64,000 bases of DNA, taken from the NCBI RefSeq assembly GCF_009731355.2, contig NZ_AP022810.1, positions 868,001 through 932,000 of the forward strand, in the 5' to 3' direction. How positions within the stretch are numbered: position 1 is the first letter of the stretch; each line of letters opens with the position of its first letter. The notes below the pieces were generated by a model. The model saw nothing but the letters and a program-made list of their open reading frames with translations, was not told where the DNA came from and ran no database searches. Origin of the DNA: Desulfuromonas sp. AOP6 (lineage in GTDB: Bacteria > Desulfobacterota > Desulfuromonadia > Desulfuromonadales > SZUA-540). Position numbers and translations under genes: made by a program. Positions 1 through 64,000 of this stretch are shown here, piece by piece.

Positions 1-2
1 AG

Positions 3-1184
3 AAGACGCGCCGGAATGACCTGCTGCGTGAAGCCCGCATGGAACTGGCTGCCGAAAAGCGGCGCGGCGATCAGCTGAGGTATGTTTTCGATTCCAATGA
101 AAAGCAGCTGACGACCAAGGAGGCCACCCTGCGCGAACGATTGGGGGTATTGGGCGAGCTGTTCGGGACAGTGCGACAGAGCGCCGGTGACCTCAAGGGG
201 GTGATCGACCAGTCGCTGGTGTCCGCCCAGTATCCAGGCCGGAGTGATTTTCTCCAGCGGCTTAGCCGGACCAGGGAACTGCCTAACGTGGACGAGTTGG
301 AGCAGCTGTGGTTTGTCCTGCTTCAGGAGATGACCGAATCGGGGAAGGTGGTGAGCTTTCCCGCCGAGGTGGTCGCTGGCGGCGGCGAGCGCCACGATGC
401 GATGGCCACCCGCGTCGGCGTTTTTTCCGTAGTGGCGAACGGGCGCTATCTCCACTACCTCCCTGAGTCAGGGCGGCTGGCCGAGCTCCCCCGACAACCT
501 GCCGGGCGCTACCTGAAGCTCGCTGAAAATATCGAGTCCGTTCGCGACGGCGTGACACCTATGGCGATAGATCCCAGTCGAGGTGCGATTCTTGAAGCCT
601 TGGTGCAGTCGCCTGGTCTTGGGGAGCGCATCCGCCAGGGGGGCTCTGTTGGCTTCCTGATTCTGGCTTTGGGAGGAATCGGTCTTATTCTGGCGGGCGA
701 ACGTCTGGGCTACCTGGCCCTGATCGGCTCCCGGGTGCAGCGGCAGTTGAAAAACCTCGCGGTCCCTTGCGACGACAATCCCCTGGGCCGTGTCCTTTTG
801 GTGCCCTCGCAAGCCCGGTCCACCGAACCAGAAACGCTTGAGCTGATGCTGGATGAAGCGATATTGCGCGAGGCGCCCCGGCTGGAAAGGGGGCAGGCGA
901 TGCTGAAGCTGCTGGCGGCGGTAGCTCCCTTGCTGGGACTGCTGGGAACAGTCACCGGGATGATTGCCACCTTCCAGTCCATTACCCTTTTCGGCACCGG
1001 TGATCCCAAGCTCATGGCCAACGGCATCTCGCAAGCGCTTGTAACCACTGCCCTTGGCTTGGTGGTCGCCATTCCCCTTGTCTTTCTCCATAACCTGGTC
1101 GCCTCACGCAGCAAGTCTCTGGTTCGTCTTCTCGATGAGCAGAGTGCGGGGCTGCTGGCTACCGGCTTGGAGGAAGGCAAATAA
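3..1184 (+). CDS. MotA/TolQ/ExbB proton-channel protein with long N-terminal coiled-coil region, 5' partial
   Basis: The frame is open to the first base of the window, so the N-terminus is missing; 393 residues are visible. The first ~200 are charged and helical, followed by a membrane segment (LILALGGIGLILAGERLGY) and a C-terminal MotA/TolQ/ExbB domain whose conserved region includes LLAAVAPLLGLLGTVTGMIA and an alanine/glycine-rich last helix. This long ExbB form is typical of TonB operons that also encode a DUF3450 periplasmic protein, which would lie just upstream. Known role of the family: use of the proton gradient to energise TonB-dependent outer-membrane transport. The stop overlaps the next start by one base, so translation is probably coupled. 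Family assignment is firm; the transported substrate is not visible. Confidence 0.9.
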   Translation, partial: KTRRNDLLREARMELAAEKRRGDQLRYVFDSNEKQLTTKEATLRERLGVLGELFGTVRQSAGDLKGVIDQSLVSAQYPGRSDFLQRLSRTRELPNVDELEQLWFVLLQEMTESGKVVSFPAEVVAGGGERHDAMATRVGVFSVVANGRYLHYLPESGRLAELPRQPAGRYLKLAENIESVRDGVTPMAIDPSRGAILEALVQSPGLGERIRQGGSVGFLILALGGIGLILAGERLGYLALIGSRVQRQLKNLAVPCDDNPLGRVLLVPSQARSTEPETLELMLDEAILREAPRLERGQAMLKLLAAVAPLLGLLGTVTGMIATFQSITLFGTGDPKLMANGISQALVTTALGLVVAIPLVFLHNLVASRSKSLVRLLDEQSAGLLATGLEEGK

Positions 1185-1732
1185 TGAGTACGCCTTTTTC
1201 CGCACTGGGGGCCGTGTGGACCTTTCTGGAGACAGGTTCTTACGTGCTGTGGGCCATCCTCTTGGCTTCCCTTGTCCTCTGGTCCCTGATCATCGAGCGT
1301 GCCTGGTACCTGCGCCGGGTCTATCCGGAACGGGTACGCTCCTGGCGGGAAGAGTGGGGGCAGCGGCAGGAGCGCTCGTCCTGGTGTGCCAGACGCATTC
1401 GGGAGGGGATGATTTCAAGGGCTGGTATCGAGCTGGGACATTCCCTTTCGCTGATCAAGACGCTGATCGCCCTCTGCCCCCTCCTTGGCCTGCTTGGTAC
1501 GGTCACCGGCATGATCGAGGTCTTCGATGTCCTTGCGGTAACCGGCACGGGGAACGCCCGCGCCATGGCGTCCGGCGTCTCTCGTGCAACGATCCCCACC
1601 ATGGCCGGCATGGTGGTGGCTCTGTCGGGAATCTACTTCAGCGCCCGCCTTCAGCAGCAGGTCCGTCAGCAGTCCCAGCGGTTGGCGGATTCGCTGCGCT
1701 TCGACGAGGAATTTAGTCATGAAAACCCGTAG
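1184..1732 (+). CDS. exbB: ExbB/TolQ-type biopolymer transport protein
   Basis: A 182-residue inner-membrane protein with an N-terminal membrane segment (YVLWAILLASLVLWSLIIE) and the MotA/TolQ/ExbB core, including LIALCPLLGLLGTVTGMIEV. It is the canonical short ExbB of the operon and is expected to form the pentameric channel with the ExbD encoded next. It shares the GLLGTVTGMI signature with the longer homologue just upstream, so the operon encodes two channel-type subunits. Its start overlaps the upstream stop by one base and its end overlaps exbD by 14 bases, which suggests a polycistronic, coupled unit. Confidence 0.92.
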   Translation: MSTPFSALGAVWTFLETGSYVLWAILLASLVLWSLIIERAWYLRRVYPERVRSWREEWGQRQERSSWCARRIREGMISRAGIELGHSLSLIKTLIALCPLLGLLGTVTGMIEVFDVLAVTGTGNARAMASGVSRATIPTMAGMVVALSGIYFSARLQQQVRQQSQRLADSLRFDEEFSHENP

Positions 1733-2132
1733 ACACTTCTCCTCCCAGGAGGAGGACGCCGAAATCAACATGACGCCGATGCTGGATATCGTTTTTATCA
1801 TGCTGATCTTCTTTATTGTCACGACCTCTTTTATCAAGGAATCGGGGATCGAGGTCAACCGCCCCGATGCCAAGAGTGCCCAACGCACGGAACGCGGTAA
1901 TATCCTGATCGGCATCCGCCAGAATGGCGAGATCTGGATCGATCAGCGGGCTGTGGATGTGCGTGCGGTTCGCGCCAATGTTGAGCGGCTGCTCGCCGAG
2001 AACCCAGAAGGTGCTGTCGTCATTCAGGCCGACCGGGAAGCCTCTACCGGAACCCTGGTGCAGGTGATGGATCAGGCCAGGCTGGGCGGTGTCACCAATA
2101 TCTCCATTGCTGCAAATGCGGAGGCACACTAG
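1719..2132 (+). CDS. exbD: ExbD/TolR-type biopolymer transport protein
   Basis: A 137-residue protein. The start is placed at the ATG giving MKTRRHFSSQEEDAEINMTP, because the single N-terminal membrane helix (MLDIVFIMLIFFIVTTSFI) with its essential aspartate (MLDI) then sits about 20 residues in, as in ExbD/TolR. The rest is a periplasmic domain ending in the characteristic QVMDQARLGGVTNISIAA. It acts with the upstream ExbB subunits to couple proton flow to TonB. Longer in-frame starts exist but add only a residue run read through exbB in another frame. Confidence 0.92.
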   Translation: MKTRRHFSSQEEDAEINMTPMLDIVFIMLIFFIVTTSFIKESGIEVNRPDAKSAQRTERGNILIGIRQNGEIWIDQRAVDVRAVRANVERLLAENPEGAVVIQADREASTGTLVQVMDQARLGGVTNISIAANAEAH

Positions 2133-2134
2133 CT

Positions 2135-2782
2135 ATGCGGTTCGTTGGTGCTCTCTGTGGCGGTGTCGTCGTCACTCTTTCCCTGTTCTGGATGATGCAG
2201 GCCATGACCGCCGCCGATACACATCTTGCGGAGGACAGCGGGCGCATCAGGATGATCGAATTTACCCGCTATGATCGGGAATCCCAGACCAATGTACGTC
2301 GCAGGGTACTGCCGGAAAAACCCAAGTTACCTCAGCAGGTGACAGCCCCCAAAATGGTATCCACCGCGACAGTGTCGCCCCCGAAGATTCCCCAGGTCGC
2401 CATGGCGGCCCCCTCTGTGGAGGTTCCGGTCAGCTTGGTCGGAGCGCCATCATTGGCAGGGGTGTTGTCGGGAGTTCCAACCGGTATGGGGCTCGGGGTG
2501 AGCGGAGGTGAGGCTGATCTTATCCCTCTGGTCCGAATCACTCCTCTTTATCCGCGCATGGCGCAGATGCGTGGTCTCGAAGGAGAGGTCCGGGTCGAGT
2601 TCACGATTACCGAAACAGGAATGGTCATGAATCCCACCGTTATCGATTCGAATCCTCCGGGAGTTTTCGAACAGGCGGCGCTGGCGGCCATCATGCGTTG
2701 GAAGTTCAAGCCGAGGATGGAAAACGGCCAGGCCGTTTCCCGTCTGGCGACCCAGATCATCACCTTTAACCTGAACGAATGA
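2135..2782 (+). CDS. tonB: TonB family energy transducer
   Basis: A 215-residue protein with an N-terminal signal-anchor helix, a central proline-rich stretch (LPEKPKLPQQVTAPK and following) and a C-terminal TonB domain (LYPRMAQMRGLEGEVRVEFT, then AALAAIMRWKFKPRMENGQ). Family role: it spans the periplasm and pulls on TonB-dependent receptors using ExbB/ExbD energy. It starts two bases after exbD and lies four bases before the TPR gene, so it is in the same operon. No receptor gene is in the window, so the substrate is unknown. Confidence 0.92.
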   Translation: MRFVGALCGGVVVTLSLFWMMQAMTAADTHLAEDSGRIRMIEFTRYDRESQTNVRRRVLPEKPKLPQQVTAPKMVSTATVSPPKIPQVAMAAPSVEVPVSLVGAPSLAGVLSGVPTGMGLGVSGGEADLIPLVRITPLYPRMAQMRGLEGEVRVEFTITETGMVMNPTVIDSNPPGVFEQAALAAIMRWKFKPRMENGQAVSRLATQIITFNLNE

Positions 2783-2786
2783 GCTC

Positions 2787-4031
2787 ATGATGAAAACCGG
2801 ACCTACACTTCTTTGTCTGCTCGCTTCTCTTGTGCTGTTTTTTTCGGTGGCGTTTCCAGTCCAGGCGAGCCGACCTGGTGAAGATGGGGGACAGAACTCA
2901 CCTGTCCTGCCTCAGGGGACATACAGGGCTTTGGAAGAGATTCACACCCTCATGGACAATGGTTCTGTCGATCAGGCCAGGAAAAATCTTTTGCGCCTGC
3001 TTGACCGTGTGGAAAAGCGCCCTTACGAGAAAGCTGTGGTGATGCGGACGTTAGGGTATCTCCACGTCTCCGCATCGGACTATGCCGAGGCGGCCCGGTG
3101 TTTTGAACAGGCGCTGGCAGAGCCTCTTCTCCCCGAGGGACTCTATCTGAGTACCCAGTATGACCTGGCTCAGATCTACATGAGCCTGGATGATGTTGAA
3201 AGGTCCATCAAAACCCTGGAAGGTTGGTTTGTCCGCGCCACTGCCCCTTCGGCAGAAGCCTATCTTCTCCTAGGCAGTGGCTATGCGCAGCTCCAAAAGT
3301 TTCGAGAAGCGATTACTCCTTTGCGCCAGGCGATCAAACTCGCCAATAAACCGAAAGAATCATGGTACAGATTACTTTTGGCTGCCCACTATGAAGTCCG
3401 TGACGAAGAGGCCTGCATTAGGCTGCTGGAGGAGATGATCCGGCATTTCCCCGAGAAAAAGGAGTTTTGGCAGCAGGCGGCTTCGCTGTTGTTAAGCAGA
3501 AATGAAAACTGGCGCGCTCTCTCTATTCTGGAGTCAGCCCACCGGCAGGGATTGCTGACCGAAAGCTCTGAGGTGCTGAATCTGGTCAGAATCTATGCCT
3601 ACCTGGAGCTGCCATATAAGGGCGCTCTGACGATGGAAGAGGCTCTTAAGACTGAAAAGCTTGAAATGAGTCCAGAGAATCTGGAACTGCTTTCAGAACT
3701 ATGGCTGCAGGCACGGGAGACCAGGCAAGCCGCTGTTGCCCTGGAAAAAACCGCTCAAATAAAAGCCAGTGGTAAAGCCTACCTACGTCTGGGACAGATT
3801 CACTATGGTGCAGGTAACTGGCAAGACGCATCTGTGGTGCTGGAAAAGGCGCTGGCAACAAAGACGGCCGATCGCGAAGGGGAGGCGTGGCTGTTGCTTG
3901 GCATGTCCCGCTATGAACTAGACCAACGTGTACAGGCGAAGGAAGCTTTCGAAAAGGCCGAAAGAAATCCCCGTGTTCGGGAAGCGGCACAGCAGTGGCT
4001 GGCGTTTCTGGCTCTTTCCAACGAATCCTGA
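2787..4031 (+). CDS. Secreted tetratricopeptide-repeat protein of the TonB operon
   Basis: A 414-residue protein with a signal peptide (LLCLLASLVLFFSVAFPVQA) followed by multiple TPR-like helical hairpins, for example YAEAARCFEQALAEPLL, YLLLGSGYAQLQKFREAITP and AWLLLGMSRYELDQRVQAKE. It is therefore probably a periplasmic scaffold. TPR proteins commonly close this type of TonB operon; the exact role is not established here. The start lies four bases after the tonB stop. A non-coding stretch with no clear terminator separates it from the antiporter gene. Confidence 0.85.
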   Translation: MMKTGPTLLCLLASLVLFFSVAFPVQASRPGEDGGQNSPVLPQGTYRALEEIHTLMDNGSVDQARKNLLRLLDRVEKRPYEKAVVMRTLGYLHVSASDYAEAARCFEQALAEPLLPEGLYLSTQYDLAQIYMSLDDVERSIKTLEGWFVRATAPSAEAYLLLGSGYAQLQKFREAITPLRQAIKLANKPKESWYRLLLAAHYEVRDEEACIRLLEEMIRHFPEKKEFWQQAASLLLSRNENWRALSILESAHRQGLLTESSEVLNLVRIYAYLELPYKGALTMEEALKTEKLEMSPENLELLSELWLQARETRQAAVALEKTAQIKASGKAYLRLGQIHYGAGNWQDASVVLEKALATKTADREGEAWLLLGMSRYELDQRVQAKEAFEKAERNPRVREAAQQWLAFLALSNES

Positions 4032-4190
4032 ACCTTCATGTGCGCCTTTATTTCTCCCTTTTAGGTTGTCTTCCTCGCTTGGGCAGTCTGGCATGATTAC
4101 CGCTTTTTTCTTCCCTGTCCTCGGTTATAATCATGTTTATACCCAGAATAGGGGCAACCCGGATTATGCTGTCATAAAGGGAAAACGACC

Positions 4191-5276
4191 ATGACCTTCC
4201 TGCTGCTGCTCGCTGGACTGATTCTTCTTGTCCTCGGCGCCGAAGGCCTGGTGCGCGGAGCATCACACTTGGCCGCCGGCTTTGGCATTTCGCCCTTGAT
4301 CATTGGTCTCACAGTCGTAGCCTTCGGTACCAGTTCGCCGGAACTGGCCGTCAGTATCAAGGCTGCACTATCGGATCAGGCGAGCATCGCTCTGGGGAAC
4401 GTGGTCGGCAGCAATATTTTTAACGTCCTCTTCATCCTTGGGCTCTCGGCCCTCGCAGCACCGCTGGTGGTTTCGCAACAATTGGTGCGTCTTGACGTGC
4501 CCCTGATGATCCTGCTCTCGGTGCTGATGTTGGTCTTCGGTTACGATAACAGTTTCAGCCGCCTCGACGGGGGGTTGCTCTTTGCCGGTCTGATCTCCTA
4601 CATTTTCTTTTTAATCCGCCAGAGTCGCAGAGAAAGTGCTGCGGTAGAGCAAGAATATGCCGGAGAATTCGCCGCGGAGGACCGGGACGAACCCGGCTGG
4701 CTGAAAAATTCCCTCTTGGTGGTCGGCGGCCTCGCACTGTTGGTGCTCGGCTCACGCTGGCTGGTGGAAAGTGCTGTGACTATCGCCCAGGCTCTTGGAC
4801 TGAGTGAAGAGGTCATTGGCCTGACCATCGTGGCCGCCGGCACATCACTGCCCGAGGTGGTGACATCGTTGATCGCCACTTTGCGCGGTAAGGTCGATAT
4901 CGCCGTGGGCAATATAATCGGCAGCAATATTTTTAACATCATGGGCGTTCTCGGCTTGGCAAGCCTCATCTCGCCAACGGGAATGGAGGTTTCGAGTGCA
5001 CTGTTGCGCTTCGATATCCCCATCATGATTACCGTCGCCGTCGCCTGTCTGCCCATTTTCTTTACCGGCAACCGCATCAGTCGCTTTGAAGGCGCTATTC
5101 TGCTCGGCTATTACGCGGCCTATACCCTTTTCCTGATTCTGGCAACGTCTCAACATGCCGCTCTGCCCCGGTTCAACGCGGCGATGCTCTATTTCATCCT
5201 GCCTCTGACCGCTCTGACCCTGGGTATCGTGGCTCTGCGGGAGATCCGCGCCAGAAAAGGTCGCCACTCACCATAA
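4191..5276 (+). CDS. CaCA-family sodium/calcium (cation) antiporter
   Basis: A 361-residue integral membrane protein with the two inverted alpha-repeats of the family: GLTVVAFGTSSPELAVSIKA with GNVVGSNIFNVLFILG, and GLTIVAAGTSLPEVVTSLIA with GNIIGSNIFNIMGVLG. Acidic residues in the two GTSxPE motifs are the ion-binding positions known for CaCA exchangers. About ten membrane helices are visible, split by a hydrophilic loop near residues 140-165. The ATG has AAGGG upstream, and a TATAAT hexamer lies at 4126-4131, though no convincing -35 box was found. It is probably its own transcription unit. The ion specificity (Ca2+/Na+ or Ca2+/H+) cannot be read from sequence. Confidence 0.92.
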   Translation: MTFLLLLAGLILLVLGAEGLVRGASHLAAGFGISPLIIGLTVVAFGTSSPELAVSIKAALSDQASIALGNVVGSNIFNVLFILGLSALAAPLVVSQQLVRLDVPLMILLSVLMLVFGYDNSFSRLDGGLLFAGLISYIFFLIRQSRRESAAVEQEYAGEFAAEDRDEPGWLKNSLLVVGGLALLVLGSRWLVESAVTIAQALGLSEEVIGLTIVAAGTSLPEVVTSLIATLRGKVDIAVGNIIGSNIFNIMGVLGLASLISPTGMEVSSALLRFDIPIMITVAVACLPIFFTGNRISRFEGAILLGYYAAYTLFLILATSQHAALPRFNAAMLYFILPLTALTLGIVALREIRARKGRHSP

Positions 5277-5511
5277 GCCATTGACTTTAAGCTAAGTCCC
5301 CGAGGTATTCGTCCAAATGTGGTGCACAAGTGAATCTTAAAAATATTCAGTAGACGTTTGTTTGGCGGCCAGAGTCTTGGGCGACCTGAGAAACTTTACC
5401 GTGCGAGTCCTGGAGGTCGAACAGGCGGTCGCGATAGCGATGAACCCATGGAAATTCAGGGGCCTTTCCGCAAGATCACACCCTAGGGCAATAGATGCAG
5501 AAAGTTGCCGA

Positions 5512-5555
5512 TTGACATTTTGCCGTCTTTTATATATAGGGTATACCCCTATATA
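5512..5555 (+). promoter_or_regulatory. Promoter and palindromic operator of the metal-efflux operon
   Basis: TTGACA at 5512-5517 is followed after 17 bases by TATAGG at 5535-5540. Over the -10 region lies an inverted repeat of 9-bp arms, TATATAGGG and CCCTATATA, separated by five bases (5533-5555). G-tract/C-tract palindromes of this form are operators for CsoR/RcnR repressors, and a repressor of that family begins 20 bases downstream. This suggests autoregulated control of the whole operon. The palindrome is seen directly; its use by this repressor is inferred. Confidence 0.7.
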
Positions 5556-5575
5556 CTATACATTGGGAGGCAATT

Positions 5576-5854
5576 ATGGCTCTATGCGGAACCGATCAGG
5601 ACAAGGAACGCCTGATCAAACGGCTTAACCGAATTGAAGGTCAGGTTAGGGGCCTTTGCGGAATGATTGAGAATGACAGGGACTGCATAGAGGTTCTCCG
5701 TCAGGTCGTCTCTGTTTCCGGTGCTATCCGTGGGGTTTGGACCCAAATCGTTGGGGATCATTTGCGCGGCTGCATCCAGAACGCGACTCTCCAGAACGAT
5801 AATCGGGACCATCTGATTGAAGAACTCATAGAGCATCTCGGGAAAATGCGGTAG
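5576..5854 (+). CDS. CsoR/RcnR/FrmR-family metal-sensing repressor
   Basis: A 92-residue all-helical repressor of the DUF156 family (start MALCGTDQDKERLIKRLNRI). Cys37, His62 and Cys66 occupy the positions of the Cys-His-Cys copper site of CsoR; nickel/cobalt sensors of the RcnR/DmeR branch usually have Cys-His-His with an N-terminal His. Here the N-terminus has Cys4 instead. The following gene is a DmeF-like pump, so nickel or cobalt would be expected, which makes the sensor metal ambiguous. Metal binding would release the protein from the palindrome just upstream. Family is firm, effector uncertain. Confidence 0.9.
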   Translation: MALCGTDQDKERLIKRLNRIEGQVRGLCGMIENDRDCIEVLRQVVSVSGAIRGVWTQIVGDHLRGCIQNATLQNDNRDHLIEELIEHLGKMR

Positions 5855-5894
5855 AGGCTCTGGGCATAAGCAGAAATACGGGAGCAGGAATAAT

Positions 5895-6848
5895 ATGCAT
5901 GCCGACACGATAAGACAGATCCGTCATGAGCACGATTTCGACGGAGATGCCCGTGACAACGAAAATCGGACATTGAAAGTGCTCGTCCTCACCGGCATCA
6001 CGATGTGCGTTGAAATCCTCGCCGGGGTCTTGACTGGGTCCATGGCTCTTCTGGCCGACGGATGGCACATGGGGACCCATGCTTTTGCCTTGGGGATCAC
6101 CTATTTTGCCTACATAATGGCGAGAAGGTACTCAGGTTCGTCGAAGTTCGGTTTCGGAACCGGTAAATTCGGCATCCTGTCCGGTTATACCAGCGCATTG
6201 TTTTTGGGTGGCACGGCCCTTTATATGATTGTCGAGTCGGTTGGCCGTTTTTTCAACCCCGTAAGGATTTCTTTTGATGAGGCTATTCTTGTCGCGATAG
6301 TCGGTCTAGCGGTCAATGTTCTGAGTATCTGGATGCTTCACGGTAAAGAAACCAGTCATCACGACCACAGCCATGACCATGAACACGGACACCATCATCA
6401 TGACCACAATCTTCGGGCTGCCTACCTGCATGTTCTTGCCGATGCCTTGACCTCCGTCCTGGCTATTGTGGCGCTGGTGTCGGGGAAATTTTGGGGCTGG
6501 TCATTTCTCGACCCCGCTATGGGGATTGTCGGCGGAATTTTGATAGCCCGATGGGCATGGGGCCTGCTCCGGAGCAGCGCCTTCATCCTGCTTGACGGAA
6601 ATGGTGACAAGGACGTCCGGGATGCTGTGGTCCATGCGATTGAATCAGATGGCGACAGTGTTGTCGGCGACCTTCATATCTGGCCTCTCAATTCGAACGT
6701 TCTCGCGGCCGCGATAACCGTCGTCACCAAGGAAAAACGAAACCCATCGGAATATTGTTCTCGCCTATCACATATCGCCAGGCTGAAACACACGACGATT
6801 GAGATTCATAACTGTACAAATCAGCTTTGTGCCTGTAATCAGAGCTGA
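5895..6848 (+). CDS. dmeF: CDF-family divalent cation efflux transporter, DmeF-like (Co2+/Ni2+)
   Basis: A 317-residue cation diffusion facilitator with six membrane helices. The transport-site motifs are ADGWHMGTHA in helix II and HVLADALTSV in helix V. Between helices IV and V there is a His/Asp-rich loop (residues ~155-175) of about ten histidines. The overall layout and the sequence ALLADGWHMGTHAFALGITYFAY match DmeF-type cobalt/nickel exporters. It follows the repressor by 40 bases and starts the structural part of the operon. Expected role: export of excess metal from cytoplasm to periplasm by proton antiport. Confidence 0.88.
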   Translation: MHADTIRQIRHEHDFDGDARDNENRTLKVLVLTGITMCVEILAGVLTGSMALLADGWHMGTHAFALGITYFAYIMARRYSGSSKFGFGTGKFGILSGYTSALFLGGTALYMIVESVGRFFNPVRISFDEAILVAIVGLAVNVLSIWMLHGKETSHHDHSHDHEHGHHHHDHNLRAAYLHVLADALTSVLAIVALVSGKFWGWSFLDPAMGIVGGILIARWAWGLLRSSAFILLDGNGDKDVRDAVVHAIESDGDSVVGDLHIWPLNSNVLAAAITVVTKEKRNPSEYCSRLSHIARLKHTTIEIHNCTNQLCACNQS

Positions 6849-6875
6849 TGCCGGTTTGCCTGCTGAAATAGCAAT

Positions 6876-7337
6876 TTGGACATCATGACTCTTCCGTTTC
6901 GACATACGAGGACGAAATACTTCCTGGCTCCAATGCTGGTGGTGGCCTTCCTGTGCATTTCTCTCTGGCAGTCTTCCCATGTTCATCATCAACATGGTTC
7001 TGAAGACGGTGAGTTGACGCTCGGACACATCACGTTGGTGCCCGGGCCCCTGGACGGAAATCACGGCGACGCGGAACCCCACGGGGAGCACAGTCATGAG
7101 GCGCCGGATAAAACCGCGCATGTATATAAACACCAGACCAGCTGGAAAACTTTTCGCGGCAAGGCGGGTGGCGACAGTAAATTAAAGATGCTCGCAGTGC
7201 TCTGTGCGCGGGACATCCCTATCCCCGCCCCAGAAGCCCGCACCATACAAGCTCCCTATGTCTTTGGAGGCAGCGGCACTTGGATTGTCGGCCGTCCCCC
7301 CGCCCGCGCCCCACCCGTCATTTATAGTCTTGCCTGA
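6876..7337 (+). CDS. His-rich membrane-anchored or secreted protein of the metal operon
   Basis: A 153-residue protein with a hydrophobic N-terminal segment (YFLAPMLVVAFLCISLWQ) followed by a region rich in His, Asp and Glu (SSHVHHQHGSEDGE, then HGEHSHEAPDKTAHVYKHQ). The C-terminal third is proline-rich and ends in IYSLA. I do not recognise a named family. Position between the efflux pump and the HupE-like gene, plus the histidines after a membrane/signal segment, suggest periplasmic metal binding. A second ATG three codons in is an equally possible start. Confidence 0.65.
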   Translation: MDIMTLPFRHTRTKYFLAPMLVVAFLCISLWQSSHVHHQHGSEDGELTLGHITLVPGPLDGNHGDAEPHGEHSHEAPDKTAHVYKHQTSWKTFRGKAGGDSKLKMLAVLCARDIPIPAPEARTIQAPYVFGGSGTWIVGRPPARAPPVIYSLA

Positions 7338-7383
7338 TCCTTCACTTTATTCTTCCAATCGACTGTTTTTCAAAAGGAACGCT

Positions 7384-8097
7384 ATGAAAATGTTCAAAAA
7401 CTACCGGGCCGGAAGTGGCCTGACGTGGTGCTTTGTCCTGTTGGCGCTTGTCCTGGTTGGTGCGGCAGATGCGCTCGCCCACGGTGTGACCGCAGGTGAC
7501 AAAGGATATATTCAGGAAATCAGCGGTGCCATGACCCTGCCCTTTATTTATCTCGGAGCCAAGCATATGGTCACCGGCTATGACCATATCCTTTTTCTCT
7601 TTGGGGTTATTTTCTTTTTGTATCGCATCAAGGACATCGGCGTTTACGTCACCCTGTTCGCCGTAGGCCATTCGGTGACGTTGATCGCCGGGGTTCTGAT
7701 GAATGTCAGCGTCAGCGCCTACCTCATAGACGCCATCATTGGCCTGTCCATCGTTTACAAAGCACTGGACAACATGGGTGCGTACCAGCGTTGGTTCAGC
7801 TTTCAGCCCAACACCAAGTTGGCCACGCTGATCTTCGGACTTTTCCACGGGTTCGGCCTCGCCACCAAGATTCTGGAATACGAAGTGTCCGCCGATGGTC
7901 TGGTGACGAATCTGATCGCCTTCAATGTGGGCGTGGAGCTGGGGCAGCTCATGGCCCTGGGTCTGATCCTTATCGCCATGGGATACTGGCGACGCACCAG
8001 AGGATTCATGCGTCATGCCTATGGTGCCAACGTACTGCTCATGACGGGAGGTTTCCTGCTCGTGGGATATCAGTTGACCGGCTATTTCGTCTCCTAA
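7384..8097 (+). CDS. HupE/UreJ-type nickel/cobalt permease family protein
   Basis: The start is set at the ATG preceded by AAAGGAACGCT, giving 237 residues beginning MKMFKNYRAGSGLTWCFVLL. After a signal-like first helix ending LAHG, the protein carries the HupE/UreJ_2 signatures YLGAKHMVTGYDHILFLFGV, FAVGHSVTLIAGV and LIFGLFHGFGLATK. Histidine/aspartate residues in these helices are the presumed nickel or cobalt ligands. Beside an efflux pump, it probably adjusts metal movement across the membrane. Six to seven membrane helices are visible. Direction of transport is unknown. Confidence 0.87.
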   Translation: MKMFKNYRAGSGLTWCFVLLALVLVGAADALAHGVTAGDKGYIQEISGAMTLPFIYLGAKHMVTGYDHILFLFGVIFFLYRIKDIGVYVTLFAVGHSVTLIAGVLMNVSVSAYLIDAIIGLSIVYKALDNMGAYQRWFSFQPNTKLATLIFGLFHGFGLATKILEYEVSADGLVTNLIAFNVGVELGQLMALGLILIAMGYWRRTRGFMRHAYGANVLLMTGGFLLVGYQLTGYFVS

Positions 8098-8140
8098 CCC
8101 CTCAACCACATAATTTCATAGCAGAAAAGGATATAATGCC

Positions 8141-8752
8141 ATGCAACATGCACCAAATCCGGCAGATCTGCCCTCAAGCGCAAAGCTCATCAAGTCCACC
8201 ATCGTGGCCGCCGTGGTGGCCGCCTTCCTTCTGGTCGTCGCAATTTTACCCGCCGAGTACGGCATCGATCCCACTGGGGTCGGCAAGGTTCTGGGACTGA
8301 CCAAAATGGGGGAAATCAAAGTTTCCCTGGCGCAGGAAGAAGCGGCGCAGAGCACCGAGGAGCCCGCAGCCATAACACCCGCTCAACCAACTCAAAACAT
8401 TGAACAGAAGTCGGTCGAGACAGTCACCGACCTGCGGAAGGACAGCCTGAAATTGACCTTGGCCCCCAACGAGGGCAAGGAAATCAAGCTGACATTGAAC
8501 AAAGGGGAGCGGGCACGCTACGTCTGGTACACGGACGGGGGGGCCGCCAATTTCGACGGTCACTCCGATTCCGTCAAGCACAAGATCAATTACAAAAGTT
8601 GGCAGAAAGGGCGCTCCCAACGTGAAGAAGGGGAGCTGGTCGCAGAGTTTGACGGAAAACACGGGTGGTTCTGGCGCAATCGCACCTCAACGTCGATGAC
8701 GATTACCCTTCAGGTAGAAGGAGAACACTCTGAGATCGATGAGGTCATCTGA
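8141..8752 (+). CDS. Transmembrane anchor protein of the metal-efflux operon
   Basis: A 203-residue protein with a short cytoplasmic N-terminus, one membrane helix (STIVAAVVAAFLLVVAILPAE) and a hydrophilic periplasmic part. That part contains a Glu/Gln/Thr-rich linker and a folded C-terminal domain with YVWYTDGGAANFDGHSDSVK and HGWFWRNRTSTSMTITLQ. Proteins of this layout occur beside dmeF/hupE-like genes and are simply called transmembrane anchor proteins. Biochemical function is not known to me. It is the last gene before a strong terminator. Confidence 0.75.
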   Translation: MQHAPNPADLPSSAKLIKSTIVAAVVAAFLLVVAILPAEYGIDPTGVGKVLGLTKMGEIKVSLAQEEAAQSTEEPAAITPAQPTQNIEQKSVETVTDLRKDSLKLTLAPNEGKEIKLTLNKGERARYVWYTDGGAANFDGHSDSVKHKINYKSWQKGRSQREEGELVAEFDGKHGWFWRNRTSTSMTITLQVEGEHSEIDEVI

Positions 8753-8774
8753 TCTTTTATAGCCCAGTCAAACC

Positions 8775-8804
8775 AAAACGCCCGCAGCTTGTTGCGGGCG
8801 TTTT
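8775..8804 (+). terminator. Rho-independent terminator of the metal operon
   Basis: Perfect 12-bp stem (AAAACGCCCGCA / TGCGGGCGTTTT) with a six-base loop, 22 bases after the last gene of the operon. The arms supply A and T runs on both sides, so it could act on both strands. Confidence 0.88.
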
Positions 8805-9189
8805 GATTGAAAACCTTGCATCGAATATGGAGAGGGCTGAGTTCAAAGGTCCTAAGTTTGTCGTGGGGGATTGAAAAGCCTCTTTACAAATAAAGCGGCT
8901 AAATCCAAATGTTTGCTACGGGTGCGCGGGTAGAGAAATCGCGCACCCGTTCTTTTTGAGCTTTCGGCAAGGTCTGCACTTGTGTTGAATTCTCCACTGG
9001 TTGTTTGTCTGCTGAACATAAACTTTAGGGCAGGTGACAGTGCCCAGTATTTAGATTTTCTGTAGCGCCTATCTCTAAACGCCTACGATTACCATATTGT
9101 GGGCGTTTCCTATAAGGCTGGACATTCGTGGCACTATTAGATGGCGATCAAAGTCCATCGAGCAAAAAGAACAGGGAGTATGGCTTTTC
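8805..9189. other. Intergenic region with a second terminator-like hairpin
   Basis: No protein gene is visible. A perfect 11-bp stem, ACGGGTGCGCG (8918-8928) and CGCGCACCCGT (8940-8950), with an 11-base loop, is followed by TTCTTTTT, so it has the form of a plus-strand terminator. No plus-strand gene lies between it and the terminator at 8775-8804. The ~110 bases in between could therefore be a small transcribed RNA or a decayed gene. The remainder holds nothing I can name. Confidence 0.45.
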
Positions 9190-9558
9190 TCACCAACCCT
9201 CATAATTCAGCAGGAGCTCACAAAGAATTTGGGTACACTCGTGATCCAGATTGTAAGTCAAGCCGCAGATTGACTTGATGCAGTCGATACGATCCACCAG
9301 TTCTTCACCCCAGACCGGATCATAAAAACTTACCATCGCCGCTATGAACTGCTTTACGCCACCACTTTCCCTGGCAAAAATGGCCTCAACCGCTTGCGGC
9401 AGAGGTTGTAGATCATTCTTGTCCTTAGCTGTAGCGAGTGTTCCCGGGCCGAACAGTTCGGGGCCGAGGTAGGCGACGCCACGTTTCCATGCATCAAAAA
9501 AAAGGACCTTTTTCCGTTTCGTCTGCTCCATGGCATTCAATACATTGTCCTTGCGCAT
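9190..9558 (-). CDS. Hypothetical protein, 122 residues
   Basis: The reading frame begins with ATG preceded by GAGAGGG on the minus strand and encodes a soluble, mixed-charge protein (MRKDNVLNAMEQTKRKKVLF...). Visible features are a central GPELFGPGTLA and a C-terminal helical part with three cysteines (DRIDCIKSICGLTYNLDHECTQILCELLL). No signal peptide or membrane segment is seen, and I recognise no family. It has a proper ribosome site but no obvious operon partner; the next minus-strand gene upstream is the methyltransferase fusion about 280 bases away. Confidence 0.5.
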   Translation of the reverse strand: MRKDNVLNAMEQTKRKKVLFFDAWKRGVAYLGPELFGPGTLATAKDKNDLQPLPQAVEAIFARESGGVKQFIAAMVSFYDPVWGEELVDRIDCIKSICGLTYNLDHECTQILCELLLNYEGW

Positions 9559-9842
9559 AGCCCTCTCTCAATAAGCTTCTGGTTTGTATGCACAGTATAT
9601 CACTGGTCTCTGGACTAGAAACGCCCCCAATGACAAGATCGTGAGCGTTTCTGATAATGCGCAATTTTTATACACAAATTTCCAGGCGAATTTTATATGC
9701 CGCCTCAACAAAGAAGGGGATTCGAGAAGAACCCGGCACAAAGAGATGGCAGCCTCTCCAAGGTGGAGAGATAATTGCCGAGATAATTTGTAATTGTATT
9801 CACTCAAGCCACTACTTCAACTGAAGCGCTCACTTACACTCC

Positions 9843-10862
9843 TCAGGTTTCCCCTGGGGGGATCTCGGGAGCCCCATTGCTTGCTGATGGCGCATGCTCC
9901 TCGATCTCTTTAGTCTTTCCGGCGAACAGTGCGCGGGTTTTGAAAGCATTGACGGTCATGGCAATCGCCGCCACTTCCTCCATTTCCGCTTTCGTTGCCC
10001 CGGCCTGCCTCGCACCTGCGAGGCCGAAGTCCGTTCAGGGATCACATCCGGCGGCAAGTGCCGCTCCCAAGGCGACCAGTTGTTTTGTTTTATGGTTGAG
10101 GACACCGGGTGCCAAGGCGGCATCCATGAACTCCTGAAACTTATCCAGCGGATCAGCCATGTCCCGCTCCTCGCAAAGGTTATTGGGCGATGTCCCGGCC
10201 GTAGGCTCTTTCTTCATGGTGACGCAATACAAATCGCGCGGAAGACTTCCCTCCGTCAGGCGCTCAACTCCCAGGGTGGTATAGCCCTTGGCCAGACTTC
10301 GGATCTTTTCCGTGGTGAAGAAGTGGACGACGAAGTCGCCTATCTGGTAGATATCCTCGCCCAGATGTGTGCCAAACCGGTAATGCTTATCCCGGTCGCT
10401 GCGCACGGAATAGACGACAAGGCCGCCAGGCCGCAACACTCGGAGAATCTCGCCGAGGATAAAGTCAATCTCTGCGGTCGATAGCTCCATGCACAGCAGC
10501 ATGTGTGAGTAGCAGGCATCAAAGGAAGCATCGGGGAAGGGGAGAACTTGCCTGACATCGTGAACCCGGGAGACGACCATCGATGACACGCCGGCCGTTG
10601 CAGCCTTCTCCAGGGTGGTGGCCACGGCGGCATCCGAATAGTCCAGTGCCGTTACGTGAAGATCGTTGCGCGCTAAAAAAATGGTATCTCGTCCTTGGCC
10701 ACAGCCTAGTTCCAGCAGCGACCGCACAGCCTCGCGTCGGAACAGTTCCAGGGACTTTTTCGCAAATTCGCTGGGTCCCTGTCCGAAGAAGGCCATCTCC
10801 TCAATGAACACCTTGTTCCACTGAGATTTCTGTTCGATTTTTTGTCTATTCTCTGACGTCAT
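9843..10862 (-). CDS. SAM methyltransferase fused to carboxymuconolactone decarboxylase (AhpD-like) domain; probable selenoprotein with in-frame UGA
   Basis: Residues 1-~215 form a class I SAM-dependent methyltransferase: motif I LLELGCGQGRD at ~49-59, then ALDYSD and FDACYSHMLLCMEL. After a ~20-residue linker, a CMD domain starts near residue 235 (MADPLDKFQEFMDAAL). The frame meets TGA at 10035-10037 directly after AAGCDP. It then continues in frame for 63 codons with CMD-like sequence (TDFGLAGARQAGATKAEMEE, then VAAIAMTVNAFKTRALFAGK) to a second TGA at 9843-9845. Reading the first TGA as selenocysteine gives a 339-residue protein with Cys-x-x-Sec where AhpD/CMD proteins have their redox Cys-x-x-Cys. 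A SECIS-like hairpin follows the codon. The CMD part also has its own GAGGAG ribosome site and ATG (10158-10160), so a separate CMD protein may be made. A conventional annotation would truncate this gene. Substrate of the methyltransferase is unknown. Confidence 0.8.
10007..10024 (-). promoter_or_regulatory. Putative bacterial SECIS hairpin
   Basis: On the minus strand, directly downstream of the in-frame TGA, GCCTCG and CGAGGC form a six-bp stem around the loop CAGGTG. The loop GG lies 19-20 bases after the TGA. Bacterial SECIS elements are short stem-loops within the coding region with a G in a small apical loop roughly 16-37 bases after UGA, so both geometry and loop fit. Seen by eye; no folding energy was computed. 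Confidence 0.72.
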
Positions 10863-11052
10863 GTGCTGGCAGCCTCGCTGTCAGAGAGTTTACAGCTTGA
10901 GACTCAAATGTCACGACTTTTAAAGCACTGAAACCCCGCTCGGATCACCGGGCGGGGTATTCTCATAATTCAGGAACCGTAAGAAAAAATGGTACGGCCT
11001 TTCGGAAGTGGCAAAAAACCACCAGGACGAAATTTCGGACGCTATCCTCCCT
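10863..11052. other. Intergenic stretch with GC hairpin
   Basis: Between the divergent methyltransferase fusion and the defence island. An 11-bp stem with one wobble pair (ACCCCGCTCGG 10933-10943 and CCGGGCGGGGT 10948-10958, loop ATCA) is followed by a weak T/A stretch. It resembles a terminator, but no plus-strand gene precedes it, so it may be a leftover from the junction of the island. No gene is visible here. Confidence 0.4.
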
Positions 11053-11081
11053 TTGACTTAAGGAACTGACTGGGCTAAATT
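11053..11081 (+). promoter_or_regulatory. Candidate promoter of the defence cluster
   Basis: TTGACT at 11053-11058, a 17-base spacer, and TAAATT at 11076-11081. It lies 160 bases upstream of the GHKL ATPase gene and is the best sigma-70-like pair in this intergenic region. Inferred only. Confidence 0.4.
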
Positions 11082-11119
11082 GACCAAGTCTTTTTCGTCT
11101 GCCATTAAGGAGGTGGAGG

Positions 11120-11227
11120 ATGGTATCGGCCCTGATTAGATTCAGACGAATAACAAGCCTCCGTTGCTTGCATTACGCTGGCCGGCGGTTTTTCGTTTTG
11201 GGCTCTAATTTTGAGTTGTCTGTCTAA
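11120..11227 (+). CDS. Possible 35-codon leader ORF before the GHKL ATPase
   Basis: ATG with a near-perfect Shine-Dalgarno AAGGAGGT five bases upstream opens a 35-codon frame (MVSALIRFRRITSLRCLHYA, ending SNFELSV) that stops 15 bases before the GHKL ATPase gene. The peptide is basic and hydrophobic with no known family. It could be a leader peptide whose translation affects the downstream gene, or the ribosome site could be coincidental. Confidence is low because only the ribosome site and position support it. Confidence 0.3.
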   Translation: MVSALIRFRRITSLRCLHYAGRRFFVLGSNFELSV

Positions 11228-11242
11228 GGGGGAGCTTAAATC

Positions 11243-13246
11243 ATGAGCGAGAAAAACCGTTCCTATCGAGTTCAGGTCCAATCGGACTACTTGAATAAAA
11301 TCACCCGAGCTGATCCGGTACAAGCACTAGAAGAATTAATTTGGAATAGCCTGGATGCCGACGCAACCACTGTGGAGGTTCATCTTGAATATAACGACCT
11401 TGATACTCTCTCAGCCATCATCGTCAGTGATAACGGTTTTGGAATGCCTTATTCTGAGGCTCCGGGTTTGTTCCAGAACCTGGGCGGATCCTGGAAAAGG
11501 TTAGGAGGCAGGACCAAAAAGGAAGGGCGTTTTCTTCACGGCCAAGATGGACGAGGCCGGTTCAAAGCCCTAGCGCTCGGGCTTGGGGCTGAGTGGGAGG
11601 TGACTTACGAAAAAGGAGCGGAGCTTTGGACCTATAAAATCAAGATTACGGCAGACGATATTCAAGAGGTCGTTATTTCTGAAGAGAAACCTGCTCCTGC
11701 TCAGAAAAGACGAGGTGTGCTCCTCACCATTACCGAACCACATAGAGACTTTAAAATATTGACCAGCGACGAAGGAATTCAAGCTCTTAATGAGACGTTC
11801 GCCCTGTACTTGACTGATTATCCGGCTGTCTCGATCCAAGTTGATACAAAAAAGTTGAACCCGACCAGCGTGATCGCCACCCGGCATTTTGCCAACCTAA
11901 GCGACATTGTTGAGGGCGGAAAGCATTATCCTGTGCGGCTTTCAGTGATTGAGTGGAAGACGTCGACCAACCGGTCATTCTACCTTTGCAATGAAAGAAG
12001 ACTTCCACTGATTCGTGTTTCGCGAAGACTCCAAGCTGGCAACTTTCAGTTTTCGGCCTATCTCTCCTCAGATTTCATTACAAAATTTCAAAAGGAAAAT
12101 ACATTGGATTTTTGTGAATCCAATCCCTTCATCAGTAAGGCACTCCTCGAAGCCGTTCAAAATATCAAGGATTATTTCCGCGAGCGGGCAGCCCAAGAGG
12201 CGAAGACATTGGTGGAAGAGTGGAAAGAAGAGAGGATCTATCCCTATGAGAGCGAAGCCGCAACGCAAGTAGATCGGGTTGAGCGACAGGTCTTCGACAT
12301 TGTAGCTGTTAATGTCGCTAGGTATATGCCTGACTTCGCCTCGACTCCTGCCAAGAGCAAGGCTCTCCATCTAAGGTTGCTTCGTCACGCCATGGAGCAG
12401 AGCCCCGAGGAGCTTCAATTCATCCTTGAAGAAGTATTGAAACTGCCGAAACGAAAGCAAGCGGAATTGGCAGACCTGCTCCGTAACGTGTCCCTGTCAG
12501 CCATCATTAGCGCCGCCAAAGTTGTCGCAGATCGATTGAAATTTCTGGATGCTTTGGAGAGTATTCTGTTCGATGCAGAGTTCAAAAAACATCTCAAAGA
12601 GCGGTCACAGCTCCATGGAATCATTGCACAAAATTGCTGGCTATTTGGTGAAGAGTACAACCTCTCTGTAAATGATCAGTCGCTCACAGAAGTGCTTAGA
12701 AAACATAAAAAGCTGATAGGCGAAGACGTAATTATTGATGAGCCCGTGAAACACATTACGAAAACCACTGGCATTGTCGACCTCATGGTGTCTAGGGCAA
12801 TCCGATGCCACCGGGCAAACGAGCTGACGCATTTGGTCGTGGAATTGAAAGCACCTAAGGTTAAAGTCGATCGGAAAGAGATTCCACAGATCGAAGAATA
12901 TGCATTCTCGATTATGGAGGACGAGAGATTCAGGAATTTAAATACAAGATGGGTATTCTGGGTTATCAGTGATGATTTTGGAGATTACGCAAAAAATCGG
13001 ATACAGGATTCATCTGGCCTAATCCATCAAAAGAATAGTATCTCCATTTTCGTGAAGACATGGGCGCAAGTGATTAATGAGAACCGTGCGCGACTCCAAT
13101 TCTTCCAAGAGAAGCTAGAGTACCAAGCAGATAAAGGTGCATCAATAAAACACCTGAGGGACCACTATGAGGAGTTTATCCAGGGGGTAATTACCGTGGA
13201 AGAAATTGAAACTCAGGATGATGTTGAAACTGAAACAACAACATGA
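11243..13246 (+). CDS. GHKL-type ATPase with C-terminal PD-(D/E)XK nuclease-like domain, probable defence protein
   Basis: A 667-residue protein. The N-terminus has Bergerat-fold motifs: EELIWNSLDADA (N-box, Asn ~35), VSDNGFGM (DxGxG, ~62-68) and HGQDGRGRFKAL (~99-110), as in MutL/Hsp90/MORC-like ATPases. A long middle helical region follows. Near residues 510-550, GIVDLMVSRA, then LVVELKAPK, then IPQIEEY give the D...ExK...Q pattern of PD-(D/E)XK nucleases, similar in form to Shedu-like (DUF4263) domains. The C-terminus is acidic and low complexity. The stop overlaps a small ORF (ATGA), which in turn overlaps the OLD ATPase gene. Probable role: ATP-regulated DNA cleavage in phage or plasmid defence. 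Motifs are seen directly; function is inferred. Confidence 0.8.
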   Translation: MSEKNRSYRVQVQSDYLNKITRADPVQALEELIWNSLDADATTVEVHLEYNDLDTLSAIIVSDNGFGMPYSEAPGLFQNLGGSWKRLGGRTKKEGRFLHGQDGRGRFKALALGLGAEWEVTYEKGAELWTYKIKITADDIQEVVISEEKPAPAQKRRGVLLTITEPHRDFKILTSDEGIQALNETFALYLTDYPAVSIQVDTKKLNPTSVIATRHFANLSDIVEGGKHYPVRLSVIEWKTSTNRSFYLCNERRLPLIRVSRRLQAGNFQFSAYLSSDFITKFQKENTLDFCESNPFISKALLEAVQNIKDYFRERAAQEAKTLVEEWKEERIYPYESEAATQVDRVERQVFDIVAVNVARYMPDFASTPAKSKALHLRLLRHAMEQSPEELQFILEEVLKLPKRKQAELADLLRNVSLSAIISAAKVVADRLKFLDALESILFDAEFKKHLKERSQLHGIIAQNCWLFGEEYNLSVNDQSLTEVLRKHKKLIGEDVIIDEPVKHITKTTGIVDLMVSRAIRCHRANELTHLVVELKAPKVKVDRKEIPQIEEYAFSIMEDERFRNLNTRWVFWVISDDFGDYAKNRIQDSSGLIHQKNSISIFVKTWAQVINENRARLQFFQEKLEYQADKGASIKHLRDHYEEFIQGVITVEEIETQDDVETETTT

Positions 13247-13440
13247 ATGGGTGTATCTATAATAAGAATGTTACGGGGAAAAGGATGGGTGACCGAGGAA
13301 AGGAAAGGAGAATTGGAGTGGTGCCCTACAGAGCTGTTCGTTCTTCGGCCAAGAAATGCGGGTTTATGAAAATGTCAGCGAATTTCACCTGGAAATACAT
13401 CTCCGACTGGCACGCAATAGGCTGGGGCCTTAGGCAATGA
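13243..13440 (+). CDS. Small ORF bridging the GHKL ATPase and Gabija-like genes
   Basis: A 65-codon frame whose ATG overlaps the GHKL stop (ATGA) and whose TGA overlaps the ATG of the OLD ATPase gene (ATGA), so it fills the whole gap with four-base overlaps at both ends. The peptide is basic, begins MNGCIYNKNVTGKRMGDRG and ends SDWHAIGWGLRQ. No family recognised. The double overlap is what one expects of a coupled operon gene, but a random frame is possible. If real, it would tie the two flanking systems into one transcript. Confidence 0.42.
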   Translation: MNGCIYNKNVTGKRMGDRGKERRIGVVPYRAVRSSAKKCGFMKMSANFTWKYISDWHAIGWGLRQ

Positions 13441-15416
13441 AGATAGAGAAGGTTCTCATAAAGAATTTCCGCTGCTTCGGTCCGAGAGGGACCAAGATCA
13501 AGCTGGAACGCTGCGTCACCGCGTTCGTTGGCGGCAATGGCTCAGGCAAAACGACAGCCTTTCAGGCGCTGTTGCGTCTTTTCGGCGTCACACCTACGCA
13601 GCGAAACGTTCGGCGTCAGGACTTCCATCTGCCAGCCGACCAGCAGGAGCTTCAGTCGGGGGCGATTCTCTCGATCGAGGTGTTCTTCTCCTTTCCAGAG
13701 GTGGAAGGCCTTGATGAAGATGCCGCCGAGGATGCGGTCCCGGAATTTTTTCTCCAGATGGCCGCTTCCGCTCCGGGCGCTGCGCTAAAGGCAAGGATGA
13801 GGCTGCAGGCGACGTGGACCGATGACGGCACGCCGGAAGGCAGCATTGAGGAAGATCTCCGGTGGATTACAACGCTTGATGACGATTTCGAGTGGGACGA
13901 CTGCAAGCGGGTGCAGGCCGTGGAACGCGGCTCCATCCAGCTCATTTATGTCCCGGCTGCGCGCGACGCCTCCGGGCAGGTGACCGCCTTGCTCAAGGGA
14001 CGCCTTTGGCAGGCCGCGAAATGGTCCGATCGGTTTCGGAACGGCAGCGCGGCAAGTGCCCAGGAGATTCAACGGCAGTTCGAGTGTGAGGAGCCTGCGC
14101 GTTTTGTGATTGAGCGCCTTTCCAGGCGCTGGAAGCAGGTCCACGAAGCGGATACCGACTCCACGCCCATCCTACGCCTCGTCGACAGCCGGTTTGAGGA
14201 CCTAGTCCGCAAGGCCGAGTTTGCCTTCTTTCCCGACGAGGCAGGGCAGGAGCGCTCGCTCGCGGACCTCAGCGACGGTCAGCGCTCTCTCTTCCATATC
14301 GCGCTCACGGCAGCGACCCTGGAAGTCGAGAAGGACGTATTCGCGCAGCCTGCCGAGGAGAGTTCGTTCGATCAGGAGAAGCTGCGGCGGACAAGCCTGA
14401 CATTTCTTGCGATCGAAGAGCCCGAGAACAGCCTCTCCCCCTTCTTTCTCTCCCGCATCATCGCACAGGCGCGGGAGATCGGCGCCTTGTCATCGGCGCA
14501 GGTCGCGCTATCAAGCCATTCGCCGGCGATCCTCAGCCGCATAGAACCGAAGGAGGTACGGTACTTCCGGCTCAACTGCAAACGGTGTGCCTACGTCCGG
14601 CGGCTTACGCTGCCGAAGGATGATGAAGAAGCTAGCAAGTATGTCCGCCTCGCCATCAGGGCCTACCCTGAGCTTTACTTCGCCCGCTTCGTAATTCTCG
14701 GCGAGGGTGATTCCGAGCGTCTCGTAATCCCCCGGATTGCTGAAGCTATGGGCGTTCAGCTTGACTCATCCTTCGTGCCGATCGTGCCTTTAGGCGGAAG
14801 ATATGTCAGCCATCTCTGGAGACTTCTAAACGACCTCCGCATCCCTCACGTGACCCTCCTTGACCTTGACCTTGGAAGGGCGCACGGCGGCGCTGCCCTG
14901 ATTGCTGATGTGGTCGCCAAACTGGGAGAGATAGACAACGATCTTAGTGAGAACGCCATCGTCCAAGCAGGTACAATCGATCCCGACAATGTGGATGCCA
15001 TCGAGGACAGCACCCTACTGGATGAGGGCGAGGATAACGACTGGTTGCGAGCCCTGAAAGAGGAAGGGATATTCTTCTCTTTTCCACTAGATATAGATTT
15101 TGCGATGCTGAGAGCTTTCCCTGAGGCCTATCAGCACCCCAACCCCGGGGGCCGCGGGCCGCGCGGCGGCACCTCCGTAATTCGCGAGAAAAAAGCTGTC
15201 ACCCTGAAGACCGGCGGCGATCCCGAGCTGTACGATGAATACTACGATGAGTTCAAGTGGTATCCGTATTTGTTTCTTAACCGAAGCAAGCCGGAGACGC
15301 ATCTCGCCGCGCTCGCTCGTATTGAAGATGACGACCTCACCGGAAACGCACCACCCGAGCTGACAGCGTTGATCGAGCATCTGATGGAAGTGCTCGACGT
15401 TGAGGATGATGAATGA
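13437..15416 (+). CDS. gajA: OLD-family ATPase/TOPRIM endonuclease, GajA-like
   Basis: A 659-residue ABC-type ATPase: Walker A GGNGSGKTT (~32-40), signature LSDGQRSLF, Walker B LAIEEPENSLSP and H-loop ALSSHSPAILSR. A TOPRIM domain follows, with FVILGEGDSERLVIPRI (catalytic Glu) and VTLLDLDLGRAHG (DxD). This is the architecture of OLD nucleases and of Gabija GajA, a nucleotide-sensitive DNA-nicking enzyme. The next gene is a UvrD-like helicase overlapping by four bases, exactly the GajA-GajB order. It is longer than the studied GajA (about 580 residues), so it may belong to a related OLD-helicase branch. GC and codon use are higher than in the genes further right in the island. Confidence 0.85.
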   Translation: MKIEKVLIKNFRCFGPRGTKIKLERCVTAFVGGNGSGKTTAFQALLRLFGVTPTQRNVRRQDFHLPADQQELQSGAILSIEVFFSFPEVEGLDEDAAEDAVPEFFLQMAASAPGAALKARMRLQATWTDDGTPEGSIEEDLRWITTLDDDFEWDDCKRVQAVERGSIQLIYVPAARDASGQVTALLKGRLWQAAKWSDRFRNGSAASAQEIQRQFECEEPARFVIERLSRRWKQVHEADTDSTPILRLVDSRFEDLVRKAEFAFFPDEAGQERSLADLSDGQRSLFHIALTAATLEVEKDVFAQPAEESSFDQEKLRRTSLTFLAIEEPENSLSPFFLSRIIAQAREIGALSSAQVALSSHSPAILSRIEPKEVRYFRLNCKRCAYVRRLTLPKDDEEASKYVRLAIRAYPELYFARFVILGEGDSERLVIPRIAEAMGVQLDSSFVPIVPLGGRYVSHLWRLLNDLRIPHVTLLDLDLGRAHGGAALIADVVAKLGEIDNDLSENAIVQAGTIDPDNVDAIEDSTLLDEGEDNDWLRALKEEGIFFSFPLDIDFAMLRAFPEAYQHPNPGGRGPRGGTSVIREKKAVTLKTGGDPELYDEYYDEFKWYPYLFLNRSKPETHLAALARIEDDDLTGNAPPELTALIEHLMEVLDVEDDE

Positions 15417-17254
15417 GCCTCGTGCGACCTGAAGATTGGAGGCCGCAAGGGGTCGCTGATCTTGAGCCGCGCGCATGGGAGGCGCTGCTGCAGACGGAGC
15501 GAAGCGTTCTCGTTACTGCGGGGGCAGGGGCTGGGAAAACGGAGTTTCTGGCGCAGAAGGCAACGTACCTTCTCCAGACCGGCTTGTGTCCTGCGCCGAA
15601 ACGCATACTTGCAATCAGCTTCAAGCGCGATGCAGCTCGCAATCTGGCAGAACGGGTAGCGAAGCGCTGTCCGCCTGAGCAAGCCCGGCGCTTTAACTCC
15701 TATACCTTCGATGCATTCGCGAAAAGTCTTGTGGACCGCTTTCGCGCGGCGATTCCAGAACCCTACCGTCCTCCGGCCGGCTATCGCATCGTGACGCCGC
15801 GCAGGTTGGACTACGAGGATTTTCTGAACACCCACAATTTCCGCGGTGTGAACACCCAGCAGCTAGAACGTGCGATAGCTAGGGAGCGATTGCCGGTTGC
15901 TAATGCAGGCTCGGAGCTTCAGCGCGCGGTCGCGAAGTATTGGCGCGTCCAATACTTCGAATATGACCATGTCCTGCTGTCATTCCCAATGATCAACCGG
16001 CTCGTCGAACTGCTGATTCGGGAGAACCCGTCAATCCTCAACGCTTTGCGTCTCACATATCCAGTCGTGTTCCTGGACGAGTTTCAGGACACAACCTCTG
16101 CCCAGTTTCAGTTCCTGCGTACCGCTTTCGATGGCAGCAATGCCATCTTAACAGCCGTTGGGGATGACAAGCAGCGCATCATGGTGTGGGCGGGCGCTCT
16201 GCCTGACGCTTTCGCACAATTCGAGCAGCAGTTCGATGCGCAACGGATTTCGCTGATTTGCAACTGGCGCTCGCATAAAGACCTTGTCCGGATTCAGCAC
16301 GTCATCGCCAGCAGGATCGATCCCACCGTCGAGGAGCCTGAGGCTCGCGCCGACCGACTGGTTGATGGAGACATTGCGGCGATCTGGGAGTTTGCGAGCG
16401 AGGAGGAGGAAAGTGATTGTCTCCCGCAATGGATCGAGCGCGAGGTCCAGGCGGGAAATATTGAACCGCATGACATTGCCATTCTCGTGCGCATGCGGGC
16501 TGATGAAGTGGAGAGGCAGCTTTCGCCCGCATTCCAGGCGCACGGTCTCAGGTTGCGGAATGAGGCACGTAACGTGGGCGATATTGCCATCCAGGACCTA
16601 CTTGGAGAGGATCTGACGCAGATACTCCTGCACCTGCTGCGTCTTGGAGCGGAGGAGAGAAGCCCTGAGAATTGGAACGCCGCCCTGCGGGACTTGCAGT
16701 TTCTCGAAGCCCTCGATCCAGCCGATGAGGCTGGACTGCAGCGCTTGCAGGAACGCCTGCAAAGGTTTGTTCGCAAGATGCGCCGGACGTTCCGGCACCT
16801 TGACTCCATACCGGAATCTGTAACCGAAGCCGCGCATGCGGCTCTTGATTTCATCGGGTCCGAAGTTTTGCGTCGAGCTTTCCCCTCTTATCAACGTCAG
16901 CCTGATTTTGATCGTGTCTGGAACGGGTTCTTGCTGTTCCTCGGAGAATGCCTCGTGCACGCTGAAACTTGGACAAACGCGCTCGATAAATTCGAGGGGC
17001 TAGGTCAGGCCACACTCATGACGATCCACAAGAGCAAAGGGCTCGAATTTCATACAATGATATTCTACGGGCTCGACAATCAGACATGGTGGAGCCTAAC
17101 GCCCGGCCGCATGGAAGAATTGAACTCCTTCTTCGTGGCATTTACCCGCGCGAAGCAACGGGTATTTTTCACGATGTGCACCGAACGCGGTCAGCCTGTG
17201 AGTTGGATTGAAAACCTTCTTGCTCCCGCTGGAGTTCGGCGCGTCCATTTCTGA
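15413..17254 (+). CDS. gajB: UvrD/Rep-like superfamily 1 helicase, GajB-like
   Basis: A 613-residue SF1 helicase with all motifs visible: TAGAGAGKTEFL (I, ~35-46), VVFLDEFQDTTSAQ (II), AVGDDKQRIMVWAGA (III), NWRSHKDLVRIQ (IV), LMTIHKSKGLEFHTMIFYG (V) and FFVAFTRAKQRVFF (VI). In Gabija, GajB senses DNA ends and activates the GajA nuclease. Its start overlaps gajA by four bases (ATGA). The length exceeds that of the studied GajB (about 500 residues), as seen also for the partner. It is followed within 60 bases by an Mrr-like nuclease on the same strand. Confidence 0.86.
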   Translation: MSLVRPEDWRPQGVADLEPRAWEALLQTERSVLVTAGAGAGKTEFLAQKATYLLQTGLCPAPKRILAISFKRDAARNLAERVAKRCPPEQARRFNSYTFDAFAKSLVDRFRAAIPEPYRPPAGYRIVTPRRLDYEDFLNTHNFRGVNTQQLERAIARERLPVANAGSELQRAVAKYWRVQYFEYDHVLLSFPMINRLVELLIRENPSILNALRLTYPVVFLDEFQDTTSAQFQFLRTAFDGSNAILTAVGDDKQRIMVWAGALPDAFAQFEQQFDAQRISLICNWRSHKDLVRIQHVIASRIDPTVEEPEARADRLVDGDIAAIWEFASEEEESDCLPQWIEREVQAGNIEPHDIAILVRMRADEVERQLSPAFQAHGLRLRNEARNVGDIAIQDLLGEDLTQILLHLLRLGAEERSPENWNAALRDLQFLEALDPADEAGLQRLQERLQRFVRKMRRTFRHLDSIPESVTEAAHAALDFIGSEVLRRAFPSYQRQPDFDRVWNGFLLFLGECLVHAETWTNALDKFEGLGQATLMTIHKSKGLEFHTMIFYGLDNQTWWSLTPGRMEELNSFFVAFTRAKQRVFFTMCTERGQPVSWIENLLAPAGVRRVHF

Positions 17255-17309
17255 GGTTTTTCATTTTTTGTCCATAGTCTCTGCGTTACTCCATTACTTG
17301 AGAATCAGT

Positions 17310-18170
17310 ATGAATAGCCTCACGCACATCGAAAAACAGAAGCTTGAACGGGAGCTAAGCATGGGTGGCGGTTATGTCCTCAACTTCTCCAATCGCTCGT
17401 TCGAGGAGTTTTTCCGTGAGGTGGTGGGGGTTGAGATATACGCCCCCCCTTATAACTTGAACTCAGGCTCGAAGGCGAACCGATTGCGGGCATTCTGGCA
17501 AGTTTCCACTGATGAGCAACTCCGATTGTTTCTCAAAGGTCTCATCGAAGGATGGGACATCTACTCTGGTAGGCCGATCTCGGATTCAGCATGTGCTCTG
17601 CTCGATGGCATACTGAAAAGACTCGGCAGCAACTCAGGAACTTCCGTCTCCCCTCGCGAAGTGATGACAATCTGCCTCACGGAAGAGACCTCAAGTAAGC
17701 TAATATCCCGATTGCTTCACCTCACATCACTTCCCCCCCAAAGACGTGGATACGAATTCGAGATTTTTCTCAAGGAGTTGTTCAGCGCCTATGGCCTTGC
17801 ACCCCGGGCCTCCTTTCGGCTCACGGGAGAACAAATAGATGGTAGTTTCGTTATGCACAATGAAACCTACCTACTTGAAGCCAAGTGGCAGAACTCCCCG
17901 ATTAGCGCGGCAGACCTACATACATTCGAGGGAAAACTGGGGGAGAAGGCATCTTGGTCGCGAGGTGTTTTCGTCAGTAACAGCGGATTCTCCACCGACG
18001 GTCTCCATGCCTTCGGGAGGGGCAAGCGTCTGATCTGCATGGACGGGTTCGACTTGTCCGAGATGCTGAGAATGAAGCTCTCTTTCGTCGATGTAATGGA
18101 AGCGAAAGTAAGGAGAGCTGCAGAAACGGGGTGTCCATTTGTGCCTGTGCGGGATCTCTTCATGGGATGA
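17310..18170 (+). CDS. Mrr-like restriction endonuclease with defence-type N-terminal domain
   Basis: The start is taken at ATG giving MNSLTHIEKQKLERELSMGG, 286 residues; an upstream in-frame start would run back into gajB. Residues ~20-120 contain YVLNFSNRSFEEFFREVVGV, then GSKANRLRAFWQ. I recall this FSNRxFxxFF...GSKxxRLRxF pattern from the N-termini of abortive-infection type proteins. Residues ~150-260 are Mrr-like: YEFEIFLKELFSAYG, GEQIDGSFVMHNETYLLEAKWQ (the D...ExK nuclease site), then GVFVSNSGFSTDG. It probably cleaves foreign DNA. Close position after gajB suggests it belongs to the same defence cluster. Confidence 0.78.
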   Translation: MNSLTHIEKQKLERELSMGGGYVLNFSNRSFEEFFREVVGVEIYAPPYNLNSGSKANRLRAFWQVSTDEQLRLFLKGLIEGWDIYSGRPISDSACALLDGILKRLGSNSGTSVSPREVMTICLTEETSSKLISRLLHLTSLPPQRRGYEFEIFLKELFSAYGLAPRASFRLTGEQIDGSFVMHNETYLLEAKWQNSPISAADLHTFEGKLGEKASWSRGVFVSNSGFSTDGLHAFGRGKRLICMDGFDLSEMLRMKLSFVDVMEAKVRRAAETGCPFVPVRDLFMG

Positions 18171-18623
18171 GGACGATGACTCAAGCGTGTCTGTAAGGGA
18201 AACCCTGTCCTATAAAGCACCACTTCCAGAACATGAAAACCCCTCCTGGCCATTCGTTTGGTGTTTTCTCATTTGGCAGGTCTTCCAGAACAAAGGTCAA
18301 ATCCACCGAATTTAGCCTTTCATAAGAAATAGGACGACGAGATCTCAAACAGCCTGAATTTTGATCTGAGATTTCTCCTATGGGAGGTTAGGAGCGTCCT
18401 ATAAGTGGAGGCTTGCAGAAGGGGGCATGCAGGTAATGCCTGAAAACTAGGCCCGAGAAGCTTACGAACCGCAGTTGCCGAAGTGCTTGGGGCTTCGGTT
18501 TTCTGGTTTTTGAACTGTCTACTTTTAGGGAAGTTTACGGAATCAGGATACGTCATCGCACGGTTTCACATAGTCCACAGGACGCTACTTTGAGAAAGAA
18601 ATTTGGAGCTAAAGGATGGGGAA
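18171..18623. other. Non-coding stretch between nuclease and CHAT genes
   Basis: No protein gene recognised. Small hairpins are present: CCGAAG/CTTCGG at 18478-18499 followed by a T-rich stretch, which may be a weak terminator, and TAGGAGCGTCCTA-type short palindromes near 18390. Base composition shifts here from GC-rich (Gabija side) to more AT-rich, so a junction between separately acquired segments is plausible. Confidence 0.35.
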
Positions 18624-19709
18624 ATGTCATTTCTTGATATGTACCGGCGCAATGTGCAACGGAAGAACGAAGAAATTGCTAAATTCCAAAAAGACAAGGC
18701 AGGCGAACAGAAAAAACTAGCCGAACTGTCGAGGAAAATTAATGCTGCGTCCCAGGCCATGAGCCGTGCTAGTAGCCAAAGTACGATCCAGAGTAAGCTT
18801 CGTGAAATCCAACGCTATCAAGATGATGCTGCAAGGATAGAGAAGAAAATTTCTGACTTTGAAGAAAAGATTGCCAGGAAGAGAAATGAATTGAATCAGG
18901 AGGAAAAAAAGCTCGCCCGAGAAGAGGAGCAGGAGATTAAGAAACGTCAGCGCGAGGCGGACAAACAAGCCCGTACACATGAAAAAAGGATGAAGGACAT
19001 CTCTGGAACTTTGAGGCGGCATGATCAATTACATATCGAAACGCAATCAGTATTGGAGCAACTCAAACAGTTGCCAGAAAAAATAGTTGTTCTATATCTT
19101 GCAGCGAACCCAATAGATCAGAGCCATCTACGTTTGGATGAAGAGGCTCGGGCTATTGCTGAGATGATCCGAAAGGCCAAGCATCGGGATGCTGTGAAAT
19201 TAGAATCATGTTGGGCCATTCAGCCCCTAGATGTCCTTCAAGCTCTCAACGAATTTCAACCGGCCATTGTTCACTTTAGTGGCCATGGGTCAGACCAAGA
19301 TGAAATCGTTTTCCAGGATTTGCATGGCAATGCAAAATTAGTTAGTAAGGATGCAATTGTTCAGACAATGATGGCGTCTTCTGAGAATATCAGGCTTGTA
19401 TTTTTCAATACATGCTATTCACGCAATCAGGCCGAAGCCGTTGTGGAGCATGTGCAAGCGGCAATCGGGATGAAGACATCGATCGGCGATAGCGTCGCTA
19501 GGGTATTCGGGGCGCAATTTTATTCAGCTATCGGATTTGGCCTCCCGGTTAGTAAGGCCTTCGATCAGGCAAAAGCCGCAATGATGCTGGAGGGAATACC
19601 GGAGGAAGATACCCCAGAGCTTTTTGTCAAAACCGGACTAAATGCTGATGAAATAATCCTTGTACGCCCACCGGAAGGTGTTGTGGCGGAATCGGAAGAT
19701 TTGGAGTGA
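18624..19709 (+). CDS. Coiled-coil protein with C-terminal CHAT (caspase-like) protease domain
   Basis: The start is the ATG preceded by AAAGGA seven bases upstream (MSFLDMYRRNVQRKNEEIAK), 361 residues; a TTG seven codons earlier is less likely. Residues ~10-150 are a highly charged coiled coil. From ~153 a CHAT domain follows: IVVLYLAANP, then AIVHFSGHGS with His221, then VFFNTCYSRNQA with Cys264, the expected His-Cys dyad, and SIGDSVARVFGAQFYSAIG. CHAT proteases act in bacterial gasdermin, CRISPR-Craspase and other defence systems. No gasdermin or sensor gene is recognised beside it, so it may be a stand-alone effector. The substrate is unknown. Confidence 0.8.
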   Translation: MSFLDMYRRNVQRKNEEIAKFQKDKAGEQKKLAELSRKINAASQAMSRASSQSTIQSKLREIQRYQDDAARIEKKISDFEEKIARKRNELNQEEKKLAREEEQEIKKRQREADKQARTHEKRMKDISGTLRRHDQLHIETQSVLEQLKQLPEKIVVLYLAANPIDQSHLRLDEEARAIAEMIRKAKHRDAVKLESCWAIQPLDVLQALNEFQPAIVHFSGHGSDQDEIVFQDLHGNAKLVSKDAIVQTMMASSENIRLVFFNTCYSRNQAEAVVEHVQAAIGMKTSIGDSVARVFGAQFYSAIGFGLPVSKAFDQAKAAMMLEGIPEEDTPELFVKTGLNADEIILVRPPEGVVAESEDLE

Positions 19710-19831
19710 ATGGAAACGTAAAAACTGGATCAATTTTTAAAGAGGTGTAAAGATTGACTCGGAGGCGGCTGAGAATGGCTGTCGATTGGGTTTTTCTACA
19801 GCCTTGTTAAGCCTATAAAGGAGAAAGAATC

Positions 19832-20320
19832 ATGGCAAGAAAAGAGTCGAGCTACTCTGTGTTCAAGGGGAACGATATCAGGGGTGCAGGGTGTCCCACC
19901 GTAATCACAGCCATAAGTTTCCCGAAATTTAATAGTGGGACGTTTTTAGGGGAAATTTACGTCTTCCTGAGAGGTCGCGAATACAAATTCCTGGAAGAGG
20001 AAATTACATATCAATTGTGCAAAGAAGCTGAAGAGTTTGAAGCGATAGACCGAGAGTTTATGGAGCAAGAGATACTTGGTAGGGCAAGGTTCGCCTTGTC
20101 TTTATATCTTACTGAAATCTATGAGAATACGAATAATTTATTTTACCTCCAGAGCCAGTATGATCTGAGGCAAGTAGATGATAAGGAGTTACTGAGGGTT
20201 TGGTTTGAGGGTAGGTTCAAAAATGAAATCATAAAAATATCACAAGAGAGCTCTTGTTCACCTTTGAAAAAACTCTTGACCAGCTACAGAGACATTCCAC
20301 ATCTCGTATTTGATAAATGA
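19832..20320 (+). CDS. Hypothetical protein, 162 residues, probable cassette gene
   Basis: The ATG follows AAGGAG with good spacing. The protein (MARKESSYSVFKGNDIRGAG...) is soluble with an N-terminal beta-like part containing GTFLGEIYVFLRGREYKF and an acidic, helical C-terminal half (ITYQLCKEAEEFEAIDREFM). No known family. It stops five bases before the inverse core of an attC-like site, the usual layout of an integron gene cassette, so it may have arrived as a cassette. Codon use is more AT-rich than in the Gabija genes. Confidence 0.6.
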   Translation: MARKESSYSVFKGNDIRGAGCPTVITAISFPKFNSGTFLGEIYVFLRGREYKFLEEEITYQLCKEAEEFEAIDREFMEQEILGRARFALSLYLTEIYENTNNLFYLQSQYDLRQVDDKELLRVWFEGRFKNEIIKISQESSCSPLKKLLTSYRDIPHLVFDK

Positions 20321-20325
20321 AAATG

Positions 20326-20426
20326 GCTTAACCATCAGATTCAGCGGACAGAGATACAGCAGTGGCCCTCGAAAATTGTCTACTTGGCTCTTGGCCTATA
20401 CGGCGCCGCTGACTTAAACGTTAGGA
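20326..20426 (+). mobile_element. Integron attC-like recombination site
   Basis: Directly after the 162-residue gene: GCTTAAC (20326-20332, fits inverse core RYYYAAC), TCAGCGG (20341-20347), a ~58-base middle part, CCGCTGA (20406-20412, exact reverse complement of TCAGCGG) and GTTAGGA (20420-20426, near core site GTTRRRY). This is the R''-L''-L'-R' order of attC sites, about 100 bases long, and the next gene starts eight bases after it. No integron integrase was recognised in the window and no second convincing attC was found after the next gene. Confidence 0.6.
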
Positions 20427-20433
20427 AATAAAA

Positions 20434-20799
20434 ATGAATAATACCGTCGAGAACGATGAAATAAAGCAGCTCGAAAGAAGTTTAAAAAATTATTTCAACT
20501 TGTTTGAACAACTGACTGCGCCACCACGTGACCCGCACATGCTTGAAAAACTAGTTGTGTGTGTGCGTGGAGTAAAAATAGAAATATACTCCGACGAGCA
20601 CGCTCCTCCACACTTTCATGTTGTTCACAATTCAGAAAAAAGCAGCTTCGATATAGAGAACGGCAACCACATTGAAGGTGACCTCAAAAGGAAAGATCAA
20701 AAAGTCGTACAAGCGTGGCACAGCAAAAACAAAGAGACACTAAAAAAAGTATGGAACGACACTCGCCCCACAGGCTGTCCGGTAGGAAAAATTCCCTAA
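20434..20799 (+). CDS. DUF4160 domain protein
   Basis: A 121-residue protein. After a helical N-terminus (NDEIKQLERSLKNYFNLFEQ) the DUF4160 core is visible: VRGVKIEIYSDEHAPPHFHV, the motif HxPPHFHV being diagnostic, then a C-terminal KVVQAWHSKNKETLKKVWND. DUF4160 genes often lie beside DUF2442-type genes and in toxin-antitoxin-like or cassette contexts; the function is not settled. It begins immediately after the attC-like site, so it reads as a cassette gene. The ribosome site is AGGA in GTTAGGAAATAAAA. Confidence 0.82.
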   Translation: MNNTVENDEIKQLERSLKNYFNLFEQLTAPPRDPHMLEKLVVCVRGVKIEIYSDEHAPPHFHVVHNSEKSSFDIENGNHIEGDLKRKDQKVVQAWHSKNKETLKKVWNDTRPTGCPVGKIP

Positions 20800-20907
20800 C
20801 CCACTAATGTCTTTAGACGAATATCTAACTGCTCTTTTCCCTCAAAAGAGACACCCTCGGTCTAAAAATAAATAATCTCATAATTCACGAAATTCAGGAC
20901 ACTCAGA

Positions 20908-20936
20908 AGCCCAACTTGGTGATTTCAAGTTGGGCT
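20908..20936 (+). terminator. Rho-independent terminator after the DUF4160 gene
   Basis: Perfect 11-bp stem AGCCCAACTTG / CAAGTTGGGCT with a seven-base loop, followed by GTCTTGTATTTTG. It lies about 110 bases after the DUF4160 stop. Confidence 0.75.
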
Positions 20937-20946
20937 GTCTTGTATT

Positions 20947-21582
20947 TTGTCGTACATCAGGGTCTTGCTTTACCTAGAATTCATCAGTTGCACCGCTGAA
21001 TCTTCAGGGCAATTATATGCAGGAAGTATTCGCAACCAGATGGATGAGATATTCAATCATCCGGACTCGGCCTTTTTAAAATCGGCCTTATCTCTTTTTA
21101 TCGGGCCTTTGTCTCACCAGGACTTTGTGGGGTACCTTTCGGCCAAGGTTCGCACAGGAAATCGCACGAATGCCACCAATGTGCTGACTAGAACTTTTGA
21201 ACTAACCGACAGTGTAACGGGGGACATTCAGCAATTCTGCGAAGCTCTATGGACGATCAGCAACGACAGGGATGTCATTGGCAATGAGATGATTCCGGCT
21301 GCCATTCATCTTGTCTTCGCTCGGGAACAAAAATCTTATGAAGTGATGTTGGCCCGTCTGGTCGATAGTCATGTCAGGATTTTACAGACCCTGGCGGAGT
21401 TAGGCGGAGAACAACCTACTTCTGCTGCCTTTGTGCGCAGGGCCGCGGTTTCGAACCCTTCAGCTATTGGGCCGGCACTCAAACGCTTGGCCTACCAGAA
21501 GATCGTCTTTCACGATGGCAAAAGGTGGCGCTTTACGAATCCATTTTTCGGAGCGTGGTTGCTGTCTCGGCAGGATGTTTGA
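20947..21582 (+). pseudogene. C-terminal remnant of an archaeal-type P-loop ATPase
   Basis: The frame encodes the C-terminal part of this ATPase family (MDEIFNHPDSAFLKSALSLF, the winged-helix end IGPALKRLAYQKIVFHDGKR, and the closing FTNPFFGAWLLSRQ). It lacks the N-terminal P-loop and Walker B half. There is no ribosome site near a good start; the first ATG is internal at 21040. It is directly preceded by a terminator, so it probably is not transcribed as a gene. It is read as a truncated leftover at the island end. Complete members are ~370-450 residues. Confidence 0.6.
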
Positions 21583-21600
21583 GTCGTTTTTGGCAGTCAT

Positions 21601-21740
21601 GTAAAGCCATGCAACGACCTGTATTACCATGCAACGACCTGTATTACCATGCAACGACCTGTATTACCATGCAACGACCTGTAAAGCCATGCAACGACCT
21701 GTATTGCCATGCAAAGACACGTATTGCCATGCAAAGCCAA
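21601..21740 (+). repeat. Tandem array of a 20-bp repeat, seven copies
   Basis: Seven head-to-tail copies of a 20-base unit, consensus GTATTACCATGCAACGACCT. Copies 1 and 5 have GTAAAGCC at the start, and copies 6-7 are diverged (GCAAAGACAC, GCAAAGCCAA). It begins 18 bases after the truncated ATPase stop. The central CCATGCAA is constant in all copies. Confidence 0.92.
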
Positions 21741-21903
21741 ATCAAACCAGGTCAAATCAGGGTAAATCAAATCAGGGTAGGTTAAATCAGGGTAGGTTAA
21801 ATCAGGGTAGGTTAAATCAGGGTAGGTTAAATCAGGGTAGGTTAAATCAGGGTAGGTTAAATCAGGGTAGGTTAAATCAGGGTAGGTTAAATCAGGGTAA
21901 ATT
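21741..21903 (+). repeat. Tandem array of a 15-bp repeat, eight regular copies plus diverged ends
   Basis: Starts where the 20-bp array ends. Regular units GTTAAATCAGGGTAG run from 21781 to 21900 (eight copies, the last ending TAA). The 40 bases before them are degenerate copies (GTCAAATCAGGGTAAATCAA). A decaying T/A-rich tail (ATTTAATTAGATTTAATTTT) follows. All copies read open in one frame, but there is no start context, so a protein is unlikely. Confidence 0.92.
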
Positions 21904-22040
21904 TAATTAGATTTAATTTTATTTAATCAGATTTGGTCCGAATTAACCCGGTTTTATCTGGTCGAGTCAGGCCACTAGGATATCCAATGCTGCGGTGAAT
22001 CACGAATTCCAGTGCTGACTGTTGATCGGCAGATCCACCA

Positions 22041-22156
22041 TCAGCACATGGTTCAATAGTGTAAAAAATTACAAACCAATGAAATTAGATACAAAACGGT
22101 TTCATAGTGAGTCGCGGTTGGACGCCGTTGATGGGACAGACTTCGATATCGATTGA
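22041..22156 (+). repeat. Dispersed 116-bp repeat, copy A, with a 25-codon ORF
   Basis: It aligns without gaps to 28390-28505 (about 81% identity by hand count). The last 78 bases of each copy are an ATG-to-TGA frame of 25 codons: here MKLDTKRFHSESRLDAVDGT followed by DFDID. It lies between the minisatellites and the integrase gene. See copy B for comparison. Function unknown; the rest of 21904-22365 holds nothing I can name. Confidence 0.8.
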
Positions 22157-22365
22157 CACTCAAGGGGGTGTGGTAGGTCAGCTCGGGGTGCTACTAAGGT
22201 CACCCTAGGATGTCCCTCGAGGATGCTGCCGGAGGATGCTGCTCTAATCGGCTTTTGTCACGCACAATTACGACCATAAAGAAGGGCTGCAGCACGACAA
22301 ATAGTGTCAAGTTTGTCAGGGCGCTAAACGATGAAAAAATTAGCCACTTCACCTCTGCGGCACTG

Positions 22366-23400
22366 TTACCCGTCGTTAAGCTTTTTGGCCAAATCCTCTG
22401 CGCGTAAGTGAGTGTATCTTCGTAATACTCGCAAGTCTCTATGGCCTGTGATGGTAGCTACCTCCATAATGTTGAATCCACGTTCAAAGAAGCGGGACGT
22501 TCCCTCGTGGCGAAGATCATGAAAGTTCAAATTGGGGAAAAGTTCCTCAGTGATGTTCATTCCGTTAATCTTTCTTTTTCTTTTGCAGAGCCTTTCGAAT
22601 GCCTGGGTAATGCTATCGTCTCTTTTGAGGGCCCACACCTTGCCATCAATCCGCCGAGGCAATGATTTTAGTGTTGCCACTGCTCTTCGGGAAAGAGGGA
22701 CAGTGCGGGGGACCCCTGTTTTTGTCTTTGGAATGTGCCAGGTCCGTTTTTTAAGATCTATGTCCTTCCAGGTCATGGCCGCGATTTCACCACGCCTTGC
22801 GGCGGTCTCAATGGCAATGACAATAATGTGCTCGATCTCTTTACTTTTAGATTTTTTCGCTACTTCCAGGAGTCGTTCCTCTTCATCCGAGAGCAACCGT
22901 CTGTCTCTGCCTTGCGGTAGAGTGGGCTTCCTGACATTGGTAGTCGCTATCCCTCTGGGGAGGTGTATGCCCCAGTCGATGACGCACTGCTTGAGAACGC
23001 GGTTCAAGAGTCCGAGTTCATGTTTTACGGTTTGAGGAGCAGCATTTTCTTTTAGGAGCCTCTTGTCCCGGTACTGAGAAATGTGGGAAGAGTCGAGGGC
23101 TGCAAGATTTATGTCGCCTAGACAATCAATAAGCCGAGAAATGCGTGAACGGTCAGGTTTGGCTCCGCCGGCGAGTTGAGGAAGAACCTCGTCTCGGTAT
23201 CTTATTAGGACTTCCTTGACGGTTGTTCTCTGTGCTGTGTTGTCAGATACAAAGGTTTGGGTGTCGATCTCACGTTCAATGGCCCGAGCCCATTTAATAG
23301 CATCTTCTTTGAACTCGAAAGTTTGGCTGATCGGGGATTGTCCCTTGCGCCTTACTTTCGCTTGCCACCACCCTGAATCTCGCTGCGTAATGGTTGCCAT
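22366..23400 (-). CDS. int: Tyrosine recombinase (phage-type integrase)
   Basis: A 344-residue integrase. The N-terminal ~60 residues are a DNA-binding domain (MATITQRDSGWWQAKVRRKG), followed by a SAM-like core-binding domain. The catalytic domain shows Arg in ETAARRGEIAAMTW, a Lys in the beta-hairpin KTKTGVPRTVPLS, HDLRHEGTSRF, GHRDLRVLRRYTHL, that is R...K...HxxR...H...Y. Its start lies 112 bases from a tRNA-Arg 3' fragment, the usual position for an integrase next to its attachment site. It is the best evidence that the sequence to its left is an integrated island. Confidence 0.93.
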   Translation of the reverse strand: MATITQRDSGWWQAKVRRKGQSPISQTFEFKEDAIKWARAIEREIDTQTFVSDNTAQRTTVKEVLIRYRDEVLPQLAGGAKPDRSRISRLIDCLGDINLAALDSSHISQYRDKRLLKENAAPQTVKHELGLLNRVLKQCVIDWGIHLPRGIATTNVRKPTLPQGRDRRLLSDEEERLLEVAKKSKSKEIEHIIVIAIETAARRGEIAAMTWKDIDLKKRTWHIPKTKTGVPRTVPLSRRAVATLKSLPRRIDGKVWALKRDDSITQAFERLCKRKRKINGMNITEELFPNLNFHDLRHEGTSRFFERGFNIMEVATITGHRDLRVLRRYTHLRAEDLAKKLNDG

Positions 23401-23511
23401 GGGGCCTCACTTATCGTGTTGAAAAAAAACTCCACTGTCCCTATTTTGTCCCCGAAAATATATTTAATTTTTAAAAACAATGCAAATACAAATATTTATG
23501 AAAGAATAATT

Positions 23512-23561
23512 TTGGCCTCCGGAGCCAAAGGTCACAAGTTCGAATCTTGTATCGCGCGCCA
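23512..23561 (+). other. 3' half of a tRNA-Arg(CCG) gene; probable island attachment site
   Basis: The sequence folds as the 3' part of a tRNA: anticodon stem TTGGC/GCCAA around loop CTCCGGA (anticodon CCG, Arg), short variable region, T arm ACAAG-TTCGAAT-CTTGT, acceptor strand ATCGCGC, discriminator G and encoded CCA. The D arm and 5' acceptor strand are absent upstream, where the sequence is AT-rich. Beside the integrase, this fits the duplicated 3' end left when an element integrates into a tRNA gene. The intact tRNA would mark the other end of the island; I did not find it in the window to the left. Confidence 0.8.
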
Positions 23562-23569
23562 ATAAAAAC

Positions 23570-23602
23570 AAAGGGTTACGGTTTTCGCCGTAGCCCTTTT
23601 TT
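23570..23602 (+). terminator. Rho-independent terminator behind the tRNA fragment
   Basis: Stem AAAGGGTTACGG / CCGTAGCCCTTT (one wobble pair) with a six-base loop and a T run. It is probably the original tRNA-Arg terminator, which places native chromosome to the right of the att site. Confidence 0.8.
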
Positions 23603-23992
23603 GCGTCTGTGACGTTTTTGTGACGTCACAGTGACAGTAATAACTCGATTTTGACCCTTGGCTTGGGTTTTGGGAGATTTTCGGCCAGCCAAAGGTCAGT
23701 GAAAAAAATAACCCTTGGATCACAGGATATCTGGAGTATATGTATTCCGCAAGCTCTCTTGCTCTCTTCTTTTTCCGCGTGGGATGGCGCTGTGCAGGGA
23801 TGAGCCATTGCGGGAGAGGGCGGGGAAGCTGATGAGGGAGTTGGGGGTGTCAGGTGTGTAGCTCCGACACCGATGAGAATTGCAAAGTTTTCTGAGCCGG
23901 TGAAATGGGGTTTTTAGGTGAACATTTTGTTCGCAGAAATGATAACGGTCAGTTGTCGGTGAAAACTGTTCGATTTCTTACTGGAGAGAAAA
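23603..23992. other. Intergenic region without recognised genes
   Basis: Contains a short palindromic patch (GTGACGTCACAGTGACA region near 23620-23637). Open frames over the tRNA fragment and this stretch look like translation shadows (for example a frame ending IQDSNL, which comes from tRNA T-arm sequence). Nothing else supported. Confidence 0.4.
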
Positions 23993-24625
23993 ATGGATTG
24001 GAATAAAAAAAAGAAACACGCTGATCGCGAGGTTGAATCAGCTCCAGAGTCAAATGATCGTGTGGAAAACTCTAGTGTTTGGGTGCGATTGAAGGCTCGA
24101 TTGCAAAGGACAGAATTATACCAAGTTTTTATTGTGAGAGCGATGAAGAGACGCTTCACAAAGTTGATGTATGCGGTGGCGATCTATTCGTTGCTTATGG
24201 GGAATCTTTATTTCACAAGCACTTGGTTTCCTCCTCAAAGCTTTGACCAGTTAGAAAAAACAGAGGGTAAATTGTTAAGACTAAAAAAACCACCACGTGA
24301 TAGTCTTTATAAAATGGTCATACTTCAAGAAGATGGCAATAAAATATTGCTAAGGGTTTATTTAAATAAGCAAGAAAAGGATTTTCTTGTAAATGTAGTT
24401 GGTGATGATTTGACAGTATACTATGATCATGATCTTCATCCGTTTTATTTTAAATTAAATATGGTCAGAAATGTAATTCATGAAAAAATTAGTATTGTAA
24501 ATTATGAAAATTATGAAAGGCTCTTAAATCATTATCTTGGAAATAAGACACGTACGATTTATTATATATCTATTGCACTTATTCTCCTCTCGTATATCTA
24601 TATTGTGAATCGTAAAAGTAAATAA
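23993..24625 (+). CDS. AT-rich two-helix membrane protein, paralogue 1
   Basis: A 210-residue protein: charged N-terminus (MDWNKKKKHADREVESAPES), a first membrane helix near 65-85 (LMYAVAIYSLLMGNLYFTST), a beta-rich external middle with EKTEGKLLRLKKPPRDSLYK, and a C-terminal helix (YYISIALILLSYIYIV) ending in basic residues. It resembles the protein encoded 1 kb downstream in layout and in the motif RTELYQVFIVRAMKRRFTKL versus KTEVYQVFFVRVKRKKYTSI. Strongly AT-rich coding sequence suggests recent transfer. No family recognised. Confidence 0.6.
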   Translation: MDWNKKKKHADREVESAPESNDRVENSSVWVRLKARLQRTELYQVFIVRAMKRRFTKLMYAVAIYSLLMGNLYFTSTWFPPQSFDQLEKTEGKLLRLKKPPRDSLYKMVILQEDGNKILLRVYLNKQEKDFLVNVVGDDLTVYYDHDLHPFYFKLNMVRNVIHEKISIVNYENYERLLNHYLGNKTRTIYYISIALILLSYIYIVNRKSK

Positions 24626-24658
24626 TAACCAGCGAGAAGCAAAAATGTAAGGGCTATT

Positions 24659-24943
24659 TATAGTTCTGGGGACACCATACCTAACTATTTCTTGACGCCC
24701 CACAATTCTTTCATTAGTTACCCATCAGGTGCCTAAGGGGTTGCAGGTGGATGAGGTGGTGGAGCTTGGTGCGATTGTTTGGCAGATGGGACTTGTTGAA
24801 GAGGCGCAGGCGGGTTGATTAAGCAGTTATGGGCCTGTTTTTGGGGTCAAAAATGTGCCTATAGCGGCGAATAACGCACTTTTATGGGATGTTATTCCTG
24901 TAAAAACAGATGGTTAGCTTGGTCCGACCCCGGAGTGTCTCTC
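24659..24943 (+). repeat. 285-bp direct repeat, copy 1
   Basis: It aligns base for base with 25661-25945, with about five mismatches and no gaps by hand count. It begins TATAGTTCTGGGGACACCAT and ends GGAGTGTCTCTC. The GGGGACACCATAC part resembles sequence I associate with ends of REP/RAYT (IS200-like) elements. The interior contains a frame ending WQMGLVEEAQAG and then a stop, possibly the tail of a lost gene. The remaining part of this gene-free stretch (24944-25007) shows nothing. Confidence 0.9.
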
Positions 24944-25007
24944 TGGTTTCTTGGTCCGACCTCGGCTTACGTCTCTACTTAAATAAACTATATAGCTTCA
25001 GGGGGCA

Positions 25008-25634
25008 ATGATGGGCTGGGATAACGAAAGGGAAAAGAAAAATATTCATGTAGCTGAACCGGAACCAAAGTCGAGTTCAAACACAGAAGGCCCGAGTATT
25101 TTTAATACATTAATAACTCAATTTAAAAAAACTGAAGTTTATCAAGTATTTTTTGTGAGGGTTAAGAGAAAGAAATACACATCAATTGCGCTATATCTCC
25201 TTTGGATCATTTTTTTAGTGATAGGTCTTGTTTCTATGCCAATTGACTCTATTTATAAGATAGAAGACATGAAAAAAGAAGTTGGTATATTGGTAAAATA
25301 TAAAAAATACAGAAAAAGCTCAGACAAGATATATATAAAGAAGAATAATGGAGATACACTTAAGTATTATGCACATATAAGCAACAAGACAAAGCTAGAT
25401 CTTGAAAAAAATATTAATAAAAACATAACATACTACTATGAAGATAGGTTCATATTTTTTAGACTTGTTGACTATATTTATGAAATTGAAGTCGGTGATA
25501 ATAAAATCTTCAATTACAATTATGATTTAAAAATCTCTTCGAAAGCAGATTTGAAGATATTCTCGGGAATATGTTTGGTTTTTTCTTTTTTGCCAATTTG
25601 TTGTGTCTGGCTGTTAAACAGAAATCAAGAATGA
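25008..25634 (+). CDS. AT-rich two-helix membrane protein, paralogue 2
   Basis: A 208-residue protein with the same plan as its neighbour upstream: charged N-terminus, the shared motif FKKTEVYQVFFVRVKRKKY, a membrane helix (IALYLLWIIFLVIGLVSM), a lysine/tyrosine-rich external middle (VKYKKYRKSSDKIYIKKNNG) and a C-terminal helix (IFSGICLVFSFLPICCVWLL). Very AT-rich. Position between two near-identical repeats suggests a tandem duplication of gene plus repeat, with the proteins now well diverged. Function unknown. Confidence 0.6.
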   Translation: MMGWDNEREKKNIHVAEPEPKSSSNTEGPSIFNTLITQFKKTEVYQVFFVRVKRKKYTSIALYLLWIIFLVIGLVSMPIDSIYKIEDMKKEVGILVKYKKYRKSSDKIYIKKNNGDTLKYYAHISNKTKLDLEKNINKNITYYYEDRFIFFRLVDYIYEIEVGDNKIFNYNYDLKISSKADLKIFSGICLVFSFLPICCVWLLNRNQE

Positions 25635-25660
25635 TAATAGAATAATAAGGAGACAGTATG

Positions 25661-25945
25661 TATAGTTCTGGGGACACCATACCTAACTATTTCTTGACGC
25701 CCCATAATTCTTTCATTAGTTACCCATCAGGTGCCTAAGGGGTTGCAGGTGGATGAATTGGTGGAGCTTGGTGCGATTGTTTGGCAGATGGGACTTGTTG
25801 AAGAGGCGCAGGCGGGTTGATTAAGCAGTTATGGGTCTGTTTTTGGGGTCAAAAATGTGCCTATAGCGGCGAACAACGCACTTTTATGGGATGTTATTCC
25901 TGTAAAAACAGATGGTTAGCTTGGTCCGACCCCGGAGTGTCTCTC
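25661..25945 (+). repeat. 285-bp direct repeat, copy 2
   Basis: Second copy, offset exactly 1002 bases from the first. Differences seen include CACAATTC/CATAATTC, GATGAGGTGG/GATGAATTGG, GGGCCTG/GGGTCTG and GCGAATAAC/GCGAACAAC. The similarity ends sharply at both sides. Confidence 0.9.
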
Positions 25946-25998
25946 GTCTCTGCCGCGAGCTTAGACACAAAGATCCATCCCCTGAGCCAACCTGGGGG

Positions 25999-27267
25999 TC
26001 ACTGCTGCCACAGATGCAGGGTGGTGCGGATGATTTCGAAATAGCCTGGTGCCCGCACAACTTCTTGATATCCCGGAACGGCTCCCACCCACTTGCCCAG
26101 GCGGACGTTGCGTTCCTGTGTGAGATAAAGGGTGGGCAATCCCATAAGCGCCGGTCCGTCCATGCCGGCAGTGGTAACGCCAATCTGGCCCACCAGTCCG
26201 TGGCGGCATCTCAACTCTTCAAACAGGTGCAGTTGCGCCCGGCGCATGTCCGGCCCCTGGAAAAGCGGCTCTTTCCAGCAAAGGGTCAGGTCGACTCCGC
26301 TTGTCGGAATAAGGTCGGCGGGAACGGCATCGCCGAAAAAGATGGGAGTGAGCCCGGCATTCACTACCCGTTCAGAAAGCTGACGCAACTCATCAAAACA
26401 GGTATTGCGCAGGGCATCGTGGTCACCCGTTCGTACCCAAAGCAGCACCTTCTGTCCTGGATTCCCTCCCACCTGGCCATCGATCCATGATCTTAAGGAA
26501 GCTTCTGGCGGTTTATCTCCCAAAAACGCTGCGCGAAGAGTGATCTGTGCTTCTGCCGCGTCGGCGTGAAAAGCCTCAGCGATAATATGAGTCAGATGCT
26601 TGGGACTCGCCGGACGAGGCCGATAGGGGCGAAGGGATCCTTCCAGCCCGGCATCGCGAAGGAAGCGTTTGGCCTGCAACTCCTGGGCAGCGCCAGGTTT
26701 GATCTGGATGGGAACGCCGGCAAGCAGTGCCGCAGCAGCCAGGTACCAGCCTTCGCCAAAGGAAAATCCGGGATCGGCGTGGAAGGTGTAAGCGCGGTTC
26801 CGCTCCATGACGATTTTCCTGGCGGCGGTCGCGGCCATTTCGGCTCTGCGGGCGACCTCCCTCGCTTTGGCCGTATCAAGTAGCCGCGCAAAACGTGCGG
26901 CCGCCAATGCCGCCTCTTCCGCATTGCCAGCGATCTGCTCGACGCGCTGCCAGCCGTCTTCGCAATCTTCCAATGTGGGCGCCCGCTGCGCTCCGCGAGA
27001 GAGCTGCCCGGCACCATAGCGTGCATCCTCTGCCCGGGCTCCTAAAGCCCGCACCAACACCCATAGGAGCAAGTCAACCTCTTCGCTTTCCTGCATGGTG
27101 TCCAGCGCCCCTGTGGCCAATAGAACAACCTGCTCCAGCCGCGATCGATAGTCATCGCGCACTCCGGGCAGATGCAGCGATCCCTCCAACGCCGTGGCTT
27201 CCTCCAGCAGAGTGGCCGCCTTTTGTGCGAGCCCTCCGCCATCCCTTTCGTGATGCAGGCTCCTCAT
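25999..27267 (-). CDS. Hypothetical protein, possibly GT-B glycosyltransferase-like
   Basis: 422 residues from the ATG that overlaps the epimerase stop as TGATG; an ATG seven codons upstream is the alternative. The N-terminal half is helical and alanine-rich (ALAAARFARLLDTAKAREVA). The C-terminal half looks like an alpha/beta nucleotide-sugar fold: KVLLWVRTGDHDALRN, LTPIFFGDAVP, GVTTAGMDGPALMGLPTLYL. The last segment (recognise-and-choose loop with G-x-D-GPALMGLPT) recalls GT-B fucosyltransferase- or heptosyltransferase-like proteins. Being coupled to a sugar-nucleotide epimerase gene supports a role in glycan synthesis. Family is not certain. Confidence 0.6.
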   Translation of the reverse strand: MRSLHHERDGGGLAQKAATLLEEATALEGSLHLPGVRDDYRSRLEQVVLLATGALDTMQESEEVDLLLWVLVRALGARAEDARYGAGQLSRGAQRAPTLEDCEDGWQRVEQIAGNAEEAALAAARFARLLDTAKAREVARRAEMAATAARKIVMERNRAYTFHADPGFSFGEGWYLAAAALLAGVPIQIKPGAAQELQAKRFLRDAGLEGSLRPYRPRPASPKHLTHIIAEAFHADAAEAQITLRAAFLGDKPPEASLRSWIDGQVGGNPGQKVLLWVRTGDHDALRNTCFDELRQLSERVVNAGLTPIFFGDAVPADLIPTSGVDLTLCWKEPLFQGPDMRRAQLHLFEELRCRHGLVGQIGVTTAGMDGPALMGLPTLYLTQERNVRLGKWVGAVPGYQEVVRAPGYFEIIRTTLHLWQQ

Positions 27268-28277
27268 CACAGTAGCTTCTTTGACCATGTTTTCGGCGCG
27301 AGCGGCCCGTCTATTTCCAACTCCACATTGTGTAAAAAGGGGCGGGGTCCGCGAGATTTTATCCAGTCGATCATCACGGCCAAGCCCTCTTCGAGTTTTA
27401 CCTTCGGCTGGTAAGCAAGGAGTCGCCGGGCTTTTTCGGCGCAGCAGTTGGCAAAGTAAACCTCTTGGGGACGTCCATCGATCCGGTTCGGCTGCAGATC
27501 AAAATCGAGCAGCCTGGCAATAGTGGCGGCTAACTCGTTGATGGTCACAAACTCATCGTCGGGACCGATATTGATCACCTCCCGGACACAGCGGTCGTCT
27601 GTGGCCATCCGCAGCAGTGGATCGACCACATCGGAGACAAAACTGAAGCAGCGCCGCTGGTTGCCGTCCCCGTAGATATAGGGTTGACGTCCTTGCAACA
27701 TCAGGTTGATGAAAATAGCGGCCACATTGCGATAAGGATCGTCGTACCGCTGCCGCGGCCCGATGATATTGTGAGGAACCGCCACCACCCACTCCATACC
27801 GTGGGTTTCGGCAATATTGGCCAGAAGCCGTTCCGCGCTCCATTTGGCGATGCCGTAGGGATCCTGGGGAGCCGGCACCATATCCTCGGTAAACGGGACC
27901 TCATTGGTGCCATACCTGGCCATGGACGAACAGAGAACGAAGCGCCCCACTCCTCCGGCCGCTGCCGCGGAAACAACGCCACTGGTCGCCGTGACAACGT
28001 TCCGGGTGACCAGATGTGGGCTGAATACGGAGAGGCCTTCGTAGGCGGTGGCAGCGCAATGGTAGACAATATCGATGTCTTTCATCAAAACGGCCAGTGG
28101 CCCAAAATCATTGCAGTCAATTTGATGAAACACGGCGCCAGTCGGAACATTGTCAAGGTAGCCACCCGTCAGGTTGTCACATCCCGAAACCCGGTACCCT
28201 TCAGCCAGACACCTGTCCGCAATATGACTCCCTAAGAAACCTGCTATCCCCGTAATGAAAATTTGTTTTCCGCCCAA
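27267..28277 (-). CDS. NAD-dependent epimerase/dehydratase (extended SDR)
   Basis: The start is set at TTG eight bases after GGAG, giving LGGKQIFITGIAGFLGSHIA; a GTG three codons earlier is possible. About 336 residues. The N-terminal Rossmann motif is TGIAGFLGSH. The catalytic region has CSSMARYG and YGIAKWSAE (Tyr-x-x-x-Lys), then GPRQRYDDPYRNVAAIFI, YGDGNQRRCFSFVSDVV and NIGPDDEFVTINELA, all typical of UDP-glucose 4-epimerase/dTDP-glucose dehydratase-like enzymes. It acts on a nucleotide sugar in the cytoplasm; the exact substrate is unclear. First gene of a two-gene unit. Confidence 0.85.
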   Translation of the reverse strand: MGGKQIFITGIAGFLGSHIADRCLAEGYRVSGCDNLTGGYLDNVPTGAVFHQIDCNDFGPLAVLMKDIDIVYHCAATAYEGLSVFSPHLVTRNVVTATSGVVSAAAAGGVGRFVLCSSMARYGTNEVPFTEDMVPAPQDPYGIAKWSAERLLANIAETHGMEWVVAVPHNIIGPRQRYDDPYRNVAAIFINLMLQGRQPYIYGDGNQRRCFSFVSDVVDPLLRMATDDRCVREVINIGPDDEFVTINELAATIARLLDFDLQPNRIDGRPQEVYFANCCAEKARRLLAYQPKVKLEEGLAVMIDWIKSRGPRPFLHNVELEIDGPLAPKTWSKKLL

Positions 28278-28389
28278 TTGAAGCACTCCATACCGGATTT
28301 TTTTATTAGAACCTGAATTAAGTGAATGATCCGGCGAATCATAGCACAAGTCATTGAATTGTTGATCTGCTGTCAATTTTGACACACCC

Positions 28390-28505
28390 TCAGCACAGGG
28401 TCCAACGGTGGAAAACATTACAATCAAATGGAATTAGATGCAAAACTGTTTTACAGTGGGTCAAGGTTGCACGCCGTTGATGGGTTAGATTTCGATGCCG
28501 ATTGA
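28390..28505 (+). repeat. Dispersed 116-bp repeat, copy B, with a 25-codon ORF
   Basis: Gap-free match to 22041-22156. Its frame from ATG 28428 to TGA 28505 encodes MELDAKLFYSGSRLHAVDGL followed by DFDAD, sharing M-LD-K-F-S-SRL-AVDG-DFD-D with copy A. Most differences change residues, so selection on the peptide is not proven. It sits in the gap between the epimerase and a divergent membrane-protein gene; the rest of that gap (28278-28389 and 28506-28676) shows no gene. Confidence 0.8.
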
Positions 28506-28676
28506 CACAAGAGAATTGCAATGGCAACATGTCGAATGCCAAGGACAGGGCAATGACTAAAACTGATATCGTAAAAAGAATCACCCTCTACGGAGATATT
28601 TAAACTAGGCTTAATGGGAATGTATATGTAGCCATCTATTCTCTATGGATGGCTTCTTTACTGTGAGGTGGGGGGA

Positions 28677-29648
28677 ATGGGAAATATATACCGTATTATT
28701 ACAACGGGTGAAATTAGTTCTGGTACAACCAAAAAGGAAGTCGAAGAAAACCTTGCACAACTATGTAAGTACGACCAGGCCAAGCTTGAAAAGGTTTTTT
28801 CAGGGGAAAAGTTTATTTTCAAGTCCAATATTGAGTTGGATGTTGCTCGCCGCTACAAAAACGCCTTGGATAAAACTGGGATCGTTTGCCAGATTGAACC
28901 ACTGACAAATTCCCCATCTACAAGTAACGGAACGTCAGACTCATCACAAACAACAATCGCTAGCCAAGAGCGAAAGAACCTTGGACGGGAAAGGGGGGAT
29001 TCTCCTGAAATAACCAATCCGAGCAGCAAAAGGGTCTATGTCTTGCTGGCAATACTCGTGATTTTAGCTGTTTCAGGCGGGGTGTTCTATTCGCTACCCA
29101 AGCATTACCAGTACGAAGTGACAGATTCGTTCAAACGTTTTACCGCACCAAACTTCATCCATGCGCTAGACCAATTCGGCGATGAAAACCAGGCGGACGT
29201 TATTCGAGAATTTAAAAGTCGAGGCTATGAATTCAATTGTTATGGTGGGTTGCGTCATGAGGAACTTGTTATAAAGGGCGATGATTATGTATGTTGGGCA
29301 CCACTCAAGTCAGCTTACGATAACATCCCTGCAAGATTTCTGACATTTAGCTTTAAAGAGAAAAAATTACATGCTGTACGACTTGAGTTTCCTGACACTT
29401 CTTTACCTTTAGTGAAAGATTACCTTGGCAAAACACTGAATAAAATGAAGCGCCTAGACACATTGCCGGGATGTGATTTTGGAACAGATAATTTTGGTTA
29501 CCGATTACTCGTCTGGGGCAACGAAAATAGTCATGTTGCCACAAGTGCTGGAACCCCTGACGGTCAACCCTTTATTGTGCTGTGGGCCAACGTTTCGCCT
29601 TGTGACCAGAATCAAAATTCACCCTTCAAAACAGGCGGCGAATTCTAA
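28677..29648 (+). CDS. Membrane-anchored hypothetical protein with small N-terminal fold
   Basis: The start is the ATG preceded by GAGGTG (MGNIYRIITTGEISSGTTKK), 323 residues. Residues 1-~75 form a small alpha/beta unit (EENLAQLCKYDQAKLEKVFS, then DVARRYKNALDKTGIVCQIE) that I have seen at the N-terminus of various bacterial membrane proteins. A polar Ser/Thr-rich linker follows, then one membrane helix (VYVLLAILVILAVSGGVFYS) and a ~190-residue external domain with five cysteines. No enzymatic motif seen. Function unknown. Confidence 0.65.
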   Translation: MGNIYRIITTGEISSGTTKKEVEENLAQLCKYDQAKLEKVFSGEKFIFKSNIELDVARRYKNALDKTGIVCQIEPLTNSPSTSNGTSDSSQTTIASQERKNLGRERGDSPEITNPSSKRVYVLLAILVILAVSGGVFYSLPKHYQYEVTDSFKRFTAPNFIHALDQFGDENQADVIREFKSRGYEFNCYGGLRHEELVIKGDDYVCWAPLKSAYDNIPARFLTFSFKEKKLHAVRLEFPDTSLPLVKDYLGKTLNKMKRLDTLPGCDFGTDNFGYRLLVWGNENSHVATSAGTPDGQPFIVLWANVSPCDQNQNSPFKTGGEF

Positions 29649-29776
29649 TGAACTCCCAAAACGAGCCTGTAGAAGAAGTAAAGTGTCACAGGCATTCTCG
29701 TTTGACATCCCCAAGGCTAAGACTATTCTTTTTCCATTGAACATCCTGCACTTAATAACACGATGGAGACGGATAT

Positions 29777-30817
29777 ATGTCCCGGCCCAACGATACGTCT
29801 TTTTACCGAACGCTCTCCCTGGGCAGTGATCTCGCCCTGCGCCGTGGTTTTATGGTCGTGAATGAACCATTGCTTGGAAACTTTCGTTTTGGCCGTCTTC
29901 TGGAGGTTCTCGACAAAGTCGCTGAAGAAACGGCGCTCCAATACGTTCGTCAATTCTTTCCCGAAGCCCGCGTGGTGACGGCCGCCATTGACGAAATTTT
30001 GATCAAGCACGCCGCCGATGTTACCCGTGATCTCGTGATAAAGGCCCGGATCAATCATGTCGGTCGCACGTCAATGGAAGTCGGCATCCGGGTCGAACAT
30101 CCGGGCGACCCGGAGGTTCATATTGCCTCCTGTTTTTTCACCATGGTGGCCAGGATCGGTGTCGGTAGTCAGTCCGAGAGCGTCACGATACCGCCGCTTG
30201 AGTACGCCGATGACCTTGAAAAACAACGCTATGCGAATGCCATTGCCAGCCGGGAGGCTTACCGGACAGCGCAGAGCGTGGCGCAGGAGCCGCCCACGCG
30301 GGAGGAATATGACCTGTTGAATCGTTTGCATCGCGCCCAGGAGGAGCCGAACTTCAATGGCCTGATCGCCAGTCAGCTGGTGGCCGATTCCTGGGAACGC
30401 ATGTACCCCGAGCAGGAGAATGTCCCCACCACGATTTTCGGTGGTTACCTGGTCCGACGAGCTTATGAACTCTCGTCGATCTGCGCCGAACTGGTGGCTC
30501 CCAACCGACCGGTCATTGTTGCCGTGAACCGGATCAATTTCTTTCACCCCGTCCGTCTCGGGGACAAGCTCCACTTCACCACCCGTGTGGTTTACACAGG
30601 AAAAACATCGGTGTCCGTCGAGGCAAACATCCGGCGAATAAGCCGCGACCGCACCAGTCAGGCGCTTTCAAATTCCTGCCTGTTTACCTTTGTGAACGTC
30701 AACAAGGATTTGACTCCCCAGCCAGTACCGACCATTTATCCCACCACCTACGGTGAGGACGCCCGCTACCTGCAAGCATTTCGTCGCAGCAAGGGATTGG
30801 GGCGACACCAGCATTAG
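29777..30817 (+). CDS. Acyl-CoA thioesterase, double hotdog
   Basis: A 346-residue protein with two hotdog domains. The first contains FRFGRLLEVLDKVAEETALQ, then DVTRDLVIKARINHVGRTSM. The second contains TTIFGGYLVRRAYELSSICA, then FFHPVRLGDKLHFTTRVVYT and GKTSVSVEANIRR. The N...GG(Y/F)LxR...E pattern and VxFxxPVxxGD match YciA/ACOT-type acyl-CoA hydrolases. It would release free acids from acyl-CoA in the cytoplasm. The gene stands alone, about 130 bases after the membrane protein, and is followed by repeat remnants. Confidence 0.88.
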   Translation: MSRPNDTSFYRTLSLGSDLALRRGFMVVNEPLLGNFRFGRLLEVLDKVAEETALQYVRQFFPEARVVTAAIDEILIKHAADVTRDLVIKARINHVGRTSMEVGIRVEHPGDPEVHIASCFFTMVARIGVGSQSESVTIPPLEYADDLEKQRYANAIASREAYRTAQSVAQEPPTREEYDLLNRLHRAQEEPNFNGLIASQLVADSWERMYPEQENVPTTIFGGYLVRRAYELSSICAELVAPNRPVIVAVNRINFFHPVRLGDKLHFTTRVVYTGKTSVSVEANIRRISRDRTSQALSNSCLFTFVNVNKDLTPQPVPTIYPTTYGEDARYLQAFRRSKGLGRHQH

Positions 30818-30890
30818 GCCTCTTGATAGACTAAGGGATTTGTCGCCAGGCTGGAGACCGTGCTGGATCGTACGCTTAAACCGTGCAAGC

Positions 30891-30991
30891 CAGGGCCGAA
30901 GGGGAAGGGAATTAAGTAAGGTGTCCCCGGAATTGACCGGACAGGGCCGAAGGGGAAGGGAATTAAGTAAGGTGTCCCCGGAATTGACCGG
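30891..30991 (+). repeat. 51-bp tandem direct repeat, two copies
   Basis: Unit 1 (30891-30941) and unit 2 (30942-30991) are identical over 50 bases. Each contains ATTAAGTAAGGTGTCCCCGG, whose reverse complement CCGGGGACACCTTACTTAAT resembles the GGGGACACCATACCTAA start of the 285-bp repeats. The two repeat families may therefore share a mobile origin. Confidence 0.88.
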
Positions 30992-31012
30992 TTGACGTCC
31001 TCAAACTTTCAG

Positions 31013-31075
31013 TGTGCACGGAACCGTACGCACGGTGGTCTGGGAGGACGGCGGGGGTAACCCCGCCTCCTCGCC
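31013..31075 (+). other. Structured GC-rich patch, possible group II intron 3'-end remnant
   Basis: Two nested hairpins: GTGCACG-GAAC-CGT..GCAC and GGAGGAC..GGCGGGG-GTAA-CCCCGCC..TCCTC, the second with a GNRA-type loop. The order and wording (GTGCACGGAACCGTACGCAC, then a GGGAGG purine stretch and GC hairpin) remind me of sequence after the reverse-transcriptase gene in bacterial group II introns. No reverse transcriptase is present, so at best it is a relic. Assignment is weak. Confidence 0.3.
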
Positions 31076-31095
31076 AATGCCGAAGATACCGGCTC

Positions 31096-31740
31096 TTATT
31101 CCAGAATTCGCTCCAGGCGTTCCAGGTCGTTGATGACGCGCCACTGCCCCTGGCCCTGTTCGACCTTGGCCTTCCAGTCTTCGAGGCGATCCATGTATTT
31201 GCGCGGGTCGATGATGTCGCCGCCTAGCTTGGTAACGTTGAGAGCGACCACCTCGATTCCTTCGAGTTGGAGCGGGATGTCGCGCACATAGCCCTTGGCC
31301 AGCTCCTGCTCCATGTCGGAGAAGACCAGGATCACCTTGCGCCCGGAGCCCGTCTCGTAGAGGAACTCGGCCGCTTGCAGGATGCCGCCGGTGATGTCGG
31401 TGTAAGGCGAACCCTTGACTTCCTTGACGAAGGTGTCGATGTTCTGCTTGAACTCGCGTTTCTGCTGATTGGAGACCGACGGCCGGCCGTCGAAGGTCAT
31501 TTTCTGCACGATATCTTTTTCACTGAAACTCCCGGTATCGATCCGGGCTACGGCGAGTGAATCCCCCGGCTGCAGGGTGCCGAGCAGGTAGTTGATGATC
31601 GCGGCGGCTTTGTCGAGCTCGCGGGTGTAGGTGCCGGAGGTGTCGAGCAGCATGTAGACCGCTTTCGAATGACTGGTGGTGTCGGTACAGCCGCCGGCGA
31701 GCAGCAGTAATCCGATCAGGATACAGGAGAGGCGTTTCAT
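31096..31740 (-). CDS. VWA-domain-like lipoprotein
   Basis: A 214-residue protein with a lipoprotein signal (CILIGLLLLAGGC, lipobox LAGGC) and a von Willebrand A-like domain: YMLLDTSGTYTRELDKA (a DxSxT-like metal site), a Thr/Asp region SPYTDITGGILQAAEFLYE and VILVFSDMEQELAKG. It would be anchored to a membrane and exposed in the periplasm. It overlaps by four bases (ATGA) the upstream membrane-protein gene, so the two are translated together. Role unknown; possibly a scaffold for the partner. Confidence 0.8.
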   Translation of the reverse strand: MKRLSCILIGLLLLAGGCTDTTSHSKAVYMLLDTSGTYTRELDKAAAIINYLLGTLQPGDSLAVARIDTGSFSEKDIVQKMTFDGRPSVSNQQKREFKQNIDTFVKEVKGSPYTDITGGILQAAEFLYETGSGRKVILVFSDMEQELAKGYVRDIPLQLEGIEVVALNVTKLGGDIIDPRKYMDRLEDWKAKVEQGQGQWRVINDLERLERILE

Positions 31741-33158
31741 GGATGCACCTCCTTGGGCGGGGTTTCGGATGTCGCCTGCACTGGCGCTTTTTTAAGTTTG
31801 TCCTCGATCCAGATCGCCGGAAAGATGGCCAGGTCGTACAGGGCGATGATCGCCTTGCCGGAATGATTGATGAGATTTCCGGTCAGCCGCAGCAGGAAGG
31901 CCGTGGTCCGCAGCAGAAAGCCGAGGGTCAGGCCAATCGCCGTGCGCGACGAATGGATAAACGATTCGAGCGGGATGGCGACAAAGGTCAGGGCAAAGGG
32001 CAGGACAAAGCCGAGGATCATCTGCCCGACGGTCGGGATTAGACTCGAGACCTGCCCGGCTGCAGCTTCTACTCCGGACAGTGAGTGCCGCAGCGCCTGC
32101 AGATCGGCGGCGATCTGGTCGCGCATGAAGGCGAGCGCTGATTCAACGCCGGCCAGGGTAAAGAGCAGGGTGAAGGAGATCCAGATCATCTTTCGCCGCA
32201 TCCGGTCATCGAGTTGTCCGATTACCGGGAACAGGTGGGTGATACGCAGCGATTCCATCAGGAACAGCCCCATGGAGATTTCAACCAGGATGATGACCAG
32301 GGCGGCAACATCGGAAACCTTGAAGCTGCCAATGTAGCTGCCGCCGCCCACCATCTCCGACATCGGCAGGGCGATCAGGTTGAAGTTGATGATGGCACCG
32401 CCGATGGCGATTATCATGACCAGACCGGAGATGACGAACTGGGTCAGGGACGAAGAGGAGAGGCGGCGCTCGGCTTCATCCGTGCCCAGGCGAATTTTCT
32501 CATATTCATCCATCTTGGCGGTAATCAGTTCCGAGCGTTCATGCAGGCCGTTGATGGTTTTGCCGACGTGCTCCAGGGTCTCGCTCAGTTTACGCCAGAC
32601 CGGCATCATTTTGTTGAGCAGGCTGTGGCGTCGCTGGCTCGACTTGCGGTAGTCGTCCATGGCCGATTTGTGGTGACGGTCGAGCGTCTTGTTGATTTCG
32701 CCGAGGATTTCGGCCACGCCGCCATCGGTGTTCGGAACCTGTGCTACCGCTTCGATCGCGGAAATCCAGGCTGGTGGTGAGGGGGGGGCTTCCGTGCTCT
32801 GCCGGTAGTCCTCGTCGATGCGGGTGATCAGGTCGGACATGCTGCGATGAAAGGCCGGGTACGTTTGCAGATCGCGTTTGACTACGGCATCGACCCGCTG
32901 GAATTCCCGCTCCAGTTCCTTCTCGATTTCACCGGCTCCGGCTGCCAGCAGAACTTCGCGGTTGCGCTGTCGCAGCTTGCTCTCGGTGAGCAGCAGGGAG
33001 CGGGCCGCCAGGCGCAGCGCCTGCGAGGCGATGCGGGTAAACGAGCGGACCATGCGATGGGCCTGATGCCGGGCCAGGTAGAGCAGGGCCAGCAACAGCA
33101 GGATCAGAATGGGGTACATGGAAAGCGGGTTTTTCTCAAACAGTGACAGTAGTGACAT
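31737..33158 (-). CDS. Large membrane protein paired with the VWA lipoprotein
   Basis: A 473-residue protein. It has an N-terminal membrane helix (MYPILILLLLALLYLA), a long charged coiled-coil/helical cytoplasmic part (residues ~40-230), then four to five membrane helices beginning FVISGLVMIIAIGGAIINFN, and a C-terminal amphipathic segment. No enzymatic motif is visible. It is first in a two-gene minus-strand unit with the VWA lipoprotein and has AGGAGG just before its ATG. Function unknown. Confidence 0.75.
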   Translation of the reverse strand: MSLLSLFEKNPLSMYPILILLLLALLYLARHQAHRMVRSFTRIASQALRLAARSLLLTESKLRQRNREVLLAAGAGEIEKELEREFQRVDAVVKRDLQTYPAFHRSMSDLITRIDEDYRQSTEAPPSPPAWISAIEAVAQVPNTDGGVAEILGEINKTLDRHHKSAMDDYRKSSQRRHSLLNKMMPVWRKLSETLEHVGKTINGLHERSELITAKMDEYEKIRLGTDEAERRLSSSSLTQFVISGLVMIIAIGGAIINFNLIALPMSEMVGGGSYIGSFKVSDVAALVIILVEISMGLFLMESLRITHLFPVIGQLDDRMRRKMIWISFTLLFTLAGVESALAFMRDQIAADLQALRHSLSGVEAAAGQVSSLIPTVGQMILGFVLPFALTFVAIPLESFIHSSRTAIGLTLGFLLRTTAFLLRLTGNLINHSGKAIIALYDLAIFPAIWIEDKLKKAPVQATSETPPKEVHP

Positions 33159-33472
33159 CGTTTCCTCCTTGAACCGACAGGTTCATGATATTGCATTGGT
33201 TCTCTCCATGCGTGGTTTCTGCAAGGTGAGTTCCAAGTCTGAGCCAGAAATGCAATCGCTATATATCTTGTTTATTCAGAAGGTTAGACGCCTGTGTCGA
33301 AGCGGGCAAGTATGTTTCGTGCTATGGAACAAAGCGATGTGACGTAGCGACGGTAACATTATTGGGCGGCAATCGCGCAGGCGTGCCCGCTGCCTGATTG
33401 TCGGCGTCGTCTTTGAAGGACCGTTCGTGCACAGCGGGTCCGGGCCCCAATATTTCTGTCCAAATATTTACG
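33159..33472. other. Intergenic region upstream of the glucan synthase promoter
   Basis: Spacer between two divergent units. No gene recognised. It includes the GC-rich stretch GCGGGTCCGGGCCC near 33438-33454, just before the promoter described next. No other structure identified. Confidence 0.4.
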
Positions 33473-33501
33473 TTGACTTTTCATGGATCCGGCATTATAA
33501 G
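33473..33501 (+). promoter_or_regulatory. Sigma-70-like promoter of the glucan synthase gene
   Basis: TTGACT (33473-33478), a 17-base spacer, and TATAAG (33496-33501). It lies about 190 bases before the start codon, leaving a leader of roughly 180 bases that contains two hairpins. Confidence 0.6.
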
Positions 33502-33560
33502 CATCTGCGCTGTGCCGGACCTGCGATTCACTCTTTTTTGCTGGATCTAAACTATGTCCA

Positions 33561-33638
33561 TGGACCCCTGGGGTCCAAGTAATAACGCTCACTTAGAAGC
33601 TATGCCTCTTCTTTTCAAGAAGGGGCATTTGTCGTTTT
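33561..33638 (+). promoter_or_regulatory. Structured 5' leader with terminator-like hairpin (possible attenuator)
   Basis: Two elements in the leader. The first is an exact palindrome, TGGACCCC-T-GGGGTCCA (33561-33577). The second is a 12-bp stem with one wobble, ATGCCTCTTCTT (33602-33613) and AAGAAGGGGCAT (33617-33628), with a short T-rich loop, followed by TTGTCGTTTTT. It looks like an intrinsic terminator between promoter and gene, so transcription may be attenuated. I do not recognise a known riboswitch class. Confidence 0.5.
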
Positions 33639-33688
33639 TCCCACGATCGACCATGCCATAAACCTTTCCGAGGTTGTGAAAACAGACT

Positions 33689-36322
33689 ATGCGCAAGAGC
33701 GTTTTTTTTATCGTACTACTGATGCTGGCTGCCAATTCCCTGGGGTGGTATCTGCTGAACCGCCCGATTGAAATTCCGGGCTGGACGGGGAATATTCAGG
33801 GCTTTTCCTTTAGCCCCTATGCCGACGGGCAGAATCCTCTCAAGAAGAGGTATCCGCAGCCCGCTGACATTGCCGGCGATCTTGACAGACTTTCGGGATT
33901 GGCGGCCAGTGTGAGGACCTATTCTTCCACGGATGGACTGGAAAATATCCCCCGCCTGGCTGGTGAGCGTGGGCTCAGGGTGACAGCTGGTGCATGGCTT
34001 GATAAGGACCTGGATAGGAACAGGCGCGAGATCGACCAGTTGGTCGCCAACGCCAACAGCGGATTCGACATCGAGCGCCTCCTTGTGGGCAACGAGTGCC
34101 TGCTGCGAAACGATCTGGGGCTGGTCCAGCTTAAGGCGTATATCGCCGAGGTGCGGGATGCGACAGAACTGCCCGTCAGTACCGCCGAGCCCTGGCATGT
34201 CTGGTTGAAATACCCTGACCTTGCCGATGCGGTCGATTTCATCACCATCCATGTACTGCCCTACTGGGAGGGGATCCCGGCCTCCGAGGCGCCGGCCTGG
34301 ACCATGGAGCGCTATCGTCAGGTGCAGGCGGCTTTTCCGGACAAGAAGGTCATCATTGGCGAGGTAGGCTGGCCAAGTGGTGGCGCCGTTTTTGGCCAGG
34401 CCATCCCTTCCGTGGTGAACCAGGCCCGCTTCGTCAGGGAGTTCCTGGGGCTCGCCGCAGAGGGAAAAATTGATTACTTCCTGATGGAAGCCTTCGATCA
34501 GCCCTGGAAAAAAGCCCTGGAGGGACGGGTCGGCGCGTACTGGGGCATGTTCGACAAGGCAAGACATCTCAAGTATCCCCTGGATGGTCCCATGGTTCCC
34601 AATCCCCTTTGGGGTTGGCAGGCCCTGTTTGCAGGAGTCCTGGCTATTGGCCCCATGATTCTGTTTCTGACCCACTGGCTCAACCTCAGGTTTGCCGGTC
34701 GACTTTTCTTTCCGGCCCTCGTCCAATTGGCTTCATCCCTGTTGGCCTGGACCCTGTTTCTGCCATGGACCAGTGGTTTTAACACGGTCGGGCTCGTGAT
34801 ATGGACCCTGCTTTTGCCTGCCCAGGGATTTTTGCTGATTGTGATTCTGACCAATGGCCTGGAGCTGACGGAGATGCTCTGGATTCAGCACTGGCGCCGC
34901 CGGTTTGTCCCGAGGTCCTTCTCCCCGGAAGCTGCGGTTCCGAAGGTGTCCATTCACCTGGCCATCTACAACGAACCGCCTGAGTTGGTGTTTCAGACCC
35001 TGGACGGTCTGGCCCGCCTCGATTACCCCGACTATGAGGTGCTGGTGGTGGACAACAATACCGCCCGCGAGGAAATCTGGCGTCCCGTCGAAAGTTATTG
35101 CGCCAACCTCGGGCCGAGGTTCCGATTTTTTCATCTACCCAAGTGGCCGGGATACAAAGCGGGAGCCCTGAATTACGCCCTGTCCCAGACCGATCCTGGT
35201 GCAGAAGTCATCGGTGTGATTGACAGCGACTATGTTGTCAGTTCTGATTGGCTACGCTCGCTCGTACCCTATTTTGAAAAAAAGGATGTTGCCTTTGTGC
35301 AGGCACCCCAGGATAACCGGGAGTGGCAGTCCGATCTTTTCAAGACCATGATCAACTGGGAGTACAATGGTTTTTTTCAGATCGGGATGGTCCATCGCAA
35401 TGAACGAAACGCCATCATACAACATGGCACCATGACGTTGGTTCGCCGCGAGGCATTGGAGGGAGTTGGGGCCTGGGGAGAGTGGTGCATCTGTGAAGAC
35501 GCCGAGCTCGGCCTGAGGCTTTTTGCCGCCGGATACGAGGGCGTTTACGTTAACCATATTTTCGGTGTGGGGGTTGTTCCCACCAGCTTTGCCGCCTACA
35601 AGGGGCAGCGTTTCCGTTGGACCTATGGCGCTGTTCAAATCCTGCGGCGGCACTGGCGCACCCTGCTGCTCTGGCGGTCTTCGGGACTGGACCTGGGGCA
35701 GAAATTCCATTTCGTCACCGGTTGGTTCCCCTGGTTCACAGACGCCATGCACCTTGTCTTTACCTTTGCAGGGATATTCTGGACCCTGGGGCTTCTTCTC
35801 TTCCCGGACACCTTCGATATCCCGTTGAAAATATTCCTTCTACCGACCCTGGGGATGTTCCTTTTTAAAATACTTCATGCCCTCCTTCTTTATCGGGCCA
35901 AGGTTTCCTGCACTTTCCTCCAGAGTCTGGGGGCAGCCGTTGCCGGCATGGGCCTGACTCACTCTATTGCCAGGGCGGTGTTCAACGGGCTGTGGACCTC
36001 CAGTAAGCCCTTTCTGCGAACGCCAAAGGGAGAGAATAGGCCTGCGCTTGTGCAGGCGTTCCTGATGGCCTGGGAGGAAGCCCAGATCCTGACCCTGCTT
36101 CTTTTTGCCGCCGTGGTTTTCCTCTGGCGTTACGGCATGACCAGTGGGGATGCTCTCCTCTGGGCAGGACTGCTGACGGTGCAGGCGTTCCCCTATGCGG
36201 CTGCGCTGGCAACGTCCATCGCCGGAAGTATGCCCCGCCTGCATCTGGTGCTGCCAGAGAGGAGATCGGCGGCGCTGCGCTGGTGGTGGCAGCCGAATAC
36301 TCGCAGAACCCCGCTAGGATAG
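33689..36322 (+). CDS. ndvB: GH17-GT2 fusion, NdvB-like beta-(1,3)-glucan synthase
   Basis: An 877-residue membrane protein. Residues ~25-290 resemble a GH17 glycoside hydrolase (RLLVGNECLLRNDL, then KVIIGEVGWPSGG). Membrane helices follow, then a GT2 glycosyltransferase domain: VSIHLAIYNEPPELVFQTLD, VVDNNTAREEIW, VIDSDYVVSSDWL, CEDAELGLRLFAAGYE and KGQRFRWTYGAVQ, matching the D, DxD, ED and Q-x-x-RW signatures. C-terminal membrane helices close the protein. The layout is that of NdvB, which makes cyclic or branched beta-glucans for periplasm or biofilm. The polymer made here is not known. Confidence 0.88.
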   Translation: MRKSVFFIVLLMLAANSLGWYLLNRPIEIPGWTGNIQGFSFSPYADGQNPLKKRYPQPADIAGDLDRLSGLAASVRTYSSTDGLENIPRLAGERGLRVTAGAWLDKDLDRNRREIDQLVANANSGFDIERLLVGNECLLRNDLGLVQLKAYIAEVRDATELPVSTAEPWHVWLKYPDLADAVDFITIHVLPYWEGIPASEAPAWTMERYRQVQAAFPDKKVIIGEVGWPSGGAVFGQAIPSVVNQARFVREFLGLAAEGKIDYFLMEAFDQPWKKALEGRVGAYWGMFDKARHLKYPLDGPMVPNPLWGWQALFAGVLAIGPMILFLTHWLNLRFAGRLFFPALVQLASSLLAWTLFLPWTSGFNTVGLVIWTLLLPAQGFLLIVILTNGLELTEMLWIQHWRRRFVPRSFSPEAAVPKVSIHLAIYNEPPELVFQTLDGLARLDYPDYEVLVVDNNTAREEIWRPVESYCANLGPRFRFFHLPKWPGYKAGALNYALSQTDPGAEVIGVIDSDYVVSSDWLRSLVPYFEKKDVAFVQAPQDNREWQSDLFKTMINWEYNGFFQIGMVHRNERNAIIQHGTMTLVRREALEGVGAWGEWCICEDAELGLRLFAAGYEGVYVNHIFGVGVVPTSFAAYKGQRFRWTYGAVQILRRHWRTLLLWRSSGLDLGQKFHFVTGWFPWFTDAMHLVFTFAGIFWTLGLLLFPDTFDIPLKIFLLPTLGMFLFKILHALLLYRAKVSCTFLQSLGAAVAGMGLTHSIARAVFNGLWTSSKPFLRTPKGENRPALVQAFLMAWEEAQILTLLLFAAVVFLWRYGMTSGDALLWAGLLTVQAFPYAAALATSIAGSMPRLHLVLPERRSAALRWWWQPNTRRTPLG

Positions 36323-36506
36323 GTTGTCCTCTTCCTGGCGTTACGTATCCTCGCCTTTGGGTCGCCATTAAAAAGGCAAAAAGCGGGGTGGGCTTTAGCG
36401 GTAAACAAAAAGTCAGATTGAATCCCCTGTTCCCTTCAGGCACAACCGTCGCATGGCTTGTTCCATGATGGATGCTTGACAAAGAGAACTGTAGCCTTTG
36501 TATCTA

Positions 36507-37331
36507 TCATCCCTTGATCTGCAGAATGCGGCGAGCGCCGTTGAGAACGACTACGCCGATGATGGTGCCGATGATGAGGTCGGGGTAAGGAGAACTGGTC
36601 CAGGCGACGAGTCCGCCTGCGACGATGACGCCGATGTTGGCGATAACGTCGTTCGCGGAAAAAATATAGCTGGCTTTCATATGGGCTCCGCGATCTTTTT
36701 GGCGGGAGACGAGGAACAGGGAAGTGACATTGGCCACCAGCGCCACCAGGCCCATGGCCATCATGAGTCCGGAAATGGGCACGCTTCCCTGAATGAAACG
36801 GCGCAGAACCTCGCTCAAGGCGCCGAGGGCGAGCAGCAGCTGCAGCCATCCCGCAATATGGGCGGCCCGTATCTTGAGCCGGGCGGCTCTCCCCACCGCG
36901 TAGAGAGCCAATCCGTAGACGGCAGCATCGGCAAACATGTCGAGAGAGTCGGCAATGAGGCCGGTGGACTGGGCGAAAAGACCGACTCCCATTTCAGTCA
37001 CAAACATGAAGGCGTTGATGGCCAACAGGACCCAGAGTGTCTTCGCTTCAGCGGCATCACCTGCAGGTACAGCTTCAGGCCCGTCGGCAGCGTCCATGGG
37101 GGTGGATTCGAGGAGTCGTGCGCCCAGGCCCAAGGGTTTCAACTTCTGGAGGATGATCGCCGACTCGCCCGTGTGGATGACGGCGACCTGTCGCTGAGAG
37201 AGGTCAAAGGAGAGGGAGGTGATGCCTTGGGCTCTTTCCAGGGCCATGCGAATAAGGTTCTCTTCGGCGGGACAGTCCATTTTGGGCACGGAAAAAAGAC
37301 TGCGGTGGTGGTTTGCGGCCGGTGTTGTCAC
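36507..37331 (-). CDS. CDF-family cation transporter with N-terminal HMA-like domain
   Basis: A 274-residue protein. Residues ~10-75 resemble a heavy-metal-associated domain (FSVPKMDCPAEENLIRMALE), in which the usual CxxC is reduced to MDCPAEE. Six membrane helices follow, with CDF metal-site motifs TGLIADSLDMFADAAVYGL in helix II and YIFSANDVIANIGVIVAGG in helix V. No cytoplasmic CTD and no His-rich loop are seen. It probably exports a divalent metal. The gene stands alone on the minus strand, convergent with the glucan synthase gene. Confidence 0.85.
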   Translation of the reverse strand: MTTPAANHHRSLFSVPKMDCPAEENLIRMALERAQGITSLSFDLSQRQVAVIHTGESAIILQKLKPLGLGARLLESTPMDAADGPEAVPAGDAAEAKTLWVLLAINAFMFVTEMGVGLFAQSTGLIADSLDMFADAAVYGLALYAVGRAARLKIRAAHIAGWLQLLLALGALSEVLRRFIQGSVPISGLMMAMGLVALVANVTSLFLVSRQKDRGAHMKASYIFSANDVIANIGVIVAGGLVAWTSSPYPDLIIGTIIGVVVLNGARRILQIKG

Positions 37332-37611
37332 GGAAGGAAACCTCCTGGGGTGTGGTTTTTAGGCCCGGTAGGGTACTGAAATGGTATTGTATCGCATGGA
37401 TTAAAAAAGATGGAATGTTTTTTGCTCTTTTGCTCTGTATATAAATAGTGTTCGGCGATTTGACCCGAGTCCAGGATTTCTGGGATGTGCCGGGTCAAAG
37501 GTTTGACAGTTTCTCTTTTAGGGGTGGGTGGCTGTGCCGAAGCGGCCATATGTTTCTGCCGTTGTAAAAAAAAAGATGGCTTACCCATTAGCCCCTGCCA
37601 AGAGGTGCCAC

Positions 37612-38004
37612 ATGGATGAAACACGACCCATTGAAAAGAAACCAGCGTCTGCTTCTGTACCGGAACCCCGTATTCCCGCTCATCTGAAGGTCCGTTTCGG
37701 GGTTGAAGGGGAGAGGGCTCTGGAAGAGTTTTCTGTCAATCTGAGTTCGGGCGGGATGTTTCTCGAAACACAACGTCTGATGCCTCCAGATACACCCCTT
37801 CGCCTGGAATTCGATCTGCCGGCGCCGCGTTGCACCATCCAGTGTCTGGGGCGCGTGGCCTGGGTCAACGAGCTTCGCGCCGACAACCGCTGCAACCCCC
37901 ATCTTCCTGCCGGTATGGGAGTGCAGTTCGTCGATCTGCCGCTGGACGATCTGGCTCTGCTGCGGGAATATATCCGGAGCAACAGGGTTTTGTCCGACTG
38001 GTAG
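37612..38004 (+). CDS. PilZ-domain c-di-GMP-binding protein
   Basis: The start is the ATG with AAGAGGTG upstream, giving MDETRPIEKKPASASVPEPR, 130 residues. The PilZ domain shows an N-terminal basic stretch (PRIPAHLKVRFG), the NLSSGGMFLET (D/N-x-S-x-x-G) motif, and CLGRVAWVNEL and GMGVQFVDLPLDD. Such single-domain proteins bind cyclic di-GMP and change partner activity. The diguanylate cyclase gene follows 150 bases downstream on the same strand, consistent with a c-di-GMP module. Confidence 0.88.
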   Translation: MDETRPIEKKPASASVPEPRIPAHLKVRFGVEGERALEEFSVNLSSGGMFLETQRLMPPDTPLRLEFDLPAPRCTIQCLGRVAWVNELRADNRCNPHLPAGMGVQFVDLPLDDLALLREYIRSNRVLSDW

Positions 38005-38158
38005 GCGCATCCTTTGCCCCTGCGGCGGATCCTGTTTTGTATGAGCTATTTCCTGGTTCTGCAAGAATGTTGGTGCTGGAGGGGTTTTCAGTTATTTTGA
38101 GGTCTGTTTTAAGTTTCGGTTGGTATTGTCGGCCCTGCGCTAAGAGAAGACTGTCCCT

Positions 38159-39469
38159 ATGCAAAAGCCTGGTTTTTTACACGCCAAAGTAACGGAAAGC
38201 GCTATCACCTCGTTTTTCATCTACCTGCTTCTGGTGATGGTGGGATTTGTCTCCGCCGTTTATCTGGGTATTTTCCTCACCAACAAACAGACGATCGAAG
38301 ACGGTCTTCTCACCCAGGGGCGCTGGATCTCTGAGAGTATCATTTTTGCAAGAAACTGGAATTCACGATATGGCGGCGTTTACGTAGAAAAAGGGCCGGG
38401 GACGGAATCCAACCCCTATCTTGTCAACCCCGATTTCAAGGCCGCTGATGGCACGGTTTATACCAAGAAGAACCCGGCCTTGATGGTTCGTGAGATTTCT
38501 GAAATGGTGGCCAAGGAGGGTACTTTTGATTTTCGTATAACCAGTCTCAATCCCGTCAATCCGGGGAATGTACCCGATTCTCTGGAACGGGTTGCTCTGG
38601 CCGGTTTTGCGCATGGCGAAAAAGAGTTTTTTGCCCGCGAGCGCCAAGGGGATGAGATCTATTTTCGTTACATAGCTCCTCTGGTTTTTGAGTCTTCCTG
38701 TCTGGAATGTCACGCGTCTGGCTACGAGGTTGGTGATATCCGCGGAGGCATCAGTGTCCGTTTCAATATCGGCGAGGTTGAGCGGGCTTTGCAGAAAAAC
38801 CTCTATTTCATCGTCGGCCTGGCCATTTTATCTTTTTTTTCCCTCTTTGGTATTATCTACCGACTCGTGCATGGATTGCGTGTCCGGTTGGTCGAAGCGG
38901 AAGACCGTCTGCATCGCCTGGCGGTGACCGACGAGCTGACCGGTCTGAAAAATCGCCGATACCTCATGGAACGGCTGCGGATTGAGATCAAGAGAGCTGT
39001 GCGCTACCAAAAACCTCTTGCCTGCATTATGTTCGATCTGGACCATTTCAAGCGTGTTAACGATTCCTATGGCCACGAGGTGGGTGATCGCGTCCTACGG
39101 ACTGTGGCAGATATTGCCGAACTTTGCCGCCGGGAAAGCGATACCCTGAGCCGGTTCGGTGGCGAGGAATTCATGATCATGTTGCCGGAGACCGACGAAC
39201 AGGGGGCTGCAGCCGTGGCGGAGAGGCTTCGAAAGCAGATCGCTGGAAATTCCATCATGCTGCTGGATGGTCGCGTCTTGCAAATAACGGCCAGTTTTGG
39301 CGTCGCCGGTCTGCGGCAAGTCGAGGGTGGTGTGGAACAGGCGGAGAAAGATTTGTTTTTGCGCGTGGATAACGCCCTTTATGAGGCCAAAGCCAAAGGT
39401 CGCAATCGTGTGATAACGCAAAAGGACAATGCACGGCCGACGACTGACACCGAAACATTTGAGGCGTGA
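38159..39469 (+). CDS. Diguanylate cyclase with heme-binding (DUF3365-type) periplasmic sensor
   Basis: A 436-residue protein: an N-terminal membrane helix (ITSFFIYLLLVMVGFVSAVY), a periplasmic domain with a c-type heme site SSCLECHASG near residues 179-188, a second helix (LYFIVGLAILSFFSLFGIIY), then GGDEF. The cyclase site is RFGGEEF (GGEEF), with DELTGLKNRRYLMERL and FDLDHFKRVND before it. An RxxD inhibitory site is not evident upstream of GGEEF. Expected role: sensing of redox state or a small ligand through heme and synthesis of c-di-GMP from two GTP. Function of the sensor is inferred. Confidence 0.88.
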   Translation: MQKPGFLHAKVTESAITSFFIYLLLVMVGFVSAVYLGIFLTNKQTIEDGLLTQGRWISESIIFARNWNSRYGGVYVEKGPGTESNPYLVNPDFKAADGTVYTKKNPALMVREISEMVAKEGTFDFRITSLNPVNPGNVPDSLERVALAGFAHGEKEFFARERQGDEIYFRYIAPLVFESSCLECHASGYEVGDIRGGISVRFNIGEVERALQKNLYFIVGLAILSFFSLFGIIYRLVHGLRVRLVEAEDRLHRLAVTDELTGLKNRRYLMERLRIEIKRAVRYQKPLACIMFDLDHFKRVNDSYGHEVGDRVLRTVADIAELCRRESDTLSRFGGEEFMIMLPETDEQGAAAVAERLRKQIAGNSIMLLDGRVLQITASFGVAGLRQVEGGVEQAEKDLFLRVDNALYEAKAKGRNRVITQKDNARPTTDTETFEA

Positions 39470-39568
39470 TGGCGTTTGTTGGATTTTATCGGCGGGCGGA
39501 CTTGGCGAGTAATGAATAGGGCAGGCAGTCGCTTAGAGAACGTAGAACAGGAATGAAAGTCGAATCGA

Positions 39569-39928
39569 ATGAAGGATTGGTCGGGAAAAGAACTCTGCTT
39601 CGAGTGCGCCGGTAAGTTGGGCGCCAATATTAATATCGGTCGCAAGATCAAGGGGCGCTGTCATCGTTGCCATAGTGAGCAGACGCTCTTCAAGGTGACC
39701 GATATGCCCGTTCTTCCCGTTGCCGGCGAAGATGTCTGCGAGGAGTGTGGCCATCCTATCGGCACCCACGCCGCCAGTTGCCGCAGTTCGGAGCTGAAGG
39801 TGCTGCTCAATGAACGCCAGGATCTTATCCGGCTGTTGGAGGATGAGGGTGTCTATCAGCCTGATGAACCGTTGGTGGAGCAGCTTCGCCGGTTGCTGCA
39901 AAGAAGTGGCAACGTTCAGCGCCATTAG
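39569..39928 (+). CDS. Small zinc-ribbon-like protein
   Basis: A 119-residue protein with two Cys-rich knuckles: LCFECAGKLG with GRCHRCHSEQ, and VCEECGHPIGTH with SCRSSE, followed by a helical C-terminal tail (RQDLIRLLEDEGVYQPDEPL). Paired CxxC/CxxCH motifs suggest zinc binding; the CHRCH sequence could resemble a heme site, but there is no signal peptide. No known family. Convergent with the DksA-like gene with a ten-base gap. Confidence 0.65.
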   Translation: MKDWSGKELCFECAGKLGANINIGRKIKGRCHRCHSEQTLFKVTDMPVLPVAGEDVCEECGHPIGTHAASCRSSELKVLLNERQDLIRLLEDEGVYQPDEPLVEQLRRLLQRSGNVQRH

Positions 39929-39937
39929 GCGGGCCGG

Positions 39938-40291
39938 CTATTTTCTCTCAGCCGCTCTGGCGCAGTCGATGCACACCAGCGTGGCCGGATCAATCTGCAG
40001 GCGTCCGCTGGGGATTTCTTCTTCACATTTCACACAGGTGCCATAATTGCCTGTTTGCAGGCGGGAAAGGGCGGCGTGAAGCCGCTGCACCTCCTGTTCC
40101 ATGCGGCGGGACGAGGCCTGGGCCATGGCCTGCTGCTGCATGGCGTCCATGCGCGACAGGCGGCCGACCCTGGTCTGGTCCAGTTCCACCGGGTCTCCCC
40201 CTCTGCGCTGCTCTTCCCGGGTCAGCCGTATGGCGGCCAGCCGTTCTTCCAGCAGTCTCCGGTAGTCTTCCAGATTCAGATCGTCACGCAT
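39938..40291 (-). CDS. DksA/TraR-family zinc-finger protein
   Basis: A 117-residue protein with a helical N-terminus (MRDDLNLEDYRRLLEERLAA) and a C-terminal zinc finger (YGTCVKCEEEIPSGRLQIDP, then LVCIDCARAAE; C-x-x-C...C-x-x-C). The family binds RNA polymerase through the secondary channel and alters transcription, often with ppGpp. Full DksA proteins are about 150 residues, so this is a short variant like TraR. The gene is single and convergent with the zinc-ribbon gene. Confidence 0.86.
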   Translation of the reverse strand: MRDDLNLEDYRRLLEERLAAIRLTREEQRRGGDPVELDQTRVGRLSRMDAMQQQAMAQASSRRMEQEVQRLHAALSRLQTGNYGTCVKCEEEIPSGRLQIDPATLVCIDCARAAERK

Positions 40292-40398
40292 TGTTATTTC
40301 CAGTCGCTTCAGGTGGATTAAAGGTGCCTATTGTATAGAAAGATGCCCAGGCTGTAAACTTGGACTAGTTTTCGACACTGTTTCTCTCTGGAGACTCC

Positions 40399-41208
40399 AT
40401 GCCTATCGACAGTCTGCCCGAGGCAAAAAGTCCCTCAATGACGGATAAACGTCATACCGCCCTTGTCCTGCTCACCAACGGCACCACCGATCCGGAAGGG
40501 CTGGCCGTGCTGGAAGAGGTCGATGGCTGGATGCGGCGGCGATTTCCTGACGCCGTCCTCTGCTGGGCCTTCAGTTCGTCCCGCATCCTGGGGGTTCTGC
40601 AAGATCGCGGCTTGGCGGTGCGCAGCCTGCCGCAGACCTTGGCTCACCTGGCTCGCCATGGTTTTGCCGCAGCCGTGGTACAGCCGCTGAGCGTGGCGAC
40701 GACAGGGGAGGCTGTCGCCGCCGCCGGAGACCTGAAGGTGCGGACTGGCCCCCCTCTGCTCGGTGTGCCGACAGCCGTGGCGGCGCTGGTCGATATCCTG
40801 GCCGCCCGTATCGACGTGGCCGAGCCAACGGTAGTGGCCGCCCATGGCAGTGAACACGATGTTGGAGCGCAGCAGCGACTTCAAACGTTGGCTGAAATGC
40901 TGGAAGCCCGTTTTCCGCGGCTGGTTGTGGCGAGCCTACGGGGAGGCCCGGGCACAGCGCCCCTGTCGCGACTTCGTGAGTTGGTGCAGGAGCAGGGGCA
41001 CGTTCACATCGTACCCCTGCTCCTGACCATCGGTCACCATGTTCGCACGGATATTCTTGGCGGGCATCCGCGGAGTTGGCGACATCTGCTGGGCGGAGAT
41101 GTTCGCTGTAGCGAGCCCCTCGGTCGAAATCCGGCGGTTCTGGAGCTTTTTGCCGGACAGATTGAGGCTACCCGGCAGCGCGTCATAAAAGAATTAGAGC
41201 TTTTATAA
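40399..41208 (+). CDS. CbiK-like sirohydrochlorin cobaltochelatase family protein
   Basis: A 269-residue protein with two related halves as in class II chelatases. The N-terminal half has LVLLTNGTTDPEGLAVLEEV, and the C-terminal half has VVAAHGSEHDVGAQQRLQTL (catalytic His position) and VPLLLTIGHHVRTDILGG (second His). The usual opening FGTS of CbiK is TNGTT here. CbiK inserts Co2+ (or Fe2+) into sirohydrochlorin for cobalamin or heme synthesis. No other tetrapyrrole gene is in the window, so the role may differ. An internal ATG 14 codons in is an alternative start. Confidence 0.72.
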   Translation: MPIDSLPEAKSPSMTDKRHTALVLLTNGTTDPEGLAVLEEVDGWMRRRFPDAVLCWAFSSSRILGVLQDRGLAVRSLPQTLAHLARHGFAAAVVQPLSVATTGEAVAAAGDLKVRTGPPLLGVPTAVAALVDILAARIDVAEPTVVAAHGSEHDVGAQQRLQTLAEMLEARFPRLVVASLRGGPGTAPLSRLRELVQEQGHVHIVPLLLTIGHHVRTDILGGHPRSWRHLLGGDVRCSEPLGRNPAVLELFAGQIEATRQRVIKELELL

Positions 41209-41372
41209 TGCTGTTTCCTTTTTACCCCCGCCATCATCCTTTTCCTTCCGTTCAACCCATTGTCTTGTCAATCTTATCTGGGCTTTAATCCCTTGCATCG
41301 CGCAGAATGACTGCGCCTTGGCTATTACATATTCACGTTCTCCCATTTTGTAAAAAAATGTTTTAAAACCAC

Positions 41373-41401
41373 TTGACGTAAACGTAATGCTTGTGTATAG
41401 C
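41373..41401 (+). promoter_or_regulatory. Promoter overlapped by a LiuR/MerR-type operator before the acyl-CoA synthetase
   Basis: TTGACG (41373-41378), a 17-base spacer and TATAGC (41396-41401). The site TTGACGTAAACGTAA (41373-41387), with two ACGT blocks, lies over the -35 box and spacer. It resembles the recognition sequence described for MerR-family LiuR regulators of acyl-CoA degradation genes (about TTTACGTTAACGTAAA). A MerR gene within the same regulon (51154-51567) carries a similar site. Confidence 0.6.
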
Positions 41402-41438
41402 TTGACTTAAGAGTGCAGACAAAAAGGGGGGATTTGTT

Positions 41439-43295
41439 ATGCAGGAAGTGCCCTATCGGTCGATTCCGGGGATGATTCGGGAAAACGCTGTCACCTTTGC
41501 CGGCCGCACGGCCATCAGCTACAAGAAGGGGGGACAGTATATCTCTCTGACGTACGAGCATTTCTACGAACGGGTGCTCATGGCGGCGAGGGGTTTGCGC
41601 AAGGCGGGGGTTCTCCCAGGCGACCGGGTGGCGATCTTTTCGGAAAACCGGGCCGGCTGGGCCATCTCGGATATCGGCTCGCAGGCAGCTCGCGCTATCA
41701 CCGTGCCTATTTACGCCACCAACACACCGGAGCAGGCCGCCTATGTCATCAACCACGCCGAAGCGAAGATTGTCTTCGTCTCCAACCGGGTGCAGTACGA
41801 GAAGCTGCTCAAGGTGCGGGAGCAGATTCCCGGGGTGCGCCTGGTGGTCTCTTATGAGCGCTTTTTGGGGGATCTGACCTTTCCCGTCTATACGCTCTAT
41901 CAGCTCTCCGAGATTTCCCATCCGCTGACGGCGGCCGAAAAAAAATCCATCGAAGACGATATCGAGGCCATCGGGCCTGACGATGTCCTCTCCATCATCT
42001 ATACTTCTGGCACGACCGGGCCGCCCAAGGGGGTGGTGCTCAGCCATGCCAACATGCTTTTCGATGCCTATTACGGGGCAAAAAGGCTGGGCGACGTGCA
42101 GAGGGATGATGTGTTTCTGAGCTTTCTGCCGCTGAGCCATGTGCTGGAACGGACGGCAGGTTACCATGCGCCGCTGATGCTCGGCTCCCATGTCGCTTTC
42201 GCCGAGAGCGTGGAGAAGGTGGTGGAGAACATGCTGGAGGTGCGGCCGACCACCATGGTGTGCGTTCCGCGGCTTTTTGAAAAGATCTATGCGCGTATCC
42301 ACGAGAATGTCCATCAGATGAATCCCCTGCGTCGTCGTCTCTTTTTTCAGGCCGTAGAAACGGGGCGGCGCTATGTGGAGCAGCGCTACGTGAAGAGACT
42401 GCCGCCGGGGGCGCTGGCGCTGCAATACCGTCTGGCTGACCGCCTGGTTTTTCGCAAGATCCGCCAGAAGTTCGGCGGGAGGTTGCGCTTCTGCATCAGT
42501 GGCGGTGCTCCCCTGGACAAGACCATCAACGAGTTCATGTGGATCATCGGCATTCCCGTGTTCGAGGGTTACGGTCTGACCGAGACCAGCCCGGCCCTGA
42601 CCCTGAGTACGAAGGAAGCGCTCCGTTTCGGCTCGGTGGGCAAGGCCCTGGAGAAGACCGAGCTGGCCCTGGCCGAGGATGGCGAGCTGCTGGTGCGCGG
42701 GCCGCAGGTGATGCGGGGCTATTACCGCAATGACGAGGAAACGGCGGCGGTTTTTCAGGACGGCTGGCTGAAGACGGGGGACATCGCCCGTATCGATGGC
42801 GAAGGTTTCGTCACGATTGTTGATCGCAAGAAGGAGATCATCATTACCTCCGGGGGCAAGAACATCGCACCGCAGCCCATCGAGAGCGAGCTGAAGCTGG
42901 ACAAGTACATCTCGCAGGCGATGGTGTACGGTGACGGCCGTCCCTACCTGGTGGCTCTGCTGACGCCTTATATCGAGCGCCTGCTCGAATTGGCCCAGCA
43001 GGAAAATATTCACTACTTCGATTTCGAGGACCTGGTCTCCAACGAAAAGGTGCTCGCCCTTTTTGAAGAGCGCATTGCGGCTGTGAACGACCGGCTGCCG
43101 AGTTATGAGACGATCAAGAAGTTCGTCCTCATTCCCCGGGACTTTTCCGTGGACGGCGGCGAACTGACTCCGACCCTCAAGCTCAAACGCAAGGTTATCT
43201 ATCAGAAATACCAGGATAAAATAAACCGCCTGTATCTGGAACCCGGCAATGGTTTCCCTGACAGGGAGCTGCCAAGCAATGGAGGAAAAGGATGA
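41439..43295 (+). CDS. Long-chain acyl-CoA synthetase (AMP-forming)
   Basis: A 618-residue ANL-superfamily enzyme. Adenylation motif IIYTSGTTGPPKGVVLSHAN, then FLSFLPLSHVLERTAGYHA, GYGLTETSPALTLS, GWLKTGDIARIDGEG and the C-terminal KKEIIITSGGKNIAP. It activates fatty acids to acyl-CoA with ATP and CoA, feeding the beta-oxidation enzymes encoded next. It overlaps the following gene by four bases (ATGA type). A G-rich ribosome site (AAAGGGGGG) precedes the ATG. Confidence 0.92.
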   Translation: MQEVPYRSIPGMIRENAVTFAGRTAISYKKGGQYISLTYEHFYERVLMAARGLRKAGVLPGDRVAIFSENRAGWAISDIGSQAARAITVPIYATNTPEQAAYVINHAEAKIVFVSNRVQYEKLLKVREQIPGVRLVVSYERFLGDLTFPVYTLYQLSEISHPLTAAEKKSIEDDIEAIGPDDVLSIIYTSGTTGPPKGVVLSHANMLFDAYYGAKRLGDVQRDDVFLSFLPLSHVLERTAGYHAPLMLGSHVAFAESVEKVVENMLEVRPTTMVCVPRLFEKIYARIHENVHQMNPLRRRLFFQAVETGRRYVEQRYVKRLPPGALALQYRLADRLVFRKIRQKFGGRLRFCISGGAPLDKTINEFMWIIGIPVFEGYGLTETSPALTLSTKEALRFGSVGKALEKTELALAEDGELLVRGPQVMRGYYRNDEETAAVFQDGWLKTGDIARIDGEGFVTIVDRKKEIIITSGGKNIAPQPIESELKLDKYISQAMVYGDGRPYLVALLTPYIERLLELAQQENIHYFDFEDLVSNEKVLALFEERIAAVNDRLPSYETIKKFVLIPRDFSVDGGELTPTLKLKRKVIYQKYQDKINRLYLEPGNGFPDRELPSNGGKG

Positions 43296-45679
43296 TAAGG
43301 ATCAAACGGGTAGCCGTACTTGGCGCCGGCGTGATGGGCAGCACCATCGCCGCGCACCTGGCCAACGCGGGGCTGGATGTCCTGCTTCTCGACATGGTCC
43401 CTCGCGAGCTGAAGGAAGAGGAGAAGGCGCGAGGGTTGACTCTGGACAGTCCGCCGGTGCGCAACCGGCTTGCCGCCGAAGGGGTGGAGACAGCGGCGCG
43501 CATGAAGCCGGCGGCCTTCTATCTGAAAGAGTACGCTCGCCGCGTGGAGGTGGGCAACTTCGCCGATGACATGCCCCGCCTGCAAGAGTGCGACTGGGTC
43601 GTCGAGGTGGTGGTGGAGAACCTGGACATCAAAAAGACGCTCTTTCGCGACCAGGTGGTGCCCAACCTCAAGGAAGGGGCCATCCTTTCCACCAACACCA
43701 GCGGTCTTTCCGTCAACGACATGGCGCAGGCGTTGCCCGAGGCAGTGCGTAAAAATTTTCTGGTGACCCATTTCTTTAATCCCCCGCGCTACATGCGCCT
43801 GCTTGAGGTGGTGGGCTGTCACGACACCGATCCGCAGGTACTTGAGGCGATGTCCCAATTCATCCGCCAGCGTCTGGGCAAGGGGGTTGTCCACGCCAAG
43901 GATACGCCCAACTTTATCGCCAACCGCATCGGCGTCTATGCCATCTTCAAGTCGGTGCAGCACATGCTTGAGATGGGGATGACGGTGGAGGAGGTGGACG
44001 CCGTGGCCGGACCCGCCACCGCCAGGCCCAAGAGCGCCGCTTTTCGCACCGCCGACCTGGTGGGTCTCGACACCCTGGTGCATGTCGGCAACAATTCTTA
44101 CGAACTGCTGCCGGACGACGAGGAACGCGAGGTTTTCCGGGTGCCCGAGTTCATGCAGGCCATGGTCGGCAAGGGGCTGCTCGGCAACAAGAGTAAAAAG
44201 GGCTTCTACCGCAAGGAGAAAGGGGAAGGGGGCTCGCAGATCTTCTACTACGACTACCGCAGCGGCGACTACCAGCCGTCGGCGCGCCCCCGTTTCGCCT
44301 CCATCGACGCGGCCCGCCAGATCGACGACCCGGCCAAACGTCTGCAGATGGTGGTCAGCGGTGCCGACCAGGGGGCTGAGTTCGCCTGGCGCAGCCTGCG
44401 CGATACCCTGCTTTATACTCTGCGTCGCTTGCCCGAGATTGCCGATGATATCGTCCATGTCGATAACGCCATGCGCTGGGGCTTCAACTGGGAGATCGGT
44501 CCCTTCGAGATGTTCGACGCCATCGGTGTGGCGGCCTTCGTCAAACGGGCACAGCAGGACGGCGTCGAGATCCCCGAGGTGCTGACCCGCCTCAAGTCCT
44601 TCTACCGTTTCGAAGGCGGCGTGAAGCAGGCCTACGACCTGGCCGCCGGTGAGTACCGGCCGGTGGCCCTGGATCCCGGCCAGATCCGGTTGGATATTCT
44701 CAAACGCGGCGGGGCCGTGGTGGAAAAGAACGCCAACTGCTCCGTTATCGACCTGGGGGACGGCGTCTTTGGTCTGGAGTTCCATTCGAAGATGAACGCC
44801 ATCACCGGCGACATCCTCAGCATGACCCACAAAGCCCTGGCCCGGGCCGAGGCTGACGGCGTCGGCCTGGTCATCGGCAACCAGGGCGCCAATTTCTCGG
44901 TGGGGGCCAACCTGATGATGCTGGCCGTGGCCCTGGCCGAAGGGGCCTACGAGGATGTGGACCTGGCGGTGCGGGCCTTCCAGAAGGCGACCATGGCTAT
45001 CAAGTATTCCCCCATCCCGGTGGTGTCGGCGCCTTTCGGTCTGGCTCTCGGCGGCGCGTGTGAATTCTGCATTCACGCCGACGCCATCAATGCTCACGCC
45101 GAGACCTACATGGGGATGGTGGAAATCGGTGTCGGGCTGCTGCCCGCCGGCGGCGGCACCAAGGAGATGGCTTTGCGGGCTGCTCGAATGGCGGCGACCT
45201 ATGGTACAGACGTCTCTCCTTTCGTCTTCAAGTTCTTCCAGAATATCGGCATGGCCAAGGTCTCCATGAGTGCCGCCGAGCTTTACGAACTGGGGTACAT
45301 GGACGAAGGTGACACTATCAGCATGAACGCCGACCGTCTCATTGCCGATGCCAAGCAGAAGGTGCTGGCTCTGGCGCGCAATTACCGGCCGGGCCGTCCC
45401 GAAGAAGGGGTCAAGGCGGCGGGGCGCAGCGTGGGTGCCAGTATCCGCAGCCAGTTGTGGAATCTGCAGCAGGGCGGCTTTGTCACCCCGTACGAGGCGG
45501 AGATGGGCGGCGTTATCGCCGGCATCATCACCGGTGGCGACGTCCCAGCCGGTACGCCGATCAGCGAGCAATACCTGCTCGACCTGGAGCGCGAAGGGTT
45601 TTTGAAACTCTGTGGCAACAAAAAGACAGCGGAGCGCATTCAACACATGCTCAAAAAGGGCAAACCGCTGCGCAACTGA
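43292..45679 (+). CDS. Bifunctional 3-hydroxyacyl-CoA dehydrogenase/enoyl-CoA hydratase
   Basis: A 795-residue fusion. The N-terminal half is a 3-hydroxyacyl-CoA dehydrogenase: NAD site VAVLGAGVMGSTIAAHLANA, NTSGLSVNDMA, THFFNPPRYMRLLEVV and NFIANRIGVYA. The C-terminal half is an enoyl-CoA hydratase/isomerase: GLVIGNQGANFSVGANL and FGLALGGACEFCIHADAI with the expected ETYMGMVEIGVGLLPAGGG. This dehydrogenase-first order is the reverse of FadB/FadJ. It catalyses hydration and oxidation in beta-oxidation. It is followed by the thiolase gene. Confidence 0.93.
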   Translation: MIRIKRVAVLGAGVMGSTIAAHLANAGLDVLLLDMVPRELKEEEKARGLTLDSPPVRNRLAAEGVETAARMKPAAFYLKEYARRVEVGNFADDMPRLQECDWVVEVVVENLDIKKTLFRDQVVPNLKEGAILSTNTSGLSVNDMAQALPEAVRKNFLVTHFFNPPRYMRLLEVVGCHDTDPQVLEAMSQFIRQRLGKGVVHAKDTPNFIANRIGVYAIFKSVQHMLEMGMTVEEVDAVAGPATARPKSAAFRTADLVGLDTLVHVGNNSYELLPDDEEREVFRVPEFMQAMVGKGLLGNKSKKGFYRKEKGEGGSQIFYYDYRSGDYQPSARPRFASIDAARQIDDPAKRLQMVVSGADQGAEFAWRSLRDTLLYTLRRLPEIADDIVHVDNAMRWGFNWEIGPFEMFDAIGVAAFVKRAQQDGVEIPEVLTRLKSFYRFEGGVKQAYDLAAGEYRPVALDPGQIRLDILKRGGAVVEKNANCSVIDLGDGVFGLEFHSKMNAITGDILSMTHKALARAEADGVGLVIGNQGANFSVGANLMMLAVALAEGAYEDVDLAVRAFQKATMAIKYSPIPVVSAPFGLALGGACEFCIHADAINAHAETYMGMVEIGVGLLPAGGGTKEMALRAARMAATYGTDVSPFVFKFFQNIGMAKVSMSAAELYELGYMDEGDTISMNADRLIADAKQKVLALARNYRPGRPEEGVKAAGRSVGASIRSQLWNLQQGGFVTPYEAEMGGVIAGIITGGDVPAGTPISEQYLLDLEREGFLKLCGNKKTAERIQHMLKKGKPLRN

Positions 45680-45735
45680 GCCAGTCGTCCCTTTTTGCCA
45701 ACCCGAACCAATCAAGCACGCAATTGGAGGTTTCC

Positions 45736-46911
45736 ATGAGAAACGCCTATATACTGGCTGCCTATAGAACCCCGGGATGCCGGGCCCACAAAGGAAAATT
45801 CAAGGACATGCGTCCGGATGACCTGGCCGCCGCCGCTATTCGCGGCCTGCTGGAGCGCACGGGCATCGAGGCGATGACCGTCGACGACGTGATTCTTGGC
45901 TGCGCCTTCCCCGAAGGGGAGCAGGGCATGAACGTGGCTCGCGTGGCTGCCATGCGGGCAGGAATGCCCTACCAGGTGCCGGCCCAGACCATCAACCGTT
46001 TCTGCTCATCGGGACTGCAGGCCATCGCCCTGGCCGCCGAGCGTATCATGGCGGGTTTTGCTGACTGTATCCTGGCTGGCGGGGTCGAATCGATGACCAC
46101 GGTGCCCATGGGCGGCAACAAGTTCAGCGCCAACCCGTCTCTGGTCAGCCAGTGGCCGGAAGCCTACGTCTCCATGGGGATTACGGCGGAGCTGGTGGCG
46201 GAAAAGTACGGGGTCTCCCGCGAAGATCAGGACGCCTTCGCCCTGGCCAGTCACCAGAAAGCTGCCCAGGCGCTGGCGGAAGGACGCTTCGCCGACGAAA
46301 TTATCCCCGTGGAGATCGAGACGGCGACTCTGTCCGGCAGTAAGGTGGCGAAAAACCGGGAGACAGTGGCTGCCGACGACGGTGTGCGGGCCGATACGAG
46401 CCTTGACGGGCTGGCCCGGCTCAAGCCGGCCTTCAAGGTCGGGGGGACGGTGACGGCGGGCAACGCCTCGCAGATGACCGACGGCGCCGCCAGTGTGCTC
46501 GTGGTGTCGGAGGACTATCTGAAGAAGACGGGGAAAGAGCCCATCGCCCGTTTCCTCTCCTTCGCCGCCCGTGGCGTGCCGCCGGAGCTCATGGGCATCG
46601 GGCCGGTGGAGGCGGTGCCTGTGGCCCTGAAGATGGCCGGTCTCAAACAGGCCGATCTGGGTCTCATCGAGCTTAACGAGGCCTTTGCCGCTCAAGCCCT
46701 CGCCGTGGTTCGTGAGCTGAAGCTGAATCCCGAAATCGTCAACGTCAACGGCGGCGCCATCGCCCTCGGCCATCCGCTCGGCTGTACCGGGGCCAAGCTG
46801 ACCGCCACCCTGCTGGCGGAGATGGGGCGACGTCGCGAAAAATACGGCATGGTTTCCATGTGCATCGGCGGCGGCATGGGGGCGGCCGGTATCTTCGAGC
46901 GGCTCGGTTAG
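45736..46911 (+). CDS. fadA: Acetyl-CoA C-acyltransferase (3-ketoacyl-CoA thiolase)
   Basis: The start is ATG preceded by TTGGAGG (MRNAYILAAYRTPGCRAHKG), 391 residues. Catalytic motifs: NRFCSSGLQAIALAA with the nucleophilic Cys, GGVESMTTVPMGGNK, NEAFAAQALAV, VNGGAIALGHPLGCTGAKL (His), MVSMCIGGGMG (second Cys). It cleaves 3-ketoacyl-CoA to acetyl-CoA plus a shortened acyl-CoA. Third gene of the beta-oxidation operon. Confidence 0.93.
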   Translation: MRNAYILAAYRTPGCRAHKGKFKDMRPDDLAAAAIRGLLERTGIEAMTVDDVILGCAFPEGEQGMNVARVAAMRAGMPYQVPAQTINRFCSSGLQAIALAAERIMAGFADCILAGGVESMTTVPMGGNKFSANPSLVSQWPEAYVSMGITAELVAEKYGVSREDQDAFALASHQKAAQALAEGRFADEIIPVEIETATLSGSKVAKNRETVAADDGVRADTSLDGLARLKPAFKVGGTVTAGNASQMTDGAASVLVVSEDYLKKTGKEPIARFLSFAARGVPPELMGIGPVEAVPVALKMAGLKQADLGLIELNEAFAAQALAVVRELKLNPEIVNVNGGAIALGHPLGCTGAKLTATLLAEMGRRREKYGMVSMCIGGGMGAAGIFERLG

Positions 46912-46943
46912 CCGCCAGCCTGAATCCTGAAATGAGGTGACTT

Positions 46944-48725
46944 ATGACGACACGATTATTCAAGGGCGGAGAGTTTCTGGTAACCGAGGTGACGAAGGAC
47001 GAGGTCTTCACCCCCGAGGACTTTACCGACGAGCAGCGGGCCATCGGTGAGACGACGGAGCAGTTCGTCGCCAACGACATCGCTCCCCATATTGAAGAAA
47101 TAGACCAGCAGAACTTCGACCTGGTGGTGGAGGGGATGCGCAAGGCTGGCGAACTGGGCCTGCTCATGATCGACGCTCCGGAGGAATACGGCGGCCTGGA
47201 ACTGGACAAGGCCACCAGCATGCTGGTCGGCGAGAAGATCTCCTACGCCGGCTCCTTCTCGGTGGCCTACGCCGCCCATTCCGGCATCGGCACCCTGCCG
47301 CTGATCTACTACGGCACCGCCGCCCAGAAGGAGAAATACCTGGAGAAGATCATCAGCGGCGAGTGGATCGCCGCCTACTGCCTTACCGAGCCCGAGTCGG
47401 GCAGTGACGCTCTCGGGGCAAGGGCGACGGCGACCCTGTCGGAGGACGGCAAGCACTATCTTCTCAACGGCACCAAGCAGTTCATCACCAACGGCGGCTT
47501 TGCCCAGCTCTTCACCGTCTTCGCCAAGGTGGACAAAGAACACTTCACCGCCTTTCTGGTGGAGCGGGATTTCGACGGGCTGGTGATCGGAGCCGAAGAG
47601 AAGAAGCTCGGCATCAAGGGATCTTCCACCACCCAGATCATTCTCGACAACTGCAAGGTGCCGGTGGAAAATGTCCTCGGCGAAATCGGCAAGGGGCACA
47701 AGATTGCCTTCAACGTCCTCAATGTCGGCCGTTTCAAGCTGGGAGCCGGGGTGACCGGCGCCGCCAAGATGGCCCTGGCCGAGGGGATCCGCTACGCCAA
47801 CGAGCGCAAGCAGTTCGGCAAGCCCATCGCCTCTTTCGGGGCCATACAGGAGAAACTCGCCAACCTGACCGCCGCCACCTTCGCCTCTGAATCCCTCGTC
47901 TACCGTCTGGCCGGTCTGCTCGACAACCGTCTGGCCACCCTGGAAAAGGGGGTGGACAACTACTACGATCTCTATCAGAAGGGGATTGAGGAATACGCCA
48001 CCGAGTGCGCCATCTCCAAGGTCTACTGCAGCGAGGTGCTGGCCGAGGTCGTCGATGAGGTGGTGCAGATCCACGGCGGCTACGGCTTCGTCAGCGAGTA
48101 TCCGGCCGAACGCTACTACCGGGACGAGCGCATCAACCGCATCTTCGAGGGGACCAACGAGGTTAACCGTCTGCTCATCCCCGGCATGATCCTGCGCAAA
48201 GCCATGAAGGGGGAGCTGCCCCTGCAGAAGGAAGCCATGAAGGCCTTGGAGGGCCTGATGACGCCGAGCTTCGAGGAGATCGACGACAGCCTGCCTTTCG
48301 CCCGCGAGAAGGTGCTGCTCAAGAATCTCAAGGCCGTCTTCCTGCTGCTGGCCGGCGCGGCGGTGCAGAAGTACCTCATGCGCCTGCAGGATGAGCAGGA
48401 GATTCTCACGGCCGCCGCCGATATCGCCATCGAAATTTTCGCCCTGGAGAGCGCTGTGCTGCGGGCCGAAAAGTCTCTGGCCAAAGCCAGCGACAAGCGC
48501 CAGGAACTGCTGACCGCCGTGGTGAAGGTCTGCGCTTTCCGAACGGCGGAGGCGGTGGGGACAGCGGCCCGGCGGGGAGCCTTCTATGTGGAAGAAGGGG
48601 ATAATCTGACCATGATGCTCAGTGGCATCCGCCGCTACACCCGTTATGACGCCACGGGTCTGCTGCCGGCCAAGCGGCGACTAGCCGAAGAGGCCATCAG
48701 CGCTGAAAAATATATTTTCCAGTGA
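46944..48725 (+). CDS. Acyl-CoA dehydrogenase
   Basis: A 593-residue flavoenzyme, longer than short-chain acyl-CoA dehydrogenases because of a C-terminal helical domain, like very-long-chain or ACAD9-type forms. Visible: MLVGEKISYAGSFSVAYAAH, AYCLTEPESGSDALGARATA (FAD/substrate motif), GIKGSSTTQIILDNCKVPVE, YANERKQFGKPIASFGAIQE, IHGGYGFVSEYPAERYYRDE with the RINRIFEGTNEVNRL ending of the catalytic domain. Electrons go to EtfAB, encoded downstream. It overlaps the next gene at GTGA. Confidence 0.93.
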   Translation: MTTRLFKGGEFLVTEVTKDEVFTPEDFTDEQRAIGETTEQFVANDIAPHIEEIDQQNFDLVVEGMRKAGELGLLMIDAPEEYGGLELDKATSMLVGEKISYAGSFSVAYAAHSGIGTLPLIYYGTAAQKEKYLEKIISGEWIAAYCLTEPESGSDALGARATATLSEDGKHYLLNGTKQFITNGGFAQLFTVFAKVDKEHFTAFLVERDFDGLVIGAEEKKLGIKGSSTTQIILDNCKVPVENVLGEIGKGHKIAFNVLNVGRFKLGAGVTGAAKMALAEGIRYANERKQFGKPIASFGAIQEKLANLTAATFASESLVYRLAGLLDNRLATLEKGVDNYYDLYQKGIEEYATECAISKVYCSEVLAEVVDEVVQIHGGYGFVSEYPAERYYRDERINRIFEGTNEVNRLLIPGMILRKAMKGELPLQKEAMKALEGLMTPSFEEIDDSLPFAREKVLLKNLKAVFLLLAGAAVQKYLMRLQDEQEILTAAADIAIEIFALESAVLRAEKSLAKASDKRQELLTAVVKVCAFRTAEAVGTAARRGAFYVEEGDNLTMMLSGIRRYTRYDATGLLPAKRRLAEEAISAEKYIFQ

Positions 48726-49756
48726 GCCACAGGGCGGTCATGATGCCTGCGGATAAACCCGTTTTTGCGCCTGTTCCCGAGCCTCCAGGGGAGGAAAGCC
48801 TGCGCAAGCACACGGTCAACACACCCTACATGGTGGGTGAGGTCCATTTCTATGCGACGGAGCTCCAGGGCGAGCCGGTATTGTTCGATACCGGCCCGCC
48901 CACGGAGGAGGGGAGGCAGGCCCTGTGCCGCAGCGTCGATCTCTCGCGGCTGCGTCATGTGTTCATAACCCATTGTCACGTGGACCACTACGGGCTGGCG
49001 GGTTTTATCGCCGAAAACAGCGATGCCGTCATCTATGTGCCGCGCCTGGATGCGCTCAAGATGCGCCATCATGAGCAGCGCCTGACTTTCATGGAGGATG
49101 AGCTGAGACAGCTGGGCTTCGCGCCGGGCTTTGTCGACGCTTTTCGCCGGGGGCTGGAGCGTAGCGAACTCTTTCCGCGCCTGCCCAAGCGGATGGAGAT
49201 CGTCGAGGAGTCGGACGTGCCGGCCCGGCTCGGCATCGGGGTGCTGGCGGCGCCGGGCCACTGCCAGAGCGACCTGGTCTATCAGGTCAACGGTTGCGCG
49301 GTGACGGGCGATATCCTGCTGCGTCACATCTTTCAGGCGCCGCTGCTCGACTTTGACCTGCAGACCCTGCAGGGGCGCTTTGCCAACTACCGGGCTTACT
49401 GCGACAGCCTCAAAAAACTGCAGGCGCTGCGCGGACTGCGCATTCGGCCCGGGCACCGGGATTATGTGGCAGGCCTGGAGGAGACGATCCTGTTCTATGT
49501 CAACAAGCTCGTCCAGCGGGCCGCCAAGGTGGCGACCTTTCCGGTCGAGCTGCCCGTGGCCCGGGTGCTGGAACGCATGCTTCCCGTCCCTGCGCCGGAT
49601 CCCTTCATCGCCTACCTGAAAGCCTCGGAAGTCGTCTTCATGCGCGATTACCTGGCCGAGCCCTGGCGGCTGCGGGAAGCGCTGGCGGCCTTGGGGCTGC
49701 TGGACCGGCTCAGCCAGGGTCAGGGCAACTCAACCAACAAAGGGGAGGATTTATGA
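48722..49756 (+). CDS. Metallo-beta-lactamase-fold hydrolase
   Basis: A 344-residue protein from a GTG overlapping the upstream stop; an ATG six codons later (48740) is equally possible. MBL motifs: HVFITHCHVDHYGLAGFIAE (HxHxDH), GVLAAPGHCQSDLVYQV, VTGDILLRHI (Asp) and IRPGHRDYV (His). Family members hydrolyse thioesters or other esters, so a role on acyl-CoA or CoA-linked products fits the operon. It overlaps the chalcone isomerase-like gene by four bases (ATGA). Confidence 0.87.
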   Translation: MSHRAVMMPADKPVFAPVPEPPGEESLRKHTVNTPYMVGEVHFYATELQGEPVLFDTGPPTEEGRQALCRSVDLSRLRHVFITHCHVDHYGLAGFIAENSDAVIYVPRLDALKMRHHEQRLTFMEDELRQLGFAPGFVDAFRRGLERSELFPRLPKRMEIVEESDVPARLGIGVLAAPGHCQSDLVYQVNGCAVTGDILLRHIFQAPLLDFDLQTLQGRFANYRAYCDSLKKLQALRGLRIRPGHRDYVAGLEETILFYVNKLVQRAAKVATFPVELPVARVLERMLPVPAPDPFIAYLKASEVVFMRDYLAEPWRLREALAALGLLDRLSQGQGNSTNKGEDL

Positions 49757-50313
49757 TCGTTCGTCTGCTGCTGTCCCTGCTGCTGCTGGCGCCGCTGCCG
49801 GTCTTGGCGGTCGAAGTCGAAGGCGTCCAACTGCCGGACCGGCTGGAGGTGCAGGGTGAAACCCTGCACCACAACGGCCACGGCATCCGCAAGAAACTCT
49901 TCTTCGACATCTATATCGGGTCCCTCTATACCGCCACGCCCGTGCGCAGTCTGTCGGAAACCCTGGCCAGTCCGGGGGCCAAGCTCATCCTCATGGACTT
50001 TCTTTACAAGAAGGTGGAAAAGGAAAAAATAATCGAGGCCTTTCGCGAGGGGCTGGCCAACCAGTCCGCCGCCCTGGCCTCTGGAGAGGAGGCCAAGGCG
50101 TTTCTGGCCTGGTTCGGCCGGGATTTCGTGCGGGGTGACCGGGTGGAACTGGAACTGGGCGGCGACGGGACTGTGACGGCCCGCCACAATGGCGAGCTGT
50201 TGGGGACGCTGCACTCAACCGCTTTTGCCGAAGCGGTGCTGGGGATCTATCTGGGGGACAAGCCGGCAGATGCCCGCCTCAAGGCCGGCATGCTGCAAGG
50301 CAAAGAGCGTTGA
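49753..50313 (+). CDS. Chalcone isomerase-like secreted protein
   Basis: A 186-residue protein with a signal peptide (LLLSLLLLAPLPVLA). The mature part has the bacterial chalcone-isomerase-like fold pattern: GVQLPDRLEVQGETLHHNGH, KKLFFDIYIGSLYTATPVRS, LILMDFLYKKVEKEKIIEAF and VLGIYLGDKPADARLKAGML. These proteins are periplasmic and are thought to bind fatty acids or similar ligands. Location in a beta-oxidation operon supports a lipid role; no catalytic function is shown. Confidence 0.85.
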   Translation: MIVRLLLSLLLLAPLPVLAVEVEGVQLPDRLEVQGETLHHNGHGIRKKLFFDIYIGSLYTATPVRSLSETLASPGAKLILMDFLYKKVEKEKIIEAFREGLANQSAALASGEEAKAFLAWFGRDFVRGDRVELELGGDGTVTARHNGELLGTLHSTAFAEAVLGIYLGDKPADARLKAGMLQGKER

Positions 50314-50332
50314 TGCAAAAGGAGGGGATGGT

Positions 50333-51157
50333 ATGGGAAGCCTGAAAGGTAAAACTTTGTTCATCACCGGCGCCAGTCGGGGCATCGGTGCGGCTATTGC
50401 CCTGCGTGCCGCCCGTGACGGCGCCAACATCGTCATTGCCGCCAAAAGCAGCCGGCCTCATCCCCGCCTGCCCGGCACCATCCATACCGTGGCGGCGGAC
50501 ATCGAGGCCGCTGGCGGTCGCGCCCTGGCGCTGCAAATGGATATTCGCGACGAACAACAGGTGGCTGCCGCGGCGGCCCAGGCGGCGGAAACCTTCGGCG
50601 GTATCGACATCCTCGTCAACAACGCCTCGGCCATCTATTTGGCCGGCACCCTGCAGACGCCGCCCAAGCGTCTCGACCTCATGTTTCAGGTCAATGTGCG
50701 CGGCACCTTTCTGGCCAGCCAGGCCTGCCTGCCCTACCTGCTGCAGGGGAACAACCCCCATATCCTGAATCTGTCGCCGCCCCTCGATCTGAGCCCGCGC
50801 TGGTTCAAGGACCACACCGCCTATACCATCAGCAAGTACGGTATGAGCCTGTGCGTTCTGGGCATGGCGGCCGAGTTTCAGGGCAAGGTGGCGGTCAACG
50901 CCCTCTGGCCGAAGACGGTCATCCACACCGCCGCGCTGGCCATGCTGGGCGGGCTGGTGCCGGCCGAGGCCTGTCGGACACCGGAGATTGTGGCGGATGC
51001 GGCTCACGCCGTGCTCTGCCGGCCGTCGGCAGCCTGCAGCGGCCGTTTTTTTATTGACGAGGAAGTGCTGCGCGAGGAAGGAGTAAGTGATTTCGAGGGC
51101 TACGCCGTCTCACCGGGGCACCCGCTGCGTACAGACCTCTTCCTGCCCCCCGACTAG
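50333..51157 (+). CDS. Short-chain dehydrogenase/reductase, HSDL2-like
   Basis: The start is ATG after GGAGGGG (MGSLKGKTLFITGASRGIGA), 274 residues. NAD(P) motif TGASRGIGAAIALRAARDGA, DILVNNASAIYLAGTL, a catalytic Tyr-x-x-x-Lys in AYTISKYGMSL, and VAVNALWPKTVIHTAALAML. The sequence resembles hydroxysteroid dehydrogenase-like proteins 2 (without the SCP2 domain). It probably reduces or oxidises an acyl- or alcohol-type substrate. The stop codon overlaps the convergent MerR gene stop. Confidence 0.86.
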   Translation: MGSLKGKTLFITGASRGIGAAIALRAARDGANIVIAAKSSRPHPRLPGTIHTVAADIEAAGGRALALQMDIRDEQQVAAAAAQAAETFGGIDILVNNASAIYLAGTLQTPPKRLDLMFQVNVRGTFLASQACLPYLLQGNNPHILNLSPPLDLSPRWFKDHTAYTISKYGMSLCVLGMAAEFQGKVAVNALWPKTVIHTAALAMLGGLVPAEACRTPEIVADAAHAVLCRPSAACSGRFFIDEEVLREEGVSDFEGYAVSPGHPLRTDLFLPPD

Positions 51158-51567
51158 GCAGGTTTGCCGCTGGACTGTTCCTGCAGGATAGCCTGGATGC
51201 GGGTACGATAGTCGACGATATCCTTGCGCAGGGAGGCGAGGCGGGAGATCTTCTCATCAACCTTGTTGATGTGAAGGTCAAGGATTTCGAGCAGTTGAGG
51301 AGTGATGGTGCTGAAATCCTGGTTGTGGGTATCAAAGTTGCGGGCCAACTCCTGCATTTCCTTGAGGCTGAGCCCTAAATCCTTCATTTTAAGGATAAAC
51401 TTGAGGCGCAGGATGTCGTTACGGGAATAGAGACGGGCGCCGCCTCCCAGTCGCTCGGAAGAACCCATCAGCCCGATCTCTTCATAGTAGCGGATGGTTC
51501 GTGTCGTGATGCCGAGGCGGATGGCGAGTTCGCCAATTTGAACCATTTCTTCCGGGGTCGATGTCAT
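51154..51567 (-). CDS. MerR-family regulator of the beta-oxidation genes (LiuR-like)
   Basis: A 137-residue MerR protein: winged-helix VQIGELAIRLGITTRTIRYY, then EEIGLMGSSERLGGGARLYS and a helical dimerisation region (ILDLHINKVDEKISRLASLR). No Cys-rich effector site is visible, as in LiuR-type repressors of acyl-CoA catabolism. It is convergent with the SDR gene (stops overlap) and divergent from the ETF:quinone oxidoreductase gene, with CTTTACGTAAAG nine bases before its own ATG. Effector and target genes are inferred. Confidence 0.85.
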   Translation of the reverse strand: MTSTPEEMVQIGELAIRLGITTRTIRYYEEIGLMGSSERLGGGARLYSRNDILRLKFILKMKDLGLSLKEMQELARNFDTHNQDFSTITPQLLEILDLHINKVDEKISRLASLRKDIVDYRTRIQAILQEQSSGKPA

Positions 51568-51575
51568 GGCATTCC

Positions 51576-51587
51576 CTTTACGTAAAG
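51576..51587 (-). promoter_or_regulatory. Palindromic operator-like site at the MerR gene start
   Basis: Exact 12-bp palindrome CTTTACGTAAAG, whose core TTTACGTAAA matches half of the sites before the acyl-CoA synthetase and oxidoreductase genes. Overlap with the start region would allow autorepression. Inferred. Confidence 0.5.
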
Positions 51588-51687
51588 TTTTTTTGAACTA
51601 GTTAGCACCGAAAAGGCAGGTTGTCAATTGTAAAAAATGATACCTAAGAAGAGGTTATGCTGTAATAAAATTGTGTTATAAAAATAT

Positions 51688-51706
51688 TTGACCTTAACGT
51701 AAGGTC
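51688..51706 (+). promoter_or_regulatory. Palindromic operator-like site before the ETF:quinone oxidoreductase
   Basis: TTGACCTTAACGTAAGGTC contains perfect seven-bp arms GACCTTA / TAAGGTC around ACG and matches about 13 of 16 positions of the LiuR-type pattern TTTACGTTAACGTAAA. Its TTGACC start could also be a -35 box. It lies in the gap between the divergent MerR and oxidoreductase genes. Confidence 0.55.
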
Positions 51707-51736
51707 GTGTTAAGGGTATGGGCAGGAGGGCCTGCT

Positions 51737-53725
51737 ATGGAATTTACTCGGGAGATTTACTGGAATGTCGGGCAGGGAGCCGCCGTGCTCTTGCCCATGT
51801 ACGCTTTGGCGCTGGTGGCGGTGGCTGTCATGTTGTGGGGATTCTGGCGACGCGTCCGCGTCTATCGTCAGGGGCGACGCCCCCTGCACCGCACCGACGC
51901 CCTGGAAGAGCGGCTGCTGGAGATGGTCAAAGGGGTGATGCTGCAGGGAAAAGTCATGCGTGTACCCGGAGCCGGTACTGCTCACGGTCTCTTTTTCTGG
52001 GGATTCTTCCTGCTATTCATCGGCACCTGTCTCATCCTTCTCCAAGCTGATGTCACCGATCCCTTGTTTGATGTCCGCTTTCTCCAGGGGGATTTTTACA
52101 AAGCTTTCTCCCTGGTCCTCGATGTGGCCGGTCTGGTCGCCCTGCTCATGCTCGGCGGCCTTTTCGTGCGGCGTTATCTGCGACGACCCGCTGGGCTGGA
52201 AACAGGGCCGGATGACGCTATCATGCACGGGCTTCTATTCGCCATCTTGATCAGCGGTTTTCTCATCGAAGGCGCCCGCATGGCCGTCACCGAGCTCGGT
52301 ACGCCCGTGGCAACCTGGTCTCCCGTCGGTCATGGTGTGGCCCTCGCGCTGGCCGGACTCTCGGAGGAGACGCTGCGCGGTCTGCACATAGTCCTGTGGT
52401 GGGGACACCTGCTGCTGGCTGTCCTTTTTATCGCCCTTATCCCCTTTACCAAGTTTCGCCACATTTTTACCACCAGCGCCAATTATCTGCTGGCGGATCG
52501 CGGACCGCGGGGGAAGATGGTCACCCTTGACCTGGAGGACGAGCAGGCCGAGAGTTTCGGCGTGGCCCGTGTTCCGGACCTGTCCTGGAAGGATGTGCTT
52601 GATGCTGATGCCTGTACCCTGTGCAAGCGCTGTCAGGACCGCTGCCCGGCCTTTGCCACGGACAAGCCCCTGTCCCCCATGAAGATCGTCAACCAGATCG
52701 GGCAGACGGCTTTCGAATCACCCGAAAGCAACCTGATCGAAACCGTCTCTACCGACGCCCTCTGGGCCTGCACGACCTGCCGGGCCTGCCAGGACATCTG
52801 TCCGGCCGTCATCGAACATGTTCCCAAGATCCTCGACATGCGTCGTCACCTGGTGCTCATGGAAGGCGCTTTCCCCGGTGATGAGGTAATGTCCGCTGCC
52901 GAGAACACCGAGGTCAACGGCAATCCCCTGGGGATGGCTTACGCCGCCCGCGGCGACTGGGCCGCGGACCTGGGCGTCAAGACCCTGGCCGAGGATGCCG
53001 AGGTCGATGTTCTCTATTTCGTTGGCTGTTACGCTTCTTTCGACCAGCGCAATATTGCCGTGGCCCGCAGTTTCATCCGGTTGTGCCAGGCGGCGGGCAT
53101 CAAGGTGGGCATATTGGGCAAGGAGGAGAAGTGCTGTGGGGAGCCTTTGCGCAAAATCGGCAACGAATATCTCTATCAGAGCCTGGCCTCCGAAAATGTC
53201 GAGGTTATAAAGAGGTACGGGGTAAAGAAGGTGGTCACCACCTGCCCCCACTGCTTCAACACCCTGGCCAAGGATTATCAGGATCTCGGTCTGGTGCTGG
53301 AGGTCGAGCATTACACGGTCTTTCTCGAACGCCTGCTGGAAAAAGGGCGTCTCAAGCTGCGTCCTGTGTCTTTTGCCGCTACCTGTCACGACTCCTGCTA
53401 CCTTGGGCGCTATAACGACATTTACCAGGCCCCCCGCACGCTGCTGGCGGCTGCTGGCGGCCGTCTTACCGAGATGACCCAAAATCGGGCGGACAGCTTC
53501 TGCTGTGGCGCCGGTGGCGGCCGCATTCTGGCCGAAGAAAACCTGGGCTCGCGCATCAACAATAGGCGGGTAACCATGGCAGCCGATACGGCCGCGCCAT
53601 TGCTTGTCTCCAATTGCCCCTTCTGCCTGACCATGTTCGAGGACGGCGTCAAGGGAGCGGATCTGGAGGGGCGGCTGGCGACTAAAGACCTGGCCGAGAT
53701 TCTGCTGGAGCGCCTGGCTCGTTGA
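51737..53725 (+). CDS. Membrane Fe-S ETF:(mena)quinone oxidoreductase (EMO-type)
   Basis: The start is the ATG eight bases after GGAGG (MEFTREIYWNVGQGAAVLLP), 662 residues. N-terminal ~260 residues: five to six membrane helices with conserved His for b-hemes (for example FRHIFTTSANYLLADR). Then a ferredoxin-like pair (CTLCKRCQDRCPA and CTTCRACQDICPA), and two CCG domains: YFVGCYASFDQRN/EEKCCGEPLRKIG and ATCHDSCYLGRYN/DSFCCGAGGGRI. This layout matches EMO, which passes electrons from reduced EtfAB to menaquinone in Geobacter-like bacteria. It lies just upstream of etfB-etfA. Confidence 0.88.
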   Translation: MEFTREIYWNVGQGAAVLLPMYALALVAVAVMLWGFWRRVRVYRQGRRPLHRTDALEERLLEMVKGVMLQGKVMRVPGAGTAHGLFFWGFFLLFIGTCLILLQADVTDPLFDVRFLQGDFYKAFSLVLDVAGLVALLMLGGLFVRRYLRRPAGLETGPDDAIMHGLLFAILISGFLIEGARMAVTELGTPVATWSPVGHGVALALAGLSEETLRGLHIVLWWGHLLLAVLFIALIPFTKFRHIFTTSANYLLADRGPRGKMVTLDLEDEQAESFGVARVPDLSWKDVLDADACTLCKRCQDRCPAFATDKPLSPMKIVNQIGQTAFESPESNLIETVSTDALWACTTCRACQDICPAVIEHVPKILDMRRHLVLMEGAFPGDEVMSAAENTEVNGNPLGMAYAARGDWAADLGVKTLAEDAEVDVLYFVGCYASFDQRNIAVARSFIRLCQAAGIKVGILGKEEKCCGEPLRKIGNEYLYQSLASENVEVIKRYGVKKVVTTCPHCFNTLAKDYQDLGLVLEVEHYTVFLERLLEKGRLKLRPVSFAATCHDSCYLGRYNDIYQAPRTLLAAAGGRLTEMTQNRADSFCCGAGGGRILAEENLGSRINNRRVTMAADTAAPLLVSNCPFCLTMFEDGVKGADLEGRLATKDLAEILLERLAR

Positions 53726-53785
53726 TTGATGGGCCGAAACGGGGCGAAATCATGTTGATCATCATTATGCAAGGGGAGGCAGCCT

Positions 53786-54559
53786 ATGAAAATCCTGGTG
53801 TGCATTAAGCAGGTGCCCGACATGGAATCGAAGTTCAAGGTGAACAGCGCTGGCACCTGGATTGACAGTTCCGATCTGGCCTGGCGCATGAACGAGTACG
53901 ACGAATACGCCGTTGAGCAGGCCGTGCGGCTGAAGGAGCAGGTGGGGGAGGCGGACATCACCGTCTTGTCCATCGGCCCGGATCGGGTGGTGGAGACCAT
54001 CAAGAAGGCTCTGGCCATGGGGTGCGACCGGGGCATCCATGTGCAGGATGAGCGCAGTTACGACAAGGACGCTTTCCAGATCGCCGCTCTCATCGCCGGG
54101 GTGGCTCGCGAGCAAAACTTCGACGTTCTCTTCTTCGGGATGCAGTCGCAGGATCGGGGCTCGGCCCAGGTTGGGGTGCTGGTCGGCGAGATGCTGAAGA
54201 TGTCGGTGGTGACCACCGTCGTCGAGTTCGCCTTTGAGGACGCTCGCATCACCGTCAAGCGGGAGCTCGAAGGGGGCAAGCGCGCCAAGGTGCGTCTCGG
54301 CACACCGGCGGCGGTGACCTGCCAGTTGGGACTCAACACGCCGCGCTATCCAACCCTGCCCAACATCATGAAGGCCAAGAAGAAGGAACTGACCGTCGTC
54401 GAGGTCGCCGCTCTGGAGCCGGCCGAGGCTCTTGTCAGCACCCGGGCCATGTATCCGCCGAGTAAAAAGGGGAGCGGACTGGTGCTTGAAGGGGATACGG
54501 CCGAACTGGCTGACAAGTTGGTGGGGATTCTCAGAGAAAAGACGAGGGTTTTCAAATAG
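53786..54559 (+). CDS. etfB: Electron transfer flavoprotein beta subunit
   Basis: A 257-residue protein: MKILVCIKQVPDMESKFKVN, NEYDEYAVEQAVRLKEQVGE, FFGMQSQDRGSAQVGVLVGE (AMP/FAD-binding region), ELEGGKRAKVRLGTPAAVTC and RYPTLPNIMKAKKKELTVVE, all typical of EtfB. It binds AMP and works with EtfA to carry electrons from acyl-CoA dehydrogenase to the quinone reductase encoded upstream. The gene ends 13 bases before etfA. Confidence 0.93.
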   Translation: MKILVCIKQVPDMESKFKVNSAGTWIDSSDLAWRMNEYDEYAVEQAVRLKEQVGEADITVLSIGPDRVVETIKKALAMGCDRGIHVQDERSYDKDAFQIAALIAGVAREQNFDVLFFGMQSQDRGSAQVGVLVGEMLKMSVVTTVVEFAFEDARITVKRELEGGKRAKVRLGTPAAVTCQLGLNTPRYPTLPNIMKAKKKELTVVEVAALEPAEALVSTRAMYPPSKKGSGLVLEGDTAELADKLVGILREKTRVFK

Positions 54560-54572
54560 AGGGAGGCGCGAT

Positions 54573-55490
54573 ATGAAAGCACTGCTGATTGCCGAATACA
54601 GAGATGGAAACCTGCTGGGCTCCACCTACGAACTGCTGGCCTTCGCCGACAAACTCGGGGCCGAAACGGTCATGTTCCAGGCCGGTAGCGAACAAGTGCA
54701 GCCGGCCTATGACGGCACCCTCTACCTGGCGGACGTGGCGGACTGCGGCGAGTACAATCCCGCGGGGCATAGGGATCTGATTCTGTCGGTGGTGGAGAAG
54801 GAAAAACCCGACCTGGTGGTCTTTTCCCATTCCTCCTACGGCTGGGATCTCGCCCCTCGCGTAGCGCTGGCCCTGCAGGCCCCCCAGATCTCCGAGGTGG
54901 TGGAGATCGGCGAGGATGGCGGCTACGTGGTGCCGGCCTGCAATGCCAAGCTGCGGCGACGCCTTGCCGGCGACGCGCCGGTGACGGTGCTGACGCTGCA
55001 GGCCGGTGCTTTTAATCCCCAGGGTCCGCCGGCGGGGACGCCTCGTCTGGAAAAACTGACGGCGACGACACCCACTTCCCTGGAGTTTTTAGGTTACGAG
55101 GCGGCAGAAAAAGCCGAAGTCGATCTGGCCAAGGCCGAAGTCATTGTCAGTGCAGGGCGAGGTATCGGTAAACCGGAGACCATGGAGATTATAGCTGCTC
55201 TGGCCGAGGCGCTGGGCGGTGAATACGCCGCCAGCCGCCCCGTGGTGGACGCGGGCTGGGCCGATCACAGCCGACAGGTGGGCACGACGGGGCAGACCGT
55301 CGCCCCCAAACTATATGTGGCCTGCGGCATTTCCGGGGCGATTCAGCATCTGGCGGGGATGAAAAAGTCGGGGTTCATTGTCGCCATCAATACGGACAAG
55401 GATGCCCCCATCGGCGAAGTGGCCGATGTGCTGGTCGTGGCCGATCTCAAACAGTTCGTGCCGGCGCTGACAGCGAAGATAAAGGGATAG
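54573..55490 (+). CDS. etfA: Electron transfer flavoprotein alpha subunit
   Basis: The start is the ATG after GGGAGG (MKALLIAEYRDGNLLGSTYE), 305 residues. The C-terminal FAD domain has ASRPVVDAGWADHSRQVGTT, GQTVAPKLYVACGISGAIQH and VAINTDKDAPIGEVADVLVV. It partners EtfB. Last gene of the block, ahead of a strong terminator. Confidence 0.93.
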   Translation: MKALLIAEYRDGNLLGSTYELLAFADKLGAETVMFQAGSEQVQPAYDGTLYLADVADCGEYNPAGHRDLILSVVEKEKPDLVVFSHSSYGWDLAPRVALALQAPQISEVVEIGEDGGYVVPACNAKLRRRLAGDAPVTVLTLQAGAFNPQGPPAGTPRLEKLTATTPTSLEFLGYEAAEKAEVDLAKAEVIVSAGRGIGKPETMEIIAALAEALGGEYAASRPVVDAGWADHSRQVGTTGQTVAPKLYVACGISGAIQHLAGMKKSGFIVAINTDKDAPIGEVADVLVVADLKQFVPALTAKIKG

Positions 55491-55521
55491 ATGGAAATAT
55501 CACGCTAATGGCAGGACCAAA

Positions 55522-55557
55522 AAAACGGGGGCCGCACTCAGGTGCGGTCCCCGTTTT
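55522..55557 (+). terminator. Rho-independent terminator after etfA
   Basis: Stem AAAACGGGGGCCGCAC / GTGCGGTCCCCGTTTT with loop TCAG and a T run on both sides. One mismatched/wobble pair is present. It serves the beta-oxidation block and may also end the convergent regulator operon on the minus strand. Confidence 0.9.
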
Positions 55558-55587
55558 CTTTGATTGCAAGGGAAGGTTTTACCCGCC

Positions 55588-57015
55588 TCAGTTTTTCCCC
55601 AGGAGATTGTCGGGGATGAGTTTGTCGAGTTGTTTCTTCTTGATCTTTTCAAGCAGTGTGGTGCGTTTAAGGTTGAGCAGTTGTGCGGCTTCTTTCTTGT
55701 TGCCGCCAGTTTTCATCAGGGCCTGCAGAATGAGACGGTCTTCGAATTCGCTGACGCGGGTGTTGAAATCGGCCCCTTCCGGTAATTCGTCCGTGTCGGG
55801 GGTCTCTATTGGCTGGGCCGCATCGAAAGTTTCAGGCATGTTCTCCGTGTATTTCTCCGGCAGGTCCGCCACCTGGATTGTTTCTCCGCCATGCAGGATA
55901 ACCAGCCGCTGAACAAGATTCTCCAGCTCACGCACGTTGCCGGGCCAGGGGTAGGCCATCAGGGCCTGCATGGCGTTTGGCGCAAAACCCTGCAAAGGGT
56001 GTTTTTTGCCGCGATTGTACACCTGCATGAACTTCTTGATGAGGACGGGAATGTCTTCACGGCGTTCCCGCAGCGGCGGGATGGTTATGGGAACGACGCT
56101 CAGCCGGTAATAGAGATCTTCACGGAAGGTGCCCTCTTTGACGGACTTTTCCAGGTCCCGATGGGTGGCGGCCACTACCCGCACATCGACCTTGATCGGT
56201 TTGATGCCGCCGACGGGTTCAAATTCTTTTTCCTGCAGAATTCTCAGTAGCTTGGCCTGCAGATTGGGTTTCATATCGCCGATTTCATCCAGAAAGAGAG
56301 TGCCGCCGTCAGCGTATTGCACTCGCCCTTTTTTGGCCTGGTTGGCGCCGGTAAAAGCCCCCTTTTCATAGCCGAACAGCTCGCTTTCCAGCAGTTCGTC
56401 AGGGATGGCGGCGCAGTTGACCGGGACGAAGTTTTTGCCGTCCCGGGGGCTCAGGGCATGGATGGCCTTGGAGATGAGTTCTTTGCCAGTGCCGCTCTCT
56501 CCCTGTATGAGCACGGTGCTCATGCCGTCATCGGCTATTTTCTCCACCAGGCTAAAGAGTTTCTGCATCTTGGGCGATTTGCCGATAATGCCATGAAATC
56601 CTTCACTTTTACGGATCTTGGCCCCTTTGCTCTCTTTGTGGGTCTGCAGATCGTGATGGGTCAGGCTGCGAGCGGCAACAATAACCGCCTCCTCCAGGTC
56701 GAATGGACTGTTGATATAGAAGAGGGCCCCGGCGTTCAGCGCTTCGAGAATGTACTGGCGATTGTCCGTGGGCAGGCTGATAACGGACATTACCGCCGGG
56801 TAGCGCTGGCGAATCTCCTGCATGAGCGCCAGCCCCCCTTTGTCGGGCAGAAAAATATCGGTAATCAGCAAGGAGATGTCGAGGCTGTCCATGGCGTTAA
56901 GGGCCATGTCGGGATTGTCGGCCTCAATTACCATGCACTCGATGTCTTTGCGCAATTTGACGGCGAGCGCCTGCCGCCCAGTGAGATCGGAAGAAACCAG
57001 TAAAATACTACGCAC
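55588..57015 (-). CDS. Sigma-54-dependent response regulator (NtrC family)
   Basis: A 475-residue protein: receiver domain (phosphoacceptor Asp53 in LLITDIFLPDKG), AAA+ domain with Walker A GESGTGKELIS, GAFTGA loop (KGAFTGANQ), Walker B GTLFLDEIGD and the RLSVVPI region, then a Fis-type helix-turn-helix (LILQALMKTGGNKKEAAQLL). It activates sigma-54 promoters after phosphorylation. Last gene of the long minus-strand chemotaxis block, 81 bases after the preceding gene. Its sensor kinase is not in the window. Confidence 0.92.
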   Translation of the reverse strand: MRSILLVSSDLTGRQALAVKLRKDIECMVIEADNPDMALNAMDSLDISLLITDIFLPDKGGLALMQEIRQRYPAVMSVISLPTDNRQYILEALNAGALFYINSPFDLEEAVIVAARSLTHHDLQTHKESKGAKIRKSEGFHGIIGKSPKMQKLFSLVEKIADDGMSTVLIQGESGTGKELISKAIHALSPRDGKNFVPVNCAAIPDELLESELFGYEKGAFTGANQAKKGRVQYADGGTLFLDEIGDMKPNLQAKLLRILQEKEFEPVGGIKPIKVDVRVVAATHRDLEKSVKEGTFREDLYYRLSVVPITIPPLRERREDIPVLIKKFMQVYNRGKKHPLQGFAPNAMQALMAYPWPGNVRELENLVQRLVILHGGETIQVADLPEKYTENMPETFDAAQPIETPDTDELPEGADFNTRVSEFEDRLILQALMKTGGNKKEAAQLLNLKRTTLLEKIKKKQLDKLIPDNLLGKN

Positions 57016-57096
57016 GCATGTCTCCGTGGGCTAGAGATGGGAGCTGATCTGGTGCGTCCCGAAGGCGCCACCCGGCAATTTTAATGGTTCTGCAGT

Positions 57097-58899
57097 TTAA
57101 CGGGATTCTGGCAGGGAGGTGCTCAGATGGGCCTGGACTTTCTGGATGATCTCGCCACCGTCGATGGGGGTCACCAGGATGTCGGTGACGCCATATTTGA
57201 CGGCCTTGATGACGCTGGACCGGGTCCACTGGGGACCGGCGGCGATCAGCGGCTGCCCTTTTTTGAGGGCGGCGCGCACCTTGATGATGGCAGCCAGGGT
57301 CTGAGAATTCACATCCCGCATAACCAGGAAAACGACACGGGCGCCGCTGGTGGCAAACGCCTCGTTAAAGTTTTCTTGGAATGTGAAATGTTTACATTGA
57401 TACCCTGCCCCTGTCAAGTTTTTGACAAAAGGTTCTGCGTCTTTTATCTCCTCGGCGACCACAATGGCTGCACCGGTGCCGGTGTCAACCTGCGGTTCAG
57501 GGGCTGAGTGAGCGGCGGCCGCAGACGTGCCGAGTCCGGAAGGAAGGGGTTCCTCTGTGGCAGGTGGGGATTTTGTTGACGCTTTTCGTTGCTCGGGGGG
57601 GACATAGCCCAGAATGGCGAGAGGAATCAGAATGTCAAGCTGTCCAAGGTCTTTCTTGCCCATGCGCATGGTGCAAGACGACAGATAGTAGTCATCGGGA
57701 GGGAAGGGGGTCGGGCTCTGCGGGTCAGTCTCTTCCGGGACAAAGGTCTGTACCTCGGTCTTGACGAAGCGAATTTTTCGAGGATAAATCTTGGGGAATA
57801 TCTGGGAGCAGGTGCCGGCCACCAGGTTGGTGATTTCTCCGAAAGCGTCCTTTTCTTCTCCCTCCAACAGAGATTTTCGCAGGTTCTTGGCGATGGTCTC
57901 CGGTGGCAGCAGAATCAGTGTTCCCCCCAAGGTAATAGCGCTTTTCAGGTCGACCACCAGGTACGCTTGGCCGCTGGCATCACCGGAAACGTCCAGGGTG
58001 GTGGAGACGGAGTAATCCCTCGGCAGGGTCAGGTAGGCCTGTTTGTTAACAACGCGGCCGCTGTAGCCGGAAAAGGTGATCTCCTGGCCGAGAAAGGCTC
58101 CGAGTTCCTCTTCTATTTGAGTAAAGCCGGCCTGCAGGGTTTTTTCAATGTCCTTGGCGGTAATGCCGGGGGCTTCTTCCCTGGGGGAAGAGTCTGCAGA
58201 CTCGACGGCGGGCGCCGCTGGAGGTGTCTCGGCTGAAGCCGGCCATCCTGGCGCCGTCGTCGGAGATTCCTCCGTTTTCCTTTTCTCCTCTTGGCCTGCT
58301 GGTTTGACCGGGGCGCCTGAAGTTTCGTTCTCCTGGTATTCCAGCAGATCCAGTGGAAAAAGAGCCTCCATCTGGCCGAGGCTCTTTCCCTTCAGTAGCA
58401 GTTCGGAGGTTGACAGGTAATAGCGGTCTTCGGGGAAAGGTTCATCCGAGGCCGCATCCATCTCTTCAGGGATGTAGGATTTGACTTCGGTCTTTTTGAA
58501 GTGCAGCTTGTGAGGAAAATGCTTGGCAAAGGTGTTGGAATAGGCCCCGGCAATGATGTTGGCCACCTCTCCGAAAGCGTCGGCCTCTTCTTCCTCCAGG
58601 GTCGCCTTCATGAGGCGCTTGTTGATGAGGTCCTGGGGAAGCATGACCAGGGTGGAACCCAGGGTGATGGCAGCTTTCAGATCAAGAACAAGGTAGCAGG
58701 TGCCCTTGAGGCCGCCGGAGACTTCCAGTTTGGAAACGACGAAGTAGTCCCGTGGACCGGAGAAAAAATCAGTGCGTGAAACGGGCCGGCTGCGATGTTT
58801 CTGCAGGGTGACCTCGGCGCCGAGCAGGCCGGTGATTTCTTCTTCGATATTTTCAATGCTGGCGTTGAGTACTTTTTCTACTGCTACCTTGGTCGTCAT
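57097..58899 (-). CDS. Tandem CheC/CheX-like phosphatase-domain protein with degenerate receiver domain
   Basis: A 600-residue protein with two homologous ~200-residue domains (roughly 1-205 and 250-445) joined by a Pro/Ala/Glu-rich linker. Each carries the D-x3-E-x2-N phosphatase signature (DAFGEVANIIAGAYSNTF; DAFGEITNLVAGTCSQIF), a PRDYFVVSKLEVSG/PRDYSVSTTLDVSG strand and a KTEVxxxxPEE block. After a second linker, residues ~475-595 resemble a receiver domain (AAIVVAEEIKDAEPFVKNLT, then GVTDILVTPIDGGEIIQKVQ) in which the usual phosphoacceptor Asp is unclear (VVFLVMRDVN). Possible role: dephosphorylation of CheY-like proteins of the operon. This triple architecture is unusual. Confidence 0.75.
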   Translation of the reverse strand: MTTKVAVEKVLNASIENIEEEITGLLGAEVTLQKHRSRPVSRTDFFSGPRDYFVVSKLEVSGGLKGTCYLVLDLKAAITLGSTLVMLPQDLINKRLMKATLEEEEADAFGEVANIIAGAYSNTFAKHFPHKLHFKKTEVKSYIPEEMDAASDEPFPEDRYYLSTSELLLKGKSLGQMEALFPLDLLEYQENETSGAPVKPAGQEEKRKTEESPTTAPGWPASAETPPAAPAVESADSSPREEAPGITAKDIEKTLQAGFTQIEEELGAFLGQEITFSGYSGRVVNKQAYLTLPRDYSVSTTLDVSGDASGQAYLVVDLKSAITLGGTLILLPPETIAKNLRKSLLEGEEKDAFGEITNLVAGTCSQIFPKIYPRKIRFVKTEVQTFVPEETDPQSPTPFPPDDYYLSSCTMRMGKKDLGQLDILIPLAILGYVPPEQRKASTKSPPATEEPLPSGLGTSAAAAHSAPEPQVDTGTGAAIVVAEEIKDAEPFVKNLTGAGYQCKHFTFQENFNEAFATSGARVVFLVMRDVNSQTLAAIIKVRAALKKGQPLIAAGPQWTRSSVIKAVKYGVTDILVTPIDGGEIIQKVQAHLSTSLPESR

Positions 58900-58913
58900 G
58901 CAAGCTCATCAAG

Positions 58914-59384
58914 TCAGGACTTTTGTGGTTTGACCTTCAATTCTACCAGAAAGGTCCCTTCTGAAACGGTAAAGGGAATGATCACCCAGTCGGCGTCGGT
59001 CAGGTTGTTGATATTGTAGGATTTACCGGCGACGACGGTGGGCACGGACAGTTTGATGTCCTGGTTATTGGCGCTGAATGCCTCTTTGATGCCTCCGGTA
59101 ACCATATTGGCCAGTTCACCGATCGCATCGATGACGTCGGCGTTGACTTCGTGGACGTCCATGCCCAGGAAATTCGCCGTGATGGCCATGGCGACGGCGT
59201 CCGGGCAATGGATGGTCACCATGCCGCGGATATCCCCGGAAAAGCCGAGGATACCCGATACATGGCAGCGAAACGACTGAACCTGTTCCGTAGCCGGAGG
59301 CCCGGCAGCCAGATCCATGGGGATCATGGTTTCGAAAATCTCACGGGTTGTACTGACGATTATCTGTTGCAGTTCTTCCTGCAA
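58914..59384 (-). CDS. cheX: CheX-like chemotaxis phosphatase
   Basis: A 156-residue protein: STTREIFETMIPMDLAAGPP, a central beta pair GILGFSGDIRGMVTIHCPDA, and the phosphatase signature DAIGELANMVTGGIKEAFS (D-x3-E-x2-N). This is the CheX fold, which removes phosphate from CheY-P. A paralogue with the same motifs is encoded next on the strand. The gap to the preceding gene is 106 bases, that to the following gene 15 bases. Confidence 0.85.
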   Translation of the reverse strand: MQEELQQIIVSTTREIFETMIPMDLAAGPPATEQVQSFRCHVSGILGFSGDIRGMVTIHCPDAVAMAITANFLGMDVHEVNADVIDAIGELANMVTGGIKEAFSANNQDIKLSVPTVVAGKSYNINNLTDADWVIIPFTVSEGTFLVELKVKPQKS

Positions 59385-59489
59385 AGGTTCCTCCTAGAGA
59401 CCGTCACCCGCCATCCGGGGGGTATCATACGTCAAACGCCACCGGAAGGCGAGGGTTAAGGTGCCGAAAAGACCAGGTCGTATTCGCGG

Positions 59490-59945
59490 TTAGCGGGCGA
59501 TCTGCAGTTCGACCAGAAAGTCCCCGGCGGGGATGGAAAAGGGAACGGTCACCCAGTCTGCATCCGCCAGACAGTTCAGGGTGTATTCTTCACCGTGAAC
59601 CGCGGAAGGGATGGACAGGGTAATATCTTTTCCGTTGCCGCTCAAGGCCATTTTGATATTGCCGGCCAGCATGTTGGCCAATTCGCCGATGGCGTCCTTG
59701 ACGTCATCATTGATTTCGGTGGTCTCCATGCCGAGGAAACTGGTGGTGATGGCCATAGCCACCGGATCGGGCGTGTGAATGGCTATCATCCCCTTGCAGG
59801 TCCCCGCCAACCCCACTATGGCCGAAACGGAATTGCGAAATGAAGTCATCTTTTCGCTGAGAGGAGCCTTCGGGGTCACGTCGAGCATCACCATGGTTTC
59901 AAAGATTTCCCTGGTGGCCTCGATTATGTTCTTTTGCAGTTCCAA
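59490..59945 (-). CDS. CheX-like chemotaxis phosphatase, paralogue
   Basis: A 151-residue protein close to the neighbouring CheX: ATREIFETMVMLDVTPKAPL, GLAGTCKGMIAIHTPDPVAM, DAIGELANMLAGNIKMALSG, ADWVTVPFSIPAGDFLVELQ. It follows the CheY-like gene by 15 bases on the minus strand, so a CheY-CheX pairing is natural. Two adjacent CheX paralogues suggest duplication and separate receiver targets. Confidence 0.85.
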   Translation of the reverse strand: MELQKNIIEATREIFETMVMLDVTPKAPLSEKMTSFRNSVSAIVGLAGTCKGMIAIHTPDPVAMAITTSFLGMETTEINDDVKDAIGELANMLAGNIKMALSGNGKDITLSIPSAVHGEEYTLNCLADADWVTVPFSIPAGDFLVELQIAR

Positions 59946-59960
59946 AACATCCTCCTTGCG

Positions 59961-60332
59961 TTAAAGAAGGCCCCCGAGGGTCTCTTCGATCTGCTCCGGG
60001 GTGAAAGGTTTCTTGATGCTCCCCTTGGCGCCCAGGGATTTGGCTTCACCCAGGATATCCGCTCCGGCTTCGGTGGTGATCATGACCACGGGGATATCTT
60101 TGATGTCGGCACGGGTGGCCTTCTGACGCAGAAATTCGATCCCGTCCATGTTCGGCATATTGATGTCACTGAGAATCAGGTCGACCTTCTGGCCTTCGAG
60201 CAGGGCCAGGGCTTCAACCCCATCCCCGGCTTCCAGAATCTCTCCCACATCGATTCCCGCCTGTCGCAGGGAGCGGGTCACGATTTTACGCATGGTGTTG
60301 GAGTCATCGACGATCAGTATCTTTTTACCCAT
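59961..60332 (-). CDS. cheY: CheY-like single-domain response regulator
   Basis: A 123-residue receiver: KILIVDDSNTMRKIVTRSLR (acidic pocket), phosphoacceptor in LILSDINMPNMDGIEFLRQK, Thr in VVMITTEAGA and Lys in GAKGSIKKPFTPEQ. No output domain. It would be phosphorylated by CheA (not in this window) and act on the flagellar motor or a pilus. Confidence 0.9.
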   Translation of the reverse strand: MGKKILIVDDSNTMRKIVTRSLRQAGIDVGEILEAGDGVEALALLEGQKVDLILSDINMPNMDGIEFLRQKATRADIKDIPVVMITTEAGADILGEAKSLGAKGSIKKPFTPEQIEETLGGLL

Positions 60333-60376
60333 TTTCTGTCCTCTCCTTATTGAATGTCGTTGGATGTCCGTTCACT

Positions 60377-60880
60377 TTATTCCGTACCTGGCCGAACAAG
60401 ATCGGTCAGGTTGTCTGCCAGGGTGCCCAGCACCGTGACGGCAAAAATATTGTCACCGGCTTCAAAATGCCATTCCATCAGCGGGTCGTCGGCAATAGAG
60501 TTATCGTAATCGCAGGGTTCCGGCAGGCCCAGGCTGAACTCCTGGTTGTCGACGAGGACTTCAGAGAGGAAACGGCCAGCGGCGGTGTTGAGTATTTCAA
60601 ACAACAGATCGCGAAGACTGCTTTCGGCCAGCGCTTCGCGGGGGGCGGCGTATACAGCTTCGCCCATCTCTTCAAGCAGATTTCTGGGCATGAAGAGTTT
60701 GAACTCCCATTGTACCGGCTCATGAACGAGCAAGCTCACACAGAGCAGGTTTTCCCGGGAGATTTTGGTTTCTGTCCCTTTGTTCGGGAGCTCCTCGACG
60801 GGCATGAAAGCCATGCCTTCCAGGACCTCGCTGATGGCGCGGGTCATGCCGGCTCTGAGTGTGGCGTGGATATGTTCCAT
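60377..60880 (-). CDS. CheX-domain-like protein, divergent
   Basis: A 167-residue protein. The N-terminus is LRAGMTRAISEVLEGMAFMP, then RENLLCVSLLVHEPVQWEFK and a helix with a D-x3-E-x2-N pattern (RDLLFEILNTAAGRFLSEVL), followed by acidic beta-rich sequence. This resembles a divergent CheX/CheC-type domain. It is encoded between two receivers, one of which may be its substrate. Assignment is moderate. Confidence 0.68.
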   Translation of the reverse strand: MEHIHATLRAGMTRAISEVLEGMAFMPVEELPNKGTETKISRENLLCVSLLVHEPVQWEFKLFMPRNLLEEMGEAVYAAPREALAESSLRDLLFEILNTAAGRFLSEVLVDNQEFSLGLPEPCDYDNSIADDPLMEWHFEAGDNIFAVTVLGTLADNLTDLVRPGTE

Positions 60881-60888
60881 GGTGTCTC

Positions 60889-61263
60889 CTATTTTTTCAG
60901 CAAAAAACCGAGTGTATCCACAAGTATCGTGGGTGTCACCGGTTTATTGATGACCCGCAAAGCCCCGAGCTCAAGAAGCCTGGCTTCCTTGGCCGGATTG
61001 CCGGCGCTGGTGATGACCACCACGGGAAGGGATGACAGCTTGGGATTGGCCCGGATCCATTTCAGTAGAGCCTCGCCGTCCATCTGGGGCATATTGAGGT
61101 CGGTGACCAGCAGGTCGGTGGGGGCTTCCTTCAGGTGGGCGAGAGCCTCCCTTCCGTTGGCAGCCTCGACGAAAGTTTCGTCGCGCAGGCCAATGATTTC
61201 AAGGCAACGGCGTATGAACATCCGGGCGGTGCTGGAGTCGTCCGCTATGACAATGCGCTTCAC
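60889..61263 (-). CDS. CheY-like response regulator, second
   Basis: A 124-residue receiver: RIVIADDSSTARMFIRRCLE, phosphoacceptor Asp in LLVTDLNMPQMDGEALLKWI, VVVITSAGNPAKEA and Lys in LRVINKPVTPTI. Encoded two bases after the HDOD gene and eight before the CheX-like gene, so it is inside the operon. Target unknown. Confidence 0.9.
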   Translation of the reverse strand: MKRIVIADDSSTARMFIRRCLEIIGLRDETFVEAANGREALAHLKEAPTDLLVTDLNMPQMDGEALLKWIRANPKLSSLPVVVITSAGNPAKEARLLELGALRVINKPVTPTILVDTLGFLLKK

Positions 61264-61264
61264 T

Positions 61265-62149
61265 CTAGTTCTCCTTCGTCTCGTGAAAAGAGGCTTCGAT
61301 GCGGCGGAATTCCTCTTCCGTTTCCAGCAGGACCAGAGCCAGGTCGTCGAATGTCAGGTCCAGGTAGTCGCTGTATTTTGGGTCCAAGGGGTATTGCAGT
61401 GTGTCGGCCCCGGTGCCGCGTCCCCCCATCATGGCGATGATATCGCCGAGGTGGACCGCGTAAACCAGGGCGCGAAAGGCTTCCGGCGCCTTATGGGGCT
61501 GATGGTGGTAGCGAATGATCATCTGCAGGGCCTCCGGGAGCTGCCAGCAGGTGGCCACCTCGAAGCCGGCCTCGGCATGGTCGATCCCCAGCAGGGCTCT
61601 TTCCCCCTCCAGGTAGTCGACGATTGCGTGTTTTTCCAGGCTTTCGACAAGTTCCGGCGCGGTGTCATGCAGGAAATCGGAGAGAATGCCCTTGCCGATA
61701 TCATGCAGGATGCCGCCGGTGAAAGCCAGGCCGGCATTCAGCTCCACTCGGGCTTTCTGACTGATATGGCGGGAGGCCATGGCGGTGAGCAGGTCGTGGC
61801 GCCAGAGAGCGCCTTTTTCACCGTCATAGCCGGCCAGGGGTTTGTTGAAGAGGGCGCCAGCATTGTCGCCGAGAGCGATGCTGACCACCAGCCGTTCTCC
61901 CAGGTAGGCGACGGCACGATCAATGGATTCGATCTTGTTGAGCAGACCGAAAGCTGCTGAGTTGACAATGCGCAGGACGTGGGCCGTCAGGGGGGCGTCA
62001 CATTTGACGATGTCAATGACCTCACTCAGGTCGTGTTCTGGATTGGCGCTCAGTTCCAGCAACCGCGAGGCGCTGGGGGACAGCAACGGGACCCTGCGGA
62101 TGGCGTCAATAATGGTGTCGCGGTCAAATTTTTTATCCATGGCAGTCAT
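61265..62149 (-). CDS. HDOD-domain protein
   Basis: A 294-residue HDOD protein: VPLLSPSASRLLELSANPEH, APLTAHVLRIVNSAAFGLLN, TGGILHDIGKGILSDFLHDT, GIDHAEAGFEVATCWQLPEA and IIRYHHQPHKAPEAFRALVY. The His/Asp pattern resembles HD phosphohydrolases, but HDOD proteins usually lack catalytic function and act as regulators. It sits between cheD and a receiver gene. Confidence 0.88.
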   Translation of the reverse strand: MTAMDKKFDRDTIIDAIRRVPLLSPSASRLLELSANPEHDLSEVIDIVKCDAPLTAHVLRIVNSAAFGLLNKIESIDRAVAYLGERLVVSIALGDNAGALFNKPLAGYDGEKGALWRHDLLTAMASRHISQKARVELNAGLAFTGGILHDIGKGILSDFLHDTAPELVESLEKHAIVDYLEGERALLGIDHAEAGFEVATCWQLPEALQMIIRYHHQPHKAPEAFRALVYAVHLGDIIAMMGGRGTGADTLQYPLDPKYSDYLDLTFDDLALVLLETEEEFRRIEASFHETKEN

Positions 62150-62151
62150 CC

Positions 62152-62640
62152 CTAAAGTGTCCAGTTGCTTCGTCCCGGCGACGACAGGGTAATGATGCCG
62201 GTGTCGACGGAAACGGAGACGGTGCGGCTGTAGTTGCCACCTAGGTCTTCGGCGACGGCGCCCATGCCGTGGGCCCAGAGAATCTTTTTAATGGCCAGTT
62301 CGTTGCGCTTGCCGATATTGAACGTATCGTTGGGATCCATGATTTTGGCGCCGCCGGCCAGCTTGACGATCATGCCGCGTCCGCGGGGATCGCAGCCGAA
62401 TTTGACCATCTCCCGCAAAAGAGCGGGGATGCCCGTATCAGCGAAATAGCCGGGACGTTCGACGCCTTTGCCTGGGTTGATCCGCGATTCGGGCAAGGCG
62501 ACATGTACCATACCCACCGTGCGCGTTTTGGGGTCCATCAGGACGACGGCGATGCAGGAACCGAGGGCGTAGGTTTTGACGCTGTCCCCCAGGTTATTGC
62601 TGGCACCGTAATCACCGACACCGAGGACGATAGGACTCAT
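62152..62640 (-). CDS. cheD: Chemoreceptor glutamine deamidase CheD
   Basis: A 162-residue protein with the CheD catalytic triad visible: KTYALGSCIAVVLMDPKTRT (Thr and Cys), MVHVALPESRINPG (His), and VKLAGGAKIMD. It deamidates specific glutamines of chemoreceptors and is stimulated by CheC-type proteins. It overlaps cheB by four bases and lies three bases before the HDOD gene. Confidence 0.93.
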   Translation of the reverse strand: MSPIVLGVGDYGASNNLGDSVKTYALGSCIAVVLMDPKTRTVGMVHVALPESRINPGKGVERPGYFADTGIPALLREMVKFGCDPRGRGMIVKLAGGAKIMDPNDTFNIGKRNELAIKKILWAHGMGAVAEDLGGNYSRTVSVSVDTGIITLSSPGRSNWTL

Positions 62641-63698
62641 TTTCTCTTCTCCGTCAGCAGGCGGATTACCTCATCGGCCATGTCGTCGATAGGCAGGAGC
62701 CGTTCGGCGCCCCCCTTGTCGAAGGCGACTTTGGGCATGCCGAAAACGACAGACGTCGCCTCGTCCTGGGCGATGTTACGGGCGCCGGCCTGGCGCATGG
62801 CCAGCATGCCGGCAGCACCGTCCGAGCCCATGCCGGTGAGCATGACACCGACGGCGTTGGCGCCCACCTGTTCGGCCACCGAGTGCATGAGGACGTCGAC
62901 GGAGGGGCAGTGGCCGCTGACCTTTTCACCGGCGTCGCAGACGACCTGGTAGATGCCGCCGGAGCGTCGCACCCGCATGTGCAGGCCGCCGGGAGCGACG
63001 AGAATGCGACCCGGCATGACACGGTCGCCCGACTCGGCTTCCTTGACCTCCATGGCGCACAATTGGTTCAGGCGGTCGGAGAACATTTTGGTAAAGCCCG
63101 CCGGCATGTGCTGCACGATAACGACGCCTGGCATGGTGGAGGGGAACTGGGTGATGACTTTTTTTATGGCCTCGGTTCCCCCTGTGGAGGCGCCGATGGC
63201 GATGACCTTGTCCGTCGATTCGGCCAGAGCGCTGCTGCCCGGCGCCGGTTCCCGCCGGGGCAGGGTGGAGCGTTTGCTCTTCCAGTGGGAGACGTTGGCG
63301 GTGGAGGCGATTTTAACCTTGGAGCGCAGCTCCAGCATCATGGCGGCCAGGCCGCGGGCCATGTCCGTCGTCGGTTTGGCGACGAAGTCGACGGCGCCGG
63401 CTTCGAGGGCGTCGATGGTGATCTGCTTCCCCTTCTGGGTCAGGGAGCTGACCATGACCACGGGCAGGGGATACTGGGGCATCAGGCGGCGCAGAAATTC
63501 GACGCCGTCCATGCGCGGCATCTCCACGTCGAGGGTGAGGACGTCGGGCTTGAGCTCGACGATCTTGTCCCGGGCCATATAGGGGTCGGAGGCGGTGCCG
63601 ACCACTTCGATCCCTGGGTCCATGGCCAGACCGCTGGAGAGGATCTGGCGAACGAGAGCGGAATCATCGACAACGAGAACGCGAACTTTATGGGCCAT
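62637..63698 (-). CDS. cheB: Chemotaxis response regulator methylesterase CheB
   Basis: A 353-residue protein: N-terminal receiver (VVDDSALVRQILSSGL; phosphoacceptor in DVLTLDVEMPRMDGVEFLRR), linker, and methylesterase domain with the Ser-His-Asp triad in VIAIGASTGGTEAIKK, VIVQHMPAGFTKMFSDRLNQ and LTGMGSDGAAGMLAMRQ. It removes methyl groups from chemoreceptors. Overlaps cheR by one base and cheD by four. Confidence 0.94.
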   Translation of the reverse strand: MAHKVRVLVVDDSALVRQILSSGLAMDPGIEVVGTASDPYMARDKIVELKPDVLTLDVEMPRMDGVEFLRRLMPQYPLPVVMVSSLTQKGKQITIDALEAGAVDFVAKPTTDMARGLAAMMLELRSKVKIASTANVSHWKSKRSTLPRREPAPGSSALAESTDKVIAIGASTGGTEAIKKVITQFPSTMPGVVIVQHMPAGFTKMFSDRLNQLCAMEVKEAESGDRVMPGRILVAPGGLHMRVRRSGGIYQVVCDAGEKVSGHCPSVDVLMHSVAEQVGANAVGVMLTGMGSDGAAGMLAMRQAGARNIAQDEATSVVFGMPKVAFDKGGAERLLPIDDMADEVIRLLTEKRK

Positions 63699-64000
63699 CA
63701 GAGAGTTCCCTTCTGGTAGGCGGCGGGCATCAGGTAGCGATAGAGGGACTGGTTGCGTCCCAGGGTTTCGGAGTGCCCGATGAAGAGATAGCCCCCCGGC
63801 TCGGTGGATTGGTGGAAGCGTTTCACCAGAGCGTCGCGGGTCGGCTGGTCAAAGTAAATCATGACATTGCGGCAAAAGATGATGTGAAATGATTTTTTGA
63901 AGGGAAACTGGGTGTTCATCAGGTTGAAGCGACGAAAGGTCGCCTCTTTCTTCAGTGCATCCACCACCCCCCACTGATTTCCCGAGACTTTGCGGAAATA
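63698..64000 (-). CDS. cheR: Chemotaxis methyltransferase CheR, 3'-terminal part only
   Basis: The frame is open to the window edge and encodes 100 residues of the CheR C-terminus: YFRKVSGNQWGVVDALKKEA, FHIIFCRNVMIYFDQPTRDA, then GGYLFIGHSETLGRNQSLYR. This contains the SAM-binding/methyltransferase motif region of CheR. The N-terminal half lies beyond the window. It is the first visible gene of the minus-strand operon cheR-cheB-cheD. Confidence 0.93.
   Translation of the reverse strand, partial: YFRKVSGNQWGVVDALKKEATFRRFNLMNTQFPFKKSFHIIFCRNVMIYFDQPTRDALVKRFHQSTEPGGYLFIGHSETLGRNQSLYRYLMPAAYQKGTL

Follow-up and report, generated by a model that had tools for sequence, protein, structure and literature searches.

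A full-length double-selenoprotein gene of the MduS family in Desulfuromonas sp. AOP6, with a possible nested second product

The reverse strand of the window (the whole 64,000-nucleotide stretch of Desulfuromonas sp. AOP6 DNA analysed here) carries what we consider, with a probability of about 90%, to be a full-length double-selenoprotein gene of the MduS family, in both its identity and its anatomy. From its N-terminus, the predicted protein would have a SAM methyltransferase joined by a flexible linker to a CMD/AhpD domain bearing the motif Cys-x-x-Sec (U276), and its C-terminal tail, likewise flexible, would end in Sec-Gly-Val (U340). The reading frame opens with the ATG at 10860-10862 (reverse strand) and reaches, after 275 codons ending in LAAGCDP, the TGA at 10035-10037 (UGA 1); beyond it there are 63 further codons of CMD sequence before the TGA at 9843-9845 (UGA 2), which is followed in frame by GGA GTG TAA, placing the end of the coding region at 9834 and not at 9843 (Table 1). 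The Pfam CMD model PF02627 matches residues 240-306, straddling UGA 1 (2.1e-15; 56.9 bits against a gathering cut-off of 23), and this score, together with the site Cys273-Asp-Pro-Sec276, places the region in the CMD/AhpD family.

Queried without its last two residues, the protein matches the NCBIfam model NF045649 ("2X_seleno_MduS") over profile positions 2-336 of 338 with 631.7 bits (curated cut-off, 380), residue 340 falling inside the alignment, and the whole-profile match in its own genome (2-338) spans 2 TGA codons; membership of the MduS family is practically assured. The gene has the two Sec codons of an MduS, one in the CxxU motif of the CMD domain and one in the tail, with a SECIS element after each UGA, and shows no departure from the family in the order of its parts, in the CxxU site, in the number of Sec residues or in the full-length match. 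An earlier, preliminary description of this DNA had held the architecture to be rarely noted; NF045649 already covers it, and a 2026 review (PMC13188914, citing Haft and Tolstoy 2025) tabulates MduS with the motif CxxU and 2 Sec residues. Among the loci scoring above the cut-off in the phylum sample, nine of the ten have both UGAs within a whole-profile match, and the tenth (L155) has both in its own reading. The model also accepts a relative without CMD and with a single Sec (L059, 436 bits) and one without any Sec (L060, 389 bits), which may be of use to curators.

Table 1 Features of the mduS locus, in window coordinates, with the evidence for each.
Feature	Position	Strand	Basis
mduS coding region, 342 codons + TAA, Sec at codons 276 and 340	9834..10862	-	NF045649 match, translation
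Class I SAM-methyltransferase domain, residues 1-221	10200..10862	-	Methyltransf_11/25 at residues 50-150; AlphaFold2; METTL6 8owx Z 24.6
Variable disordered linker, residues 222-234, bearing the putative internal ribosome-binding site	10161..10199	-	pLDDT <50 at 222-235
Putative internal Shine-Dalgarno AGGAG, 6 nt ahead of the internal ATG	10167..10171	-	Homologue comparison
Proposed internal start ATG (Met235), for a separate CMD product of 108 residues with both Sec	10158..10160	-	ATG in 12/13 and GTG in 1/13 homologues
CMD/AhpD-like domain, residues 235-323, redox motif Cys273-x-x-Sec276	9894..10160	-	PF02627; NF041537 AhpD part, 126 bits; model helices
UGA codon 1, read as Sec276	10035..10037	-	Homologue alignment; Cys at the same place in ArsM-fused L180
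SECIS 1, GCCUCGC-AGGU-GCGAGGC, loop 17 nt after UGA 1	10007..10024	-	Folding, placement, conservation
UGA codon 2, read as Sec340, tail Thr-Sec-Gly-Val-stop	9843..9845	-	18/18 homologues with UGA + 2 codons + stop; within NF045649
SECIS 2, GCUUC-AGUU-GAAGU, loop 20 nt after UGA 2, past the stop codon	9814..9827	-	Five inner pairs kept in 18/18
True stop codon TAA	9834..9836	-	Sequence; TAA, TAG or TGA here in all homologues

Judging from the comparison of sequences, both UGAs would very probably be decoded as Sec, each with a SECIS element of its own. The preliminary description had ended the gene with a real stop at UGA 2; in our reading this is the second Sec codon, and in all the tail-bearing homologues (n=18) the frame closes with a stop after just two more codons (G-V, G-R, G-T or S-R). 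A hairpin loop lies 16-20 nt after the tail UGA, and the five inner pairs of its stem (counted outward from hand-set loops; MAFFT misplaced L064 in that region) are kept in 18/18, all five positions showing compensatory changes, most of them contributed by L064, the most divergent sequence. The greater part of this hairpin lies past the stop codon, where the pairing is not explained by protein constraint. Restricting Sec to UGA 1 and taking UGA 2 as an ordinary stop could be argued from the common use of UGA as a stop and from the TAA only two codons on; this is highly improbable in view of the constant two codons and stop, the compensated hairpin outside the coding region, the persistence of the tail UGA in homologues without a CMD domain, and the inclusion of UGA 2 in the curated NF045649 model. 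The second Sec, whose SECIS element lies beyond the stop codon, cautions against taking at face value a "real stop" that follows a recoded UGA; an annotation made without the curated model would miss 67 residues together with both selenols.

SECIS 1 and SECIS 2 both fall within the bSECIS ranges set out in PMC13188914: a loop of 3-9 nt on a stem of 4 bp or longer, a G within the first two positions of the loop, a spacing of 16-37 nt and an energy no higher than -7.5. Of the 48,477 TGAs of the fetched loci, 4.7% have a hairpin behind them that passes a strict SECIS-like rule (1.5% when the stem must be at least 6 bp), and every tested CMD UGA and every tail UGA has one; the homologues being related, these frequencies were not multiplied into one p-value. 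Single hairpins have ordinary RNAfold z-scores (-0.2 to -1.6), so the case for the SECIS elements rests on placement and conservation.

UGA 1 is almost certainly read as Sec. It occupies the second position of the CMD/AhpD CxxC site (the fourth of Cys-Asp-Pro-x), and stands at the identical codon in 13/13 methyltransferase-CMD homologues, including lineages about 50% diverged; the ArsM-fused homologue L180 has Cys at the position of Sec276. In the alignment with homologues 64-89% identical, conservation continues through both UGAs, and dN/dS against the closest homologue is 0.29 between the UGAs and 0.27 in the methyltransferase part, with values of 1.5 and 2.2 for the other two frames between the UGAs, which look unconstrained. 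A hairpin with G in its tetraloop and a stem of 6-7 bp lies exactly 17 nt after the CMD UGA in every homologue tested. The complete 3.27-Mb host genome has selA, selB, selC and selD, as a bacterial selenoprotein requires: one strong tRNA-Sec (77 bits), and selA (620 bits), selB (395 bits) and selD (359 bits) as adjacent genes around 2.47 Mb, SelD (L022) being itself a selenoprotein with its TGA read through (SAGUAAKLG). The rival view that UGA 1 truly terminates the gene or arose by mutation, with a decayed or overlapping CMD remnant behind it, has nothing in its favour except the TGA itself, and is scarcely credible against the codon shared by 13/13 homologues, the downstream dN/dS and the Sec machinery of the host. 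Two more CMD selenoprotein genes occur in the same genome, L010 (2547118-2547291) and L011 (829756-830007), with the sites CPDU and CAFU.

The preliminary description had proposed Sec at the CxxU redox site for UGA 1, and homologues, SECIS and dN/dS bear this out; Pfam confirms the 63 further in-frame codons of CMD-like sequence and the SAM methyltransferase on the same frame ahead of them, and we agree that gene callers would cut the gene at the UGA. It had named two findings that would tell against it, the absence of selA, selB or selC from the genome and relatives ending at this codon: selA, selB, selD and tRNA-Sec are all present, and the relatives continue with conserved sequence. The hairpin that it drew with a GG in a six-base loop, 19-20 bases after the UGA, is real; its details differ, the loop starting 17 nt after the UGA on a 7-bp stem (GCCUCGC/GCGAGGC) with the tetraloop AGGU, and the fold with 6 bp and the six-base loop CAGGUG being an alternative. 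Its observation was correct but incomplete, and its interpretation right for UGA 1 and wrong for UGA 2.

Directly ahead of the CMD domain of the window gene stand AGGAG, 6 nt and an ATG (10158-10171), a putative internal ribosome-binding site from which a second product, a free CMD with the tail (108 residues, both Sec), may be made from the same mRNA, a proposal towards which we lean slightly. A Shine-Dalgarno (SD) sequence of at least 5 nt at a spacing of 4-10 precedes the CMD start codon in 12/13 homologues, and the remaining in-frame ATG/GTG codons of these genes have one in 12/207 cases (5.8%). Homologues differ in their linker peptide and yet share the SD, whose phase and spacing shift in L058, L057 and L140, a variation that speaks against a simple effect of Glu-Glu coding; the internal start of L144 is GTG, hence Val; and GAG, the minor Glu codon in L029 and L058, is yet used there at the internal SD. 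The SD is missing from L030, whose methyltransferase part is frameshifted. In synonymous recoding, a 5-nt SD survives in a share of draws that ranges from 11% to 92% between genes, and because codon choice alone can keep it in this way the signal is suggestive, not decisive. This recoding result, the frequency of GAG in several of the genes, the resemblance of the cassette to a once-separate gene, and L059, which retains the SD and ATG though its CMD is gone, would all suit an AGGAG that is left over from an old fusion or is a by-product of Glu-Glu codons, with no internal initiation, a reading that we place a little below an even chance; it accounts poorly for the contrast between 12/13 and 5.8%, for the SD kept beside a varying linker and with shifting phase and spacing, for the GTG of L144 and for the minor GAG codons. 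If internal initiation takes place, the free CMD could serve as an extra redox partner or enter mixed CMD oligomers, and a second selenoprotein would be nested within a fusion gene, an arrangement for which no report was found in the literature searched.

A tree of 78 methyltransferase domains places the Sec proteins in one clade of 20 (support 98/94), comprising: 12 methyltransferase-CMD(U)-tail(U) proteins; five methyltransferase-tail(U) proteins without CMD (L059, L160, L063, L064, L066); and three proteins with neither CMD nor tail Sec (Desulfobulbaceae, L060-L062). Three CMD-less members branch first, and the simplest reading of this topology is that the Sec tail came first, that the CMD was inserted ahead of it, and that the CMD or both were later lost in some lines; several independent losses could also have given this pattern. 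Taken jointly with the internal start, MduS would be a nested dual-product gene (342 and 108 residues), that is, one ORF with two ribosome entry sites and two SECIS elements serving both products, in which the tail carries the older selenium site of the methyltransferase and the CMD cassette between them is an insertion, lost again in some lineages; to this combined reading we give even odds. The gene is sporadic, scoring above the NF045649 cut-off in 9/395 sampled genomes of the phylum, and two genomes of the host's genus do not have it. The internal start, the CMD-less single-Sec relatives and the shared cassette described below are absent from those parts of the MduS literature that were examined, and may be new.

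The CMD and tail share 41-49% identity with the C-terminal region of arsenite methyltransferases that are selenoproteins (L178, L179, L181 and L182, found with NF041537, L182 scoring just under its cut-off). These arsenite methyltransferases likewise end in a Sec tail (e.g. GGT-U-PR-stop), and in two genomes an ArsM-like gene is followed, some 200 nt on, by a small free CMD selenoprotein of the CYPUMEHY type (L226, L231). The arsenite methyltransferase/AhpD proteins of NF041537 (3 Sec) share with the window protein the CxxU CMD, the SECIS placement and the C-terminal Sec tail, and differ in that their methyltransferase is an ArsM with a Sec of its own. The methyltransferase/UXPK-star double selenoproteins (NF047649) have, by their name, a Sec tail without CMD, as do the five CMD-less MduS relatives; their methyltransferase is ArsM-type, and the window protein scores 31.7 bits against their cut-off of 460. 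The free CMD/AhpD-like selenoproteins (GSU3128 family NF041047, CYPUMEHY type) share the CxxU CMD but lack the methyltransferase and, in the CYPUMEHY type, the C-terminal Sec tail as well. The window methyltransferase itself is not an ArsM (PRK11873, 24.2 bits against a cut-off of 263), and it stays below the cut-offs of the TehB tellurite methyltransferase models (32.8 against 218 and 31.6 against 219.5 bits) and of the corrinoid-protein-associated CpaM (NF043040, 62.4 against 180 bits); the whole NF041537 model is not reached either, its best match being to the CMD part (126 against 510 bits). The AlphaFold2 model has a pLDDT above 90 over most of the methyltransferase, about 70 in the CMD and below 50 in the tail, which is predicted to be disordered and receives no confident position, and the fold search returned a generic class I methyltransferase only (METTL6 8owx, Z 24.6), the structural neighbours including METTL6, a heterocycle methyltransferase and a disulfide-to-thioacetal enzyme (4nec).

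That the CMD and tail cassette is also fused to selenoprotein ArsM hints at metalloid or soft-metal chemistry, and we tentatively put forward a metalloid or soft metal, as its thiol or selenol adduct, as the substrate of MduS. The methyltransferase would use SAM to methylate a soft nucleophile, with a metalloid, or a metal or metalloid bound to thiol or selenol, as the likeliest candidate; the mobile C-terminal selenol could act as ligand or resolving nucleophile, delivering or reducing the substrate; and the Cys-Sec pair of the CMD might recharge the tail, much as the internal redox pair recharges the Sec tail of thioredoxin reductase. The animal thioredoxin reductase ends in -GCUG, a mobile C-terminal Sec followed by Gly, and has an internal redox pair. 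MduS likewise combines a mobile C-terminal Sec-Gly with an internal redox pair, but it has no flavin domain and is not a relative of thioredoxin reductase, and the analogy is mechanistic only. An organic substrate, or action beside a corrinoid protein, with the CMD and Sec giving AhpD-like peroxide protection, is a similarly tentative proposal: CpaM is the best curated match below cut-off (62 bits), and the fold neighbours METTL6, the heterocycle methyltransferase and 4nec agree with it; against it, there is no corrinoid protein among the immediate neighbours examined, and this cassette is also seen fused to arsenite methyltransferases or encoded next to them. As the cassette is common to arsenite methyltransferases, one substrate panel could test the uncharacterised Sec methyltransferases.

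No neighbour is common to the MduS loci in general, and the window copy has no conserved operon. Five loci (L168, L169, L170, L172 and L174) have a DJ-1/PfpI gene after mduS, two of them (L168 and L174) with a further methyltransferase gene ahead of mduS; both are absent beside the window copy, and the neighbourhoods of the methyltransferase-only relatives (archaea, actinobacteria) gave no clue to the substrate. Downstream of mduS there is a 122-residue ORF (9193-9558, reverse strand) without a Pfam match and without a match in the other fetched loci. Near mduS lies a metal cluster (5576-8097, forward strand) encoding a metal-sensing repressor, a His-rich cation efflux protein and a HupE/UreJ-type protein. 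On its other side, mduS is adjoined by a Gabija-type anti-phage system (11243-18167, forward strand), made up of GajA (13437-15416; PADLOC, 790 bits) and GajB (15413-17254; 721 bits), with an HSP90-like ATPase gene (11243-13246) ahead of them and an ORF for an Mrr-type endonuclease (17208-18167) after them, all on the forward strand; a CHAT-domain protease-like protein is encoded beside the Gabija genes (18603-19706, forward strand).
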